NCBI GenBank assembly: GCA_037042915.1
Contig: CM073193.1
Location: forward strand, 8,308,001 to 8,372,000
DNA length: 64,000 nucleotides
Direction: 5' to 3'
Source: Auricularia sp. M13
Lineage: Eukaryota > Basidiomycota > Agaricomycetes > Auriculariales > Auriculariaceae
The notes under the pieces are model-generated. The model was given only the letters and a program-made list of their open reading frames with translations. It had not been told where the DNA came from and ran no database searches. The translations under genes were made by a program, and so were the position numbers. This document shows positions 1 to 64,000 of this stretch, piece after piece (position 1 is the first letter of the stretch; every line of letters begins with the position of its first letter).

Positions 1-1410
1 GTGGCGCACTGACGCGTCACCCTGGCCAGCGACTCTCCACGGCCGACGCTTCCGCCCCGTCGACGATTGCACCGGACTCCGCCACGCTCGCCTCTGCATC
101 GCTCGGCGTCGCACTGGGACTGTACAGGTCACATTAAGCGAGAGGTTGCGGCTTGGCCCGGGAAACGCAGCCCCCGCACGAGGGCACGATCCGCCGTCCG
201 CCGCCGTTCCAGATGGCGCCCGATGGAAGCGTGGTCGGCGACAGTGGTTGAACAGAAGAACTCTGGCTCTGCATTGCGTGCGAATGGCTCTCGTTCCCGC
301 GCAGCCAGGCTCGGGCTTCCACGACGAGGTCAGGTCACTGCCGAATCCCGCCCGAGGCACGCGCTATCGCTTGAAGGAAAAGTCGGGAATGGGTGTGGAT
401 TGGTTACGGGCTCGATGCGCCCGTCGCGATCAATCACTGCGCGGGGCCGGGGGCGACGCAAGAAGAGCGAGGAAGCGTAGGAGGGCCGGAGCAGCAGTAG
501 GCGGCCGATGAACCGCGAGCGAAGCCGGAGACACTGCAAGAGCGATGGGCAGTTCCATCCGGGTCATTTCCAAACACGTTCCGAGCACAATCTGCGCGGA
601 AGAAGCTTGTAAGCAGAAGGAGTGTGTGTCATAGGATGGAAGAACAATACTGTGTCAACCAGCGCAGCTACTTTGCGCATCAACACGACAAGTTCTTCGT
701 CAAGCATACGAGCCTCCTTCTCGACATCCTCTAGCGAAACCGCAAAGAGCGCCTGTTTTGGGCGTCGTCGCGCTATCGAGACATTCCAAGTCCTCGGTAA
801 TCGTGCAAATTGTTCACGGATAGGCAGTGCCTGCTGCTTGACGAAGCGCGCCACAAATGTGTGCTATATCCCTCCAGAATCAATGACCGGTTCGTACTGG
901 GACGATGCTGTGACCAGCCTTGAGCGGTTCGGGCGCGCGCGGCGGATGAAGAATTTGTCGGCGCTGTGAACGAAGGCGTTGCCGTTGTGCTTGAAGTTGG
1001 CGAGGACAATGCCGTACACGTGGTGTATACAGTCAGCGCGGCGGCGTCTGACATGGGCACCTTCGCGGACGACGACACAGGCGAGGTGGAGCTGGCGGAC
1101 GGCGGCCGGGTCAACGTCGCGCGTTCTGGAGATGAAAAAACGTCGATACACAGTCACAGCGTCATGTCGCGCGGGCGCAGCAGTCCAACGCCGAGTCGTT
1201 GCATCGATTCTTGAGACTTGACGATGGGCTCGGCGACAGAGACAGCAGGAGCGCCTTCGCGGGAGTCTTTATGGCTGCTGTTGTGAGATCGTTGGCAACA
1301 GCAGCGTCAGCCTGGCGGAGCGCCTCAGTGATATGTCGCGCCCATTGTCGGTGCGTCAACGAGAGGAAAAGTGAAGCATCCAGGTTGGAGGTCAAGTGCC
1401 GAGCGTCGGA
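1..1410 (-). pseudogene. Decayed, internally deleted copy of the SUN-domain (Slp1-type) gene
   Basis: Read on the minus strand, this stretch matches pieces of the intact SUN-domain gene at 59817-62290 in the same order. Near 1180-1240 it has SPSPSSSLKNR, matching SPSPAPSLKDR of the intact exon 1. At about 900-1110 it has the Thr/Ser/Pro linker. At about 650-850 it has VEKEARMLDEELVVLMRKVA, the counterpart of the coiled-coil end. Near 400-450 it has SSLFLRRPRPRAV against SSLFVQRPRPRVV, and near 80-130 YSPSATPSDAE against FSPSPTPSDVE. The sequence that encodes the SUN beta-sandwich core is missing between the first two blocks. Several frame changes and stops lie between the blocks. The intron before the last exon is still present, so this is a DNA-level duplicate and not a retrocopy. 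The left end is cut by the window. Confidence 0.75.
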
Positions 1411-4274
1411 GTTGGCACGTTGCTCGCATCCTATTCAGACCATGCCCTGCCGACCCCAGATTGCGCACTGGGCGAGCTGTCGAGGTCGACATTGGCCGCC
1501 AAGGCTACGGCGCGTCGAGCGCGACTGCATTATTGCATTTTTTTTTTTGTTTTTTGTTTTTTTTTTGTTTTTAGAAACCTGACGGTTGTGGCCCGTGTTC
1601 CATCAAGAGCGACTTGAACGTCGGCACCGTCGCTCTGCTCGCCTTACCAGCCTGGTTGCCAGACGAAAGCAGTCATTCCCGGCGGTCTGCTGCCAACGCG
1701 GACGGTGCCTGTATGCCGTTCAATTGCGCCGCCAGCTAAGTGCGAGACGGTGTCGGATTCGACGACAAGATCACCGCTGTGCGGCCTTCGTCAGCCCAGC
1801 TCTAGGCCTGCATAACCCGTGACGCCTTGCGCGATGCGGAGCTTCGGTACGTATCTCTGGCCACTCCAGAAGCCGCGAATATGAATGTGTACCTGCACGT
1901 TCTTTGGCGACTCGCCGTCCTTCCCGCGCCGCCGTTGCGTATGCCAGCCTGTCGCCATCGTGTTCGCTGTTCAGGCTGGCCCGCAGCGGCGCTCATCAAG
2001 CGTTCAGTAAATGCCTTCACCTAGCGATCGCGTACTACGGGAGTCACGGGACATTGCACACCACCGATTCGACGCACCATGGACGGCTCATCGCGCAACG
2101 CCACGCCAGAGCCCTTCTCGTCCTCTGTGCGTCCGCCTGTGCGCGAGCACCGAGTCGTGCTCTGGTCATCAGTGGTGCATATCTCGTGGGACCGGCTCAC
2201 GCTGCAATCGGCGCGCGGCGATGTAGCGTCGCATTGTGGTAAGTCAGGCGCTTGCATGCTTGCATTTGTCTCACGTGCGACCTGCAGGCGGTCCTCGTAC
2301 AGGGACATCAGAATGCCCGCGTGTTCCTCAGTCATACGCTGACTACTCGTCGAGCATCCCGCGCCGCCGTCACACTCGTACCAAGGCGCTCACGCGCGGT
2401 TCGACATCATGTTAACGATTCTCCATTTGTGCAGGCCCGCCTTCGCTCAGAGATCGCGCTCGACGAGGACCCGCGGACCACGCGCGCCAGCATGACAATT
2501 TATTTCGCTGTGATCTATCTGGCGCCCGGGTTCGGCGGCCAGATATCAGCGATGCTGAGCGTCGGTGCGCGTCTTTGGTTATTCCAATCTCGCCTTGCGG
2601 CTGTGAATACCTGCTCATCCCTCATTTATACGCGGCCCGCTCACCGTACGTTCAGCGCCGCTGTCGCCTATCGTACCAATGCTCCGCCACCAATCCGTTC
2701 CTGTTGCCATCATATTCTCCGTCCATGCTGCTCGCTCATCGTCGCACATCACCCATTCGGCGCGCATCTTGGACGACCCCGTTGCGGAGCTCGCCGTCCA
2801 GCTATCAAGTGAGCTCGCCGTCCGTCAGGTGTGGGAGACCGTGCGCTGACCCGGGACTACGAGCGCGCATCACTTGTGGATTGGCTCGCGCTGCAACGTG
2901 CGTCGCGTCGTGGCAAGTCAGGTGTTGCATTTTTTTTTTTTTGCCTTTGTATCTCACGCGCAACCGCAGGAAAACGCAGGCGATTCTCGCAGCAACAGTG
3001 CGCATGGTCGCCCACTCATTTGCTGATGGAATTCAGAGCGCGAGACTAGTGCGTGCCCTAAGCATGAACCACCACTGGCAATGTCTAATCATCAATCTCG
3101 TCTTGCAGCGGAGACAGCGCGTATCGATGCCGTGCAGATGTCGAACGCGGGAGGAAAATTGGTATTATTGTGCGCTTCTAGGCTGCTGGAATGCATGCGA
3201 AGCTTCGAGTTGACCGCATTCAGGTGACCTTGTGTTTTCACGCGCACTAGGCGACGTCGAGGTCAAGATGACCATTCTCGAGTCGTCGCGGCCGACTAGA
3301 TGGAACATTGCACGATCTCGCGGAGGATGACGACTAATCTGTGTGCGCGTGCGATGGCGCTGCAGCGTGTTGCTCTCCATCCCGAACACAGCGAGTGCAT
3401 GGGCTATAGCCGCTGGCCGTGTCATCGTCGCGCCGCAGGTCGAGCTGCCGAGCATCGTTCCATGCCGCGCAGTCGCCTTCGGCGCGCCTCCGGCTCCACG
3501 GGACGTACGATGAACGGGCTATGAGCGGAAGATGAAACCAGTGGCAGGCCGACCGTGAGGTGCGCAGCCCGAGCCCAACGACGATAGCGAGCCTCGTATG
3601 CGAGGACAAGGCTGAAAATGCCTACAGTGTGGTCGGCAGTGCAGCGCGAGCCCGCCGCCTGGAGACAGCCGTGCTAGAATGCCGTGCGTAGGAGAATTCG
3701 TACCACACTTGCGAGGTCGGCAACAAGGAGAGGATTGCGCCGCTCATTGGTGCGACAGCCATCCGCTTCCCTTGCACATCGGACGGCATCGGGCTCTGTT
3801 GCGTCCGTGCGGTGTTTATGTGGCTGGCTCTGGCCGCTTTCTGCGGGTTTGTCCCGGCGGTGCGCAATCGAGGACGCCACAAGCCTTCTCTAATATGTCG
3901 ACTGAGACACTTTTCGCGGCAGCACGCATCTCACTTGAAGCGCCGAGTCCTAAATAGTCCCTCAACCGAGCCGCCGACGCCTGGGGTCACTGGCAGGATG
4001 CGTTCCTGCACCCCAAAAATGCGCTTTTCCGTGATTGGAGTCTTGTCTTCTCATTCGGCGGGACGTTGCACTGTGGAACGGTGGCCGTGTCTTCGCCAGG
4101 GCTCGCGGCTCCGGAATTGTATCTATCCCATTCCGTCGTGTTTGCACATCGGAACTGTCGCGCTTGCCCGGGTTCGCTACTCGCGCGTGCTGTTGCAAGT
4201 GCGCGCGGCATGCAATAAAGGCAGCGCTTCAACGCCGCACTGTTTTGGCGAGCTGCTTGCTGCTTTCCCCTCCC
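1411..4274. other. No supportable gene; decayed or non-coding stretch
   Basis: No reading frame here resembles a family I know. There is an impure T-run at about 1539-1573 and a T12 run near 2928. Two segments, about 2190-2290 and 2875-2975, look like diverged copies of each other: both have a CTGCAA core, then GYAAGTCAGG, then a CTCACGYGCRACCKGCAGG-like end. Intron-like signals occur but no long exon can be joined. The last few hundred bases should hold the promoter and 5' leader of the DUF2235-WD40 gene that starts at 4275. The frame stays open upstream of that ATG to about 4035, so a somewhat earlier start is possible. Confidence 0.4.
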
Positions 4275-7200
4275 ATGTCGCGCCCTCCTTCGCCTCCATC
4301 GAGAAACGTTCTCCAGGCTGACGCAGCGCCGTCCGCGCCTGCACCTACGACCACTGAGACTGCGCTGCCAATGGTTACTGAACCTGCAGGTCTGGTGGGA
4401 ATAAAACCGAGACGTTCAAGAGATCTGAGGGACACGACGAGTAGCTCTAGTTCCCTCCGCGACACGGACGATGTGCGCGCCGGAACAGCCCCGCGCGCGG
4501 CTCCGTCTGTCACTGCTGCTCCAGCTCCGCCTGTCGATAGTGTACCACCAACAGGACCCGGTCCCTCTCGCGAGCCGAAGACTGCAGCGTCAGCACCAGA
4601 TCCCCCAATCTGTCCGAAGTGCGGGAGTGGCGGCAAAGGGAAGCGGAATCTCGTCGTCTGCATCGACGGCACGTCGAACCAGTTCAGCAAGAAGGTCCGC
4701 TCCCGCGTCCACGCTCAGAATTACGTCTGATATATGCTGATTGACTCACCCAGAATACCAACATCGTCGAACTCTACAGCCGGCTCGTCAAGGATGGCAT
4801 TCAACTCACGTTCTACAACAGCGGGATTGGGACCTATGCGAAGCCGAGCTGGAAGTCGATGAGCTACCGCAAGCAGGTCATCGCCAACAAGTTGGACCTT
4901 GCTTTCGCACTGTGCGTTTTCGATCGAACTCACCGCTTGATATGAACTAATACCTTGCAAGCCGATTCGAGAAGATCATCATCAGTGCCTATGCCTGGCT
5001 CGTCGATAATTACCAGGAAGGCGATAGGATTTTCCTATTCGGTGCGCAACGCGGGAATCCTTGACGCACCGCTTACGCTCCGAGGCAGGGTTTTCCCGCG
5101 GCGCGTACCAAGTTCGCGCGCTGGCAGCGATGATCGAGACTGTTAGTCCATTCATATCTCTGTCTTCGACGTTTCTCATTCGTACCAGGTCGGTCTCCTC
5201 CACAAGGGAAACAATGATCAGATTCCATTGTGAGTTTGCTGATGCAGGCGTTGCCAAATCTGATTCCACCAGCGCATACGAGCTCTACGCTGCTTCGGGA
5301 AAGGACGATGCACCGTCTTCGACGCTCATAGAGCGTATTACCCAATCCTCTTGGGTGCGACGTGTTGTGTCTCAGACCAAGTCCATGCGTCGGAAACTTC
5401 ACGACGAGCTCGCCAGCGTTCTCCCTCGGAGCAAAGACAGAGAAGCAACAGTCATTGAGGGCGAGGCTGCGCCGTCCGTTCCCTTTCCTGCCTCGCGGTG
5501 GCGTGGGAAAATGCGCAAGGTCTTTGGAAAAATGTCCGCAGACAGGCCTCGTGAAATCCCGCGCCCGAAACCTCGCGCGGCGAAACCTCGCGCGGCAGAG
5601 GCGAGGCTGAGCTCGGACTGGGATTATTGGACTTTACAGCAGCGGTTCAAGAATACATTCTCCCGCGAAGTCGGTGTCCATTTCGTTGGCGCATGGTGGG
5701 TCCTGGTATGCTGATGGCGCTGTTCATTTCTCATACCTAAGCAGGGATACGGTTTCCTCGGTTGGGTTTATCAGAGACAAGACTCTGCCAGGAACGACGG
5801 ACGGCATGCAGTCTGTGTGCTACTTCCGCCATGCCCTCGCACTTCACGAGTACCGTGTCAAGTTTCTGCCTGAATACGCGAATGGGGGTGATGGTCCCGA
5901 CGAGCATGCTACTGTGCCTCAGGGTGGAAGTCCGCCGCATACCAAGGAAGTCTGGTTTACGGGATCCCACTCGGATATGTACGTAGATTTTACACTGTTC
6001 CTATGACAGGTTCTGACGTCTGTGGCATGATAGTGGGGGTGGAAGCTCCGCAAACAGAAGGCTTGACCTGTTCGGGCCATCACTGCGTTGGATGTCGCGG
6101 GAAGCCACCATTGCCGGGCTGAAGTTCGAGGATAAGCAACGCCACTGGGCTAATGGTCGTGTCTCGCAGTCAATGACTTCGATTTGGAAAGTCATTGAAT
6201 GCTTGCCCATCAAGCGACTGTCCTACAAAGGCCCACACTCTGTCTCATGGTGGTGAGTCCGTCGCGCCCATTGACGATTATATTTTGACTCTGGCGTCAG
6301 GCCACACGTCTGCGCTGATCGTCGCATCCGGCCAGGCCAGCTTGTGCATCAGACCGTCTACGAAGAGTGTGAGACAGATGGCCTCCCGGAGTTCGTGCAA
6401 ATGGAAACAGACGAGTACACCATATCGAAAAGGCTCGTCATCTCGTCTCCTGAAAAGATCTGGGAGAGAGGAATACTTTGGGAAGATGAGGATTTATCAC
6501 AACTGGAGACCCTCTTGTTGTCAGGTGTGCACGATGTTGCCTTCCTAACATTCTCTCAATGTTTCATGTAGAGATTGGCCGTCGATCGTTGGGTGAATTT
6601 GCTGGGGAGATAAATGAATCCATTGGCGCGATGGCCCACTTCTGTCAGCAACACAAGGAGACCGACGCTGCCCGCTCCAAAAGACTCTTGGAAGAGCTAT
6701 ATTTATTCCAGAATAGGATCTCATACCGCTCATTCGACTCGCACAATCGCATGATACCACTGAGCACTGTCCTCGGGACGGCGCCTGCGGACACATATGG
6801 TGAGACTGAAATGCGATTCAACAGCAGGGATGCTCATGAGCACGCAGTGACCTATCCCTTCTTCGTTGGCGGTCATAATGATGAGGTCTCTTCTCTTGCG
6901 TTTCTGTCCCCGCAGCTGGTTGTGTCCGGCTCATGGGATCGCACCCTTCGCATTTGGAATATCGAAACCGGAGAAGCCGTCGGTGATCCGTTGACGGGGC
7001 ACACTGACGGAATCCACTGTGTTGCTGTCTCACTGGACGGCAGTCTCGTCGCGTCTGGCTCCACAGACGGCACCATACGCACGTGGAGGATTGATGCCGG
7101 AAAGTTTGTTGGCGAAGGCCTTGTCATGCAAGCGGACGGCATGAACTGGGTTCTCTCAGTTGCGTTCTCGCCCGATGGACTGCGGATTGTTTCTGGCTCT

Positions 7201-7776
7201 GCGAACGGAGCGCTCCGCATGTGGGACGCTGCGACCGGGCAGCAGGTCGGAAACGCAATGGAGGGGCATTCTGGATCGGTATCGTCGGTTGCATTCTCCC
7301 CGGACGGTGCACGCATCGCATCCGGCTCAAGCGACCAGACCGTGCGATTATGGGATGCTGAGACACTTCAACCTCTCGGTGATCCTCTGACTGGACACAC
7401 GGACTTTGTGTTTTCCGTCTCATTCTCCCCGGACGGCGTCTCTATCGCTTCTGGCAGCGTCGACGAGACGGTCCGAATCTGGAACGCAGACTCTCGCCAG
7501 CTGATGCACACACTGTCAGGGCATACTGACTGGGTCCGTTCCATTACATACTCACCAAGCGGACGGCACATTGCATCAGCTTCAGATGACAAGACAGTGC
7601 GAATATGGGATGCGGTCACGGGAGAGGCAATCGGTGTGCTCAAGGGGCACACCAACTGTGTCAGTTCGGTCGCGTTTTTTCCAGACGGCACGCGGATAGC
7701 GTCGGGATCATGGGACCGAACTGTACGCATTTGGGATCGCATTCCTGTCACGAAGTTAGCTACGGACACGGCATGA
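4275..7776 (+). CDS. DUF2235 (Tle1-like lipase) - WD40 fusion protein, copy A
   Basis: Ten exons close into 1018 aa: 4275-4694, 4754-4911, 4962-5041, 5089-5141, 5189-5229, 5273-5695, 5745-5978, 6034-6252, 6301-6524, 6572-7776. The N-terminal ~120 residues are Ser/Pro/Ala-rich and end in a CPKC motif. The DUF2235 alpha/beta-hydrolase follows, opening with VVCIDGTSNQF. By family knowledge of Tle1 phospholipase effectors, the triad should be Ser222 (GFSRGA), Asp393 (WDTV) and His467 (HSDIGGG); all three are present. From about residue 717 there are seven WD40 blades with HET-E-like repeats (SVAFSPDG, ASGS, TVRIWD). No signal peptide or membrane segment is evident, so it is probably cytosolic. 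Propeller binding that controls a lipase is inference. It is close kin of the gene at 11404-14892 and intact by sequence. The start is the first in-frame ATG that matches the layout of copy B. Confidence 0.85.
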
Positions 7777-8314
7777 ATTGTACAGTACGAGGAGAATGCC
7801 TCATCATTAGATGTCGTGCTTCGCTGTGCTGCAGGGTGGCAGCATTATCTATCTCAGGCCAAGTGATGCCGCGGTGCGCGCAGGGTGAAGCGATAATCTT
7901 GTTCTAGTTCTGACATTGAGCTGCGGGTCTGCCTTGCGTGTTGCAAGCTTCTCACCATTGCTGACTAAGCAAAGCCCTCGAGCAAGAAATTGAAAACAAA
8001 AGTAAGTACAGACGGGGGACACCGCGGGTCAGACGTGAGGTAAGTATTGGGAATTATGATTAAGCTGGGGAAATGGTGGGTAAATCGGTAGGAAGATGCG
8101 GGGCTGGTGGCCGATGCATTCCAGTCTCGTGAGCAAACGAGTCTGCGACAACAGCGATCGTTCTGGTTATCTCTTCTACAGATCTTGCCGTTCGCAATGT
8201 AGTAGTGCAGTTCAAGTGAGCTGGAGCCATGTGTTAGCGATGTATTCCGACCCGTAACTGGTAGTGTAAAACAAGATAGCGAGCGACAACAGGAGCCGTT
8301 TTTGTCTCTAGATT
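7777..8314. other. Intergenic, convergent 3' regions
   Basis: This is the gap between the stop of the DUF2235-WD40 gene A (plus) and the stop of ERG2 (minus). I see no coding sequence of its own here. It should hold the two 3' untranslated regions. Confidence 0.5.
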
Positions 8315-9155
8315 TTAGATCTTGCCATTGAGCAGGTTGCGGATCATCTCGCGGCCGGTGATGCGGACGGTGTGGTAGGCGGAGATGAAGTCGAGCGTGG
8401 AGAAGAGGGCGTCGGCGAAGCCGAAGGGCAGCATGGGCGGGATCCAGCCGCGCGCGTACTCGAGCGCCCAGCAGCCCTCGTGCATCTTGTACTGCTTGAC
8501 GACGCCGCGCGGGAGGTGGTGCACGCTGCCGGCTGGGTACACCTATGTCGCGCGAGCAGGAAGTGAGCGGAGATAAGAAAAGACAAAGCGGAGGACGGAC
8601 CTCCTTGTCAAGGGCGCCTGGTGCAAAGGCCCACTCCTCGCCCTCGAGGATGTTGAAATAGTCGTCGGCCGTGTGACGGCCGGTGTGACCCTCAGTGCCG
8701 AGCGGGGTGCCAAAGATGATGAGATACTCAGTAATGCTGGCGTGAATGAGGTACATGGCGCCCATTGCGCCGCCAGCATTATTGAACACCCACTCGTCGG
8801 GCGTCTGCACCGCGGTAGCCGGCTCCGAAAGCAGACGCACGTTGACCGTCTGCTCGCCGTGCGTCTTTGCGAGCGTGCTGACAATCGTATTGATGACGGC
8901 GCGCGTGTCGTTCGGGTGCGCCGCTAACGCCGAGCGCGACAGGGCGTGCAGCTCCTCGGGGTCGAAGATATACCAGCGGTGCTTGATGGTGTCGAGGTAG
9001 GCGCCGGTGCCGACGAGCACAAAGACGATGCAGGCGAGCGCGAGCCACAGCCTGAGCGGGTCCGCGGCTTTCCTGCGCGCTGCTGGCGGCTTTTTGAGCG
9101 ACACCGAGGGCCGTATGGGGGGCGCGGCGCTGGAGCCCTTGCCCTTGCTCGACAT
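8315..9155 (-). CDS. ERG2: C-8 sterol isomerase (ERG2 / sigma-1 receptor family)
   Basis: Two exons (9155-8601 and 8542-8315) give 260 aa. ERG2 moves the sterol double bond from C8 to C7 (fecosterol to episterol) in ergosterol synthesis at the ER. The protein has a basic, Pro-rich N-terminus and one hydrophobic anchor at about residues 35-55 (LWLALACIVFVLVGTGAYLD). The conserved core follows, including YIFDPEELHAL, EWVFNNAGGAMGAM, GTPLGTEGHTGRHTADDYF and the HLPRG-KQYKM segment. The C-terminal hydrophobic stretch has the GWIPPMLPFGFADALFSTLD signature. The one intron has a GTCCGT donor and splits the frame after DKE. It is divergent from the WBP11-family gene with only 108 bp between start codons. 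It is somewhat longer than yeast Erg2 because of the N-terminus. Confidence 0.95.
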
Positions 9156-9263
9156 CGCTGTGCAGTATGCAAGTGGTACGACGCGAAAGTCGAAAGAGCG
9201 GCGAAACGCGCCGGTGTTGGCCGACGCTATCTCCGCCCGACATCCTGACTCCGACGGCGACCC
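9156..9263. promoter_or_regulatory. Shared ERG2 / WBP11 divergent promoter
   Basis: Only 108 bp separate the two start codons, so both promoters and both 5' leaders must overlap or lie inside the first exons. I see no TATA box in it. Confidence 0.6.
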
Positions 9264-10973
9264 ATGGCGAAGGCGAACCTTAACCCCGCAGAGGCACACC
9301 GTACGCGCCGTGCCTTGCATGCAGTCGCTGGCTAACTCGTTCCTTGAGGCAAGGCGTTGCAGAAGAAGGAGGTCAAGAAGAACAAGGCCGCGCGCAAGAC
9401 CAACCGCGATGCCGCCATTGCCAAAAAGGACACCTTCGAGCTCGAGGAGAGCATCCGCAAGCTGACTGAGCAGGGTATGCGCATTATTATGCGTATATAT
9501 GCAGTTCCAGGCTGACTGTATGCCGCGTAGAGGACGCGGGCAAGCTCTCGGCGGACGACGCGCAGCGGCTCAAGGACCAGCGGTTCGAGCTCGCGCGTAT
9601 AAAGAAGATCAAAGAGGCCTATATCAAGGACCATCCCGACGAGGCCCACAAGGTCTACCGCTCTGCCCCGCGCGTCAAGCAGGACGCACAGGAGGCGCCG
9701 CGCGGACGCGACGGCCGCAAGCTCCGCACGCGCAGGATATTCGACGAGAAGACGGGTCTCCCGCGGCATCCCGAACGCTCGCTGTATTATGACCCGGTTA
9801 TGAACCCATATGGTGTCCCGCCGCCTGGAATGCCGTACGCGGAGCGACGTGAGTGCTTGTGCTTGCGATCGGTACTCTGGCTTATGATGTGCAGCGCTCT
9901 TACCGGGCGAGGTTGACAGCGAAGCGGAAGATGAGAGCTCAGGTATGCCCGTCCATGTGGTATTAGTATTATTTCTGACCTGTTACAGAGGATGAGCAGG
10001 ACGAGGATGACGACGACGACATTCCCATGCCGCCCGACCATGATCCCGAGCTGGACGACATACCCATGCCAGAAGGGCCGCCTCCCGGCGCAGAGGACGA
10101 CGCTGACTGTAAGCTACTCTTCTCACCATATATCGCGCATAATTCTGACATCTATCAGTCGTGCCGCCATTACCAGACGGCCCGCCGCCGCTGCCTTCAG
10201 AACCGCCGCCATTACCGCCCGCTGCTCCGCCATTACCGCTGAGTGCACCGCCGTTACCTTTGGGCGCACCTCCAGGATTCATCCCGCCCCCGCCGCCGGG
10301 CGGTCCGCCCGTCTTCCAGCAAGGATTTGTCCCTCCCCCGCCGCCAGGCTTTCCACCTGGCGCACCAGGGCTCATCCCACCCCCGCCGCCAGGCGGACCA
10401 CCCTGTTTCGCAGTCCCTCCGCCTCCGCCAGGTTTATCTATACCGCCGCCTCCGCCCGGTGGCCCGCCCGGTTTCGCAATACCGCCCCCACCCCCAGGCG
10501 GGCCGCCTGGCTTCGCGATACCGCCACCTCCGCCTGGCGCGCCGCCTTACGCGGCGCAGTACTACCCTCCTCCTCCTCCGCCTCTATCCGCGTTCTACGC
10601 ACAACCGCCGCTCCCTTCTTCTGCCCCGCAAGCCCATACACACTCACACGCCAACCCACCTCTCCCTCCTCCCGCTAACACACGTCCCCCACCCGCGCAC
10701 ACGCCCTTCATCCCCCCGCCGAGCGCGCACCTCCCGCGCCGGCCGGACGCGCCGCCCGCGGTGATCGCCGCGGAGCCCGAGCTGCGCGACCTGCGCAAGG
10801 AGGCCACGGCGTTCGTCCCCGCCGCGCTGCGCAAGGCCAAACGCAAAGCCGGTGATGTTGCCGGTGGAGTGGGGAAGGGCGTGGAGGCTGCGCAGGGTGC
10901 GGACGGTGTTGATGAGGCGCTGCGGCCGCCGGATTTGGGGGAGGCGCTGAGGAAGAAGGTTAGGAAGGAATAG
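9264..10973 (+). CDS. WBP11-family pre-mRNA splicing factor, proline-rich
   Basis: Six exons close into 487 aa: 9264-9300, 9349-9474, 9531-9848, 9895-9942, 9989-10108, 10159-10973. The N-terminus (MAKANLNPAEAHR, then KALQKKEVKKNKAARKTNRD) is the Wbp11 domain, a basic helix typical of WW-domain-binding protein 11, a nuclear spliceosome-associated protein. The middle carries an Arg/Lys-rich stretch and a DEKTGLPRHPERS segment. An acidic run (EDEQDEDDDDD) and DDIPMPEGPPP, as in WBP11, follow. About 200 residues of Pro/Gly repeats of the PPPPPGGPP type then make WW/SH3-type ligands. The C-terminus (LRDLRKEATAFVPAALRKAK) matches the conserved WBP11 tail. It is divergent from ERG2. Confidence 0.85.
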
Positions 10974-11403
10974 GGCGATGGGATGGGAGTATCTGAACGG
11001 ACAGAAGTGTGCGGTTCAATTAGAGGTATTACTGCAGCGATTCATGATCAAGGTTGATATGCGACTCGCACAGCTGACAGCGTATTAACATTTCAGGTCT
11101 GAATCTGACCTTTCGAAGATTCCTCGTAGTCGCATTGGCGATGCGTGGACAGGCGCTGTGCGCTGTGTCAGTCTACAACCTCGCGATTCCGCGCTGTCTC
11201 CGACGAGTTGTTCTCTGCGTCCGTTATGTTCGCTGATCGTTGTTCATAACTTCCGAGTCATTCTCCCGACTGAACAAAGGCACCGCAAGGCTGCGGTCTT
11301 CGAACCATACTTACTAGAAACAACGCACTGCAGCGTGTTTGTCCCAGCTGTAATACTGTATTCTCCCTGCCACTACGCACGCGGAATCGCTGGGGCACAT
11401 GCG
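10974..11403. other. Intergenic, upstream of DUF2235-WD40 gene B
   Basis: This is the 430-bp gap after the WBP11 stop. It must carry that gene's terminator and the promoter of the next gene. The reading frame of gene B is open back to about 11158, but the residues there show no likeness to gene A, so I keep the ATG at 11404. Confidence 0.45.
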
Positions 11404-14400
11404 ATGGCAGCCGCTGCAGTTTCTTCTTCGCTATCACCTTCTGCGATGTCGACGGAATATGCAGCTTCAACAGCGCCGTCTAACTTGCACTCTGTGCAGA
11501 TGCCTGCTCCGCCGGCGAGCGCGGCGGCGCCTGCAGCATCAACTCAGCGGGAGACCCAAACCACAGCTGGCCAGGCTGCGGGGGCGACAGCGCGAGAGCC
11601 CTCGACATCTCGAGAGAGCCCGAGGCGCCTATGCCCGAAGTGCAAGAGCGGCGGCGGCGGCGCAGGTGCGCGCAACCTGGTGGTGTGCATCGACGGCACG
11701 TCGAACCAGTTCAGCAGGAAGGTGCGTTTTGCTTCGCGCTTGCAGACTCCACCCAGTCCGCCGATTGACTCACTATTTTCGCGTGAACCCTGACTTGCAG
11801 AATACGAACGTCGTGGAGCTCTACAGCCGGCTCGTCAAGGACGGCACGCAGCTCACGTTCTACAACAGCGGCATCGGGACGTACGCCAAGCCGAGCTGGA
11901 AGTCCTGGAGCTACCGCAAGCAGGTGCTCGCCAACAAGCTCGATCTCGCTTTCGCACTGTATGTTATCATTACCAGCCCCATTCGCCGCTCGAGATGCAC
12001 TCATACTTGTACTCGTACTTGCTTATCCCGAATTCCAAAGCCGATTCGAGAAGATTATCATTAGCGCGTACGCGTGGCTCGTCGATAATTACCAAAAGGG
12101 CGACCGCATTTTCCTGTTCGGTCCGTTGCGTTGCATGTTGACGCGCGACTTGCGACTGACGTGCGCCAGGCTTCTCGCGCGGCGCGTACCAGGTCCGCGC
12201 GCTGGCGGCGATGATCCAGACCGTTGGTTATTCATTCTGTCTTCCGTCTTCGCCGTTGCTCATGCTGTTGGCACTATAGGTCGGTCTCCTTCATAAGGGG
12301 AACAACGACCAAATTCCCTTGTGAGTTTACATTTACAGATCGACATGTTATTGCCCAGATCTCATCGTCCCCGCAGCGCCTACGAGCTGTACGCGGCTTC
12401 GGGAAAGGAAGACGTACCGTCTTCGGCGGTCATAAACCGGATGAAACGGTCGCAGTGGGCGCGGCGCGTCGTCTCCCACACAGAGCACGTGCGGCGGAAA
12501 CTCCAGGACGAACTCGCGAAAGTGCTCCCTCGCCAAAAAGCAGCGGGAAATGTCACGATGAATGAAGGCGCCGCGGCGGCGGCGACACCAGAGTCCGCAC
12601 ACTTTCCCGCCTCTCGCTGGCGCGGCAAGCTACTCAAGGTCTTCTCCGAGCTCAAAGACAAGCCGCGTGCGATCCCGCGCCCGAAACCGCAGGCGTCCGC
12701 CCAGAGCCGGGATTGGGACGAGAAGACTCTGCAAGAACGATTCAAGGACACGTTCTCGCGCGAAGTTGGGATCCACTTTGTCGGGGCTTGGTGCGTCCCC
12801 CGCGTTGCACTGCGATGCTGCTTCTGATGAAAATTTTTCTCACTCTCATTAATGCAGGGATACCGTCTCCTCGGTAGGTTTTGTGAGAGACAAAACGCTG
12901 CCCGGGACGACGGACGGCATGGACTCCGTGTGCTACTTCCGCCACGCCCTCGCGCTGCACGAATACCGAGTCAAGTTTCTTCCCGAATATGCGAATGGGG
13001 GAAACGGCCCCCACCCGTTCTCTACACAGTCAGAGTTGGGCGGACAACCTCATACGAAGGAAGTTTGGTTTACGGGATCTCACTCGGATATGTATGTGGC
13101 ACTGTCTTATTGTCCCATAACTCCTACTCTCACTGACGCCGGTGGCTTCGTTAGTGGAGGCGGCAGCTCGGCGAATACAGCGCTGGATAAGTTTGGACCG
13201 TCGCTTCGCTGGATGTCGCGCGAAGCGACGATCGCAGGCTTGAAGTTCGAGGACCGGCGACGCGAATGGGTTACGGGCCGTGTGTCGCAGTCGATGACCT
13301 GGGTCTGGCGGCTCATCGAGTGTCTACCCGTCAAACGGCTCACATACAAAGGGAAGCACTCTGTCTCTTGGCGGTGCGTACACACTGAATATCGAGCTTG
13401 CGGCATCTGACTGTGACTTCAGGCCGCATTTCTGCGAGGACCGCAGCATCCGCCCGGGCCAGCTTGTCCATCAAACCGTCTACGAAGAATGCGACACTGC
13501 TGGGCTTCCGGATTTCGTAGAAATGGAGCCGGACGAGTACACTACAGCCAAAGCCTTCATCATCTTCAATCCTCAAGAGATCTGGGAGAAAGGATTACTG
13601 TGGAAGGCCGAAGACCTATTGCAGCTGGAGACCCTTCTGTCATTCGGTACGCAGAGCTTTACATTTCTCAGGTTTATCTCAGCTTTCCTACAGAGGCTGG
13701 GTGCCAGTCACTAGATGATCTCGCTGTGCAGATAAATCAATCTATTGGCGAGACGGCTCGCTTCTGGCAACAGCACAAGGAGACCGACCGCGCGCGCTAC
13801 AACAAGCTGATGACGGAGCTATCTTTATTGCAAGATCGGATATCTTACCGTTCATTCGACGTGCAAACTCGTATGGCACCGCTGAGCCAGTCTCTCGGCA
13901 TTGCATCTACAGATAAATTTCGTGAGTCGAGTATGCAATATGGCTCCAAAGCGACTCACAATGATACAGCGACGTACCCATTTCCGCTCAAAGGTCACAG
14001 CCGTTCCGTCCGATATGTCGCGTTTCTGTCCCCACAGCTGGTGGTGTCCGGTTCGATCGATGACACTCTTCGCGTTTGGAATGTCGAAACCGGCGAAGCC
14101 GTCGGTGACCCATTGACCACGCATAGTGACTCTGTCAACTGTATTGCTATCTCGCCCGACAGCAGCCTTGTAGCCTCCGGCTCCGACAACCGTACCATCC
14201 GCACATGGAAGTTTGCCTCAGGCAGATTTGTTGGCGAAGGGCTTGTCATACAAGGAGACGGTATGGGCGACGTTCGCTCCGTTGCGTTCTCGCCCGACGG
14301 CCTGCGACTTGCTTCTGGTTCGTCGGACGGAGCTCTCCGTATGTGGGATGCCGCGACCGGGCAGCAGGTTGGACACGCAATGGAAGGGCATTCTGATTGG

Positions 14401-14892
14401 GTCTGGTCGGTCGCATTCTCCCCGGACGGTGGACGCATCGCATCGGGCTCGCAGGACCACACCGTACGATTATGGGACGCGAAAACACTTCAGCCTCTCG
14501 GCGGTCCTCTCATCGGACATACGGCCGGCGTGGGCTCGGTTGCATTCTGCCCGGACGGCGTCTCCATCGTTTCTGGCAGCGGCGACGCGACGATCCGAAT
14601 CTGGAATTCATACACTGGCGAGTTGCTACACACACTAACAGGGCACGACGATGCTGTCTGGTCCGTTGCAGTCTCACCCAGCGGACGGCTCATCGCGTCA
14701 GCGTCGTGGGACAATACGCTGCGTTTATGGGATGCTGTCACGGGAGAGGCGGTCGGCGCGCTCAAGGGACACACCAGCAGCGCCTATTCGACCGCGTTTT
14801 CCCCGGATGGGACACGGTTGGCTTCAGGCTCGTTTGACGGGACTGTACGCATTTGGGATCGCTTTTTCGCGCTATCTACAGCCACTATATGA
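11404..14892 (+). CDS. DUF2235 (Tle1-like lipase) - WD40 fusion protein, copy B
   Basis: Ten exons close into 979 aa: 11404-11721, 11801-11958, 12041-12120, 12170-12222, 12280-12320, 12377-12790, 12858-13091, 13155-13373, 13423-13646, 13694-14892. Exons 2-5 and 7-9 have the same lengths as in copy A and every intron phase matches, while intron sequences differ. After a shorter Ala/Ser-rich N-terminus come CPKC and VVCIDGTSNQF. The expected DUF2235 triad is present: Ser188 (GFSRGA), Asp356 (WDTV) and His430 (HSDIGGG). A linker with a FWQQHKETDRAR helix leads to seven WD40 blades. The blade surfaces (the residues between ASGS and WD) differ from copy A more than the framework does. Role is unknown; the plan resembles fungal NLR-like proteins with a lipase in place of the NACHT domain. 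Confidence 0.85.
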
Positions 14893-15561
14893 GTTATACC
14901 TTGTGCATGAATCCGTCCGAGCTTGTATTAGAGGCCAGAGTAATAATTGCCCAGTTTCTGGTCGCATTGATAAATGCCCAATCGTCCCCAGTCATCCACC
15001 GTTTAGAGCCTTTGATAACGGCTCCTCGCAGCCGCGCAGTGATCTGCGCGCCTCTTTCGCGAGCGCCGCGAAGACGGTGTGCGTGGCACCGGAAGATGCA
15101 GAAGAACTCGAGTACGACTGGATGCCGAAAGGTGGCAATGACAACCGACTGCATCTGCGTGTTGCGCGCAGCGTCTCGCTCAACGGAAGCACCGACATCG
15201 AGTTACCCGGGCTCCGGGCCACGGAGCTTGGACAAGGATGATAACTACACTGAGCGCAGATAAAGAGGAGGGCGAGGACAGACCAGCTTGTGAACGCGTC
15301 ACATTGCCAGCCGCTGGACAGAGCAATGGACCGACCGGCTTTGCGCTCTCGACCCAGTCGACGCAGCGCAACATGCTCCGACGCAGGTACGCGGCGCCGC
15401 GGTTCAACGGTGCAAGCCACGCTGAAGATGGTGCACGTCAAAGACTGCCATAGGTTGGCCTTTTACAGTGGCGAAGCGCGAGCCCCAAGTTGCGGGCCTG
15501 TTCGACACCCTGAAGGAAAGGCTGGGCAAGCACGGACTCAGACTGGGATGATAGCCTGCGG

Positions 15562-15615
15562 AGAAGCACGACGCTGATAGCCTGCGGGTGGCCTGTAGAA
15601 GCACGACGCTGATAG
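15562..15615. repeat. Short imperfect tandem repeat
   Basis: AGAAGCACGACGCTGATAG occurs at 15562-15580 and again at 15597-15615, 35 bp apart. A shorter ATAGCCTGCGG repeats in the same stretch. Confidence 0.7.
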
Positions 15616-16752
15616 ACGGCGTCCAGCACGGGTTTCCGAGCGTCTTGGTAGACAGAAGTGTGGGCCACGAAGAGCTGTTGCGCAATGATAGCTGCCCTGA
15701 AGGTCTTATAAGTCCCCGCCTCCGCTCGGTCGCTTATCGTCACAGTGAACGGTGCAGTAGCTGTTGGGCGAGGCAGCATGCCATCGCGAACGACATCCAG
15801 GGCCGGTTGGGCGTTTAAATTGCAGGCCCTTCAGGTAGCCAGCGGGGAATGCGGCGAGCGTCGCGGGACGAGAGGAGCATGTCCATAGCAGAAGTCTAAA
15901 GCTACGCATCGGAGTTACTGCGTCCGTGTTCTCCTCGCTGCTTCCGACCCATTCGTCGCTTGCCTGTCTGCGCTTGTGGTCGTTGCCCTGCCATCTCGCT
16001 GCCTTGCGTCTCGACCGCTGGCGGTTGCACTAGCAGATTATTTGAACACTGCTGATTTTTCCCGCCGGCTTGCAGTCGGCGCTGCCAAGGCCGCCGGCCC
16101 TTCTCCCTGCTTCAGTTCCTCAGCGGTCTGTAGCCATCACCGAACGCGCGCAGTGCCAGTGGCCATTGTAAGTAGATCAATCACCGGGCGCCGACAGAGT
16201 GCTCATTCCTGTTCATTTGCTGGCCGCGGCGGCCGCACATACAATAAACACCCTTTTCAACATTGAAACAATGCTTACAGTGACAAAGCATATGTAATTG
16301 TAAAGTACCACAGTGCACGCGTCCCAGGGCATTGCACTGTGTAGACGCGCGGACCGAAGCCGCTATCATTGACAACTGTTCGTTTGCTCCAGGTCCGGTC
16401 GGATTCGGGTCTTCGGGCCCTTATGTAAGCACTTCGACCTCCACCATGCCCAATAGGTTGCCCTACAAATGTGCCATTGGAGAGTCAATATTTGACTGTA
16501 TTCAGACATTCAGGTGTCCGTGAAAATTTTCGGGATTTGATTTTCGAGATTCGCATGATTCGCACGTGAAAACGGAAGCTCGGCGCCGCGCTAACCCCGA
16601 ATTGCAGGGAATGCTGTGTGCGAATCCTTGCTCTCCCGAGCCTGGCCAAACTGGGGCCAAACGCACACGCAATGCGGCGCAGTGCGGCGCCCGCCGCCCG
16701 GCAGGGCAACGCAGCCGGATACTGATATCTTGCAACTCCCGAATCCCGATAC

Positions 16753-16762
16753 TCTTTATAAC
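16753..16762 (+). promoter_or_regulatory. TATA-like element upstream of CYP505
   Basis: CTTTATAACG lies about 95 bp before the CYP505 start codon. Position and sequence fit a fungal TATA element; unproven. Confidence 0.35.
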
Positions 16763-16852
16763 GCGTTGCTGCTGCGATCTGCTACCCGTCCTCCATCTAC
16801 ATCCTGCCACACCTACAGCCTAATTCTACCTAGTTTTTTTTCGACTTGAACG

Positions 16853-19800
16853 ATGGCCACGCTGCAGCCCATCCCCCAACCGCGCGGCGCCGTGCCACTG
16901 CTGGGCCACGTCTTCGCGATCGATGGGACGACGCCCATCAATTCGTTCCTCGCCTGGGGCCGCGAGCACGGCGAGATATACAGCATTAGCTTCGTTGGTG
17001 CGCTTTTACTGTCTGCGCGGTCTCTATGTATCTCCAATGACGTTGCCATCTAGGTAAGACCTTCATTGTGGTCAACAGCCGCAGACTCGCAGAGGAAGTG
17101 TGCGACGAGCGCCGGTTCCACAAGAACGTCAAGGGCGGAGCGCTGGAAGCCATTCGCGTGCTCACCGGCGACGCGCTGTGCGTTCTCGTCCTCTGCCGTT
17201 TCGCCAGAATACATAAGCTGATTAGTTCTTAGGTTTACGGCATACCATGGCGAAGAGAATTGGGGAGTTGCTCGTGCGTGCCAACTGGAATCTGCTGCGA
17301 TTTGGTGTGAACTGACATGTCATGGTAGACCGCATCCTCGTGCCACCGTTCGGACCCGCGGCCATTATGGGCATGTTCGACGACATGTACGACATCCTCT
17401 CGCAGCTCGTCCTCAAATGGGAGCGGTGCGTAGCTTCCTTCCAATCTCCAGATTATCAGCAGTCTGAATCGCAGCGCCTGGAATGCAGCTTCGGCCCGAA
17501 ACACGAAATCGACCCGTCGGACGACTTCACGCGTCTTGCGTTCGACACAATCGCATTCTGCGCGATGTCGCACCGTCTCAACTCCTTCTACACTGTTCGT
17601 CTACGACCGCTGTCCCGTTTCCGATACTGACAATGGATTGCAACTGTAGGAGGGCGTCCCTCCCTTCGTCCAGGCGATGGGCGACTTCCTCATCGAGACC
17701 GACCGCCGCGGCCGCCGCCCGGCCTTGGTCACCAGATTCATGACGGCCACCAACGCGAAGTACGAGGCGGACATGAAGATGATGCTTGACCTGGCGCGCG
17801 AGAGTGCGTTCTCAATATCTTATCCTTGAACTGATGTTGACGGGAGGTCGCGCAGTTGTCGACGAGCGACGCGCTAATCCGATTGACAAGAAAGATCTAT
17901 TGAACGCCATGCTGAATGGCCGCGACCCTCAAACTGGTCCATTTGCCCTCTCCCTGTCGATTTAAAGGGACTTACTGACACGGCTCCTTCAGGAAAACAA
18001 CTGACGGACAAGTCCATCATGGAACAAATGATCACTTTCCTCATCGCAGGACACGAAACCACTTCTGGTGCGTTAGCGTAACGCCGTGGCTACGATCGGA
18101 CTCAAATCCTCTACACAGGCATGCTCAGCTTCCTCATGTACGAAGTCCTCAAGCACCCCGAAGTCTATGCAAAATTGCGCGCGGAAGTCGACGCAGTCGT
18201 CGGCGCAGAACGCATGCGCCCAGAACATCTCGGGCGCCTGCCCTACCTGAACGGCAAGTTCTTCCCTCCGAGTCCATTGTGGTCCAATTCGAGGTTGACC
18301 GGCGGCCCTGCGCTCCGACAGCTGTCATGCGCGAGGTTCTCCGCCTGTGCTCGCCCATCAATGGCTTCGCTGTCGCGCCGTTCGAGGACGAGATCATCGG
18401 CGGGAAGTACCTGATTCCGAAGGGACAGGCTGTCTTCATCATGGCGTCGAGTATTCATCGGGATCCCGAGGTCTATGGCGATGATGTGAGTTTCCGGGTG
18501 ATAAAATGTTTTTATGACGTAGTTACTGAGCGGCGTGCGTTTCCTCCAGGCCGACGAGTTCAAGCCTGAGCGGATGCTGGATAGCAACTTTGAATCATTG
18601 CCGGTACGAGTGGCATTTCAGTGGCGGAAAGTTCATGCTCATGCCTCTCCAGCCGAAATCATGGCTTCCCTTTGGCAACGGCGCGCGCGCTTGCATTGTA
18701 CGTGTTGATCCATGTTAGAAACCGAGACAGAAGTGATATTCTCTACAGGGCCGTGCCTTCGCGTGGCAAGAAGCTCAGATCGCAGTGGTCACGTGAGCAG
18801 TCATAGGAGTACCGGGTTCTCATTCTCGAACTCACTCACTGTCATGATCACAGGCTCTTCCAAAAGTTCGACTTCAGGCTGGTCGACCCGTCGTACGAGA
18901 TGCAGCTCAAGCAAACGCTCACCATCAAGCCGCAGGGAATGCGCATTTTTGCCATCCCTCGGAAGGACACGACCTTCTCGCTCGGCCTCGCGCCGTCGCT
19001 TGCTTCATCTATGAAACCCGGAGCGCCGTCATCTGGGCAGGCGACGTCGCGAAATGCCCAAGAGGCGTCACAGCCTCTTTACATACTTTATGGCAGCAAC
19101 ACTGGCTCCTGCGAAATGTTCGCGCAGCGTATCGCAAACGAGGCAGCGGACCATGGTACGGCGTCCGCCTTTATGCAGCGTCTCCTCCTCACGTATCATT
19201 CGTCGAATAGGGTTCCGCGCGAGCATCGGGACGATGGACTCCGCTGTCAAGAAGCTCCCCACGGATGGTGCAGTCATCATCATCACAGCTTCGTTCGAAG
19301 GTTAGTGTCTTTGTACCGGTGTCGCATCCATCTCACAGTGTTTATTTAGGCGAGCCGCCGGACAATGCTGGTCACTTCGTCAAGTACCTCGAGTCGCTCT
19401 CCAAAGAAAATGCGCCCCTCGCTGGTGTTCGCTACGCCGTCTTCGGGTGCGGCAACCGCGACTGGGTGCACACGTACCAGCGCATCCCGAAGCTCGTGGA
19501 TGCTGCGTTGGCGGATAATGGCGCAGAGCGACTGCTTGACCGAGGAGAGGCTGATGCCGGCGGCGCTCAGTTTTTTGAAGCATTTGACGCATGGGAAGTC
19601 AAAATGTGGGAGAAGCTCGCTGAGGTGAGTGCTGGTGTTCTGCATAGATGCATTGGCATGTCTCATAGTGGATGTAAAGGCCTACGATATTGTCGCATCG
19701 CAGCAGCCTGCGGCGGGTTTGAGCGTGGAGGTATCAGCGCCAACGCAGCGCGCCTCCCAGTTGCGCCAGCCGGACGCCCAGCTTGGCATTGTGAAGGAAA

Positions 19801-21126
19801 ACAGGCTGTTGACCAAGCCTGGTGCCATTGATAAGCATCATCTTGGTAAGTTCATAGAGCTGGATTTGCTTGGTGACATGGCTGAACGAACTGCTGCAGA
19901 AATTCAACTACCCGCCGGCATGACCTATCGTGCTGGGGATTATCTTGCTGTGTACGCCACCTGCTCTTCATTGCCGTCGTTATTCACATCCGTCGCAGTT
20001 TGCCCACAAACCCTGCTGCGTCTGTCAAGCGTGCCCTTTCTCGTTTTAACCTCACCGCCGAGCAAGCGGTACGTGCCTACGCAGGAGCCGGAACTTTATT
20101 CTCATCTCAATCTCAGATAACAATCACGTCGTCGACCCCGACGACTCTCCCGACCCACCGCCCTGTCAACGTGTACGAGGTATTCTCCGGCTACGTTGAA
20201 TTGGGCCAGCCAGCGACGCGCAAGAACATCGAGCAGCTCATTCAGCATGCCCCCGCGTCTGGGGCTACGCACGATGCCCTTGAAGGCCTGCTCGAAAATT
20301 ATGTCCCTGATGTGCTCGAGAAGCGGAGGAGTGTCCTCCACATCTTGGAGTCGTACCCTGACATTGATCTTCCCCTCTCGGCATTCCTCGGCATGCTTCC
20401 TGCGATGCGCGTTCGTCAATACTCAATCTCCTCTTCCCCTCTGTGGGACCCAACTCGGGTTACACTGACACTCGGGGTGCTGCGCTCGCTCGCGCTGGCC
20501 GACGACCGGGAACTATTCCAAGGCGTTGCTTCGACCTTCCTCGCTTCATTGCAGCCCGGAGACCGCGTGCAGGTCGCGGTGCGCCCGAGCGGAGCAGCAT
20601 TCCATCTACCCGCGACGCCGGAGACGGAGATCGTCATGTTCGCGAGCGGGAGCGGCATCGCGCCTATGCGCGGCTTCATCCAGGAGCGCGCCGCTCAGAA
20701 GGCCGCCGGCCGCGCGGTTGGCCGTGCGTTGCTGTTCTTCGGCTGCCGCTCGCCGGACGTCGACTTCTTGTATGCCGACGCGGAGCTCAAGGACTGGGTC
20801 GAACAAGACGTCGTGGAGGTCCGACCTGCGTTCTCGCGCGCGCCCGAGCTGTCCGAGGGATGCAAATATGTCCAGGAGTAAGTCATTCTCCCTTCTGTCT
20901 GCGTGCTTGTCTAATTCTACATAGTCGTGTATGGCACGATCGCGCGGACCTCATTGCGGCGTATAAGAACGGCGCCAAATTCTACACCTGCGGGTCGACG
21001 CGCATTGCCCTGGGCATCAAGGACGCGTTCATGCGGATGGTAGAAGAGGGCCCCGATCCGCGGTCTCCGGAGGAGTTTTGGGCCGCCATCCAGAACGAAC
21101 GCTACGCGGCAGATATATTCGGTTGA
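16853..21126 (+). CDS. Self-sufficient cytochrome P450-reductase fusion, CYP505 family
   Basis: Twenty-one exons close into 1060 aa, the usual size for CYP505 / P450foxy, the fungal relatives of P450 BM3 that hydroxylate fatty acids near the omega end. In the heme domain I see the I-helix AGHETT (about residues 268-273), the K-helix ExxR (Glu324-Arg327) and the heme loop [10 protein letters not shown] with Cys406. The FMN domain starts at about residue 495 ([11 protein letters not shown]). The FAD/NADPH part carries [46 protein letters not shown] and [10 protein letters not shown]. Exon 9 (18119-18253) ends in AACG followed by GCAAGT, so intron 9 (18254-18321) is a GC-AG intron. Exon 17's acceptor (GTAAAG at 19679) is the weakest junction. 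The gene is convergent with the transporter at 21250. It appears intact. Confidence 0.92.
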
Positions 21127-21249
21127 TTTCGTTTTGATAATACGCTCACACGACTTGCAAGTAATGTCAGCACACTTCACTTGTCCCATTCTGTATTTCA
21201 GGAAAATGATATACGGAGTATAATTGTAATTGTTGAGTGAGCGAGCACC

Positions 21250-22890
21250 TCACGCTTTCACAGCTATTTCCGCAAACGTTGGACCAATGACAGCGGCGAT
21301 AAGTGTTACTAGTGGCGTGAAGGCGTATCCCCACAGCAGCACGCTGCTGATCAGCTCATCAAATGTCTCGCATCCTGCTTGATAGGACATCTGAGATTTC
21401 TGCTTAGTGCGAATTCTTCTTCTTTGAAAGTACTTCACCTGAGCGAGCGAAATGGCTGGGGGCGAACAGGTAATTAGGACGGTTGAAGTCACGAGCACCG
21501 GGCTGGACACAGTCGTAACCATTAGCCGCGGCATCGGGGAAAATGCCGTGGAAGACAGGCTTACTCGCCAAATCCAGCAATTCGCTTGGCGACTAGTATA
21601 TAGGTCACCGGGAAGAGGATGGCCGGGGTGATGACCATCCTCGCGATGATAGGTAGAAAGACAGCGCGACGCCGCCCCGTTAGTAGCGATGACTGGTCTG
21701 CGCCAGCCTCCCTATTTGCATGTCTCCTCCTCAGCCATCGTCGCCAGGACCAAGTTTCAGAGGGGTTTCTTCTTCCCTTCCAGAAATACGCACCCAGCAC
21801 GACGAGTGTCACGGGTATGGAACACGCGCCGGCGTCATTGACAGCGATGACAACAGGTTTCATGTGGCGCTCGATCCCGCTCTGCAAGGGACGTATACTC
21901 GCAACGATGATGGCGAGGATAGCAGCTATCAGGGGTGGGGTGAATACGAGCCTTGTTTCGTGAAATATTCGTGAAAGGGCGTGTCGGGCTCGCGTGGGCG
22001 TAGGTTGCAAGGTTTCCATCGTAGGCAGCGATTGCATCTCGTGCGAACTGGAACCAGGACGCGGAGCAGCTGCCTTATTATCCGTGGATTCCTGACTTGG
22101 AAGCTGAGACGATGAACGCAGTAGATAGACTCCTGCGCTCCAGCGGAGCTATTGGCAATGGTTACTCCTCTTCACGAAAGCTTGCGCTCAAGCAAAGAAA
22201 TACGCACCAGAGCACTGGCAGTACTGTGGAACATGAGAATGGTAAACGCCCGTGCGACCATGGCGTTTTCGTCGTCGCCGCGTCTCCGTGGTAGGTTCGG
22301 GGCAAGACTCTGCATCACTGCAATGTGTTACAACATCGAGGGGCTGCTGCAAATACAGTTCGTACCTGCGACGGGTAACGAGTCGGTGTTCATGAACATT
22401 GCAACAGCGACCATGAAGCCCCTTTGATCCCACGCTCAGGGACGCGTCGCCGGGGAACCGTCGGACGCACGAACCTATGTGCAGGAGGCGCCCTGCTGAC
22501 TATTGCCAGACACCACGATGAGACCAATGAAGTAAGCGTTACGATACTGAAGGTCACAGGAACAACCCAGAGATCCTTGAGCTTCCGAGGTGTGAGCGAG
22601 AATGCGACTTTGGAAAAGAGCAGGCATGGCGTGAAGACCATGAGGTTGATTGCTATCAGTTGCTGCACGCCGTAAGTGTCTTTGCGCAGTTTGAAGACCG
22701 GGTATAAATTTCTCACCCGCCTGGTTTCGGTCGAAAGGACTCCATAGCGTGCAAGTAAATAGCCAGCGAGGCAGAGCAGGCATATCCGCACAAGCGACTG
22801 GCAGCCACGGAGACATTCAAATGTTGGTCGAGATGTAAAAGACGCGGTGCGCACGTAGACGGCATTCACTACAATATTCGCATTCAGCAT
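21250..22890 (-). CDS. Auxin efflux carrier (AEC/PIN-like) family membrane transporter
   Basis: Seven exons close into 435 aa: 22890-22855, 22797-22717, 22662-22475, 22421-22366, 22317-22208, 22148-21565, 21502-21250. The fold is a two-bundle, roughly ten-helix membrane protein of the AEC family. The N-terminal helices include ICLLCLAGYLLARYGVLSTE, AINLMVFTPCLLFSKVAF and NTDSLPVAVMQSLA. A central cytosolic loop rich in Ser, Pro and Arg follows. The C-terminal helices include LVFTPPLIAAILAIIVASI, DAGACSIPVTLVVLGAYF and STVLITCSPPAISLAQ. The substrate cannot be read from sequence; fungal members are probably organic-anion or small-metabolite carriers of the ER or plasma membrane. A 39-nt GT-AG segment in the last exon (about 21406-21444) may be removed, which would leave 422 aa. 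Confidence 0.8.
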
Positions 22891-23163
22891 GAAGTGCTAC
22901 GCGCTGGCGAGTGCGTAAGCAGGACTGCAGAGGTCAACCCTGCGCGCCGGAGACTGAAATTGCGTCATCGGCTTTAGGGGCTAATTTCCGAGCAGTTTGT
23001 ACGGACTGTAAGGACTTGGACACGGAAACTGTATTAAACCGTTACTACAATATACACCTGGGAGTTATGAGTGAATGCTTCAAGGATGACCAAAGTTGTG
23101 TGCGGGATAAATCTTTGATTTGAGATTACGTATGATACAAAATAGTACATGAGTTTCGATTGT
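22891..23163. other. Intergenic
   Basis: Nothing coding is visible. It lies between the transporter start and the cerato-platanin stop. Confidence 0.5.
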
Positions 23164-23633
23164 TCACAGACCGCATTGGGACAGCGCGGCCTGGGCATAT
23201 GTGGCAGTAAAGGTAGGCAGCGCCTCCGCAGACTTCTTGCTCAGCTTCTCGAAGGCTGGCTTCGCAATGTTGAAAGAGTTTGCGGCGCGGTCAATCGCCA
23301 AGAAGAAAATAGAAGTGTTGTTATAAGTCAACTTCCAGCAGGTGCCGCAGCGAGTCGAATTCTGCAATGAGTATGAGACATGTTTGCTGAGGCAGATAAT
23401 TGGTCTCTCACGTAGACAATGCCGGGAATTCCACCAACGTTCGGGTAGGTGGGGATCTGCGACAGCGTCTTGTAACCATACTTGGTGCGAATACCATTCA
23501 CGCCGTCCGAGCAGGCAATCGAGTACGTGGTCATGCCAGGGTTGTAGTCGTACGAGAAGGCGACCTTGCCCGAGAGAGCGATCGTGTAGCTGATAGCAGC
23601 GAGGAACGCAGTGAGAACGGCGATGAACTGCAT
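23164..23633 (-). CDS. Cerato-platanin family secreted protein
   Basis: Two exons (23633-23412 and 23361-23164) give 139 aa. A hydrophobic signal peptide of about 19 residues is followed by the small double-psi beta-barrel of cerato-platanins. These are secreted, expansin-like surface proteins that self-assemble at interfaces, bind chitin fragments and act as elicitors. The signatures are VAFSYD, YSIACSDGVNG, LPTYPN-like IPTYPNVGG, CGTCWKLTYN, AIDRAANSFNIA and a terminal LSQCGL. The four cysteines expected for two disulfides are present (ACSD, the two of CGTC, and QCGL). The intron runs GTGAGA to TTGCAG. A good TATA box lies upstream, which fits a highly expressed secreted protein. Confidence 0.95.
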
Positions 23634-23709
23634 GGCTGACTAGTGGTGCTGGAGCTAGGAGACGACTGCTGCGGCTGTTGAATGAGATACTTTCGCGTCT
23701 TTCGCATGC

Positions 23710-23721
23710 CTTATATATTGT
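23710..23721 (-). promoter_or_regulatory. TATA box of the cerato-platanin gene
   Basis: On the minus strand this reads AATATATAAGGC, about 80 bp before the start codon. Confidence 0.5.
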
Positions 23722-24546
23722 AGTGGTCGGCTTGAGCTAGGGGTCAAACGCGTCATGTGAGCGTCCTTGCTGCTTTAGCCAACGCGATCCTGACGCGGGC
23801 CTTACAACCTTCCGAGATCGTGACAGCATGCGAGTAGCAACGCCGTTGCCATTTGAGCGCCCAGGCAAGCCTCAGCGACTAATGTTGACCGGTCCGCGGC
23901 GCGGATGAGCGGAGCGATATAGCAAGGCACATCTTAAGACTAGACACTCACAGACGACAGTCTATGAAGTCATCAAATCCATGCAAAGCTGCCACCATGG
24001 TCGCTTGCTGACACACAGATGAAAGTTTCCCATGCAAGACGGCGTTTAGAACGGCATAGTAGTCCGATTGTGATGGCAGGTTTTCTGTATGAGATAGCTC
24101 CCAGGTTATTCTTCTCGTATGTCGGGCTGATGCGCTTCGGTAAAGCAAACTCGGGCTACAGATAGGGGATAATCCGGCGGGGAGTTCCGCCTAGGTATGA
24201 CCTGTGAGGTTGCTGACGTATGAGCCGACGAGCCAGGAGCGCAGCGGGTACCGCCCGCGTGTAGGAGTAAATCCTTGTGAATTGTGCGACAGGAAAGGCG
24301 GGCAGCAACTTAGTAGCGGACGGAGGGCAAGCTCCCATTTGTCAAGCAAGCCTCGAGCCGCCTGGGCACAAAGAATCACGAGCTTAGAGGTTGGCCAGTC
24401 AAACCAGTAGCGAGAGTCGAGTGCGGACAGTAACTAACGCTGCGAAGAAGACACTGGAGTGACTGGAAACTGACAGGACAGAGGCAAGACGTGTCACGGG
24501 TTCGGGCTCCGCCTGAAGTTAGTCACTTGCAGACCGTGACCACCAG
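23722..24546. other. Intergenic between divergent genes
   Basis: About 0.8 kb without a supportable reading frame. It lies between the starts of the cerato-platanin (minus) and the dynactin-like gene (plus), so it should hold both upstream regions. Confidence 0.5.
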
Positions 24547-25374
24547 ATGTCTGAACCAACCGCATCGACGAGCGCTGCCCCAGTTTCAGCGCAGGCAAAC
24601 CCCATAACGCCCTTGGTTGCTTTACAATTACGACTTCGCTGGCTTGAAGCCGTGATCAATGGCCTGCGTCCTGGCGTACCCGCTGCCGCGCCCCGAGATC
24701 AGGCACAACTGGCGCGCCGAGCGGCCGAGACGCAGGCGAAATTCGACTCCATAGTGAACTCCAATGACTCCCTGAAGCGCTTTATGGATCACTGTGCGCT
24801 CAAGCAGCTCTTATGACTGACCCGAACTAACTTCGGTCCAGACGATGAATACGCCCACCTGCTTACGCCAACTTTTGCGTTGTCCCCCGCGGGCCCATCA
24901 GCATCTCAGCCTGATTCAGGCGCTGTAGACGCACTGCTGGTGGAGATGGAGGCCGACATTCGCGCCGCTGACCGTGACCTACGCGAAATCAGCGAGTTGG
25001 AAAAGTCTGGCGTTACTGGCGCAGGACGACTAGTTGGTACGTTCATCAGTGCTCCGAGCTGTGGCTGCAAATAGCTCAATTATCGCAGAACACGAAAAGC
25101 TGCAGCCGCGCTTGCGTGCCCTCGTGCAGGCGCACGAAGAAGACATGGACATGGCGGCGAAACTCGAGCAGCGAATAGCCGTACTTCTACGCCGCTATGC
25201 TACAGAGGTGCGCGGAATATGTTATTCACATAGCTTCTCTAAGCTCGTTCCATTTAGATTGACGCACTGAGTGAACTGTTTGTGTCGTGGAACGGTACCA
25301 TCAACGACATCGAGGACCGTATAACGCACATGGAGAAAGATCGCGCTGAAAAACGCCGTCTTGGTCTCGTATGA
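24547..25374 (+). CDS. Coiled-coil protein, probable dynactin subunit 3 (p22/p24)
   Basis: Four exons (24547-24793, 24842-25036, 25089-25207, 25258-25374) close into 225 aa. After an Ala/Thr-rich start comes LVALQLRLRWLEAVINGL, like the N-terminal helix of dynactin p24, and then RFMDHYDEYAHLLTPTFAL. The rest is mostly charged helix (EHEKLQPRLRALVQAHEED, KLEQRIAVLLRRYATEV), ending in IEDRITHMEKDRAEKRR, all of which can form coiled coil. In the dynactin complex p22/p24 sits in the shoulder and supports dynein-driven transport and nuclear migration in hyphae. Length and helix layout fit, but small coiled-coil subunits diverge fast, so the name is probable only. The introns are 48-52 nt; the first has a GAACTAAC branch-like site. 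Confidence 0.62.
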
Positions 25375-26196
25375 TGCCGTCTTTTTCATCTATTCGCTTT
25401 GGCCTGGATGAGCATACCTGGCAGTCAACTCTGGTTTGTTTTACGGTGCCTGTTGGCAAGGACCAACGCTTTCTTCACCCTGGTTCGTCGTGGTACTGTC
25501 TCCTCGTGAATGGCGCCGCTAAGTGGATGGCTTCCTGTGGCTTTGAGTTAGTATGACTTCTCGGCACCGGGTAACACAGAAGAGAAACCCTCTTGAATAC
25601 GTGTACAATGCAGCAGGAGCGCGTTTTATAGGAACCCTGGATATGCTACCGTGCACGGTTACTCCTAAGTGGTGCTTTGGCGACCTTCAAGTTCTGTGGA
25701 AAGGGGAGGAAATTCCAACACGGAGGACAGGCATACAAGTGGAAAGCACACGAATCGTTGTTGACGCTGAGCTCTGCGGTTTGACATTCTTTCTTGCAGG
25801 ACAGACGCTGACGAAGTTAGCTTCAACGAGAGGGAGATCATGCGCCGATCGCAGAATTGGAACGAATCGGAAAGGTCGCTTGGAGCTCGAGGCTGTACGT
25901 GCACCATGAAGGCAGTGGAATCATCGACCAGGTCTTCGTTACGATGATTCATCAATGATCATAATGTGGAGACTGCACCGGCAACGCAACTCAGCTACCT
26001 GCTGCGGCCACAACCGCAGCCGTACCCTGAGAATACGGCCGTCGCTGGGAGTTCTCGACCCAACGCGGTTTACCTACTTACTAAATAGCCTTTATGAACT
26101 GCGGTTACGTAGGCTCGTCAACCGCTTCAAGTCACGGTGCGTTATTAGGTTACAACGAACTATAATTACTGCGAAAAGAGCTGCAGAGGCCTCATT
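25375..26196. other. Intergenic; no supportable gene
   Basis: Short open frames at about 25371-25556 and 25553-25909 (plus) do not join into a known protein. This is the region between the stop of the dynactin-like gene and the stop of the LRR-like gene. Confidence 0.4.
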
Positions 26197-27285
26197 TCAC
26201 GACCATGGGAGTGAGTCGTAGGTTTCGAAGATAACGAAACGCATAACAAACCTGACCCTTCGTTTGCGGAAATGTTCCAACACACGCCCCTTGACGTCAG
26301 TAGGGATGTAAAAGCCGCCAATCGTGACCGTCCTGAGCATCCGCAAGTGCGTCGTGTTCAGGAGGAAGTCGAACGGCCTGTCGATTTCGTCGTACAAACG
26401 ACGGTGGCAGCGCGTCACGAGCAGGTGCTGAACAGACGCGCCAGGAGGCAAGCAGGCGAGGAGCCGCGTCGCCCAGTAAATCAGGTACAGCATCGGCGTG
26501 TGTATTTCCAGCACGGCGACGCGCGCCAGGGCTGCGAATACCGGCTCCAGGCGCCTGACGAATGTCGCTATGTTGATCATCGATATATCCGAAGCCACAT
26601 TCCGATCTGTCGGGCGCGTAAATGCGTCGATTCCAGGCCGTCCGGGGATGGAAATCCGGAGCTCGCGGAGACGCGGCGCGGCCATAAGCAGCGCATCGCA
26701 GAGCTCTGCGTCCGCCTCTTCACTTGCGCGCCCGTGGTACACGTCGAGAAGATGCAGCGTCCGAAGGGTGCGGCTCGAGCACTCCACGATACGTGCACAC
26801 ATCAGGCGCGCGATGTCCCCATGATAAATGAAAGTTTCCAATTGAAAGGTTGGCTTGATGAGAAACAAGGGCCGCCTGTACTCGCCATCGTCTCTGGGCA
26901 TCCGTAAATCCAGCTCGCGCAGACGGGGCGTATGCTTGAACAGGCAACAGAGGGCCGCAGGCGTGTAAAGGTTCGGCGGCGTATGCAGGATCAGGCGTAC
27001 GAGGTTCGCGAAGGCTGGTGGCGGGAGGGATACAGCCTCAAATGTTGTGGCGACAAGTTTATCATGAAGCAAGCGCAGAGAGGTCGGATCCAATAGCGCA
27101 GGAGTGATAATAATCGTCGTAGACCCCCCAGGTAGGGCGAAAAGCTGTATATCGCGCAGAGACTGGCCAGAGGATGACAGCTCCTGGCATGCCCGATCGG
27201 GATCCGCTTCGATACGTGACACTGCATTCACGTTGACAGTCGCGCCTGGCGCGAAAACGGAGTCGGCAATGAAAGGTACTGGCAT
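26197..27285 (-). CDS. LRR / F-box-like protein of unknown partner
   Basis: A single uninterrupted exon of 362 aa. The protein shows spaced leucine-rich segments typical of the C-terminal part of basidiomycete F-box-associated proteins: ANLVRLILHT, TPRLRELDLRMP, SRTLRTLHLLDVYHG, APRLRELRISIPG, ARVAVLEIHTP and LRMLRTVTIGGFYI. I do not see a clear F-box at the N-terminus (PVPFIADSVFAPGATVNVNA), so either the F-box was lost or the protein belongs to an LRR-only branch. Such proteins form large, fast-changing families in Agaricomycetes and are usually substrate adaptors of SCF ubiquitin ligases. No signal peptide or membrane segment is visible. Confidence 0.6.
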   Translation of the reverse strand: MPVPFIADSVFAPGATVNVNAVSRIEADPDRACQELSSSGQSLRDIQLFALPGGSTTIIITPALLDPTSLRLLHDKLVATTFEAVSLPPPAFANLVRLILHTPPNLYTPAALCCLFKHTPRLRELDLRMPRDDGEYRRPLFLIKPTFQLETFIYHGDIARLMCARIVECSSRTLRTLHLLDVYHGRASEEADAELCDALLMAAPRLRELRISIPGRPGIDAFTRPTDRNVASDISMINIATFVRRLEPVFAALARVAVLEIHTPMLYLIYWATRLLACLPPGASVQHLLVTRCHRRLYDEIDRPFDFLLNTTHLRMLRTVTIGGFYIPTDVKGRVLEHFRKRRVRFVMRFVIFETYDSLPWS

Positions 27286-27887
27286 AGAAACGAGGCAAGC
27301 TAACTGCCACGGTGTCGCTTGTCACAATCCAAGGAGAAGGCGGAGCTTGAATCGGCTCACAGTGTCACATCAGCGCTCATGTTCATTTCGGCTTTGCCCC
27401 CATGGTACTTGCTAGCCCAGCTTGCGCGCGCCGCCGAGCATTAATGGATTGCCGACGGTGCTGCGCTGATTTGGGCGGGATTAAGGGTTGGTGCCAGGTC
27501 GTACAAACATCTGCCATGCGCAACCGAGGCAGGATTCCTCGCCGCTCGTAGTAAGCAGGGTTGCCGTCGCGCCTCTGGACGTCTGCATTCGGACGAGTCC
27601 CTACGCGTGCTCTCCGTCTTTTACGAAGCTGGTGGAGGAATCGACTATCACCGCAGAATTTTCCGGTAGCGCTTCAGGTCGCAGGCTTCATCTGCGAAAA
27701 CCCCACCGCACGCAAGCCTAACCCAAATGATATTGGTCGGCTTGTTTCTGTATGGACGACTTGCGCTGCCGGCCGCGTGTCGTGGGCGACATGACCTGCC
27801 GTGGTTACGCGTCCATCTGTGATTCTGCGAGCTTGCGCCTGGACATAAAGCGACCTCAGGCGTACTTCTGAGCACCATCGTGCCAGC
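27286..27887. other. Intergenic between divergent genes
   Basis: About 0.6 kb with no gene recognised. It should contain the promoters of the LRR-like gene (minus) and the SDR (plus). Confidence 0.45.
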
Positions 27888-28858
27888 ATGGGCGCAACAC
27901 ACAGCACGTCCTCAAACGCGACTGTCAGCGCCAAAGGGGACATCGTCGTCGTTGCCGGCGCTTCGCAAGGCATCGGACTCGGCGTCGCGCTGCGCTTTGC
28001 CAGAGCCAACGCCGACGTCTGGATTATCGTGCGCAACGAACAACGAGCGAGGGCCGTCGTCGAGCAGCTGAGGCAGGCAGGCGCGCCCGACGCCCGCTTC
28101 TTCATCGCCGACCTGAGCAGCAAGGACGACGTCCTGCGGGTCGCCCGCGAGATCGAAGCCGCCGCGGGCGAGGCGGGCGTCTCGTATCTCATCCAGACCC
28201 AAGGCGGACCAGGAGGGCCGAGCGACAATGTGCCGGGCATGGACCCGCACTTCGCGGTTCAGATCTTCTCGCGTGTCGTGCTCGCGTACGAGCTGAGGCA
28301 CATCGTCAAACGCGCTTCGGTGGCCATCGCGCTCGCGGGGATGGGCAGGCCTGGTTTTGACAAGGACGACATCACGCTGGACCGGCTTAAAGCCCGCGGG
28401 GGGTCCTCGTTCGCGACGATGGTGGCTGTCGGCGAGCGCGATGCGACTGTCCTCGACGCAGCCTGGATTGTACGCCTCGCTTCCACCTCAGGCTCTTTTA
28501 GTTATCCCTAATAACACTTTCCCACTGTTAGGAATTGCAAAACTGCTCCCCGCCCGGCCTGAAGTACTTGCATCTCTTCCCGGGCATCGTCAAGACCAAT
28601 GTGATGGCCAACAACGGTCAGAGCACGCTGGTGCAGTGGATGATCTGGCTGGCGGGCCTGTTCAAGGGCGCAACCGTGGAGCAGTATGCCGAGATCCCGT
28701 TCTTCCTCACCGCGAATCCCACTGGACGCAAGCTCGTCGAGCGCGAGGGAATGTTCTGGGGCGAGAAGCTCCAGAAGCTGCCTGCAGCTCCCGGCGCGCA
28801 GGATGACGAGACGCGGAAGACTATCTGGCATTGGTTGCGCGCGCAGATGGCGACATGA
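27888..28858 (+). CDS. Atypical short-chain dehydrogenase/reductase
   Basis: Two exons (27888-28469 and 28532-28858) give 302 aa. The Rossmann start (IVVVAGASQGIGLGVALRFA, residues about 18-37) matches the classic GxxxGIG cofactor loop. ADLSSKDDV corresponds to the adenine-contact Asp. The region where the catalytic YxxxK should lie (GGSSFATMVAVGERDATVL) has no tyrosine or suitable lysine. The C-terminal part (LKYLHLFPGIVKTNVM) matches the SDR PG motif. So the fold is SDR but normal catalysis is doubtful, as in a group of basidiomycete SDR-like proteins. The substrate is unknown. It is convergent with a second atypical SDR at 29369-30243. Confidence 0.8.
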
Positions 28859-29368
28859 CGCTTGTCTTCACATCACTCTATGTCAGGGTATTAATTTTCC
28901 TATCCTTCGACTTCGAGTTCTCTGCTCGCTCATCGTCTTGCTTGCATGGAGAGCCGCCCGCCAAGTCTCCATTGACGCCGCCCGCGCACGACGATGGCTC
29001 AGAGTAGTCCCGGACGAGCTCCACAGTGAAGGTAGTGCCCGTGTTGACGTGCAGTCCGTCGTGACCTATCCTGACAATCGCCTGTGCTGCCAGGTCAGCA
29101 CGAGACTAGCCAAACACGTTGTCCGATGCTGTTGATTAGCCGCGATGGCCGCAATTGTTGACTTGAGCGAATATGAGCGAATTTGAGCGAGAAACCGAGT
29201 TCCTCACGCAGGACAGGATCGGATGACAGACCAACTCCGATTCACCCGACTTGACTCTGAACTTGTCGTCAGTTTGCGTACAATTGCTTTTCTAGCTATG
29301 GCACATGGGGACAGCGAGATCAGACGCATGGATAAAATCCTACGCCGAAGAGTACAGGGTATAGTGAT
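28859..29368. other. Intergenic between convergent SDR genes
   Basis: No coding sequence seen. A small direct repeat (GAGCGAATATGAGCGAATTTGAGCGA-like) lies near 29165-29190. Confidence 0.5.
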
Positions 29369-30243
29369 TTAGAACAGATGCTCGACCGGGAAATGCGGCG
29401 CCTCGCTGCCGTCTTCGTAGAAGCTGCACATCGCGCACAATCAGCTGAAGTCCGCACACGAACGCGCAACACGTACCGGAGATCCCAGTCCCCCTGCTCC
29501 TTGCGTTGGATGAGGTTCAGGTACGCGACGCCGTGCGCGTCGCCGCTGAGCTCCTCGTTCGACACCGGCTTTCCGGCGCGCGTCACCTGCGACGCGAAGT
29601 AGAAGCGGAAGCCCTCCTTGGCGTATGCGCCGGAGTAAAGCTCGATCTGGTACGCCGCAGCCTTCTTGGACGTTCCGAGAGTAATGAAGATTGGGCGGTT
29701 GGCAGGGACGAACGGCAGGACTGTTGGGCAACACGCGTGAGACCGGATGTCAGCGCCGGCTTTCTGTTTGGGACGCACTGTTGCCGGTGTCGATGAACAC
29801 CTTGGGCTCGTCCTTGGGCGCCTTGCGGAACGCGGCGACCGCCTCCTGCGCCGAGGCAAACAGGCCGTACGTGCCGAAGGCGACGTCGTTCGTGAAGTCC
29901 GCGACCGACACCGTCAGCGGATCGTTGTCCTTGGGGATGGTGATCACGCCAGCTAAACAGCGTCAACTTTGCTTCGTGCTCGTGCGAGGCTCTACGCACG
30001 GTTGTACACCACCACGCTGGCCGGGCCGAGAGTCTTCTCGACGTCGGCGAAGGCAGCCTTGATGGTGTCGGGCTTCGTTACGTCGACTGAGACCGCATGG
30101 TGGCCCTCGCCCGCCGCCCACGAGAGCGACTTGGCAGGGTTGCGTGCACCGACTGCGACCTTGTAGCCCTTGGACTTGAAGTGCTTCGCGACGCCACGGC
30201 CGACGTTCGGTCCTGCTCCGATGATGAATGCCACAGGAGCCAT
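29369..30243 (-). CDS. Atypical short-chain dehydrogenase/reductase
   Basis: Four exons (30243-30000, 29952-29779, 29720-29477, 29423-29369) close into 238 aa. The N-terminus APVAFIIGAGPNVGRGVAKH carries a GxGxxxGxG-like Rossmann loop. VGARNPAK and VDVTKPDTIKAAF follow as in SDRs. The usual NAG is replaced by VVYNPG, and no clear YxxxK is visible in ITLGTSKKAAAYQIELYSGA. The C-terminal half (GFRFYFASQVTRAG, SGDAHGVAYLNLI, APHFPVEHLF) matches a widespread but uncharacterised fungal SDR type. It is probably cytosolic. I chose the start at APVAF over an in-frame upstream ATG because it begins at the cofactor domain and lies near a TATA box. Confidence 0.8.
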
Positions 30244-30290
30244 GCTGAAGATCTTAGTCGAGTTGCAGGTCCCCAACGTCGCCCAAGCAT

Positions 30291-30299
30291 CGTTTTATA
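30291..30299 (-). promoter_or_regulatory. TATA box of the SDR at 29369-30243
   Basis: On the minus strand this reads TATAAAACG, about 50 bp before the start codon. Confidence 0.5.
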
Positions 30300-31229
30300 C
30301 CCTCCAGCAGAGTGAGCCCATGTCGCTGCTGAATAAAGGGCACTCGACTGACTCAGCCCAACTCGCAAGCGCTGGCACGTACTTAGCCCGTCGACATCTG
30401 TCCCGAACACCAACGCCTCGATTCCAACTCCCAAACTCGGCGTTTGAGGGGGGTTTGCTTAATTGACGCGCATCTACCCGCGCGAGGCGCTCAAGAAGCC
30501 ATGTCGCAATCGCTCAACATGGGAGCTTCATTGCCATCTATGGGAAGTCGACAAGCTCCATTGGTATCATAACGCCGTTCTCGCCCTGCTTCGCGGCTTC
30601 TGGCTTAGTCACTCAATAGGCATAGGCCTGACTCAGCATTTCACCTGTTGAGTTCGTCGCGCCATCGTGTCCAGTTGTTGACCCTTTCATATGGGCCTAA
30701 CATTGGCTAGGACTCTACTCACAGCTCAGAATTTGCCGAGCGGATGATTTGCGGGCCACGCCTCTGCTGTGCACGTTGCCTGCAGCCGTGTCAGGTTGCG
30801 GAAGTTGGGGCATCACCCTAGGTAAGCTGGCGTATCAGACTGCAAGAAATGCACGCTCACTCGACCCCCACTTCTGCAGTAGATCCAGAGCTCGCATTAG
30901 GTCAGCTGTGCTGAATCCCCAGTGGGCAGGTGTCCAACAATGTGAGACTTAGATTCCGCCAACGTGAACAATCGCGTACATCGACACCGGAGATCTCAGC
31001 TTCGATGCAAATTACGTGCTGTCACAATGGCGACTCACTTCGCAGTTGAGATGACTTCAGACTGCCGAGTCTCGGCTCCCAGTTTTATACCCGTGAAGAA
31101 TGGTTTCACGCGTATGTGCTGGCTTGCGTTGGGGGATCAGAGGGGTAAGCCCGTAGACTTTTGCCGTGCTCCGCAGGCACCGGTGCAAAGGCTGTCTGAA
31201 GCGATAACAATGACGCCTACAGCTTCCTC
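30300..31229. other. Intergenic between divergent genes
   Basis: About 0.9 kb with no recognised gene, between the SDR (minus) and the arrestin-like gene (plus). Confidence 0.5.
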
Positions 31230-31239
31230 TATATAAATA
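31230..31239 (+). promoter_or_regulatory. TATA box of the arrestin-like gene
   Basis: TATATAAATA lies about 50 bp before the start codon at 31285. Confidence 0.5.
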
Positions 31240-31284
31240 GCGACCACCTATCTCTGCGGCTCTGCCACGCTTTCTTTCGAATCG

Positions 31285-32558
31285 ATGTCGCCCACCGCCA
31301 GGGAATATCTGCTGCATTCTGGAGTTCCTAGAGGCCAATTCGTCGTCAAGGCGCACCGCATCCTTCTCACGCTCAACAATCAGCTTGACGGTACCGATAC
31401 CCCTATTTTTGACGACGCGACGCCTATTTCAGGCTTCGTCGAGCTTGAGCGGTGGGACGGCGTGGAAAGGATCGAGGTTGAGGTCCGTCGCACATTATTC
31501 GGGCTTGTCGTACTGGAGCTCTGACCAAGCCAGCTTAGCTTCATGGTGTTGTGGATATCCATGAGTATGGCGGCCTCAAGACGAAGAGTGACGTCTTGCA
31601 AGAAACTGGCATTATCTGGGATGCATCGAAACAGCCCGAGGCTCGCGTCCCATTTGAATTCAGCCTAGCGCGGCGCGAGACTGAACGCCTTCCTCCGACT
31701 TACCAGGCCCACGTCGGCGCGGGCGACGCGCACGACGTGAACGGATTCGACGCATCCGTCAGCTATTCGATCACCGTGCGAGCGCACGAGCAACATGCTA
31801 GCCTGCTGCACGCTGTCCCTGGTCATCTAATAGGCGATATGCTGGACCACAAGTACCAGCCCGTCCCCATGGCCATCGTCAGGGGCGCTGACACTTTGAC
31901 AGGTTAACTGTGCCTTTCCTATTTGTATCGCGCCTGCGCTCGCCGCACACGGCTCTCCCGAACGCAGCGGCACTGGCTGGCTCAGCTCCTGGTTCGGACG
32001 ATATCGCACGCAGCGAGCACACTTTGCGGAACGCCTCCGACAATCTGGACCCCATCCATGCCACCGTGAGTCCCTAGCCAGGTTAGAAGCAGCGAGCAGT
32101 GATGGAGCGACATGTCTCAGGTTGACATCCCGGAGCCCAACATCTTCAGCCTTCGCCATCCGATACCTCTAGTTCTCAGGATACGAGGAGCCGAACTCAC
32201 ATTCTCCAAGGTTCAAGCCAGCCTGCACCGTCTCAGCATTATCACGCTGGAGGCATCTATGACGGATACCGAAATCATTGGCGAGGTCGAGCTGCAGAAG
32301 ATCGCCACGTCGGCAACGAGCGACGATATCGTGTTCGCAGGCGAGATCCATGCGTACGATCATATTACAACTGGTACATTCGTCTCTGACAAGCTATCTG
32401 TGCATGTGGGTGTCTCGCACGTTCCGGAGAGATTGCGCGTTGTTTATGTCCCCTGGCAGGACTTCTTGGTGGTTCAGATCGTGCCTCCGAGCCACGAGCA
32501 GGCAGCACTCTTGAAAGACAGCAGAATCTCCATACCAATAAACATCACGACCGACTGA
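31285..32558 (+). CDS. Arrestin-like beta-sandwich protein
   Basis: Four exons (31285-31482, 31539-31902, 31968-32065, 32121-32558) close into 365 aa. The pattern is that of the basidiomycete arrestin-like proteins: ISGFVELERWDGVERIEVEL, GVVDIHEYGG, RVPFEFSLARRETERLPPTY, VSYSITVRAH and, in the second half, NIFSLRHPIPLVLRIRG and PERLRVVYVPWQDFLVVQIV. That implies two immunoglobulin-like beta-sandwich domains. Fungal arrestin-related proteins link ubiquitin ligases to plasma-membrane transporters, but I do not see an obvious PPxY ligand motif here, so the partner is open. No signal peptide or membrane segment is seen. The family call rests on overall pattern and not on a catalytic motif. Confidence 0.6.
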
Positions 32559-32666
32559 ACATTTCGCAACGAACTGGGACCGTGCGTTGTCAACATGATG
32601 CGATGCTCATTCTCCTCTCGTACATCTTCGTCGAGCTGTGCGTCGTCGACTACTTAGCCCAGAAAT

Positions 32667-34121
32667 CTAATGGAAATATTTGGCAGCCTTGGGCTGGACC
32701 GTCTCCCAGGCCTTATCGAGCGCCGCAACAACGTCGTCCGGAAGCGGCCCTTTCTCGAGATCGACGAGGTTCTGTCCGATGTGATTAGTATGGCCACCCG
32801 AAACTGCTCCAGTAGTAGTAAACTCTCACCTGCTCGATATGGTTCGTAGAGCTAGCACCAATGATAACGGCGTCACCGAACTTGCGCTTCAGCAGCGAGT
32901 GGTGGGACATCCAGCGCAAAGCGACCTCTGCCAAGGTCAGCTGATGCTTCTCGGCGACCGGGCGGACGATCTCAAGCGCGTTGAAGTCTGCTCCGTGAAT
33001 TAACGACAAATCCTTTTGTCAAGGCTGGTTAACCACTGACATGTATCGTTCCAGTAACGCGCGCGGTACGACCTGCCCTGGTTCGTCTCGGGATCGAAGC
33101 GGCTGCCGCGCTCAACCTTCGCGTCCGGCTTGAAGGCGCCGGTGAAGAAGCCGCCTCCGAGCGGGTTGAACGCGTAGAACGCGATGTTGTAGTGCCTGAG
33201 GCAGGGGAAGAGCTCAGGCTCGACGCCGCGGTGGATCGCGTTGTAGATACCCTACAGCAAGATTCAACATTCATGGCTAGAATACCCGATCCTGGGGCCG
33301 TACCTGGTAAACGGACGGCTTGATGTAACCCTTTGCCTCGCAGATCTCGCAGATCTTAGCTACCTCCCAGGACGTGTAGTTGCTGATCGCAAAGTGCTCG
33401 AACAGGCCCTCTTTGTAGAGGTCGTTGACCGCTTTCATCGTCACCTCGTATGGAACGGAACGATCAGCTGTGTAAGATGTCGATATGAGACTATAACTCT
33501 GCGGAATACTGGAGAAGTGATGCTTACGGCCGTGAAGATACCACATGTAAACCTTGTCCGTGTTGAGGGCCTTAAGGGATGCTTTCAAATGCGTGCGCAA
33601 ATCCTGACAGGGAAGAGCTCTGAGTCAAGATTGTTCGTACGATACGGTTGCACTAACCTCGGGAGAGTGATGGATTCCACCCGGATAGAATACCGCAGTT
33701 GGATACCTCAAAACGCTCTCAGCCTGACTGCACGCAAGAAGTAGCTGAACAAGTCAGTGAACTCACAGCTTGGTCTCTATGATGAGACCTCTCTTCTTCC
33801 AGTCCACCTTGGCTAGGTACTCCTCGGAAGTGCCTCCGCCGTAGACACGCGCGGTGTCAACCTCCTTGTGGCCGTGTGCCTGGAAGATATCCAGGATCTT
33901 TGCGACCTACGCGTTGCTCAATTGCTGTATTTCCATCGTGTGGGACGCGTGATGCAATGGACGAACCTCCGCGACGTCGTGTACGCGTGCCTGCTCCTGG
34001 CCCTGCTCGCCGAACGTCATGGCACCTTAACAGCGAAGCCGTGAGCATCATGCTGGTGGAAGGACATGCTGGGGCCTGTACCCATGACGATGTTGAGCTC
34101 GCTAGTCTGCTTTGCTGCCAT
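32667..34121 (-). CDS. Aldo-keto reductase, AKR7 (aflatoxin aldehyde reductase) type
   Basis: Nine exons close into 333 aa: 34121-34082, 34025-33967, 33906-33767, 33706-33658, 33603-33528, 33467-33304, 33251-33041, 32987-32830, 32771-32667. The (beta/alpha)8 barrel carries the AKR tetrad Asp50 and Tyr55 (EVDTARVYGGG), Lys79 (ETKLYP) and His120 (WYLHGPD). MTFGEQGQEQ near the N-terminus and the RYWNDTYFNALEIV and DAVIIGASSTNHIEQN segments are AKR7 features. The enzyme should reduce aldehydes or ketones with NADPH in the cytosol. The first coding exon is only 40 nt. The residues chosen at each junction restore the family pattern, which supports the exon model. Confidence 0.88.
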
Positions 34122-34832
34122 TTCTGCGCTTTGGAGAGTGAGGGTGAGACGAGAGTGGTCTGCGACTGCACCCTTCAGAAACCGGCATGGCTTTTAAACT
34201 TCCACATAACCCCCAGGAGGCTTACCAAGCAGGGCGTTCCGTCGCGGATGCCCTGTTTATATGACCTTCGAATGTTGGTCAGCAAGTTTAAACGGTGAAC
34301 GGCAGCGGCCTTGCCGCGTCAGTCAATGTGCAGCATCCAGCACCCTCCGGGGGGTTCCAACCTCCAGGGATATTGAGATAACGTTGCACGTGGCGACCAC
34401 GATGAAAAGGAATCTACCAGTACGCACAGGAGGCTGCGAGCGAGTTCCCGTGCCTATGCCACTTTCCACATATTGGGTCAGCAGAATGCCGATGACCTGA
34501 CGCTCTTAGAGTCAGCAACCGGCTTAGTCACGCTCATGCTCAAGTCGTCAGTCGCCGACTCGCCATACACCTGCCGTAGTACACGTACCCCGTCTTGCCG
34601 TACTGTTGCCGATGAATGTAGGATAGAATGTAATGTTTTTGGCCGAAAGATGCCTCAGTCTTGTAATGTCATCAGAAACACGCAGGCCAAAAAGACTTCA
34701 TTGGCCGATGTGTACTCAGAGCATCAGGTGCAGAAAGGTCTGCTCGATTCGGGCCAGTCCGCGTCAACTTCGGCCAAATGGTACAGGGTGAAATACGTGA
34801 GCATAGGTAGGTAAGTACAGCAAGGCGTTCGC
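34122..34832. other. Intergenic
   Basis: About 0.7 kb with no supportable gene. It lies between the AKR7 start and the fasciclin gene stop, both on the minus strand, so it should contain the AKR7 promoter. Confidence 0.45.
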
Positions 34833-35598
34833 TCAGTTCGGCACGGGGATCGTGCCCTCAATCACGAACAAGACTCCGTTGAAGGCCTGCACACATGATT
34901 CAACGGCAGTTCGGCAGGGGACGCCATAGCGAGAAGTGCGCACCTCCTTGACATCGATGATACGAGCCTCTGTGTTGCCGTTTACGACGACAGCATAATC
35001 AGAAGGAGAGTCGCCGGCGCCGACCTTAGCGAAGCTGATAGAAACACCATCCAGCAACGTAGGGTACGTGTTGCTGAAGTTTATCGGCGACGCCTGCACA
35101 GTAGATTTCAGCGTAGAACCTAATGGAAAGGCAGAGCCGAACCGGAATGATATGCGCGGAGATCCAGCGACGCAAGGTGTCTTGCGAAGCTTTGTGTAAC
35201 TCCTGCTCGGAGATTTCGGGCATCTTCTCCTTGTTTTCCGCCGGTAAATGGCTGAAATACGAAATATCCTTCAGCGACTAGACGGTGGCATCCTCTAAGA
35301 CATACGGTTTGCGGGGCAGAGCCATTACAGCCTTGTTCGTCGGTACAAACACAGTGCTGTTGGCACCGTCGAGGCCAGAAATGCGGGAGGTCATGTCCTG
35401 GAGCTCGCGCAGGTATGAATGGAATATGGAAACGCGGCTCTGGAGCGTGAGCTGGTCCGCGAGCGAAGGCTGCGTCTCCTTGCGCGCGAACTCGTCAAAG
35501 GCTGGTTCGGGCCGGTTCAGAACAACTTGGTCGGCGGCCATGGCTGCGGACAACACTGGAAGTACAAAGGCGAGGAGCGTGGCAGCGGCGAGGCGCAT
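34833..35598 (-). CDS. Secreted fasciclin (FAS1) domain protein
   Basis: Four exons (35598-35306, 35251-35143, 35093-34944, 34886-34833) close into 201 aa. The start MRLAAATLLAFVLPVLSAAM is a signal peptide. The mature part holds one FAS1 domain: ANSTVFVPTNKAVMAL (H1-like), a WISAHIIP segment, YPTLLDGVSISF, and the H2-like end RIIDVKEV followed by AFNGVLFVIEGTIPVP. FAS1 proteins mediate adhesion at the cell surface or vacuole; fungal single-domain forms are secreted. The site for a GPI anchor is not evident. The exon 1-2 and 2-3 junctions were chosen over shorter in-frame options because they give introns of about 50 nt and the usual KPH and HIIP-SP sequence. Confidence 0.82.
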
Positions 35599-38342
35599 GG
35601 TAATGACGATGGTGGAACTGTCGGAAAAAGCCGAAGGCCGTTGGCTCCGACGACGACAAGTGAAAGGAGCAGTGGTAAATTTAATCCATGAACTATACAA
35701 AATTATAATGATACAGTAGGAATAAATTACACAGGGTATGATACATAAATTATCTTCAGCGCTGCAGGTACGAGGCAGATGTTGAACAAGACGCCTGGCC
35801 GCAATCCCTGATCTTCACCCAGGATGTCTGGCCGCCGGCGCCCTTGACGGAATTATACGCGCATAGTGATACTGGCACAGACGTGATGTCTGGCGAGGCC
35901 GACTCGGTCAATAATGTCGAAGCCATATGAGTTGCTGAAGACTGCCACGGTGATTAGGTCATGGACAACGACAAGCGCGACGTGCAGAAAGCTCCAGGCT
36001 TACCAAGGCTGACGGAGGATATGGCACGAGGAAAGATTAGGTACTAGTTGTGGGGGACTAGACGTGTTCTGGCGTCCCTCACCTCCTGAGCAAGGTCTTA
36101 AATACCTCGCGATCGACCCCCCACTGGACGCGCGGTTACTCAGCCGGACGTCCGTCAGAATGCTGCAAACGGCTGCGAGTTTCATCGTCGGGATATTTGC
36201 TGACAAAGGCATGCCCGACGAGTCATGCACTGCAAAGCGCGTGGCCATCGTACAAACAGGCGGCTGTGTCAGCCGAGATGAGAGTACTGTAGCGGCGCCC
36301 GTCACCCGCGGCCGTTGCGCAGAGCTCAGCAGTTCTCCTTACAGAAGATGCTGCCCGGCTACCGAACTGCAATGATCGCCCTTCTCCTCAGGACCATGCG
36401 TGAGAATGAACAGCCGATTTGGCGTCTGCGGAGCCGCGTGCGAGTCAGTTCTTGGTCAGTTCTGCAGCCATGTTTGCCCGGTGTTCTTCGGGCATCAACT
36501 GAAGTCTCGGATCGTCCAGGAACGGGAAGACGTGGCCCGAGCTTCGCCGCGGATACGAGCGGTAATATTTCACTGCATGACGGCCGCCATGACTGCGCAT
36601 GTACGGGGTGCGGCTGCCCGGTGAGAATATCCATGTACGTGAAGATGCCGCGAGGGCCGCCGTGGTTCCGCGCAATGCATCGCAAGGGGCCCAGCTGTGC
36701 GGCGCGCTCGTCTCAGCCTCCTGCGCTCAGACACGTGAGACTCCTGCTCCGTCTGCCCGCGGGGCAGGATGGACGTTTCATAAGGTCTGGAATGATATCT
36801 ATTCTGGGTGAGCTCCGCTGCATGCTTGCTCGTTTTCCTCATGCAGGATCATGAATCAAACCTCTAACATTTGCCACGAGAATCTGCAACTCATTGTACA
36901 GCATGAATTCAACTGTTCACACGGCGATGCAAATACGGGCCTTGTTTCTGGGAGTGAGCATTCAAAATTAGCATTCCTAAGATTACACTTCCCGATATAT
37001 ATACGGGGGAAGTTCATGACCGGGAGAGAGGTCATATACGCGGAAAGAGCTCATGACCGGGGGAGAAGTCAGGGTTCTAGGAGCTTCATTCATGGCGATA
37101 GATCTCTGGTGCCGTCATCACCACTCCGCAAACTCGATACACAAATTCATGCCGCTGGTGAAAAGACCGATTCGAATCTGACGTACCACTGGACATTGCT
37201 TTCTCACTCAATTTGCATTATCGGAGTGCAGATCTACGTTGACGACACTTGCACAGGATTCACTGCAGTGATTGACACTTCGTTCCGAGACCGAACGGCG
37301 CCGAGGATCATCGAGCAACTCAGTCAGCAAACGTCCGTCCCCGGGATGTACGCCGCATTTGATTATCCGGTTTGTATGGTGGTACGGAGGATTAGCCTTC
37401 CTGCCTGATTTGGGATATCGCCCGAGCGAGCTCACGGGGCGCTCCTCAGCCTCCCGCATGCGGCGGTCTCAGTATGAGCACTGAAGCACTCGGAGACATA
37501 GCGTGGATCATGCCCGCTCGTGAGTCGGGTGTTTGTCATACTATATACTGTAAGGGGGTCATACGTAGGTCCTTGTCAGTCAAGGTCAATTGTCTGAGGA
37601 GCAGGTGCTGCGTGATTCCCTCTGACAGCGAAGATGTGACGATGAGACTAGATCTGTCAACGACATGTTTGGCTACTTATTGCTAGCGTAGTTGATTCAA
37701 GTCCTCCTCTTTCCGTCTGCCACACTGGACGAGATCCCTCAGGCCGTGGGCATTCCCTTTCCCATCCCGATGTTGGGTCGCACGAGCATTCACACCGCCT
37801 TCCACGTGCGTCGGGAATTACATCTCTCTAAACCAAGCTCTGCTCTACACTCACGAGGTAATGAAGGCATTGCTCGGGCCCGATGGCAACATTGGCTTAT
37901 TGATTGAGGGGATGTTTGCTGTCGCAGTAGACATAAAGCCCTGCCCGATCAGCAGTGCCTTGGCAAGCAGCTCGCAGTTAGATTCATAGCTTAACCACTT
38001 GATGGCTAGGGTTGTCTGTCAACCACCGAAATTCACAGCCAGAGCGCTGGCAACGGTAGCGGAAATCCATTGAGAGCTGCCAACGTCATTCTCTCACCCC
38101 TGGCCGCGACCACAAGCAAAACACGCACCTTGTTGCAAGCCTTCAGGGCTTCCGAATGCTGCGCGTACCTAACATCGGTGCTTCGCTTTTCGAGACAAAC
38201 ATCGGAGATTAAAAGGCGTCCCAAATTGGGCTGTGGCTGTCCCGGAAATATATTGCTTACCCCTCGTCACCGCGGTCAATTGCACGATGGCATTGGATGC
38301 AGATGCCCTGCGTACGCTCAACATCAACTCTAGAGTAAAGGT
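35599..38342. other. Long intergenic region, 2.7 kb
   Basis: I cannot support a gene. At 36063-36260 (plus) a stretch reads LLSRTSVRMLQTAASFIVGI, faintly like a histidine acid phosphatase/phytase segment, but no active-site motif follows. At 36445-36675 (minus) a frame ends in FPFLDDPRLQLMPEEHRANM and looks protein-like without a match I know. Both may be remnants. A short direct repeat is listed separately. The right end should hold the promoter of the AKR gene at 38343. Confidence 0.4.
37013..37073. repeat. Short direct repeat with palindromic ends
   Basis: TTCATGACCGGGAGAGAGG starts at 37013 and a near copy, CTCATGACCGGGGGAGAAG, starts at 37050. The first unit, TGACCGGGAGAGAGGTCA, is itself flanked by inverted TGACC/GGTCA. 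Confidence 0.65.
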
Positions 38343-39665
38343 ATGACTGAAGCTACCATCGTACAGCAGACGCTGACCACGGCGCAGCTCGCGGATGGTC
38401 ATGAGATGCCCCGCTTCGGGTTTGGAGTTTGTGAGTGCATAACAGGCTCTATGTGACACGCACCTAATGCTGTGCATGTAGACGGTCAGCAATTTAATCT
38501 CGTTTCATGGTATCGAGTTGACTGACAGAAGTGCAGAGGCCGAGGGCGACGAGTGCTATCAAAGCGTCAAGTGAGGCGCCTGAACTCATCGCCGAAGTCC
38601 CTAAGGCGACGTTGCAGGTGGGCACTCGAGGCCGGGTACCGGCATGTGGATACAGCTGAGGTTCGGCCTATCAGTCTGTTATTTCTCGTATCACCGCGCT
38701 TATACATGTCTACAGTGGTACGAAAACGAGGAAGAATGCGGGCGGGCGATTCGCGACTGGCTGGCCGAGACGGACACTCCACGCTCTGAAATATTCTACA
38801 CGACCAAACTCAAGCAGAATATTGATTACGATCACGCTATACGTGCAATGAAGAAATCCCTTGACATCAGTGGGCTCGGTTATATTGATCTGTGCGTGTG
38901 TTCCGACACCGCCGCCACGCTGGATACTGACAATATCGTAGATACTTGATTCATGGACCTCTCCCTACCAAGAAGGCTCGTCTCGCAAGCTGGAAGGCAT
39001 GCCAGGAGGGTGTCAAACTGGGATGGACTAGGTCCATCGGCGTTTCGAACTTTGGCAACCACCATCTCACAGGTTCAGGGGCTCCTCTGTCTTTGTTCAT
39101 TTCCAATATTGATTTGACTACCAGAGATCGAGGAAGCGGGGGGTTCTGCCCCTTGCACCGTGAATCAAATTGACCTTCGTTCGTCTCTCTCAACTTCAAA
39201 TCTGCAGTGTCTTAGCACCTGCAGATCCGTTCATGCGCCGACACGCCCTTGTTGAGCATCAACGTGCCCACGGCGTCGTTCTCGAAGCTTGGGGGCCCCT
39301 CGCACGAGGCTATAGGATGAAACACCCTACGATACTTGCTGTCGCGCAGAAACACGGCAAGACGGCTGCGCAAGTATTTCTCAGATGGGGTCTTCAGATG
39401 GGCTTCTCCGTTATCCCCAAAAGCGTGAAGAAAGAGCGCATCATTGAAAACACCGGTTGCTTTGGTTGGACCCTCGATGACGAGGACATGAAAGCCCTGG
39501 ACGTGCTCGATGAACGTCAGTAACGGCTCTTATTCGCGCAACGTAATGATATAGCTGATACGTCCTGCGTTGCAGATTTGGTGACAGTGCGTGCGGTAAG
39601 CTCATAGCATGATAAAACTCACACGGATTCAGGACTGGGACCCCAGCGATGAATTGTACCCGTAG
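38343..39665 (+). CDS. Aldo-keto reductase (AKR3/AKR5-like) with microexons
   Basis: Ten exons close into 287 aa: 38343-38430, 38482-38484, 38537-38570, 38618-38660, 38716-38891, 38942-39072, 39125-39178, 39225-39515, 39576-39586, 39633-39665. The barrel carries the full tetrad Asp53 and Tyr58 (HVDTAEWYENE), Lys87 (YTTKLKQ) and His119 (YLIHGP). SIGVSNFG and the late FSVIPKSVKKERI segment are typical of AKRs of the GCY1 / diketogluconate type, which reduce carbonyls with NADPH. Joining exon 1 directly to exon 3 makes a stop codon. Inserting the 3-nt exon ACG restores GVYEAEGDE, the expected family sequence, and both flanking introns are then 51-52 nt. Exon 9 is only 11 nt. Confidence 0.82.
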
Positions 39666-39989
39666 AAAACGAATTCTAAGCTATGCGTGTTCGCGGGACT
39701 TTGCCCAGCATCGCGCACCTATAACTATCGCCATATTCATAATTCCCCGGGAATCGCTGTGAGCTGCGCAAAGCCAACCACCTCTAGAAGTGGAAGGTAT
39801 TGCTGCGCTCAGGATAATCGATAGGCCTGAGAAGGCTCGAATATTGTGGCAACTCGAGTAATCCTCAGCGGTAAAGCAACCTATTTACTGTAGTTGGGTG
39901 CTGCGCGGGCTCTGAGGCTACATACTCATGGTGACGATGAGGTTCGAGCAAGGTACTGTGCCAATCTTTGAGCGCGTCAGACTCGTCCA
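39666..39989. other. Intergenic
   Basis: No gene seen between the AKR stop and the esterase remnant. Confidence 0.45.
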
Positions 39990-40550
39990 GCTCATAGAAT
40001 GATCTGTAGAGGCACCGTTGTTGTCTGTCCCACTCTGGCACTTGTACTTGCCTTCGGGTGCGACAGGCTTCCAGGTTATGATCGTATTCTTTGCAGGCGC
40101 ATACAAGAATCTCTTGGGATCTGGAGATGGTACGGGCGCCTGGGCTGCCGCGCACGGCATATTCGGTATCAAAGTCGACTATGAGACAAAGTCGTCGGAC
40201 ACAGCGTGTCCTGAGAATTTCGCTGATGGTGCCCGCGCCGTCGGCCTCATTTGAGATCGCTCAAAAGAGTGGGGTATGATCCCTCCCGCATCATTCTGGT
40301 CGGGCACTCAGCGGGAGGTCACCTTGCGTTGCTCGTTGCCTCATCCCACGACCACTACCACTCTCCAAATGACGATCTCATCCCTAAGGGAATCAGCGCA
40401 CGGCCCGACGCTCTTGTATTGTGCTACCCCGTCGTCTCCGTTGCGCGGCAACGGGTTCGCAGTCTCGGCAACTTGATTGTGCTTTTGATGTATTTGCAAC
40501 TACTCCTTCAAGAGTGCCCTTTTTACCGAACCATTACGAAGAATTGAACA
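39990..40550 (+). pseudogene. Broken alpha/beta-hydrolase (BD-FAE / acetylesterase-like)
   Basis: The plus strand reads LYLPSGATGFQVMIVFFAGA from about 40042, then VDYETKSSD, FADGARAVGLI, a frame change at about 40253, and then the nucleophile elbow ILVGHSAGGHLALLVASSHD and PDALVLCYPVVS. That is the first half of an esterase/lipase of the BD-FAE type, which includes carbohydrate acetyl esterases. The typical HGGG oxyanion motif is altered (FFAGAY). The frame shifts just before the elbow, and the C-terminal half with the Asp and His of the triad is absent before the POM152 stop at 40676. I therefore call it a truncated pseudogene. A GC-poor junction near 40550 marks where the likeness ends. 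Confidence 0.6.
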
Positions 40551-40675
40551 GATAGGATACACGGCTTAAAAGAAACTCGAATGCAGATTGGTACATTGAT
40601 TGCACTGGGTCTATCCTTGGAAAGATCATCAGAACTTTTACAAAAACATGAGTAAAATGACAGCACGACAGCAGT

Positions 40676-43600
40676 TCAAGCCTTTTCAACTGAAGCGTCC
40701 ACCTGTGCAGGCGGGAACCGGCACCACTTGTCGCTAATAAATGTGACCGTCCATGTTCCTGAGCCAAGTGAGAAACGCAAGACTCGAACCTATAAGCCTC
40801 GACGCACCTTCCACGGCAGAGAAGATAGAATATTCGTTGGTCGTGACACCGCTAACGGTATGGGTCTCCAATACTTTTGCTTTTTGGCCCTTACGTGCCA
40901 GTTCTGCGCGTTGATATGTAAATGTGAAGGGCGGCTCGCCAACAAACGAGAATAGGATCTCGGCCTGGAAGGTAATATGAGCCAATCTGTTGCTTTTGCC
41001 TTGGAACTACGAACCTGATCGCCTGCGAGAACCATTAGCATTGAATAACCGCAGGAGGGAAGTGACTAACCTTCGCGGATATCCTCGATTACTCTCTGGC
41101 CACGGCTGACCTTCGCCGATGGGATATCGTGGATACGCAGCTCAACATCGTTGACCGGCGTTTGACACATATTCGTCTGGTGCCCAATGGAGATAACCTT
41201 GAATAGACCAGGCTCGCCCGCCATCCGCCTGAATATCGGTTGCTTGACAGTGGCGGTTCGAACTCGATCCAAGAATTTATACCTTGTAAGACATTAGACG
41301 TAGCAAGTAAGAAATCGGACAAATTGCTTACGTGATATGCCACGGCGGTGTGCCTTCCAGTTGGAACTGAAGCAAGTCGCCGACGCAATAATCGGCGCGG
41401 CGGCTCGACTCGAGCGGGAAGATGGCCGCTGTCTCGGCGACGTCTATCCATACGCCACGCTTGCCGGGCTCGAACGGTGCGTGTTCGCACCCATTCCTAT
41501 CGCGCAGACCCTCGATCTCTACAAGGTGCTGCCCGACAGAGGAGAAGACGTAGCCAGGCACGCGGAGCTTCCACTCGTTCTCTGCGATGAACACAGTCTC
41601 CTTGCGCACTTCGCTCGTCGCGAGGTTCCGGATGCTCAGGTCGAGCGCGAACGGCGCTGCACCACGCAGACGTACGGTACCTGCGTCGGTGTAGTCGTGC
41701 GGCGCGAGCTCGTCGCCGAGACAGTACGACAACCTGTCGCGCTTCGTGAACTGCGCACTCGGCCTTTCGAGTATTTCCTGCTCGAACTGCAGGCCAATCG
41801 GGTGGTCCGTTTCCGCTCGCAGCGGATAGCGCGCGTCGCCGACGTCGCGCACTTGGTAGTAGACGCGTCCGGGGGCTGTGGTGTCCAGCGCAAAGCGCAT
41901 CTGCTTCTGGATACTCCCAACGGTCGCGTCATCCGTCACGAGCCTCATAATGCCCAGTTCGTTCTCGTGAGCGACGTTGTATTTGATTTTGAAGGGCGGG
42001 ACACCTGTGGGCCACATCAGTACGAGCTCATAGGCAGTACATGCGCAAGGGACGCCGCACCATCCAACTCGAGATCCACTGCATCAAGCACGCCTTCGCA
42101 GACTGGCGCCCGCACGTACGAGTCGTTTGCGGCGATGTACGACACAGCAGTCGCAGAGGCAAGCTTGACGGTCGGACGCGGCACCCATAGCACTTCGTAC
42201 TGAGCCTCTGCCTCGTTGATGGTCCCTGGACAGTGTTTGTCTTGGATCTGAGTGAAGGCTATGTCAGTCCCCAAGCATAAACCCGGCGAAGACGAAACGA
42301 AATGACGCACCGCGATGAGCTCGTACACACCGGCAGAACGCACACGCAGCTCGGCATTTGCATTGTGCGCTGCAATGCGCGCAGCATGGACGTCGTTAGG
42401 CTGTGAAAGAAGGCGGTACTTGATGTCCCACGGCTGCCAGAACGCAGTCAGGAATCAGTATCGACGTCAAGGGCGAGACGGAAGCAACGTACCCCATCAC
42501 CTGTAAGACGCAGCGGCAATCTCGCCTCTTCGCCCTGGTGTACGGTAACGCGGCGTACGCCGTCCTTTGAGTAGAACCTGATCGTTGGCTGTGGGACCAT
42601 GTCGGTCGCCAGACGCCTTTTAACCAGTACAAATGTAGACGTACCTTGGCTCTCTTGACCTTGACAGACATGCCCTGGTCTGAAACCGGGAGTTTGCAAC
42701 CATGTGCGTCCTCGACAGAAACTGTATTGCTGTTAATGGCCTGGATGGAGCCGCGGTGAATGGGTGCGTACCCAAGTCAATCTGGAACGCCCCGCCATCT
42801 GCATCGATCTCGTGAGGGATTGGTACTTGGAGCTTGGCGCGCGGGTCCCGCAGGTTGGGGTATGGAATGGTCTTGGATCCCTTCGGCCCAAGGACCTGCA
42901 CTTCGAGTTTCCATGGCGGCGAGCCCTAAGCGCAATATATCAGCACACGAGGTTGTAGTACAAGACGCTTTCGTCACCTTCAGGTCAACTTCAACATCTA
43001 CATCGCTGCCGGCACAGCTATACACCTCGTCGCGCTCTTTCTTGCCCCGCACCAGCTTCGCAGACGCTATCGTGTGGACGCTGAGCTCCACGGATGGCCC
43101 GTCCAGCTTGATATCTTTATAGTTGGCGTCGGAGAGCTTCAAGAATGAGTAGCGCCACGAGCCGCTGGACTCCGGTTTGATGGTGAACGAGCCTCGCGAG
43201 CCGGTGAACGTCTTTGTCGACACCGTCTCGCGGCCCTTGCCCTTCTGCTGCGCCGACCAGGCGACCTGGAATGGCGGCGTCCCGTGCAGTACGAGTGACG
43301 CAGATACGCCCGTATCTCCCGAGCTGTAATGGCGTAAGTAATTGAGTTTGAAGAAGGAACGGGTGTGTGAAGTAGACATACCATTCGTGAATCTTCTCCC
43401 ACTTGATCTCCGCACTGGGCACGGGCATCTCGGCGACGCGGCAGCTCTCGGGGCTGAGCACATCGCCGTGGCAGTAGCGCCCCTTGACGTCGAGGATGGT
43501 GTACTCGCCCTGCTCGCGGACGTCGACACCCAGGACGTTCTGATTGCGCATGTCGACGTTGATCTTCTTCCCGTTCGGGGACGCGAGGACGATGGCCCAC

Positions 43601-45104
43601 GGCGCGTCGCGGTTGTCCGCACCGTGCGTGCGCAGCTTGAGCGTCGCGGGGTGCCCCTTGCGCATGGGCACCGGCCGCCCTGCGCCGCACTCCGCGAAGC
43701 TCACCTCTGGCCGTCGCAGCACGGCGAACGTGCGCCGCACCTCCGCATCGGGGCGGCTGTGCAGCGAGACGCTGTTGCCCAGCAGATCGCTGACGGACTC
43801 GAGCGAGTATGTGTGCGTGCCGAGCCGGTCGAGCGCGACGGCCAGCGGGATGGTGATCGCGCGGGCGCCGGAGAACTTGGCGTCCGTCGCGCTCGCGCCC
43901 GCGTTGTCGATGCCCTCAACGACGAACTGCTCCTTGGCGTCGTCGACGTGGCGCGTCCAGGTGAGCGCGAGCGGCGGCACGCCGTACACTGTGAGCCGCA
44001 GGTCGTGCGACGCGCCAATGCACCGCGTCTCCTCCGCAGCGGCCTTGTCGACAAAGTGCGCCGTCGGGCAGTCCACGACGGTCACGGTCCGCTGACGCAC
44101 GCGGATGTCGACGTTTCCGCCCTCTCCCGCGCGCTCGAGGCTGACGATGCCGGGCTTGGTGATCTTGATGTGGTGCATGACTTCGGTCTTTCCCAGTCGC
44201 GGGGCACCGAGGTCAATGACGGCGGGCTCGTCATCGTCGTCTACATCGACAGGCGCGGGCGGCGTCGACATGATGGACTCATCGATCATTCTGAGGTCTT
44301 TGCTGGAGAGCTCGACGACTGTCTTTGCACTCGCGTCACCAAGGGGTGCGAGAGCATATTGCACAAAGCGCGGTCGAGTATTGTTGAATACGATGGGAAT
44401 ATAGGCAGCATATGACGGGGCTGCCAGGCAAAAAGTTTGCATGTATGGATTGAGCGTTGCTGTACTGGTATCGCGCCTCAGCTTTAGTTTTGGCAAGAAG
44501 CAGGACTATGCAGACCTGATTGGAGAAATGCGGACGGTGTGCTCTCCCATGAGATGTGAGTCGGGTTTCAAAGCAGAGCTGAGCGGCTTTGAAGATTCAG
44601 AAAGGTCAGTGTACCGTGCTGTTCCTCGCATGAGCGTGCAAAAAATAATAATGAACCAATGCACGCACGGTTTTCGACGCCGCCAAGTAGCCGCGCGGCA
44701 GACAGCTAGAGAAAGCGCGTTGGTGTTCATCAAGAGATAATTTATCAATCACATACGGAGTAGTTGCCGAACAGAAGCCAGTTGAGCGCAGCGAACACCA
44801 GGATATACATGACCCTGGCCCTGCGGCGGAAGGCAAGCCTGGGTATTCGCAACGCGGCCATGGTCCATATGAACACAGCATCTATGAAGAACCATTTCCA
44901 TTGTAGTTGTCCCCAGGCTGCATCGACTGTGGACAATGCAGACAAGAAATCGAATAGCTTCAGCGACTGCGTTTCGTTGCGCTCAGCAAAGATTGGGACG
45001 CGTAATTGAAGGCGCACCTGGACGAGAGCGCCGGCGCTGAGCACATAGAGTCGTTGTTCAGGCGCAGATATGATCGAGTCGGGTATAACGGGTACCGTCG
45101 CCAT
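40676..45104 (-). CDS. POM152: Nuclear pore membrane glycoprotein POM152
   Basis: This is the largest gene in the window, with about a dozen exons on the minus strand. The N-terminal exon (45104 to about 44757) holds hydrophobic segments (WFFIDAVFIWTMAALRIP and MYILVFAALNWLLFG) for the nuclear-membrane anchor. The Pom152 landmark SHLMGEHTVRISPI follows at about 44500-44550. A long exon (about 44425-43383), then further exons to 40676, encode a series of Ig-like beta-sandwich repeats, each with patterns such as CIGASHDLRLTVYGVPPLAL, GTPPFQVAWSAQQ, GTPPWHITYKF and GEPPFTFTYQR. These repeats lie in the perinuclear lumen, where Pom152 forms the outer ring of the pore. The C-terminus reads TWTVTFISDKWCRFPPAQVD. 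The N-terminal exon contains an in-frame 54-nt GTGCGC-to-CGCAG segment (about 44965-45018) that is probably a further intron. Confidence 0.9.
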
Positions 45105-45698
45105 CTTGCGCGCGCGCGGCAGGCAAAAGGCAACGAGCGTGGCGCGTAATCAAACTCCGACCACTCTTTGACACCTTCAAACGAGGAAGCATCTGTCTCC
45201 CAGTTCCCAGAGTGCTCTGTTTTTGTGCTTTTTGCATTGACCTGAAATTTGGTTCTTACCGAAGATTTTACCAATTTCTATCAAATAAAGCTGGATGCTC
45301 ACATAATTGGGTTACAATTTTTTAGGAGCGTAAAAGGTGGTGTATACATAGTAATCGAGCTATCCTAGTAGACTACTTGTGAGAGTCATCTTGATGAGCC
45401 CGGGTTTTATGTAAATCGCATCCGAGTTTCATCACGTGCATGCAACAGTGCTGCGCAGTCCAGGCGCAGTCCGCTTTGCCTCCTGCCAGTGTCATCGTGT
45501 TACTTCATCTACAGACGTCTCTGAGCTCTCCATGCTGCTAGACAGGCAGGCCATGGCTTTCGACTGGATTTTATTCCGACTTGGGCGTTTCTTCTGCGCC
45601 AACGAGCCCTATTGATGCGGTTGGTAATAGCGAGCCGCCGGCTCCGCATTGTCCGCCACCGCCACGCTCCTTTGCGTCCTGCCCCTGCATTCCCGAAA
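45105..45698. other. Intergenic between divergent genes
   Basis: About 0.6 kb, relatively AT-rich, between the starts of POM152 (minus) and the membrane protein at 45699 (plus). No coding sequence of its own is seen. Confidence 0.5.
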
Positions 45699-46736
45699 AT
45701 GGCCGGCCTTGTCAGCTGTGTATCGTTTCTGCTATCGTTATTCGTGTTACTGGGCGCTCGGACCGTTAAAGTCGGTGCTGTGCTTGACGTCGCATTGGAA
45801 TGATTCTCACTCTGCTTTTGTGTAGGTGGATGATATGGACCCTGCTATTCGTTACTCTCCTTCACCTGCGCTGTCTATGGAGTCTTGCGCATTCCGGCCG
45901 GACAATGCAGCCTGCGAGGGCCACTGGTCGGTCATCTGAAGTGTTGCCGACGATGCACCTCTAACCATTTGCATGTCGCAGGTGGACCGAGACTGGCAAC
46001 AGCCACGACGCGGAATATAACAACAGCGTGCACGAGACGTTCGGGCCGTCGACGACGCTCGAGTTTGTCTTCCGGGGTATGTTCATTTACTATTTTTCCG
46101 AGTAAGAGGTTAATCTGAGCACCGACACAGGCACCTCCATTTCGCTGTATGGCATCACGCTCGACGCAGGCGCTCGCGCGATGGTTTCTGTCGATGGCTC
46201 TGCGCGGCTGACGGTGTCTTTCGCCGACCCTCGGTCGCAGTCTCGTAGACGGTTATTCTTCCTCGACGCACTCGACCCCAAGGTGGACCACACACTGCGC
46301 GTCGTCTATGATTCCAGTTCGTATGGCAGCAGCCCGGGAAATCGACGCTGGCTTGGCATCGACTATCTGGAATATACGGTTCCTGATGCTCCCATAGAGA
46401 CGTGCGTCCTCTACTCACTGTCACTATTCACGAGGAGACTAACCTGATGGAACGAACTCACGCAGCGTAATACAGAGCTCGACAGTGTCCAGACTGCCTG
46501 CATCTCCGAGCGCATCCGCTACGACTGACGAGTCCGGCGAAGCTACAGCAAGAAGACGGAAATTGAACTTCGTGGGGATCGTAGCTGGCAGCGTCGGCGC
46601 CGGGCTCGTCGTCTTCGTCGTTTTGCCTTTGCTATGGCTCTGGTGGCGCCGCTCGAGCGAGCCAGTGAGACTACCCCTTCATTCGTCTCCGTCGATGCGC
46701 GGCCAGCCGGCTGCACAGGTGTCCCGTCCGACCTAA
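45699..46736 (+). CDS. Single-pass membrane protein with beta-sandwich ectodomain
   Basis: Five exons (45699-45770, 45826-45926, 45982-46076, 46131-46401, 46466-46736) close into 269 aa. The start MAGLVSCVSFLLSLFVLLGA is a signal peptide. The ectodomain reads WTETGNSHDAEYNNSVHETF, STTLEFVFRGTSISLYGITL, LDPKVDHTLRVVYDSSSYG and LGIDYLEYTVPD, a lectin-like jelly-roll pattern common in Agaricomycete surface proteins. A Ser/Thr-rich stalk and one membrane segment (VGIVAGSVGAGLVVFVVLPL, then WLWWRR) follow. The cytosolic tail is short. An alternative intron with donor GTGAGA at about 46661 would remove part of the tail but use the same stop. Function is unknown; it could be a surface sensor. Confidence 0.65.
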
Positions 46737-47278
46737 ACTGGACCATTGAAGGCTTAGGTACCACCTTCTCAACCTCGGGCATATTCTCCAGGCCTGCTCG
46801 GAGCGCCGGCTCCCTTGCCATACACGCCCAGTTGCGGATCACCTAGACACAGGCGGCCAATGCCCCCGTCGCGCCGTCAGTATTTGCACCACAGTGCAGA
46901 AGCATATCATTCCACTGCAGTGGGATCTGTCGCTACGCGATAAGTCATTAGGGGCGAGTTAGCGTTACCACCATCCTTTGGAAGATACTACCACTACTTC
47001 AGTATGTAATTTCCGGTGGCGGGGTTGCGCTCTGATAGAATTCAACGTTCCCATTCCGGTCCTTCGCTGAGGGATGACATTGGCAGGCAACTCTATGCTG
47101 TATTCCATGTGCATGTGTTCATGTATATGAGTGATAAGTGAATCGCCAGGCCCAGCTGAAGCGCCATAATACTGTACGCCAAGAGCAATACGCGACCAAG
47201 CGAGAAATAACTATACAATGTAGGGTAAATGAGTGAGGTTGTATGGTATGATAGAGGGGGGGGCGGAGTTTTTCGCGC
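46737..47278. other. Intergenic, convergent 3' regions
   Basis: About 0.54 kb with no gene recognised, between the stops of two membrane-protein genes. Confidence 0.5.
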
Positions 47279-49062
47279 TCATATAGCGCGCCCTACGGGC
47301 AGCGACGGCGGCGGCGGCCGGCGCGCCGACGGTCTGCGCGTTTGCGGGCTGCCGTCGTAGGGCACGCCCTGCTCGAGGTCGACGTCGAGGTCGTCCTCGT
47401 TGATGCGCACGCCGTGGCCCGTCGAGCCCGACGGAAACCGGCGCACCTTCCGCTCGAGCTCGAACTCCTCCGTCTCGAGATCCAATTGCGACGTTGCGTG
47501 TGATCTTCATTCGGGTTCAGCTTATGAGTCCTTAGATAGTGCTCCATGTGCACGCACCGAAGGCCGTTGTTCATCGCCTGCGCCGATGTGGATACTGCGA
47601 TGGACGCGCCGCCGGTGTACTTGGCGAGCGTCGCGCGGACAGCGCGCGAGTTAATGCCACCGCTGTCAAAGTTCTGGATCGCTTCTTTCGGGCTCGTCGT
47701 CATTAACCGGACCACTGCGCGCGTCGCTGCGATCGCGGACACCGCTGCAGCAGGAACGGCGGCGATTCTTGACGAGCACTGTTAGTGGAGGAAGGCTGCG
47801 GCAGCGAAAATGAGTCCCTACATGTTCATAGCGGCTGGAGGTGCGGATTAACTCGCTGACAGGTCGGAGGAGGATAGAACGGCACGTACGATTGAGATTC
47901 AGCACATTCAGCACGGCAGGCACGGCGTTAGCTGAGAATGCCACGCTACACAGGCAAAAACAACGCAAGAAAGTGTGATCAGCCTGGGGCACGGGCTTAA
48001 ATGGAAGCGCGCCGCAGACGTACGCGAAGAAGAGTATGCCGTCCCTGAACAATAGATTCCAGATGCCCGTGTGAGTGTCGAGCGACAGGAGGCCGATGGT
48101 GCTAACGACCAAGATAATCAAGTCAAAGACCATGGCTACGCAAGTTCAGGGAATTGACACGGATGTGAGATTTGGGCAAGATGAAACGTACTGTAGAAAT
48201 AGATGACGTTGAGCACTACCGACGATGCTCCAGTAACGGAGCACACGCCCCGCGCTTCAACCCACACGGCCTTGACGCTGATAATCGCATAGTAGAGCAA
48301 CGCCCATTGCCCGAGGGAGAGCGCGACGAGGGGCACGACGATGAACTTTTTGCGTTTCCAGATCGCGATCCTATCCCAAATGAGCATGGTCAACTGCCTG
48401 GAGTGGAGAAACAGGGGGCGCGTACGTGCGAAGCATGAGGCACGTCGAAGCGCCCGCGATGGCCGTGTTCCCAGCCCATTGGCAGAACGTATACAATGCC
48501 TGGTAGTGCAGCTCATGTCAAAGGAGCGTTTTTATGTCGAGGGAAACGGCGTACCTGGCAGTTGATCTGATAGTGCCAATATCGAAGTTAATCTCTAGGG
48601 GAATATGACGAGAGCTACTGACCTCGCTCGCGACATTTACGGTTATCATACTTGCCGAGACGGTCAATGCGCGAACGGGGAGAGGACCGATAGGCACTCA
48701 CAGGCCGACCAACGCCCAAAACAACGCGTATCGTGTCAAGAAGTAGAATACTGGGGGGACGGTGAGCATAAAACCTGCAAGAGGAGGTGACATGTACCCT
48801 TTGTATCCGAGGAAAGTCAGGCCCTGCAGGTTATGCGCAGTGGGGAAGAGGGCGCACCAGTGGGATCCTGAATGGACGTTTTCTGCTGACGACCTCCCAA
48901 TCGAACGGACTTGTGATCAGGAGCTCCCAAACGTACATCCCGACGAGCACGAAGATCAGCTTGTTGAAAGCCTCTGTGTGAGGGTCAGCTTCTGCGCACT
49001 TTACAGTCGGGGCACTCGCCAGCATCGCGCGCGACTTCCACCGGGTCGGACCAGTTGGGCAT
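47279..49062 (-). CDS. Multi-pass membrane protein of a basidiomycete family
   Basis: Several exons on the minus strand. The start reads MPNWSDPVEVARDAGECPDC and is joined to AFNKLIFVLVGMYVWELLIT. Membrane segments follow: ALIGL near 48700, WAGNTAIAGASTCLMLRTYA near 48450, FIVVPLVALSLGQWALLYYA near 48310, and FDLIILVVSTIGLLSLDTH and FFAYVCG near 48000-48130. A further hydrophobic Ala/Val stretch lies near 47740. The cytosolic tail contains AIQNFDSGGINSRAVRATLA and an acidic DLETEEFELERKVRRFPSGS, and ends in a Pro/Arg-rich GRAI. The pattern, six or seven helices with a WxLL-S-FDW loop, recurs in Agaricomycetes with no assigned function. Exon boundaries near 48130 and 47800 are approximate. Confidence 0.6.
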
Positions 49063-50887
49063 CGCTCGTGGAGGACGAGAGGAGAGGAGCAGACGAGCGG
49101 AAGGGCTCTGTCGCTAGCAACGGCAAGTGAATAAGTAGTGGACCGGAGTCGAGATGCAAAGTTTACGCGAATACTGTACTTCCGACAGGGGATCGGCAAT
49201 CAAATGAATGTTGTCCTCGGATGAGAAGCCTGACAACAGCGCTTCCTCCGGACTCACAGGGCGCATAGGCACACAGTCTGGCGTCGGTACTTAGGTCACG
49301 TACGCTTTCTACGAGAAAACTCTAGCACGGGGCCTGGTCTTTGGACTATCATTTTCGAGTTGAACCCGCGACGCTAATTGGTCGGGAATCAAGCTTCAAG
49401 CTTTAAGATCGAAATGGTGCGAATGATGAATTTCGTGAAGTAGATTTGCATGACCTGTATAGCGGAAAGGCATAAATTGCTTGAGGTTCAATGCCATGTC
49501 ATTAGATGATACCATTTATTGCCGTTCATGCTACTCGCAGTAACCTCGGAGAACGCTCTCTGTCGCCTCACGCTCATAGGAAACCGTTTGCATCCTTCAC
49601 AAGCCTTCACATAGCGCCCATGTTTCAGCTCCATAACACCAGATCCGCGAGCACAGGTCTCGATCGAGCTTTGTCAGGGTTGCTCCAAGGTTAGCTCACG
49701 TCGACACAGTGAAGGATGATGCCACAAGCCGTGGTTGAAAGTCAATCATATTTCCACTACATACGGTATAGTGGTTTTGTGAACGGAGTAATGAAACATG
49801 GGATGTCCACCCAAGGGTCCACCTGGTACTTAGACCTTCACTGTCCCTCGGAAAATGTGAATGGAAATGCGGCATAATGGAGTACTTACGAGAGTGTGTG
49901 TGATGTGATCAAGTAATTAGTACATACCCATGCTGCTGGTGCGAATGAGAGCCTTTGGGGTCGGAGTTTACACGTCTCGGCACGGGACCAAATGTGCCAT
50001 GTGTTTTGCTCCCCGCGTTCAAAGTCGCCGGACCCAGTGGTGAGTGAATTCACGTCACGCCGAGCCGCCTTTACAGGACGGCGCGCAAACCGATTCCACG
50101 TGTCCTCGAGAGGCGCAGGTCATGCACATCTGGTTCTGGTGATCTGGTCATCGTTGCCGATGGGGAGGAGATGCGTGCCTCATTCGGCACATGCTAATCA
50201 TCTTCTCCACGGGGCCACGAGTGGCCCATCGAAATCTACCAAGAGCGAAGGATTGCACCTGTCAGTCGGCTTCGCATCTGCCAGTTGTGAGTCTTCGACG
50301 TTGACCCATTGACGCATTGACGCAGGAAATGATTTTCTTGGCCGACCGAGGACGCATACTCTGTATACAATCCGCAGTCGTTGGGACTGCTGATCTCGAC
50401 CTGATCTCAACCCAGTCAGGGCCTGATTCGCGCAAGCTGGGGCCTTCGAGATCATAATAATCATTCGAATGTCGGCGCATAGACCCTTTCTCACTACGAA
50501 TCCCATGCTCGTAAGTACTCAAGTACGCGCGCATGAAGTCACATTGCGATTAATGTGATTCTCTTCTCCTACCATGCGTGCGATTTTCGAATTCGCAGAA
50601 ACCCCGCGCCGGTGTGGGTGTAAGGCTCAAAAGGCCTGTCCTTCCCTGGACCCCTTATCCCACCTGGCACAGTACGTTCCTTCGTCAATGACACCTCAAA
50701 CAAACTGAAGCGGACCAGTTCTCGATCATAGTGTGGGGAAGGCACCACGCACGTTTCCGGATGCCAAGGCGTTGGCGGAACACTGCCACTTGACATGATT
50801 TGAAAGCGCGTCACGAGCGCGTCGACCACCTGGACGCACTGCGGAGGACGACGAAGATCAGTTCTGGCGTCAGCCAACAGATGTTGG
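49063..50887. other. Long intergenic region, 1.8 kb
   Basis: No supportable gene on either strand. Open frames near 50569-51177 (minus) overlap the glutaminase exon and have no family pattern. The right end holds the glutaminase promoter. Confidence 0.5.
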
Positions 50888-50897
50888 TATAAATACG
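50888..50897 (+). promoter_or_regulatory. TATA box of the glutaminase gene
   Basis: GTATAAATAC lies about 55 bp before the start codon at 50950. Confidence 0.55.
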
Positions 50898-50949
50898 AGC
50901 ACGCGACGCGCCCGGGGACCCTTGTGCAGACGACGACTTGCATTGCAGG

Positions 50950-53724
50950 ATGTTGCTCAGCTCGTTCGCAGCGCTCCTCGCGACTGCCCTCGTGGCCACC
51001 GGCGCACCGTCGTGGAAGGTCGAGCCGTTTAACCCGCCCGCCATCCCGCTCGCCGTCAAGCACCCATACCTGAACACCTGGCTCCCCCAGGGTCAGGGCG
51101 TCGCCCTCAACGGCGGTTGGCCCCAGCTGTGGACTGGCAGCGTGCGTCTGACGCGTTTCCGGAAGCCTGGCGTACACTGACCGTGGCCTTTAGTCCATCA
51201 CGGCGTGGACGGGGTTCGTCCGCGTCGACGGAAAGGCTTACTCGTGGCTTGGTGCTGCCGGTAACGGCGGCTTCACGCGTGCGACTCAGACCTCGTTCAG
51301 GGTTAGCTGTCTTCAGCATATACACGATTTGATGTGCCGCTGACATTATTGCAACAGTTTACGGCGTCACGCAGCATTTTCACGCTCGATGCTGGCCCTG
51401 TCGAATTGACGGTGACCTTCCTGTCGCCCGTCGTCGTGCGTATTTTTCTCCTGCATCTCACAGGAATTGTTTGAATAACGTGGCCCATAGCCCGACGATC
51501 TTCTTCGCCAGTCCATCCCGTTCTCGTACGTCAGCGTCGCTGTGGCATCCAAGGACGGCGCAGCCCATCATGTCCAGGTCTACAACGACATTAGCGCCGG
51601 TACGGACCCTTTGTCGCGTCCGTGACGGACACTGCTCACAAACCCTTAGAATGGGTGGCAACTGACGGAAATGCGGACGTCTTCTGGAACACGACCACTG
51701 CTGGCGGCGCTATCACGCACTCGACGACCCTCCGTTACCAGGCGCCGTTCGAAGAGAACAAGGACCTCATCCGCGGTTCGTCCAGTCCCAGGCTGCCATT
51801 TTTCAATGTTAACTATGATGTAGCTGGCACCGTCCATCTGTCGACGCCTGCCGGTAATGGGGTGACTTATCAGACCGGTTCAGACAAGATCGTTCGCAGC
51901 AAGTTCGTCGAGACCGGTGTGCTCGACAACACCCAGGACAGCCACCAGCCGCGCCCTGTCGAGAATGAGTGGCCCGTCTTCGCGTTCGGCGTCGATCTCG
52001 GCAACCTGACTGCAACACCCGCGAATAAGCCCGTGCTCTTCAGCATCGGCCACACTCGCGACCCGGTCATCCAGTACATTATCAAGGGCGGCGTCCTTTC
52101 CGAGCGCGCACCATATTGGAAGTCGCGGTTCAACGACGTGACCTCAATGGTGAGCCAAGTCACTGCGCGAATGACCGGAGAAGATGGCTAAAATATATGT
52201 GCGCAGATCAAATTCTTCCACGACGACTGGGTGAACGCGATGGGTGTCGCTCACAACCTTGACGCGCGCGTGGACACCGAGGCCGGCAAGATCAGCGCCG
52301 ACTACGCCTCGCTCGTCAAGCTCTCCATCCGCCAGGCAATGGCGACCTTTGAGCTCACCCTCGGCAAGAACGCCGACGGCAGCGTCAACAAGGACGACGT
52401 CCTTGCATTCATGAAGGAAATTTCCAGCAACGGCAACATGAACACTATCGACGTCGTCTTCCCCGCTTGGCCTATCTTCCTCTGGCTCAACCCCGTCATT
52501 GGCAAGCTCCTCCTTGAGCCGCACTTCCAGTACCAGACTAGCGGGCTCTACCCCAACCGCTGGGCGTACGTGGTCTTGCTGCTAACTTTTGTTGCTCCAA
52601 TTGACATGGCCCACAATCAGGCTCCACGATATGGGCGCACACTATCCTCGCGCGAACGGCCACAACGACGGCAACGACGAAGCGATGCCCGTTGAAGAGA
52701 GCGGCAACATGCTCATCATGCAGCTCTCGTACGCCCAGAAGACCGGCGACCTCTCGCAGATCAAGCAATACGCGAGTTTCTCTTTCTTTGACAACCGTTC
52801 AGACGCTTACCACACACTGTAGTACGACCGCCTTGACCAGTGGACGCAGTTCCTCATCGACGACGCGCTCATCCCTGCTGAGCAGCTCAGCACCGATGAC
52901 TTCGCCGGCCATCTTGCCAACCAGACCAACCTCGCCATCAAGGGCATCGTCGGCATCAAGGCTATGTCCATGATCGCCGAGCTCGTCGGTGATGAGGAGC
53001 GCGCGGCCAACTACAGTGTGCGTACCGGCGTACAGATTTGCACCTTTTCACGCTGATGGTTTTGTAGGCAATTGCTACGAGCTATGTTGAGCAGTTCCAG
53101 AAGCTCGCGATCGCGAAGGACGGCACCCATCTTACCCTCCAAGTGCGTCCCAGTAATTGGAGTCGATTAAAGAAGCCTTTTCATATACCCGTTCCCGTAG
53201 TACAACCACGATGAGACCTGGGGTTTGGCGTACAACCTATACGCTGACCGCCTCATCGGCTCTAACATCTTCCCGCAGTCCATCTATGACATGCGTACGT
53301 CTAGTGGAGCTTCAGCAGCCGTCCACTCACTGTGCACAGAGTCCAAGTGGTACAAGCCGAAGCTGCAGAACTACGGTATTATCCTCGACACGCGGAACAC
53401 CTGGAGCAAGACTGGTGCGTTGCTTCATTTGAACGATGTCCCACGCCGCTAATCCACCATATCCAGACTGGGAGGTCTGGACGGCCGCGATTGTGGACGA
53501 CGACCTCAAGCACGGCATCATCAGCGCGCTCGTGCGCTACGCGAGCTCTGGCAACAACGTCACGCCACTTTCCGACTTGTACTACGTCCCACAGGGCAAG
53601 GAGAACGGCTTCAAGGCGCGCCCCGTCGTTGGTGGACATCTGGCACTGGTAATGCACTGGTCAACTGACGAGTGCAAAACGCGTGCTAACTGATTCGTCT
53701 CTTCAGCTTGTCCTCCCCAAGTAA
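50950..53724 (+). CDS. Secreted glutaminase A-like protein (DUF5127/DUF4965/DUF1793)
   Basis: A multi-exon gene whose first exon (50950-51141) encodes a signal peptide (MLLSSFAALLATALVATGAP) and then the GtaA start: PFNPPAIPLAVKHPYLNTWL and LNGGWPQLWTGS. Later exons carry TAWTGFVRVDGKAYSWLGAA, VQVYNDISA with EWVATDGNADVFWN, FAFGVDLGNLTA, FFHDDWVNAMGVAHNLDARV, MNTIDVVFPAWPIFLWLNPV, HDMGAHYPRANGHNDGNDEA-type sequence near 52625, YNHDETWGLAYNLYADRLIG-type near 53200, and a C-terminal LVLPK. These match the fungal glutaminase A family, which deamidates extracellular glutamine and is secreted or wall-bound. The domains are N-terminal DUF5127, then DUF4965 and DUF1793. It looks intact. The intron near 53654-53706 precedes a five-residue last exon. 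Confidence 0.88.
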
Positions 53725-54515
53725 ATGCACATCACACAATCTGATGAGCAAGTGGTAAAAAAGGAAATTTCGTGGAACTACATAGTTGGTTGTGCGCTTT
53801 GGGCGCGTCCTTGTTGGGAAAATGGAAAATCCCATCTGGCTTTGCATACTGTATCGCATGCGTTCTGACGGCAAATGCCTGGGCGTTAACCGAGAATTCG
53901 GCCAGTCTGTGTTTGAGCAGGGGATGAAAAGGTCACAGCACTAGCACGGGCACAAAAGCTGGCGTCCAGTAGATGCAGACGAGGGGGAGAGGTACAAAGA
54001 CGGGGGGAGCACAGAGCGTAAGCGTCGGTGCGTGGGCAAAGGCCGGGTCATTTGAATCTGGTCACGAAAGCTAATGACAGGGACTTTCCTGGCGAGAAAA
54101 CGCGACCCAGCTGTGCAGCAGCTTGCTGGCGCGCTCAAAATTCTGGGGTAATTCAATTGCTGTGGACTTGACGTCAACATTTAGGTCCTTGCTCGTAGCC
54201 ACCCAGTCCAATATCGATCAACGCAGCTAATCGCACGTGGTCAGTACGTGGTTTCACGTGGGTTTAACGTTTGAGCATCTCGTATAATCCGTCACCCTTA
54301 CTGTTCCGTCGTGGGAGGCCTGACCAGCACTGTGACGTGATCCAAGGCTGGCTTCTTTCCATTGCGCGCAACGAAGATTGACTTGCAAACTCCTGTCCAG
54401 GACAACTCTTCAGCTTCTATAGGAAACAAGGCAGCTATCTCATCTCCAACTTACCGCCACCGCTTCCATATCAGCGTGGCACAAACCTTCTGCAGCGTAC
54501 GGTCAACCGCCCACC
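53725..54515. other. Intergenic
   Basis: About 0.8 kb with no gene recognised, between the glutaminase and the RBR ligase, both on the plus strand. It should hold the ligase promoter; a CACGTGG sequence occurs at about 54235-54260 in two near copies. Confidence 0.45.
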
Positions 54516-56071
54516 ATGATCTCCTCTGAAGATTTTCGACTGCAAGACGACGATGGAAGCATCGACTTTGACATTGCCGCACTGGACCGTCGATTAGTGG
54601 CCTTGGCTCTCTACGACGCTGAGGATGTGGCTGGCAGGCGCAAAGGCAAAGCGCGATCCGATAACAGCCTCACAGATGAAGAGCTCGCCTTCGCACTCTA
54701 TGCACAAGAACTCGCCGATCGGCAACTGGCTTACAGCCTCGCGGCAGCTCTGGACGGCGATGCGGACCTGCTCGCCCAGATTGAAGAGGAGGAGCGGATG
54801 GCACGCAGAGACAGAGAGCTTGCTCAGGCGGCGGCTCGTGGCGTCCCCCTGCCTGCCACGGTTGCCACGCCCGTTCGATCCCCCGTCAGGTCCCCGGCGC
54901 GTTCTGGCCTTCAAACCCCTGCGCGTTCCGGCTCGCAGACACCAGTGCGCGGTCTGCAAACTCCAGGATGCTCAAGTCGCCGCTCCACCATCTCTCCACA
55001 ACCATCAATTGCCCAAGCCTTCCAGTCGACGTATGGTCTGGTCATTCACCTGCAAGGGTCACACTGACGACATATTAGACTGCACATCGACGAAGAAGAT
55101 GAAGACCATCTGGGAAGGTTCGCTCTTTCATGATGAGCGACCCTCTCGGGCTCATCCTTTCATATAGCTCCTCCCGCGTCGAATGCACAGCTTGTGGGAG
55201 CCGCATCCGCGGCGGCAGGAGCCTGCGCGCACCGTGCAGCCACGTCTACGACGCGGCCTGCCTTGCGGACCTCTTCGAGGCATCCATGACGGATGAGTCT
55301 CTCTTCCCGCCTCGCTGCTGCCGGCAAGAGATCCCGGTGGATAGCGTGCGGCCCTTGCTGGCCGCCGCGCTGCTGCAGCGTTTCGAAGCCAAGGAGACGG
55401 AGCTGCGCACCCTGCGCCGGGTGTATTGCTCGAACGCCTCGTGCTCGCGCTTCCTCGGCGCGCAGACCGCGAGCCCGGCGCCGCGCATGCAGCTCGCGTG
55501 CCCCGCCTGTGCGGCGGCCACATGCTCGGCGTGCTCCTCCGCGCACGCCAGCTGGGCGCCGTGCAAGGACTCGGACGCCGAAGCGGAGCCCGTGCTGACG
55601 CTCGCGCGCCAGGAGGGCTGGCAGCGCTGCCCCGGCTGCCGGCGCTTCATCGAGCTCGAGACCGGGTGCTACCACATGACCTGCTTTTGTCGCACACAAT
55701 TCTGTTACGTCTGCGCGGCGCCATGGAAGACGTGCCAGTGCCCGCAGTGGGATGAGACGCGCCTGGTGGCTCGTGCACGCCGCCAGGTCGAGAACGAACA
55801 AGGCCGCGCATTCCAGCCTAACGCGCCGGCAGCACAAGTGCGCATCCAGCAAGTGGCGGAGAGGCTGCGCTGGGACCACGACTGTCGCCACGACCGCACA
55901 AGGTTCAGGCGCGGCCAGTATCAGTGCGAGAATTGCCATTGGCATGCCGATCAGTACATCTTGGTACGCGCATCTCGAGGGACCGTCCACGCATGTAGCT
56001 AACCACCGATGCAGGAGTGTACAGCTTGCCATACCCGCCTCTGCAAGCGCTGTCGGAACAACCGTCTCTGA
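54516..56071 (+). CDS. RING-IBR-RING (RBR) E3 ubiquitin ligase
   Basis: Four exons (54516-55030, 55079-55117, 55168-55963, 56015-56071) close into 468 aa. The N-terminal half is acidic helix (DEELAFALYAQELADRQLAY and AQIEEEERMARRDRELAQAA) followed by a Pro/Arg/Ser linker with SPVRSPARS-like repeats. RING1 starts at CTACGSRI and runs to RCC. An IBR-like Cys-rich part follows (CSNASCSRF, LACPACAAATCSAC). RING2 reads CPGCRRFIELETGCYHMTC and CYVCAAPW; the cysteine of TGCYHM is in the position of the RBR catalytic cysteine that takes ubiquitin from the E2. A further Cys/His pair (YQCENCHWH, ECTACHTRLCKRC) ends the protein. The substrate is unknown. Such ligases are numerous in Agaricomycetes. Confidence 0.88.
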
Positions 56072-56752
56072 GCATCCAAAGATGACCCCTGCTCGCACTG
56101 TGCATACAATTTTGTGCTCTATTGCCCGACCTTCGAATACATACTACGCGGGCTGTCATTCATAAGTATGTTTGAGGTATTTTTGAACGACCACGTGACA
56201 GGACTCGAGCTCCAGATAGAGTTCATGGTCGGAGCTTGTACCGGCATCACTATGGTTGCCAATTTGCACCCATCCACTTCCATGTGGACCGAACAAGCAT
56301 TATTTTGCGCAACTGTTCGATCCTAATCTCGATTCTTCTCAACACATACGGTCCGCGGTACTGCGCGTTTGTCGCGGTCCGGTGCTCTGTCAGGCTCTGT
56401 CACGGACAGTCGACTCCGTTCAGTCACGCGTTCAGCTCCCAATGACGATCAGCCCCACGCTCACAGCTACCCCAGCCTGCTGCTCAAGGTTTCGATGTTG
56501 TGAAAGCGTTGGGCAGTGTTGCGCATGGGAAACTACTGTTGTTCGTCCTTGCGGCCCGTCAGCGGCGTCCGGGCCTGGCTGTCGCAGGCCAGCTGCCATG
56601 CCACCCACCCCTACTCCGGCGTTGCACAAAACTTCTTCTCTGGGTTGCACGTGGTCAGAAATGGCGGAAAGCGCGAAGCCACTATGACGCCGTGCTTTTG
56701 CCGAACGCCATAAAATGCTCTGCGCTGGCAATGGCCAGCCTGACCAGGCATC
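56072..56752. other. Intergenic
   Basis: About 0.7 kb with no supportable gene, between the RBR ligase and the GH43 gene. A CATAAAAT sequence about 40 bp before the GH43 start may act as a weak TATA element. Confidence 0.45.
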
Positions 56753-58487
56753 ATGCTACCTCAACTGCTTTCCCTTCTGCTTGCCGGCCTCGCCAACGCT
56801 GCAGTTATTGTCCCTGGTGCCCCATGGACTGACACGGCTGGCAACCGCATCCAGGCTCATGGTGGTGGCATCCTCAAGGTCGGCAGCACATTCTACTGGT
56901 TCGGCGAGGACAAGGCGCATAATAGCGCACTTTTCAGGGCCGTTTCGTGCTATACAGTGAGCAGTACCGCTATTCGTCCATTCGGGGAGCTCATTGCACG
57001 TCGTAGTCGACCGACCTGACGACCTGGGCAAGACAGAATGATGCTCTCACGCCCCAGAGCGGCACCATGATCAGTACGAGCAACATCGTCGAGCGTCCAA
57101 AGGGTACAGCAGCAGCTTTCTTCGCTTGCTCAGTTGCTCACCATGTGCAGTCGTCTTCAACCAGAAAAACCAAGAATACGTGATGTGGTTCCACTCGGAT
57201 TCGTCCAACTATGGCGCGGCCCAAGTCGGCGTCGCCACCGCGAAATCGCCCTGCGGGCCCTACACCTACAAGTCGTCCTTCAAGCCGCTGGGCGCGGACT
57301 CGCGCGACATGGGCTTGTTCCAGGACACCGACCAGTCGACGTACCTGCTCTACGCGAGTGACAACAACCAGAACTTCAAGATCGCGCATCTCGACGCGAA
57401 CTTCTACAACGTGACCACCGTGGCGTCGACGCTGCAGGGCTCGACACTCGAGTCGCCCGGTATTATCAAGCGCAACAATGTCTACTACCTCTTTGCGTCG
57501 CACACGACGGGCTGGGCGCCCAACCCCAACAAGTTTTTCACAGCGAACGTATGTCCAGACTCTGCCAACATCTGCTTCGAATTTCTGAACTGACTTGTTC
57601 CTAAGTCGTTGAATGGCCCATGGAGCTCGCAAGCGGACATCGCGCCCTCAAACACGCGCACATATTACTCGCAAAACGCCTTTGACCTGCCGCTGACGAC
57701 CAACACCGCAATCTACATGGGCGACCGCTGGCGTTCGAGCGTCCTCGGTGATTCGCGGTGCGTACATATTCGCCCTGACGCTGTCTTCCGCCACACGTCT
57801 TATCGACTTGTCTCGTTTGGCAGGTACATCTGGCTCCCCCTGGACTTCTCCAGCGGCACCCCGAAGCTCGTCTGGGCGGACGTGTGGACCGTCAACGTGG
57901 GAAGCGGGACGTACAGCGCCGCGAGCGGGACGACGTACGAGGCGGAGAAGGGCACCCGCGGCGGGAACTCGACGCTCATCAGCAACAGCGCGTTCTCCGG
58001 CGGGCAGGCCGTAGGCTACCTCGGTGCGTGCCCTCGGGTTTATACTTGCAGGCCGAATCTAACGTCGTTTCCTATTTGCAGGGAATGGAGGCACTTTGAC
58101 CATCAGCAACGTCCAAGGCACGGGCGTGAGCGGCGGGCAGTGGGTGTCACTGTACTTCGCGAACGGCGACTCGTCGTATCGCAACGTAACCATCACGTAC
58201 GCAGCCATTGCCTATATCGTGTCTACCCAAAACTGACAGGCTGTGGCCAGCGTGAATGGCGGCTCGCAAGTTACCCTTGACCAGCCGGACTCGGGAGGTG
58301 GCAGCGTCGTGCTCAGCGTCCCCGTGAAGCTGCCACTGAAGAGCGGCGCCAACACCCTCGTGTTTGCCAGCAACCAGAGCAGTGCGTGCAGTTCCCGTGA
58401 AATCCTCGACGATGATAACTGATAATTCGGCGCGCCAAAGATTATGCCGCGGATTTGGACAAGATCGTCGTCTACACGCAAACGTAG
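56753..58487 (+). CDS. Secreted GH43 glycosidase with CBM35, exo-beta-1,3-galactanase-like
   Basis: A multi-exon gene with a signal peptide (MLPQLLSLLLAGLANAAVIV). The five-bladed propeller of GH43 starts at WTDTAGNRIQAHGGGILKVG and FYWFGEDKA. It continues with VVFNQKNQEYVMWFHSD, GVATAKSPCGPYTYK, SRDMGLFQDTDQSTYLLYAS, LESPGIIKRNNVYYLFASHT and SQNAFDLPLTTNTAIYMGDR. A C-terminal carbohydrate-binding module of the CBM35 type follows (TTYEAEKGTRGGNSTLISNS, GGQAVGYLGNGG, LPLKSGANTLVFAS, DLDKIVVY). The same plan is found in the Phanerochaete exo-beta-1,3-galactanase, which trims arabinogalactan side chains. The galactanase GH43 subfamily uses a catalytic Glu acid and lacks the usual Asp base; I have not aligned these residues. 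It is convergent with ATX1, 200 bp apart. Confidence 0.87.
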
Positions 58488-58684
58488 TTCCGTGGTTGCA
58501 TAACTGTAATCCTGCGCTTGTACAGTATAACGCGAGTTTCAACGGCAAGCTTGCGTTTGAAAGCTTCGTTCGTGTGGTCGTGTGACTGGGACATGCAAGG
58601 CTCGGTCAGACTTCTAATATCACCCGTTCAGCATTGTACACAAGACCGAAGTCAAAACGGAGCATATTCTACACGAGTCTTGAT

Positions 58685-59060
58685 TCAAACAACGGTCTCT
58701 CCAGAGATGACCTGAACGCATCCTTCATGAGTCACGAGCAGATGCTACAGACAACGGCACATACCTCCTTGCCCGTCTTCTTGATGCGTTCCAGCACAGT
58801 ATCGTACGGCAGCGCAGTATTGACGAGGACCTCCTGCTTCTCGAGGCTGACATCAAAGCTGTCGACGCCTGCACCCAGTCAGCGTCGCCGCCTACCATGG
58901 ACATCGCTGAATGCTCAACCCTCGGTCTTCTGCAGGGCGCGCGTGACGGCGCCGGAGCACCCGCCGCAGGTCATCTTGACGTTGAACTTGTAGGTGTGCG
59001 CCTGGGCGATGGGCTGCGATTAGCTACGGCCGAGGACGTGGGATGGCTGCGTACCGACAT
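58685..59060 (-). CDS. ATX1: Copper metallochaperone ATX1
   Basis: Four exons (59060-59055, 59001-58920, 58868-58765, 58711-58685) close into 72 aa, the normal length of Atx1. The ferredoxin-like fold opens with HTYKFNVKMTCGGCSGAVTR, where Cys14 and Cys17 of MTCGGC bind Cu(I). It continues with LQKTEGVDSFDVSLEKQEV and ends LERIKKTGKEVISGETVV. Atx1 carries copper in the cytosol to the Ccc2-type P-type ATPase of the Golgi, which loads multicopper oxidases such as laccase and Fet3. The first coding exon holds only ATG TCG; the acceptor before GCGCAC then gives the normal N-terminus. It is convergent with the GH43 gene. Confidence 0.9.
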
Positions 59061-59816
59061 GGTGGTGGTAGGAGAGCAAGAGACTGAGTAAGGATGATGG
59101 GTGGCGATCAAGCACGACACTGGCACCGGAGGCGGTCGTTGCCGTTGCCAGCAACACGGCTGACTAAGACGCGACCTGAACAGTCCGCCCGCGCGGCAGG
59201 TGCAGCGCAGCGCCAGTCGTGGCCAGAAGAACCTCTCAATTCAGTACCGACGAGCTAGATCCCCAGGTAGTCACACGAGAGGTCTCGGAGACATTGTTGC
59301 AGAAACAAGCAAGGCTTCAGCCCAGGACCTAATGCCGACGAGCTGACGTTCAGAGGCTAGGCCGTCGTATGCCTATGTTCCGGAGAGGAAGGCAATAGAG
59401 GCACCGGAAAACCGTGTAAGAGGTTGTACAGGCTCCATAAACACTGGTGACATGGACGGCAGAAAAACGAAACCGCGGTGGACCAGGTGCAAATGAAGGG
59501 AATCAAGTTGGCCTCGTCGGGCAGGGCGGCCACATCAGCGAGCAACAGCGACTATAGAGCATCCAGCCAGCTTTTCGCAATTTTGAGAAAGTGAGTGCAA
59601 GCCAGAGGCGTTGCTTCCGATGACGCGGCAAAGATCGCGCCTTCTGAACGGTTGATTCTCATCGCGCTCGATACTTACTCAAGCTGGATTAACAAGAAAG
59701 GTCCAGTTAGTATGTGCTATAGTGATCATGAGAAACTGTGCAAGTCAGAACTAGCAGAAATGCGTGTTATATAAACAGATGCAATGGTTCATGGCATTCT
59801 CCTCCCCGTATTACGA
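59061..59816. other. Intergenic
   Basis: About 0.75 kb with no supportable gene. It contains the upstream region of ATX1 and the 3' region of the SUN-domain gene, both on the minus strand. Confidence 0.5.
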
Positions 59817-62290
59817 TCATCCAGTTATCTCCATCGGCAACGCAGGCGTCTGTGGGTTCGTTTTCCGTCTTCGTCTCGCGAGAGGGCTTTCGTCCAGCTT
59901 CCACGGCTCGTCCCTCCGGCCCACCGACGTCGACGCGGCCTCGTCCTCCGTTACCCACTCCTGCCCGTCGCCTTCACTCTCACCCTCGCCCTCCACATCG
60001 CTCGGCGTGGGACTCGGACTGAAGAGCCCAGTATCGGCCACCGGCTGCGCCTGCGACCTGGCCCCGGGGGGCGACCGCACCTCGTGCAGATGCGCCGTGC
60101 GCGCAAGCCGCCGCGCGCTGCGCGGCCCGCTTGCCAGCGCATCCGCGGGCGAGGTCGTGTGCGAGTTGGAGCGCTTGAGCCGCGCGAAGATCGCGCTGGT
60201 CGGCGTGCGCGGGCGCGCGATTGCGACCGCGAAGTCGCGCGTGCGCGGCGACTCTGGCGCAGGCGCGGGCTTGCGCGGCGAGGCCAGGTCTACCGAGCGG
60301 CGCGGCGTGCGCGAGCGCGCGCGCGGCGTCCGCGTCTCTGCGGGGAACGGTACGGGTTTGCGTTCAAAAGCGAAGTTGGGATTCGGCGGGAAGGAGGAGG
60401 CTGGATTGGGAAGGGGCTCGACGCGCGGGTCGGGATCGCTCACTACACGCGGCCGCGGGCGCTGCACGAAGAGCGAGGAGGTACGAGACCGGGGCATCGG
60501 CAGCGGTGCGATGGCCGAAGAACCACGCGTGACGGCCAAGAACAGCAAGACAGCGACGAGGAGACCAAGCTGGGCTATGCCCAGACGCTTTTCGAGCACG
60601 ACCTAGAGAAAGCAGAGGCATCAGAAAATTTGCTACGTGGGCCGAGTAATAGCAGGATTATAGAACACCCACTTCATCAGCCAGAGCAGCTACCTTGCGC
60701 ATCAACACGACGCGCTCTTCGTCGAGTGTGCGACGCTCCTTCTCCAACTCGCCCAACGTACGCCCAAAGAGCGCCTGCTGCGCCTTCGTTACGCTATCGA
60801 GGCGGCCCACGTCTTCCTCCATGCGGCGCAGGGCCTCACGGATGGTCAGTGCTTGTTGCTCGACAAAGCGGACAATGAGTGTGCTATTGGCCTCCAGCAC
60901 CGACAATCGATTCATGATAGTACGGTAGATACTGTCGCCCGTGGTGAGCACTGTTGGCTTCGGCGAAGGCGCGGGGGCGACCGAGGAAGGTTTCGTCGGC
61001 GCAACAACCGCGGGCGTCGTCGTCGTTGTGCTCGAGGTGGGCGACGGCGATGCCGTGCCCACGGACGATATGGTCGGCGGCGCGGCGTCCGTTGTAGGCA
61101 CGCTCGTCGGCGACGACGCCGGCGAGGTGGAGATCGTCGTCGGTGCGCGCGTCACCGTCGCGCATTTGTCGAGATCCGAGACGTTGAGACTCGGCCGCAG
61201 CGCCACGTCGCTCGTCCCGCGGGTCTTTTGAGACGCGGGTGACGACGTTTCGGTCGATTCTGCTGGCGCTGTGGCAGGCTCGGCGGTGACAGCCGCCGCA
61301 GGCACAGATGTAGTAGCAGGCGTGGCGCGGTGTTGCTCTTCCGCGAGCTCCTGCTTGAACTTTTCCATCTGGGTGAGGCCGTAGACGCGAAGCAGAGAGA
61401 CCGGGCAGTAGAATTCGTTGCCGTAGTGCGATAGGAAGTCAATGCGGACGTAGCGATAGAAATTGGGCAATTCCTGTTGTGGGTGAAAGGACTGTGCGGA
61501 CGTGAGCCTGGGCAAGGTAACTTGCTGATATGCAACTAACCTGGACGCCGCGGGCGTTCTTTGCAGTATACTCGCCCGCAAGAACCCACTCTTCTCCCGT
61601 GCTGCTCGCGGAGACCTTGAAGTCTTTGAAGACGCCGCTGAAGAACTCAAAGTTGGCAAGCTGTACCGTGTCGATTCTGCGAGACCGTCAGCATCCTTAG
61701 TGTCCAAAGTCTCGAATTACTGACCGAATATCATCGCAAAGCTCGACTACGACGTGCTGGTCTGGCGCAGAGCAAGGGCTGAGCATGTACCTGTCCTTTT
61801 TGTGGGATAGGATGCTGTCTGCAGAGCGTGCCTGGCGATGCGACGACTGCACGCGGGCGCTGCAGTCCGTCGATGCGTAGTTATATCTGTCCTTGAGACT
61901 CGGCGCTGGGCTCGGAGACGGGCTCGGCGAGGGCTGGGTCGACTCCGCGGGAGCCTCAACGGGCTGCCGCTCTTCCTGTGCAGCTGCCGCTGACGGCTCT
62001 GGCACAGTTGTCGCCGCTGGCGTCGAGTCGTTGGCGCCAGTGGGATCGGCCTGCAGAGCCAGCTGCTGAGCCTTCCACTCCTCAAATGACAAAATTTCAG
62101 CCTCGGCCTGGGAGTCACGGTGCGAGCCGTCGACTGAGCACACTGGCAGGCCCACAGGCTGCCGGTGTCGCGCGAGCTGCTCAAACGGCTCGTCGGCGGA
62201 GCATGCTCGCTGCTGGCCGGCCTTGTCTTTGTCGACCTGGGCGCATGCAACGGCGACGAGCAGCAGAACCAGAGCCAGGAGTCCGTTCAT
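59817..62290 (-). CDS. SUN-domain protein of the Slp1/SUCO type
   Basis: Four exons (62290-61725, 61676-61541, 61491-60673, 60602-59817) close into 768 aa. The start MNGLLALVLLLVAVACAQ is a signal peptide. ILSFEEWKAQQLALQAD is the conserved FEEWK motif seen before SUN domains of this type. The SUN domain spans roughly residues 170-300: SLKDRYNYASTDCSARV, VVELCDDIRIDTVQLANFEF, VFKDFKVSASSTGEEWVLAG and YRYVRIDFLSHYGNEFYCPV. A Ser/Thr/Pro linker, a coiled coil and a membrane segment (GIAQLGLLVAVLLFLAVT) follow, then a basic C-terminal tail. Slp1-type proteins sit in the ER and nuclear envelope and protect folding of membrane proteins with an Emp65-type partner. A decayed copy lies at the left end of the window. 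Confidence 0.9.
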
Positions 62291-62558
62291 AGACGCATGG
62301 GAATGAAAGCAAAAGTCGGAGCAGCGGTGCTGGAGACGTGTAACCCACGTAGACAGCGGCCCCTTTCTAGCAACCCAGGGCTGCCACGTGCAAACTCCGC
62401 TCCTCCGGCTCAACCATGCCCATGATGGCTACCGTCTCATCGCCGCCTGTCGATACAACAGCACCGAAAAGAGACGCTGTGGTACCTCCAGATCATCCAG
62501 AATGCCGCAGATGGTAAAGGGAGTCGGAACCAGCTTCCTTCCTTCCTTCCGACGTGTA
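62291..62558. other. Upstream region of the SUN-domain gene
   Basis: Non-coding gap between the SUN gene start and the MITE. It holds a TTCC microrepeat at about 62537-62550 right beside the element. Confidence 0.5.
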
Positions 62559-62651
62559 CTGCCCTTTGCATAATATTCCGGACACCTCCGAAAAAGAAAA
62601 AGCGGGCGGGGCCGACCGAACCCCCGACGAACCCAGCCCGGCAGACAGTAG
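62559..62651 (+). repeat. Left terminal inverted repeat of the MITE
   Basis: Pairs with 62947-63039. It contains GACACCTCCGAAAAAGAAAA and GACCGAACCCCCGACGAACC. Confidence 0.85.
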
Positions 62652-62946
62652 CGACTGTGCGTGGGCAGATCCACTGAAGCCAAGTACATGGCTGGCCTCG
62701 GGGAGGCTGGAAACCTCTGCCGCGCACTTTTTTCGAAAAATAGGAGTGCCGTTGCGGTGTGCTCGCCCGCCAGCCCTCCGGGCTGCGGTTTGAACGGCAT
62801 CGGCCGATTTGCCCAGCTCCGTCGTCGTGGACGGCGCAGACGGCGAGCGCGCCTTTGCGGCCAATTCTTCCGGCGGGATGCGTGTAATATAACGGCGCAA
62901 TGCACCCTCTGTTAACAGCTGGCCTTCAGCAGTCGAAAATCGCTCT

Positions 62947-63039
62947 CTACTGTCTGCCGGGCGGGGTTCGTCGGGGGTTCGGTCGGCCCCGTCCGCTTTT
63001 TCTTTTTCGGAGGTGTCCAGAATATTATGCAAAGGGCAG
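62947..63039 (-). repeat. Right terminal inverted repeat of the MITE
   Basis: Reverse complement of the left repeat with a handful of substitutions, for example TTCTGGACACC against TTCCGGACACC. Confidence 0.85.
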
Positions 63040-63189
63040 TAGCTTCTCATTTTCCGTTCCACTGCGCCTTCAGTCGACGGCCAGGCTCCGGCGCTCCGCG
63101 CATCCTGTATCGCTTGCAGTATTACCGTTGGTGCTCAAAGAGCCTGCACACGTGCATGTGTCACTGGTTCGGATCGGTCGGTATCGTCT

Positions 63190-63900
63190 GCCATGCCGCC
63201 TGGCCGCTGTCCAGCTCGACCATACGAATCTGGAAGCTTGACGCGGGGAATTTCATGGGGGACGGCCCTGTCATCCGCGCGGACGGCATGCGTGATGTTC
63301 TCTCAGGTGCGTTCTCGCCGCGGATTGTTTCTGGCTCTCGTGATGGAGCTCTCCGCATGTGGGACGCGGCGACGGGACTGCAGGTCGGACCCGTAATGGA
63401 AGGGCATGGCCGTCCCGTATGGTCTGTCCTCGGATGGTGCACCCATTGCATCGGACTCAAGCGACGCGACCGTGCGATTATGGGATGTCACAACATTTCA
63501 ACCCCTCGGAGTCCCTCTAATTGGACATGCGAACGACGTGAATTCAGTTGCATTCTCCCCGGACGGCATCTTTATTGCTTCTGGCAGCTACGATGAAACC
63601 GTCCGAATCTGGAACGCAGACACTCTGCAGCTGATATACACACTGAGAGATCATTCCTACAGGGTTTGGTCCGTCGCATTCTCACCCAGCGGCCGGCACA
63701 TCGCATCAGCTTCGTCGGACGACACGGTGCACATATGGGATTCCGCCACGGGAGAGGCGGTCGGTGTGCTTAAGGGGCACACCCGCAGCGTCTATGCGGT
63801 TGCCTTTTCTCCAGACGCCACGCGGATAGTGTCGGGCTCGGATGACATGACTGTACGTATCTGGGATCGCGTTCCTGTGATGGCTACGAACACGACGTGA
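63190..63900 (+). pseudogene. 5'-truncated third copy (C) of the DUF2235-WD40 gene
   Basis: Only part of the WD40 propeller is left. The likeness to copies A and B begins inside blade 2 (TIRIWKLDAGNFMGDGPVIR), continues through DGALRMWDAATGLQVGPVME, and then changes frame near 63410 where about ten bases are missing relative to copy A (VPYGLSSDGAPIASDSSDAT in the new frame). From there to the stop at 63900 the remaining blades are open: VNSVAFSPDGIFIASGSYDE, VWSVAFSPSGRHIASASSDD and VYAVAFSPDATRIVSGSDDM. No DUF2235 sequence or initiation region is present. The MITE ends about 150 bp upstream. The C-terminal blades could still be translated from an internal ATG, but I treat this as a pseudogene. 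Confidence 0.78.
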
Positions 63901-64000
63901 AGAGTGCGTTGCGCAGTACATATCCATGTAGCTCCGCCTGTTTGTCTTGTACAATTGTCGAATCGATCTTTGAATGCTGTTCGCCTCCGTCCAGACACCC

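Follow-up and report, generated by a model that had tools for sequence, protein, structure and literature searches.

Gene content of the window and the surrounding array

The window (64,000 nucleotides in full) contains two genes that join a DUF2235 (PF09994) hydrolase domain to a WD40 propeller. Gene 1 (g1, 4275..7776, plus strand) encodes 1018 residues and gene 2 (g2, 11404..14892, plus strand) encodes 979 residues, both models being spliced by hand and searched with Pfam. Each comprises ten exons (g1: 4275-4694, 4754-4911, 4962-5041, 5089-5141, 5189-5229, 5273-5695, 5745-5978, 6034-6252, 6301-6524 and 6572-7776; g2: 11404-11721, 11801-11958, 12041-12120, 12170-12222, 12280-12320, 12377-12790, 12858-13091, 13155-13373, 13423-13646 and 13694-14892). 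The reading frames are open end to end and every intron is GT-AG, which upholds the original prediction that both genes are intact. Two genes unrelated to g1 and g2 lie within the 4275..14892 span: an ERG2 gene (8315-9155, minus strand, PF04622) and a WBP11-like gene (about 9330-10973, plus strand, NpwBP match, end placed by reading). Positions 1..4274 (no strand assigned) correspond to the upstream part of a repeated array unit, pieces of which recur by blastn at 65-92% identity in other units. A broken propeller fragment of the g1/g2 family (about 63168-63894, plus strand) appears as a tblastn cluster with split frames; it is 67-68% identical to the g1 propeller and carries no hydrolase match.

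Exon 7 has 28 matches on contig C1 between 8.199 and 8.799 Mb, defining a 600-kb array whose copies are mostly spaced 10-12.5 kb apart. Propellers are open end to end in 26 of the 28 copies, and ERG2-like stretches are present in nine other array units (blastn). Neighboring paralogs, a dead copy and a birth-and-death mode of evolution had all been proposed. The array, with some copies broken, and the fragment at about 63168-63894 bear this out, and with 28 copies in this one genome the family is not single-copy.

Hydrolase and propeller architecture

The PF09994 domain of g1 and g2 is a putative Tle1-like serine hydrolase with conserved triad positions. Profile scores of 245.6 bits (g1) and 248.1 bits (g2) far exceed the cut-off of 27, in agreement with the predicted DUF2235 domain and its Ser, Asp and His residues. 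The domain occupies residues 124-491 of g1 (4644..6097, plus strand; Pfam match 124-493) and residues 90-454 of g2 (11671..13218, plus strand). The triad codons are Ser222 (5094-5096), Asp393 (5746-5748) and His467 (5968-5970) in g1, and Ser188 (12175-12177), Asp356 (12859-12861) and His430 (13081-13083) in g2; a variable insert lies at about residues 258-378 of the g1 protein. In alignment, the GFSRG, WDT and GxHSD triad columns line up with the Tle1 structures 9j3f and 4o5p, and the three motifs occur together in 112/120 and 96/120 among the homologs listed. Because a whole-protein fold search gave only propellers among the matches listed, the hydrolase was folded from a separate homolog, with P0127 as the lead sequence of the model, and the closest alpha/beta hydrolase fold is that of Tle1. 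Homolog P0123 looks mispredicted, and P0127 was used in its place. A hydrolase profile built from 64 sequences likewise found Tle1, where phmmer with one hydrolase against the PDB sequences gave 0 hits. The hydrolase core is under strong constraint (dN/dS 0.04-0.14), with values of 0.04 and 0.08 for its two parts among nine copies.

A CPKC motif sits just ahead of the hydrolase, as predicted, at residues 113-116 of g1 (4611..4622, plus strand) and 77-80 of g2 (11632..11643, plus strand). Among 168 homologs having a leader, 154 show a C-x(1,2)-[CH] pattern at most 22 residues upstream of the hydrolase; two of the 14 misses fall within WD40 sequence and do not represent hydrolase starts.

The propeller spans residues 716-1015 of g1 (6865..7764, plus strand; hypervariable repeat positions 6, 7, 9, 25 and 27) and residues 679-978 of g2 (13987..14886, plus strand). 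Landmark residues define seven blades in each, and Pfam reports seven WD40 stretches in g1 and six in g2, so that the domain search suggested with the original prediction recovers both hydrolase and propeller. The blades had been described as seven, near-identical and HET-E-like. Their number holds, but within-gene identity over positions 1-33 averages only 0.49 in g1 (maximum 0.70) and 0.47 in g2 (maximum 0.64), which removes both the near-identity and the likeness to HET-E in internal conservation. HET-E-type internal homogenization of the blades is ruled out, these means being far under the 85% given as the threshold for high internal repeat conservation in the available text of PMC4986451.

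A helical linker, predicted on homolog P0001, separates hydrolase and propeller. Among the residues ahead of the propeller, PF09994 is the sole match above cut-off; the domain search finds no NACHT, NB-ARC or HET/TIR domain there, which rules out a NACHT concealed in the linker and agrees with the proposed NLR-like plan lacking one. A protease effector domain is likewise absent from g1 and g2, the effector being PF09994. Genome-wide, 27 NACHT matches were found, none of them inside the array, and a PADLOC search of the pre-propeller part of g2 against known anti-phage proteins returned 0 families.

Selection and exchange in the propellers

Codon tests covered sub-arrays A (nine copies) and B (five copies), all selection tests being made on paralogs of one genome. 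Eight of the 28 array copies fall outside them, and d1-d5 were compared by base and residue differences only. Copy c1 was excluded because its hydrolase part is frameshifted, while c3, c4 and c5, in which the start motif was missed, were aligned as whole proteins with counts limited to propeller columns. Repeat positions 7, 9, 25 and 27, together with 6, are the five most variable of 42 in both sub-arrays. At these five positions dN/dS reaches 1.94 in A and 1.77 in B (the estimate in B has a lower bound close to 1), compared with 0.29 and 0.31 elsewhere, as counted by NG86, a method biased by recombination and multiple hits. At the level of codon comparison, the propeller face shows an excess of nonsynonymous change: the blade surface, for which a selection test had been proposed, is diversifying and not purifying at the published NWD positions.

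Faster mutation at the hot codons was considered and finds no support in fourfold sites, where divergence is ordinary on small counts (101 and 31 pairs). Own-site dS at hot codons versus elsewhere is 0.45 versus 0.24 in A and 0.42 versus 0.18 in B. The published second-tier positions, mapped by the present analysis to 5, 6 and 34, include only one hypervariable site, position 6; positions 5 and 34 have dN/dS values of 0.17 and 0.28 in A and 0.56 and 0.42 in B. Exceptions occur at the level of single blades, with position 9 outside the top seven in blade 1 and position 27 outside the top seven in blade 2. The pattern recurs in A, B and five further copies and, when proteins are compared, in homologs from other species. 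Automatic models of b1 (insert, besides the terminal stop), b3 (leader) and b5 (linker/propeller junction) retain a stop, and the dN/dS values for the B leader and insert are therefore rough. By eye, an alternative intron reads through the b5 junction stop.

Trees of the hydrolase and of the propeller reject each other. One copy pair, of which one member is broken, differs at 5/1701 bases on the hydrolase side versus 81/696 in the propeller, and c5 compared with g1 gives a dS of 0.08 in the hydrolase and 0.19 in the propeller. The pS boundary between the two halves is sharp only in sub-array B and in A-B pairs; in sub-array A, pS falls gradually from about residue 500 and is also low (0.21-0.29) over the first 200 residues. 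On these comparisons, hydrolase and propeller have separate histories inside one array. Propeller matches of at least 71% over most of the length number 28, all within the array (133 of 236 candidates scored, E up to 1e-20). Sharing with WD40 genes outside the array is ruled out among the candidates scored, the best outside match being 61%. Exchange among paralogs is supported by the sequences for whole propellers in register, not for single blades, and variation seems to arise by propeller exchange between genes together with substitutions at fixed surface positions.

A candidate receptor family and its relation to known systems

We consider it probable that g1 and g2 belong to a family of sensor-effector receptors without a NOD domain, in which the hydrolase is fixed and the sensor is exchanged and diversified. 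The fixed effector would be the Tle1-like serine hydrolase with its lipase fold, tied by the predicted helical linker to the seven-bladed WD40 propeller. Positions 7, 9, 25 and 27 lie on the propeller top face according to the available text of PMC1805685, position 6 presumably lies there too, and the five would form a diversified recognition surface. The propeller may bind a varying protein ligand (from a pathogen, a competitor or an allelic self protein), and binding could release or cluster the hydrolase, which would then cut phospholipids and harm or kill the fused or infected cell. New specificities would come from array copying, in-register whole-propeller exchange and selection acting together, the last on five surface positions in each blade.

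A narrower form of this sensor-effector reading casts the genes as strict heterokaryon incompatibility genes, with propellers reading self-protein alleles as HET-E and HET-D read HET-C and the hydrolase killing unlike fusions. The selected positions, identical to those of NWD receptors, and the birth and death of array copies favor this, but 28 copies in one array suit a broader defense role equally, as does an expression hint in mycoparasitism (available portion of PMC10269595), and the restriction to incompatibility appears unlikely. It is quite improbable that the proteins are secreted or released toxins against fungi, bacteria or animals, with the propeller a targeting domain coevolving with its victims and the hydrolase the warhead. 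DUF2235 is listed among bacterial toxin domains in the accessible part of PMC3482391, and an arms race with targets would equally suit the surface diversity; however, the N-termini (e.g., MSRPPSPPSRN) are polar with abundant Ala, Pro and Ser and look, by eye, unlike a signal peptide, and intracellular sensors have this domain order, in which the effector leads and the repeats close the protein. It is very improbable that the hydrolase is an ordinary lipase or esterase of metabolism for which the propeller is a scaffold, with the array a neutral amplification of an ERG2-linked segment and the propeller variation a product of drift and gene conversion. The ERG2-like stretches in other units do indicate growth by segmental copies, and exchange by itself accounts for the unlike histories of the two halves, but drift does not yield dN/dS values of 1.8-1.9 at surface positions shared by two sub-arrays whose fourfold sites diverge to an ordinary degree, nor such a proportion of full-length open propellers. 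That the apparent selection is an artefact of mis-splicing, repeat assembly errors or counting bias is a remote prospect: arrays are hard to assemble, NG86 counting with recombination can inflate dN and 3/5 B models carry a stop outside the propeller, but every tested propeller lies within one exon, which takes splicing out of the question, nearly all propellers are open and the pattern recurs across copies and species.

The sensor-effector family would be a receptor family specific enough to test: its effector is probably enzymatic, its candidate binding surface is mapped to ~35 residues in each protein (five on every one of seven blades), and it offers a natural variant series on a nearly constant effector. 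The system had been called undescribed. This stands for its function but not for the architecture, which is common among Agaricomycetes in databases under Pfam-based names. No paper treating DUF2235 together with WD40 was found in the literature searched. The available text of PMC9815663 describes effector domains of basidiomycete NLRs as poorly annotated. Whether Agaricomycetes hold a second diversified class of intracellular receptors alongside the NACHT-WD40 NLRs, one that lacks a nucleotide switch, with whole-cassette swaps onto an unchanged Tle1-like effector and five top-face residues per blade driven to diversify, is in our judgment evenly balanced.

The family combines features of several known systems. 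Like the Podospora anserina NWD/HNWD proteins (HET-E, HET-D, HET-R), g1 and g2 carry a C-terminal WD40 propeller, with repeat codons 7, 9, 25 and 27 under strong selection and with exchange between paralogs (as described in the available portions of PMC1805685 and PMC12222747). Unlike them, they lack NACHT and HET/TIR domains, their blades are about 49% alike versus 80-100% in HNWD, and the seven blades form one propeller whose blade positions are kept in register. This suggests that fungal sensor propellers in general share the selected sites of Podospora NWD proteins as their recognition face, and that this face depends neither on NACHT nor on highly conserved repeats. With the Tle1 phospholipases of type VI secretion (PF09994; PDB 4o5p, 9j3f, 6sjl) they share the hydrolase domain, triad columns and fold, but g1 and g2 are eukaryotic, and the linker (predicted on P0001) and propeller replace the membrane-anchoring modules reported for Tle1 in the available text of PMC13133936. 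Gasdermin-linked fungal protease sensors likewise dispense with a NOD and place an effector enzyme directly on WD40, TPR or ANK repeats (PMC12881547, accessible portion), whereas in g1 and g2 the effector is a hydrolase of the lipase fold. A lipase-type effector is also paired with a repeat sensor in those fungal NLRs whose effectors are SesB-like or patatin lipases (PMC4986451, accessible portion), but these possess a NOD domain that g1 and g2 lack. Since basidiomycete NLRs almost entirely lack SesB-like domains, as far as the available text of PMC9815663 goes, the g1/g2 family may fill that place.

Architecture of the two genes and their array

As originally predicted, two intact hydrolase-propeller genes lie in the window (C1:8308001-8372000), on contig C1 of the 52.1-Mb, 14-contig genome. 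Clean splicing gives gene 1 (4275-7776) and gene 2 (11404-14892) ten exons each, with matching structures, and both encode a PF09994 (DUF2235) hydrolase with conserved catalytic residues fused to seven WD40 blades. The proteins run from a polar Ala/Pro/Ser-rich leader and a CPKC motif (window 4611-4622 in gene 1, 11632-11643 in gene 2) through the hydrolase, with its variable insert, and a linker, helical in the structure model of a homolog, to the propeller. Of the 168 homologs having the leader, 154 retain the Cys pair (or Cys-His) just upstream of the hydrolase; this pair could possibly serve metal binding or lipid attachment. Between the genes lie ERG2 (8315-9155, minus strand) and a WBP11-like gene (about 9330-10973, plus strand). 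At about 19886-20881, an open frame matching FAD_binding_1 and NAD_binding_1 resembles, by eye, the reductase portion of a P450-reductase fusion.

Exon 7 has 28 matches in the 8.199-8.799 Mb stretch of C1: the left block A holds 10 (genes 1 and 2 included) and the right block B 18. The 28 propeller matches in this span are 71-100% identical, and 26 run the full length with no stop. The neighbouring paralogs of the original prediction belong to this large array, which also has broken members: copy c1 of block A is frameshifted in its hydrolase part, and the propellers of two further copies, d1 and d2, are broken, which fits birth and death. Block A copies are spaced 10-12.5 kb apart, except for one 35-kb gap and the closer pair of genes 1 and 2 (7 kb); nine of the ten are open, two of these with GC-AG introns. 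Copy c7 has a 555-base exon 6 and a longer hydrolase insert than other block A copies; by eye, this insert contains an internal duplication.

ERG2-like stretches in nine other block A places (79-89% identity, eight partial) are probably traces of segmental copying, and short WBP11-like pieces occur in three other array units; from these recurring pieces we infer that repeated copying of a segment at and around the ERG2 end built up the array. Within block B (C1:8616900-8737760), near-identical hydrolase halves about 19-72 kb apart, differing by 0.3-0.9% in d1-d3 and 2.6% in d4-d5, point to recent segmental duplication.

Related hydrolase genes outside the array lie on C1 (at 5.73 Mb), C2, C3, C5, C6 and C13, with WD40 matches nearby on C1, C2 and C3. 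None of the 27 genome-wide NACHT matches falls within the array. At several points within C10:3.02-3.18 Mb, NACHT and WD40 matches are near one another; this genome may therefore also have a conventional NACHT-WD40 NLR cluster, which would lend itself to comparison in the propeller selection test.

Diversification of the propeller face

Passages of PMC1805685 report strong positive selection on codons 7, 9, 25 and 27 of Podospora anserina NWD repeats, with positions 8 and 26 conserved. These four codons formed our a priori prediction; our mapping onto the published scheme, numbered from the GH and W landmarks, is supported by the published conservation of positions 8 and 26. Codon tests covered paralogs of one genome, nine A copies (c1 dropped) and five B copies. 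Among 42 positions, the highest pN fell at 25, 7, 9, 6 and 27 in A and at 25, 7, 6, 9 and 27 in B. Purifying selection on the blade surface had been named beforehand as the outcome that would count against a sensor; selection there is instead diversifying, with dN/dS at the four sites of 1.94 [1.27-3.14] in A and 1.77 [1.06-3.21] in B (3.46 and 3.86 against overall propeller dS), and 0.29 and 0.31 at the remaining positions (5, 6 and 34 left out).

Only 2 (A) and 3 (B) of 111930 four-position sets, the tested set included, score as well, and the top-five set was unchanged in 14/14 leave-one-out runs. Blade by blade, 25, 7 and 6 are within the top five in 7/7, 9 in 6/7 (not blade 1) and 27 in 5/7 (sixth in blade 3, outside the top seven in blade 2). 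At fourfold sites, divergence is nearly the same for hot codons as for the rest (A: 0.228 and 0.192; B: 0.129 and 0.150). Trp, Tyr and Arg make up 13.0%, 5.9% and 12.3% of hot-site residues versus 2.6%, 0.4% and 5.9% otherwise, and 97 blades carry 92 distinct residue sets at 7, 9, 25 and 27. Copies d1-d5 again differ most at 25, 6, 27, 7 and 9, the published four, 10% of the sites, accounting for 37% of the residue differences. A wider set of selected NWD positions, given in an excerpt of PMC12222747, maps by our shift of five to 5, 6 and 34, of which only 6 is hypervariable here.

Separate histories of hydrolase and propeller

The hydrolase core is constrained (dN/dS of 0.04 and 0.08 among A copies and of 0.11 and 0.14 among B copies), and its history is separate from that of the propeller. 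Synonymous divergence is 0.28 in the propeller versus 0.61-0.97 in the hydrolase within A, 0.20 versus 0.84-0.86 within B, and 0.46 versus about 2.1 between blocks, and AU tests find the two trees mutually incompatible (p 1.3e-81 and 1.9e-4). For B and for A-B pairs, pS drops sharply where the propeller starts, near residue 700; within A it declines gradually, beginning at about residue 500, and is also low over the first 200 residues (0.21-0.29), so other exchanges took place there as well. Some pairs show the reverse: c5 and gene 1 have dS 0.08 in the hydrolase and 0.19 in the propeller, and base differences on the hydrolase side versus the propeller number 5/1701 versus 81/696 (d2-d3), 15/1701 versus 94/1095 (d1-d3) and 46/1744 versus 139/1090 (d4-d5, both open). 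In-register propeller exchange between copies would best explain these differing histories, and some copies may in addition have had their hydrolases homogenised.

Relatives, proposed function and known systems

The best named relatives are from Auricularia subglabra and Exidia glandulosa, so the DNA probably comes from a jelly-fungus relative (Auriculariales). At least 555 of 7993 candidates scored are relatives; among the best 120, whose named sources we take to be Agaricomycetes, 117 have GFSRG and 94 have four or more canonical repeats. Mean blade identity reaches 0.70 in 10 of these 94 and 0.85 in none. In the 13 listed relatives with blade identity of 0.65 or more, blades vary most at 9, 7, 25, 6 and 27, which is weaker evidence because these positions are exposed in any WD40 protein. 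Of 6667 candidates, 2633 are hydrolase relatives, the best 120 being PF09994 proteins with named sources among mushroom-forming fungi.

A sensor-effector recognition role is, in our judgement, the probable one for this family. The diversified face would bind a ligand, upon which the hydrolase could be freed, clustered or delivered to the membrane via the linker; its predicted activity, phospholipid cleavage, would then damage the cell.

In the open-access journal literature searched, no paper was found to mention DUF2235 together with WD40; DUF2235 with basidiomycetes led to a single paper, on bacterial toxin systems, and Tle1 with fungi and WD40 to four papers on other subjects, judged by titles and abstract openings. 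Among the further papers listed, no title or abstract opening described the DUF2235-WD40 architecture. Fungal proteases fused to repeats without a NOD are already known, according to part of PMC12881547. Genes 1 and 2 resemble these fusions in joining an effector to repeats without a NOD.
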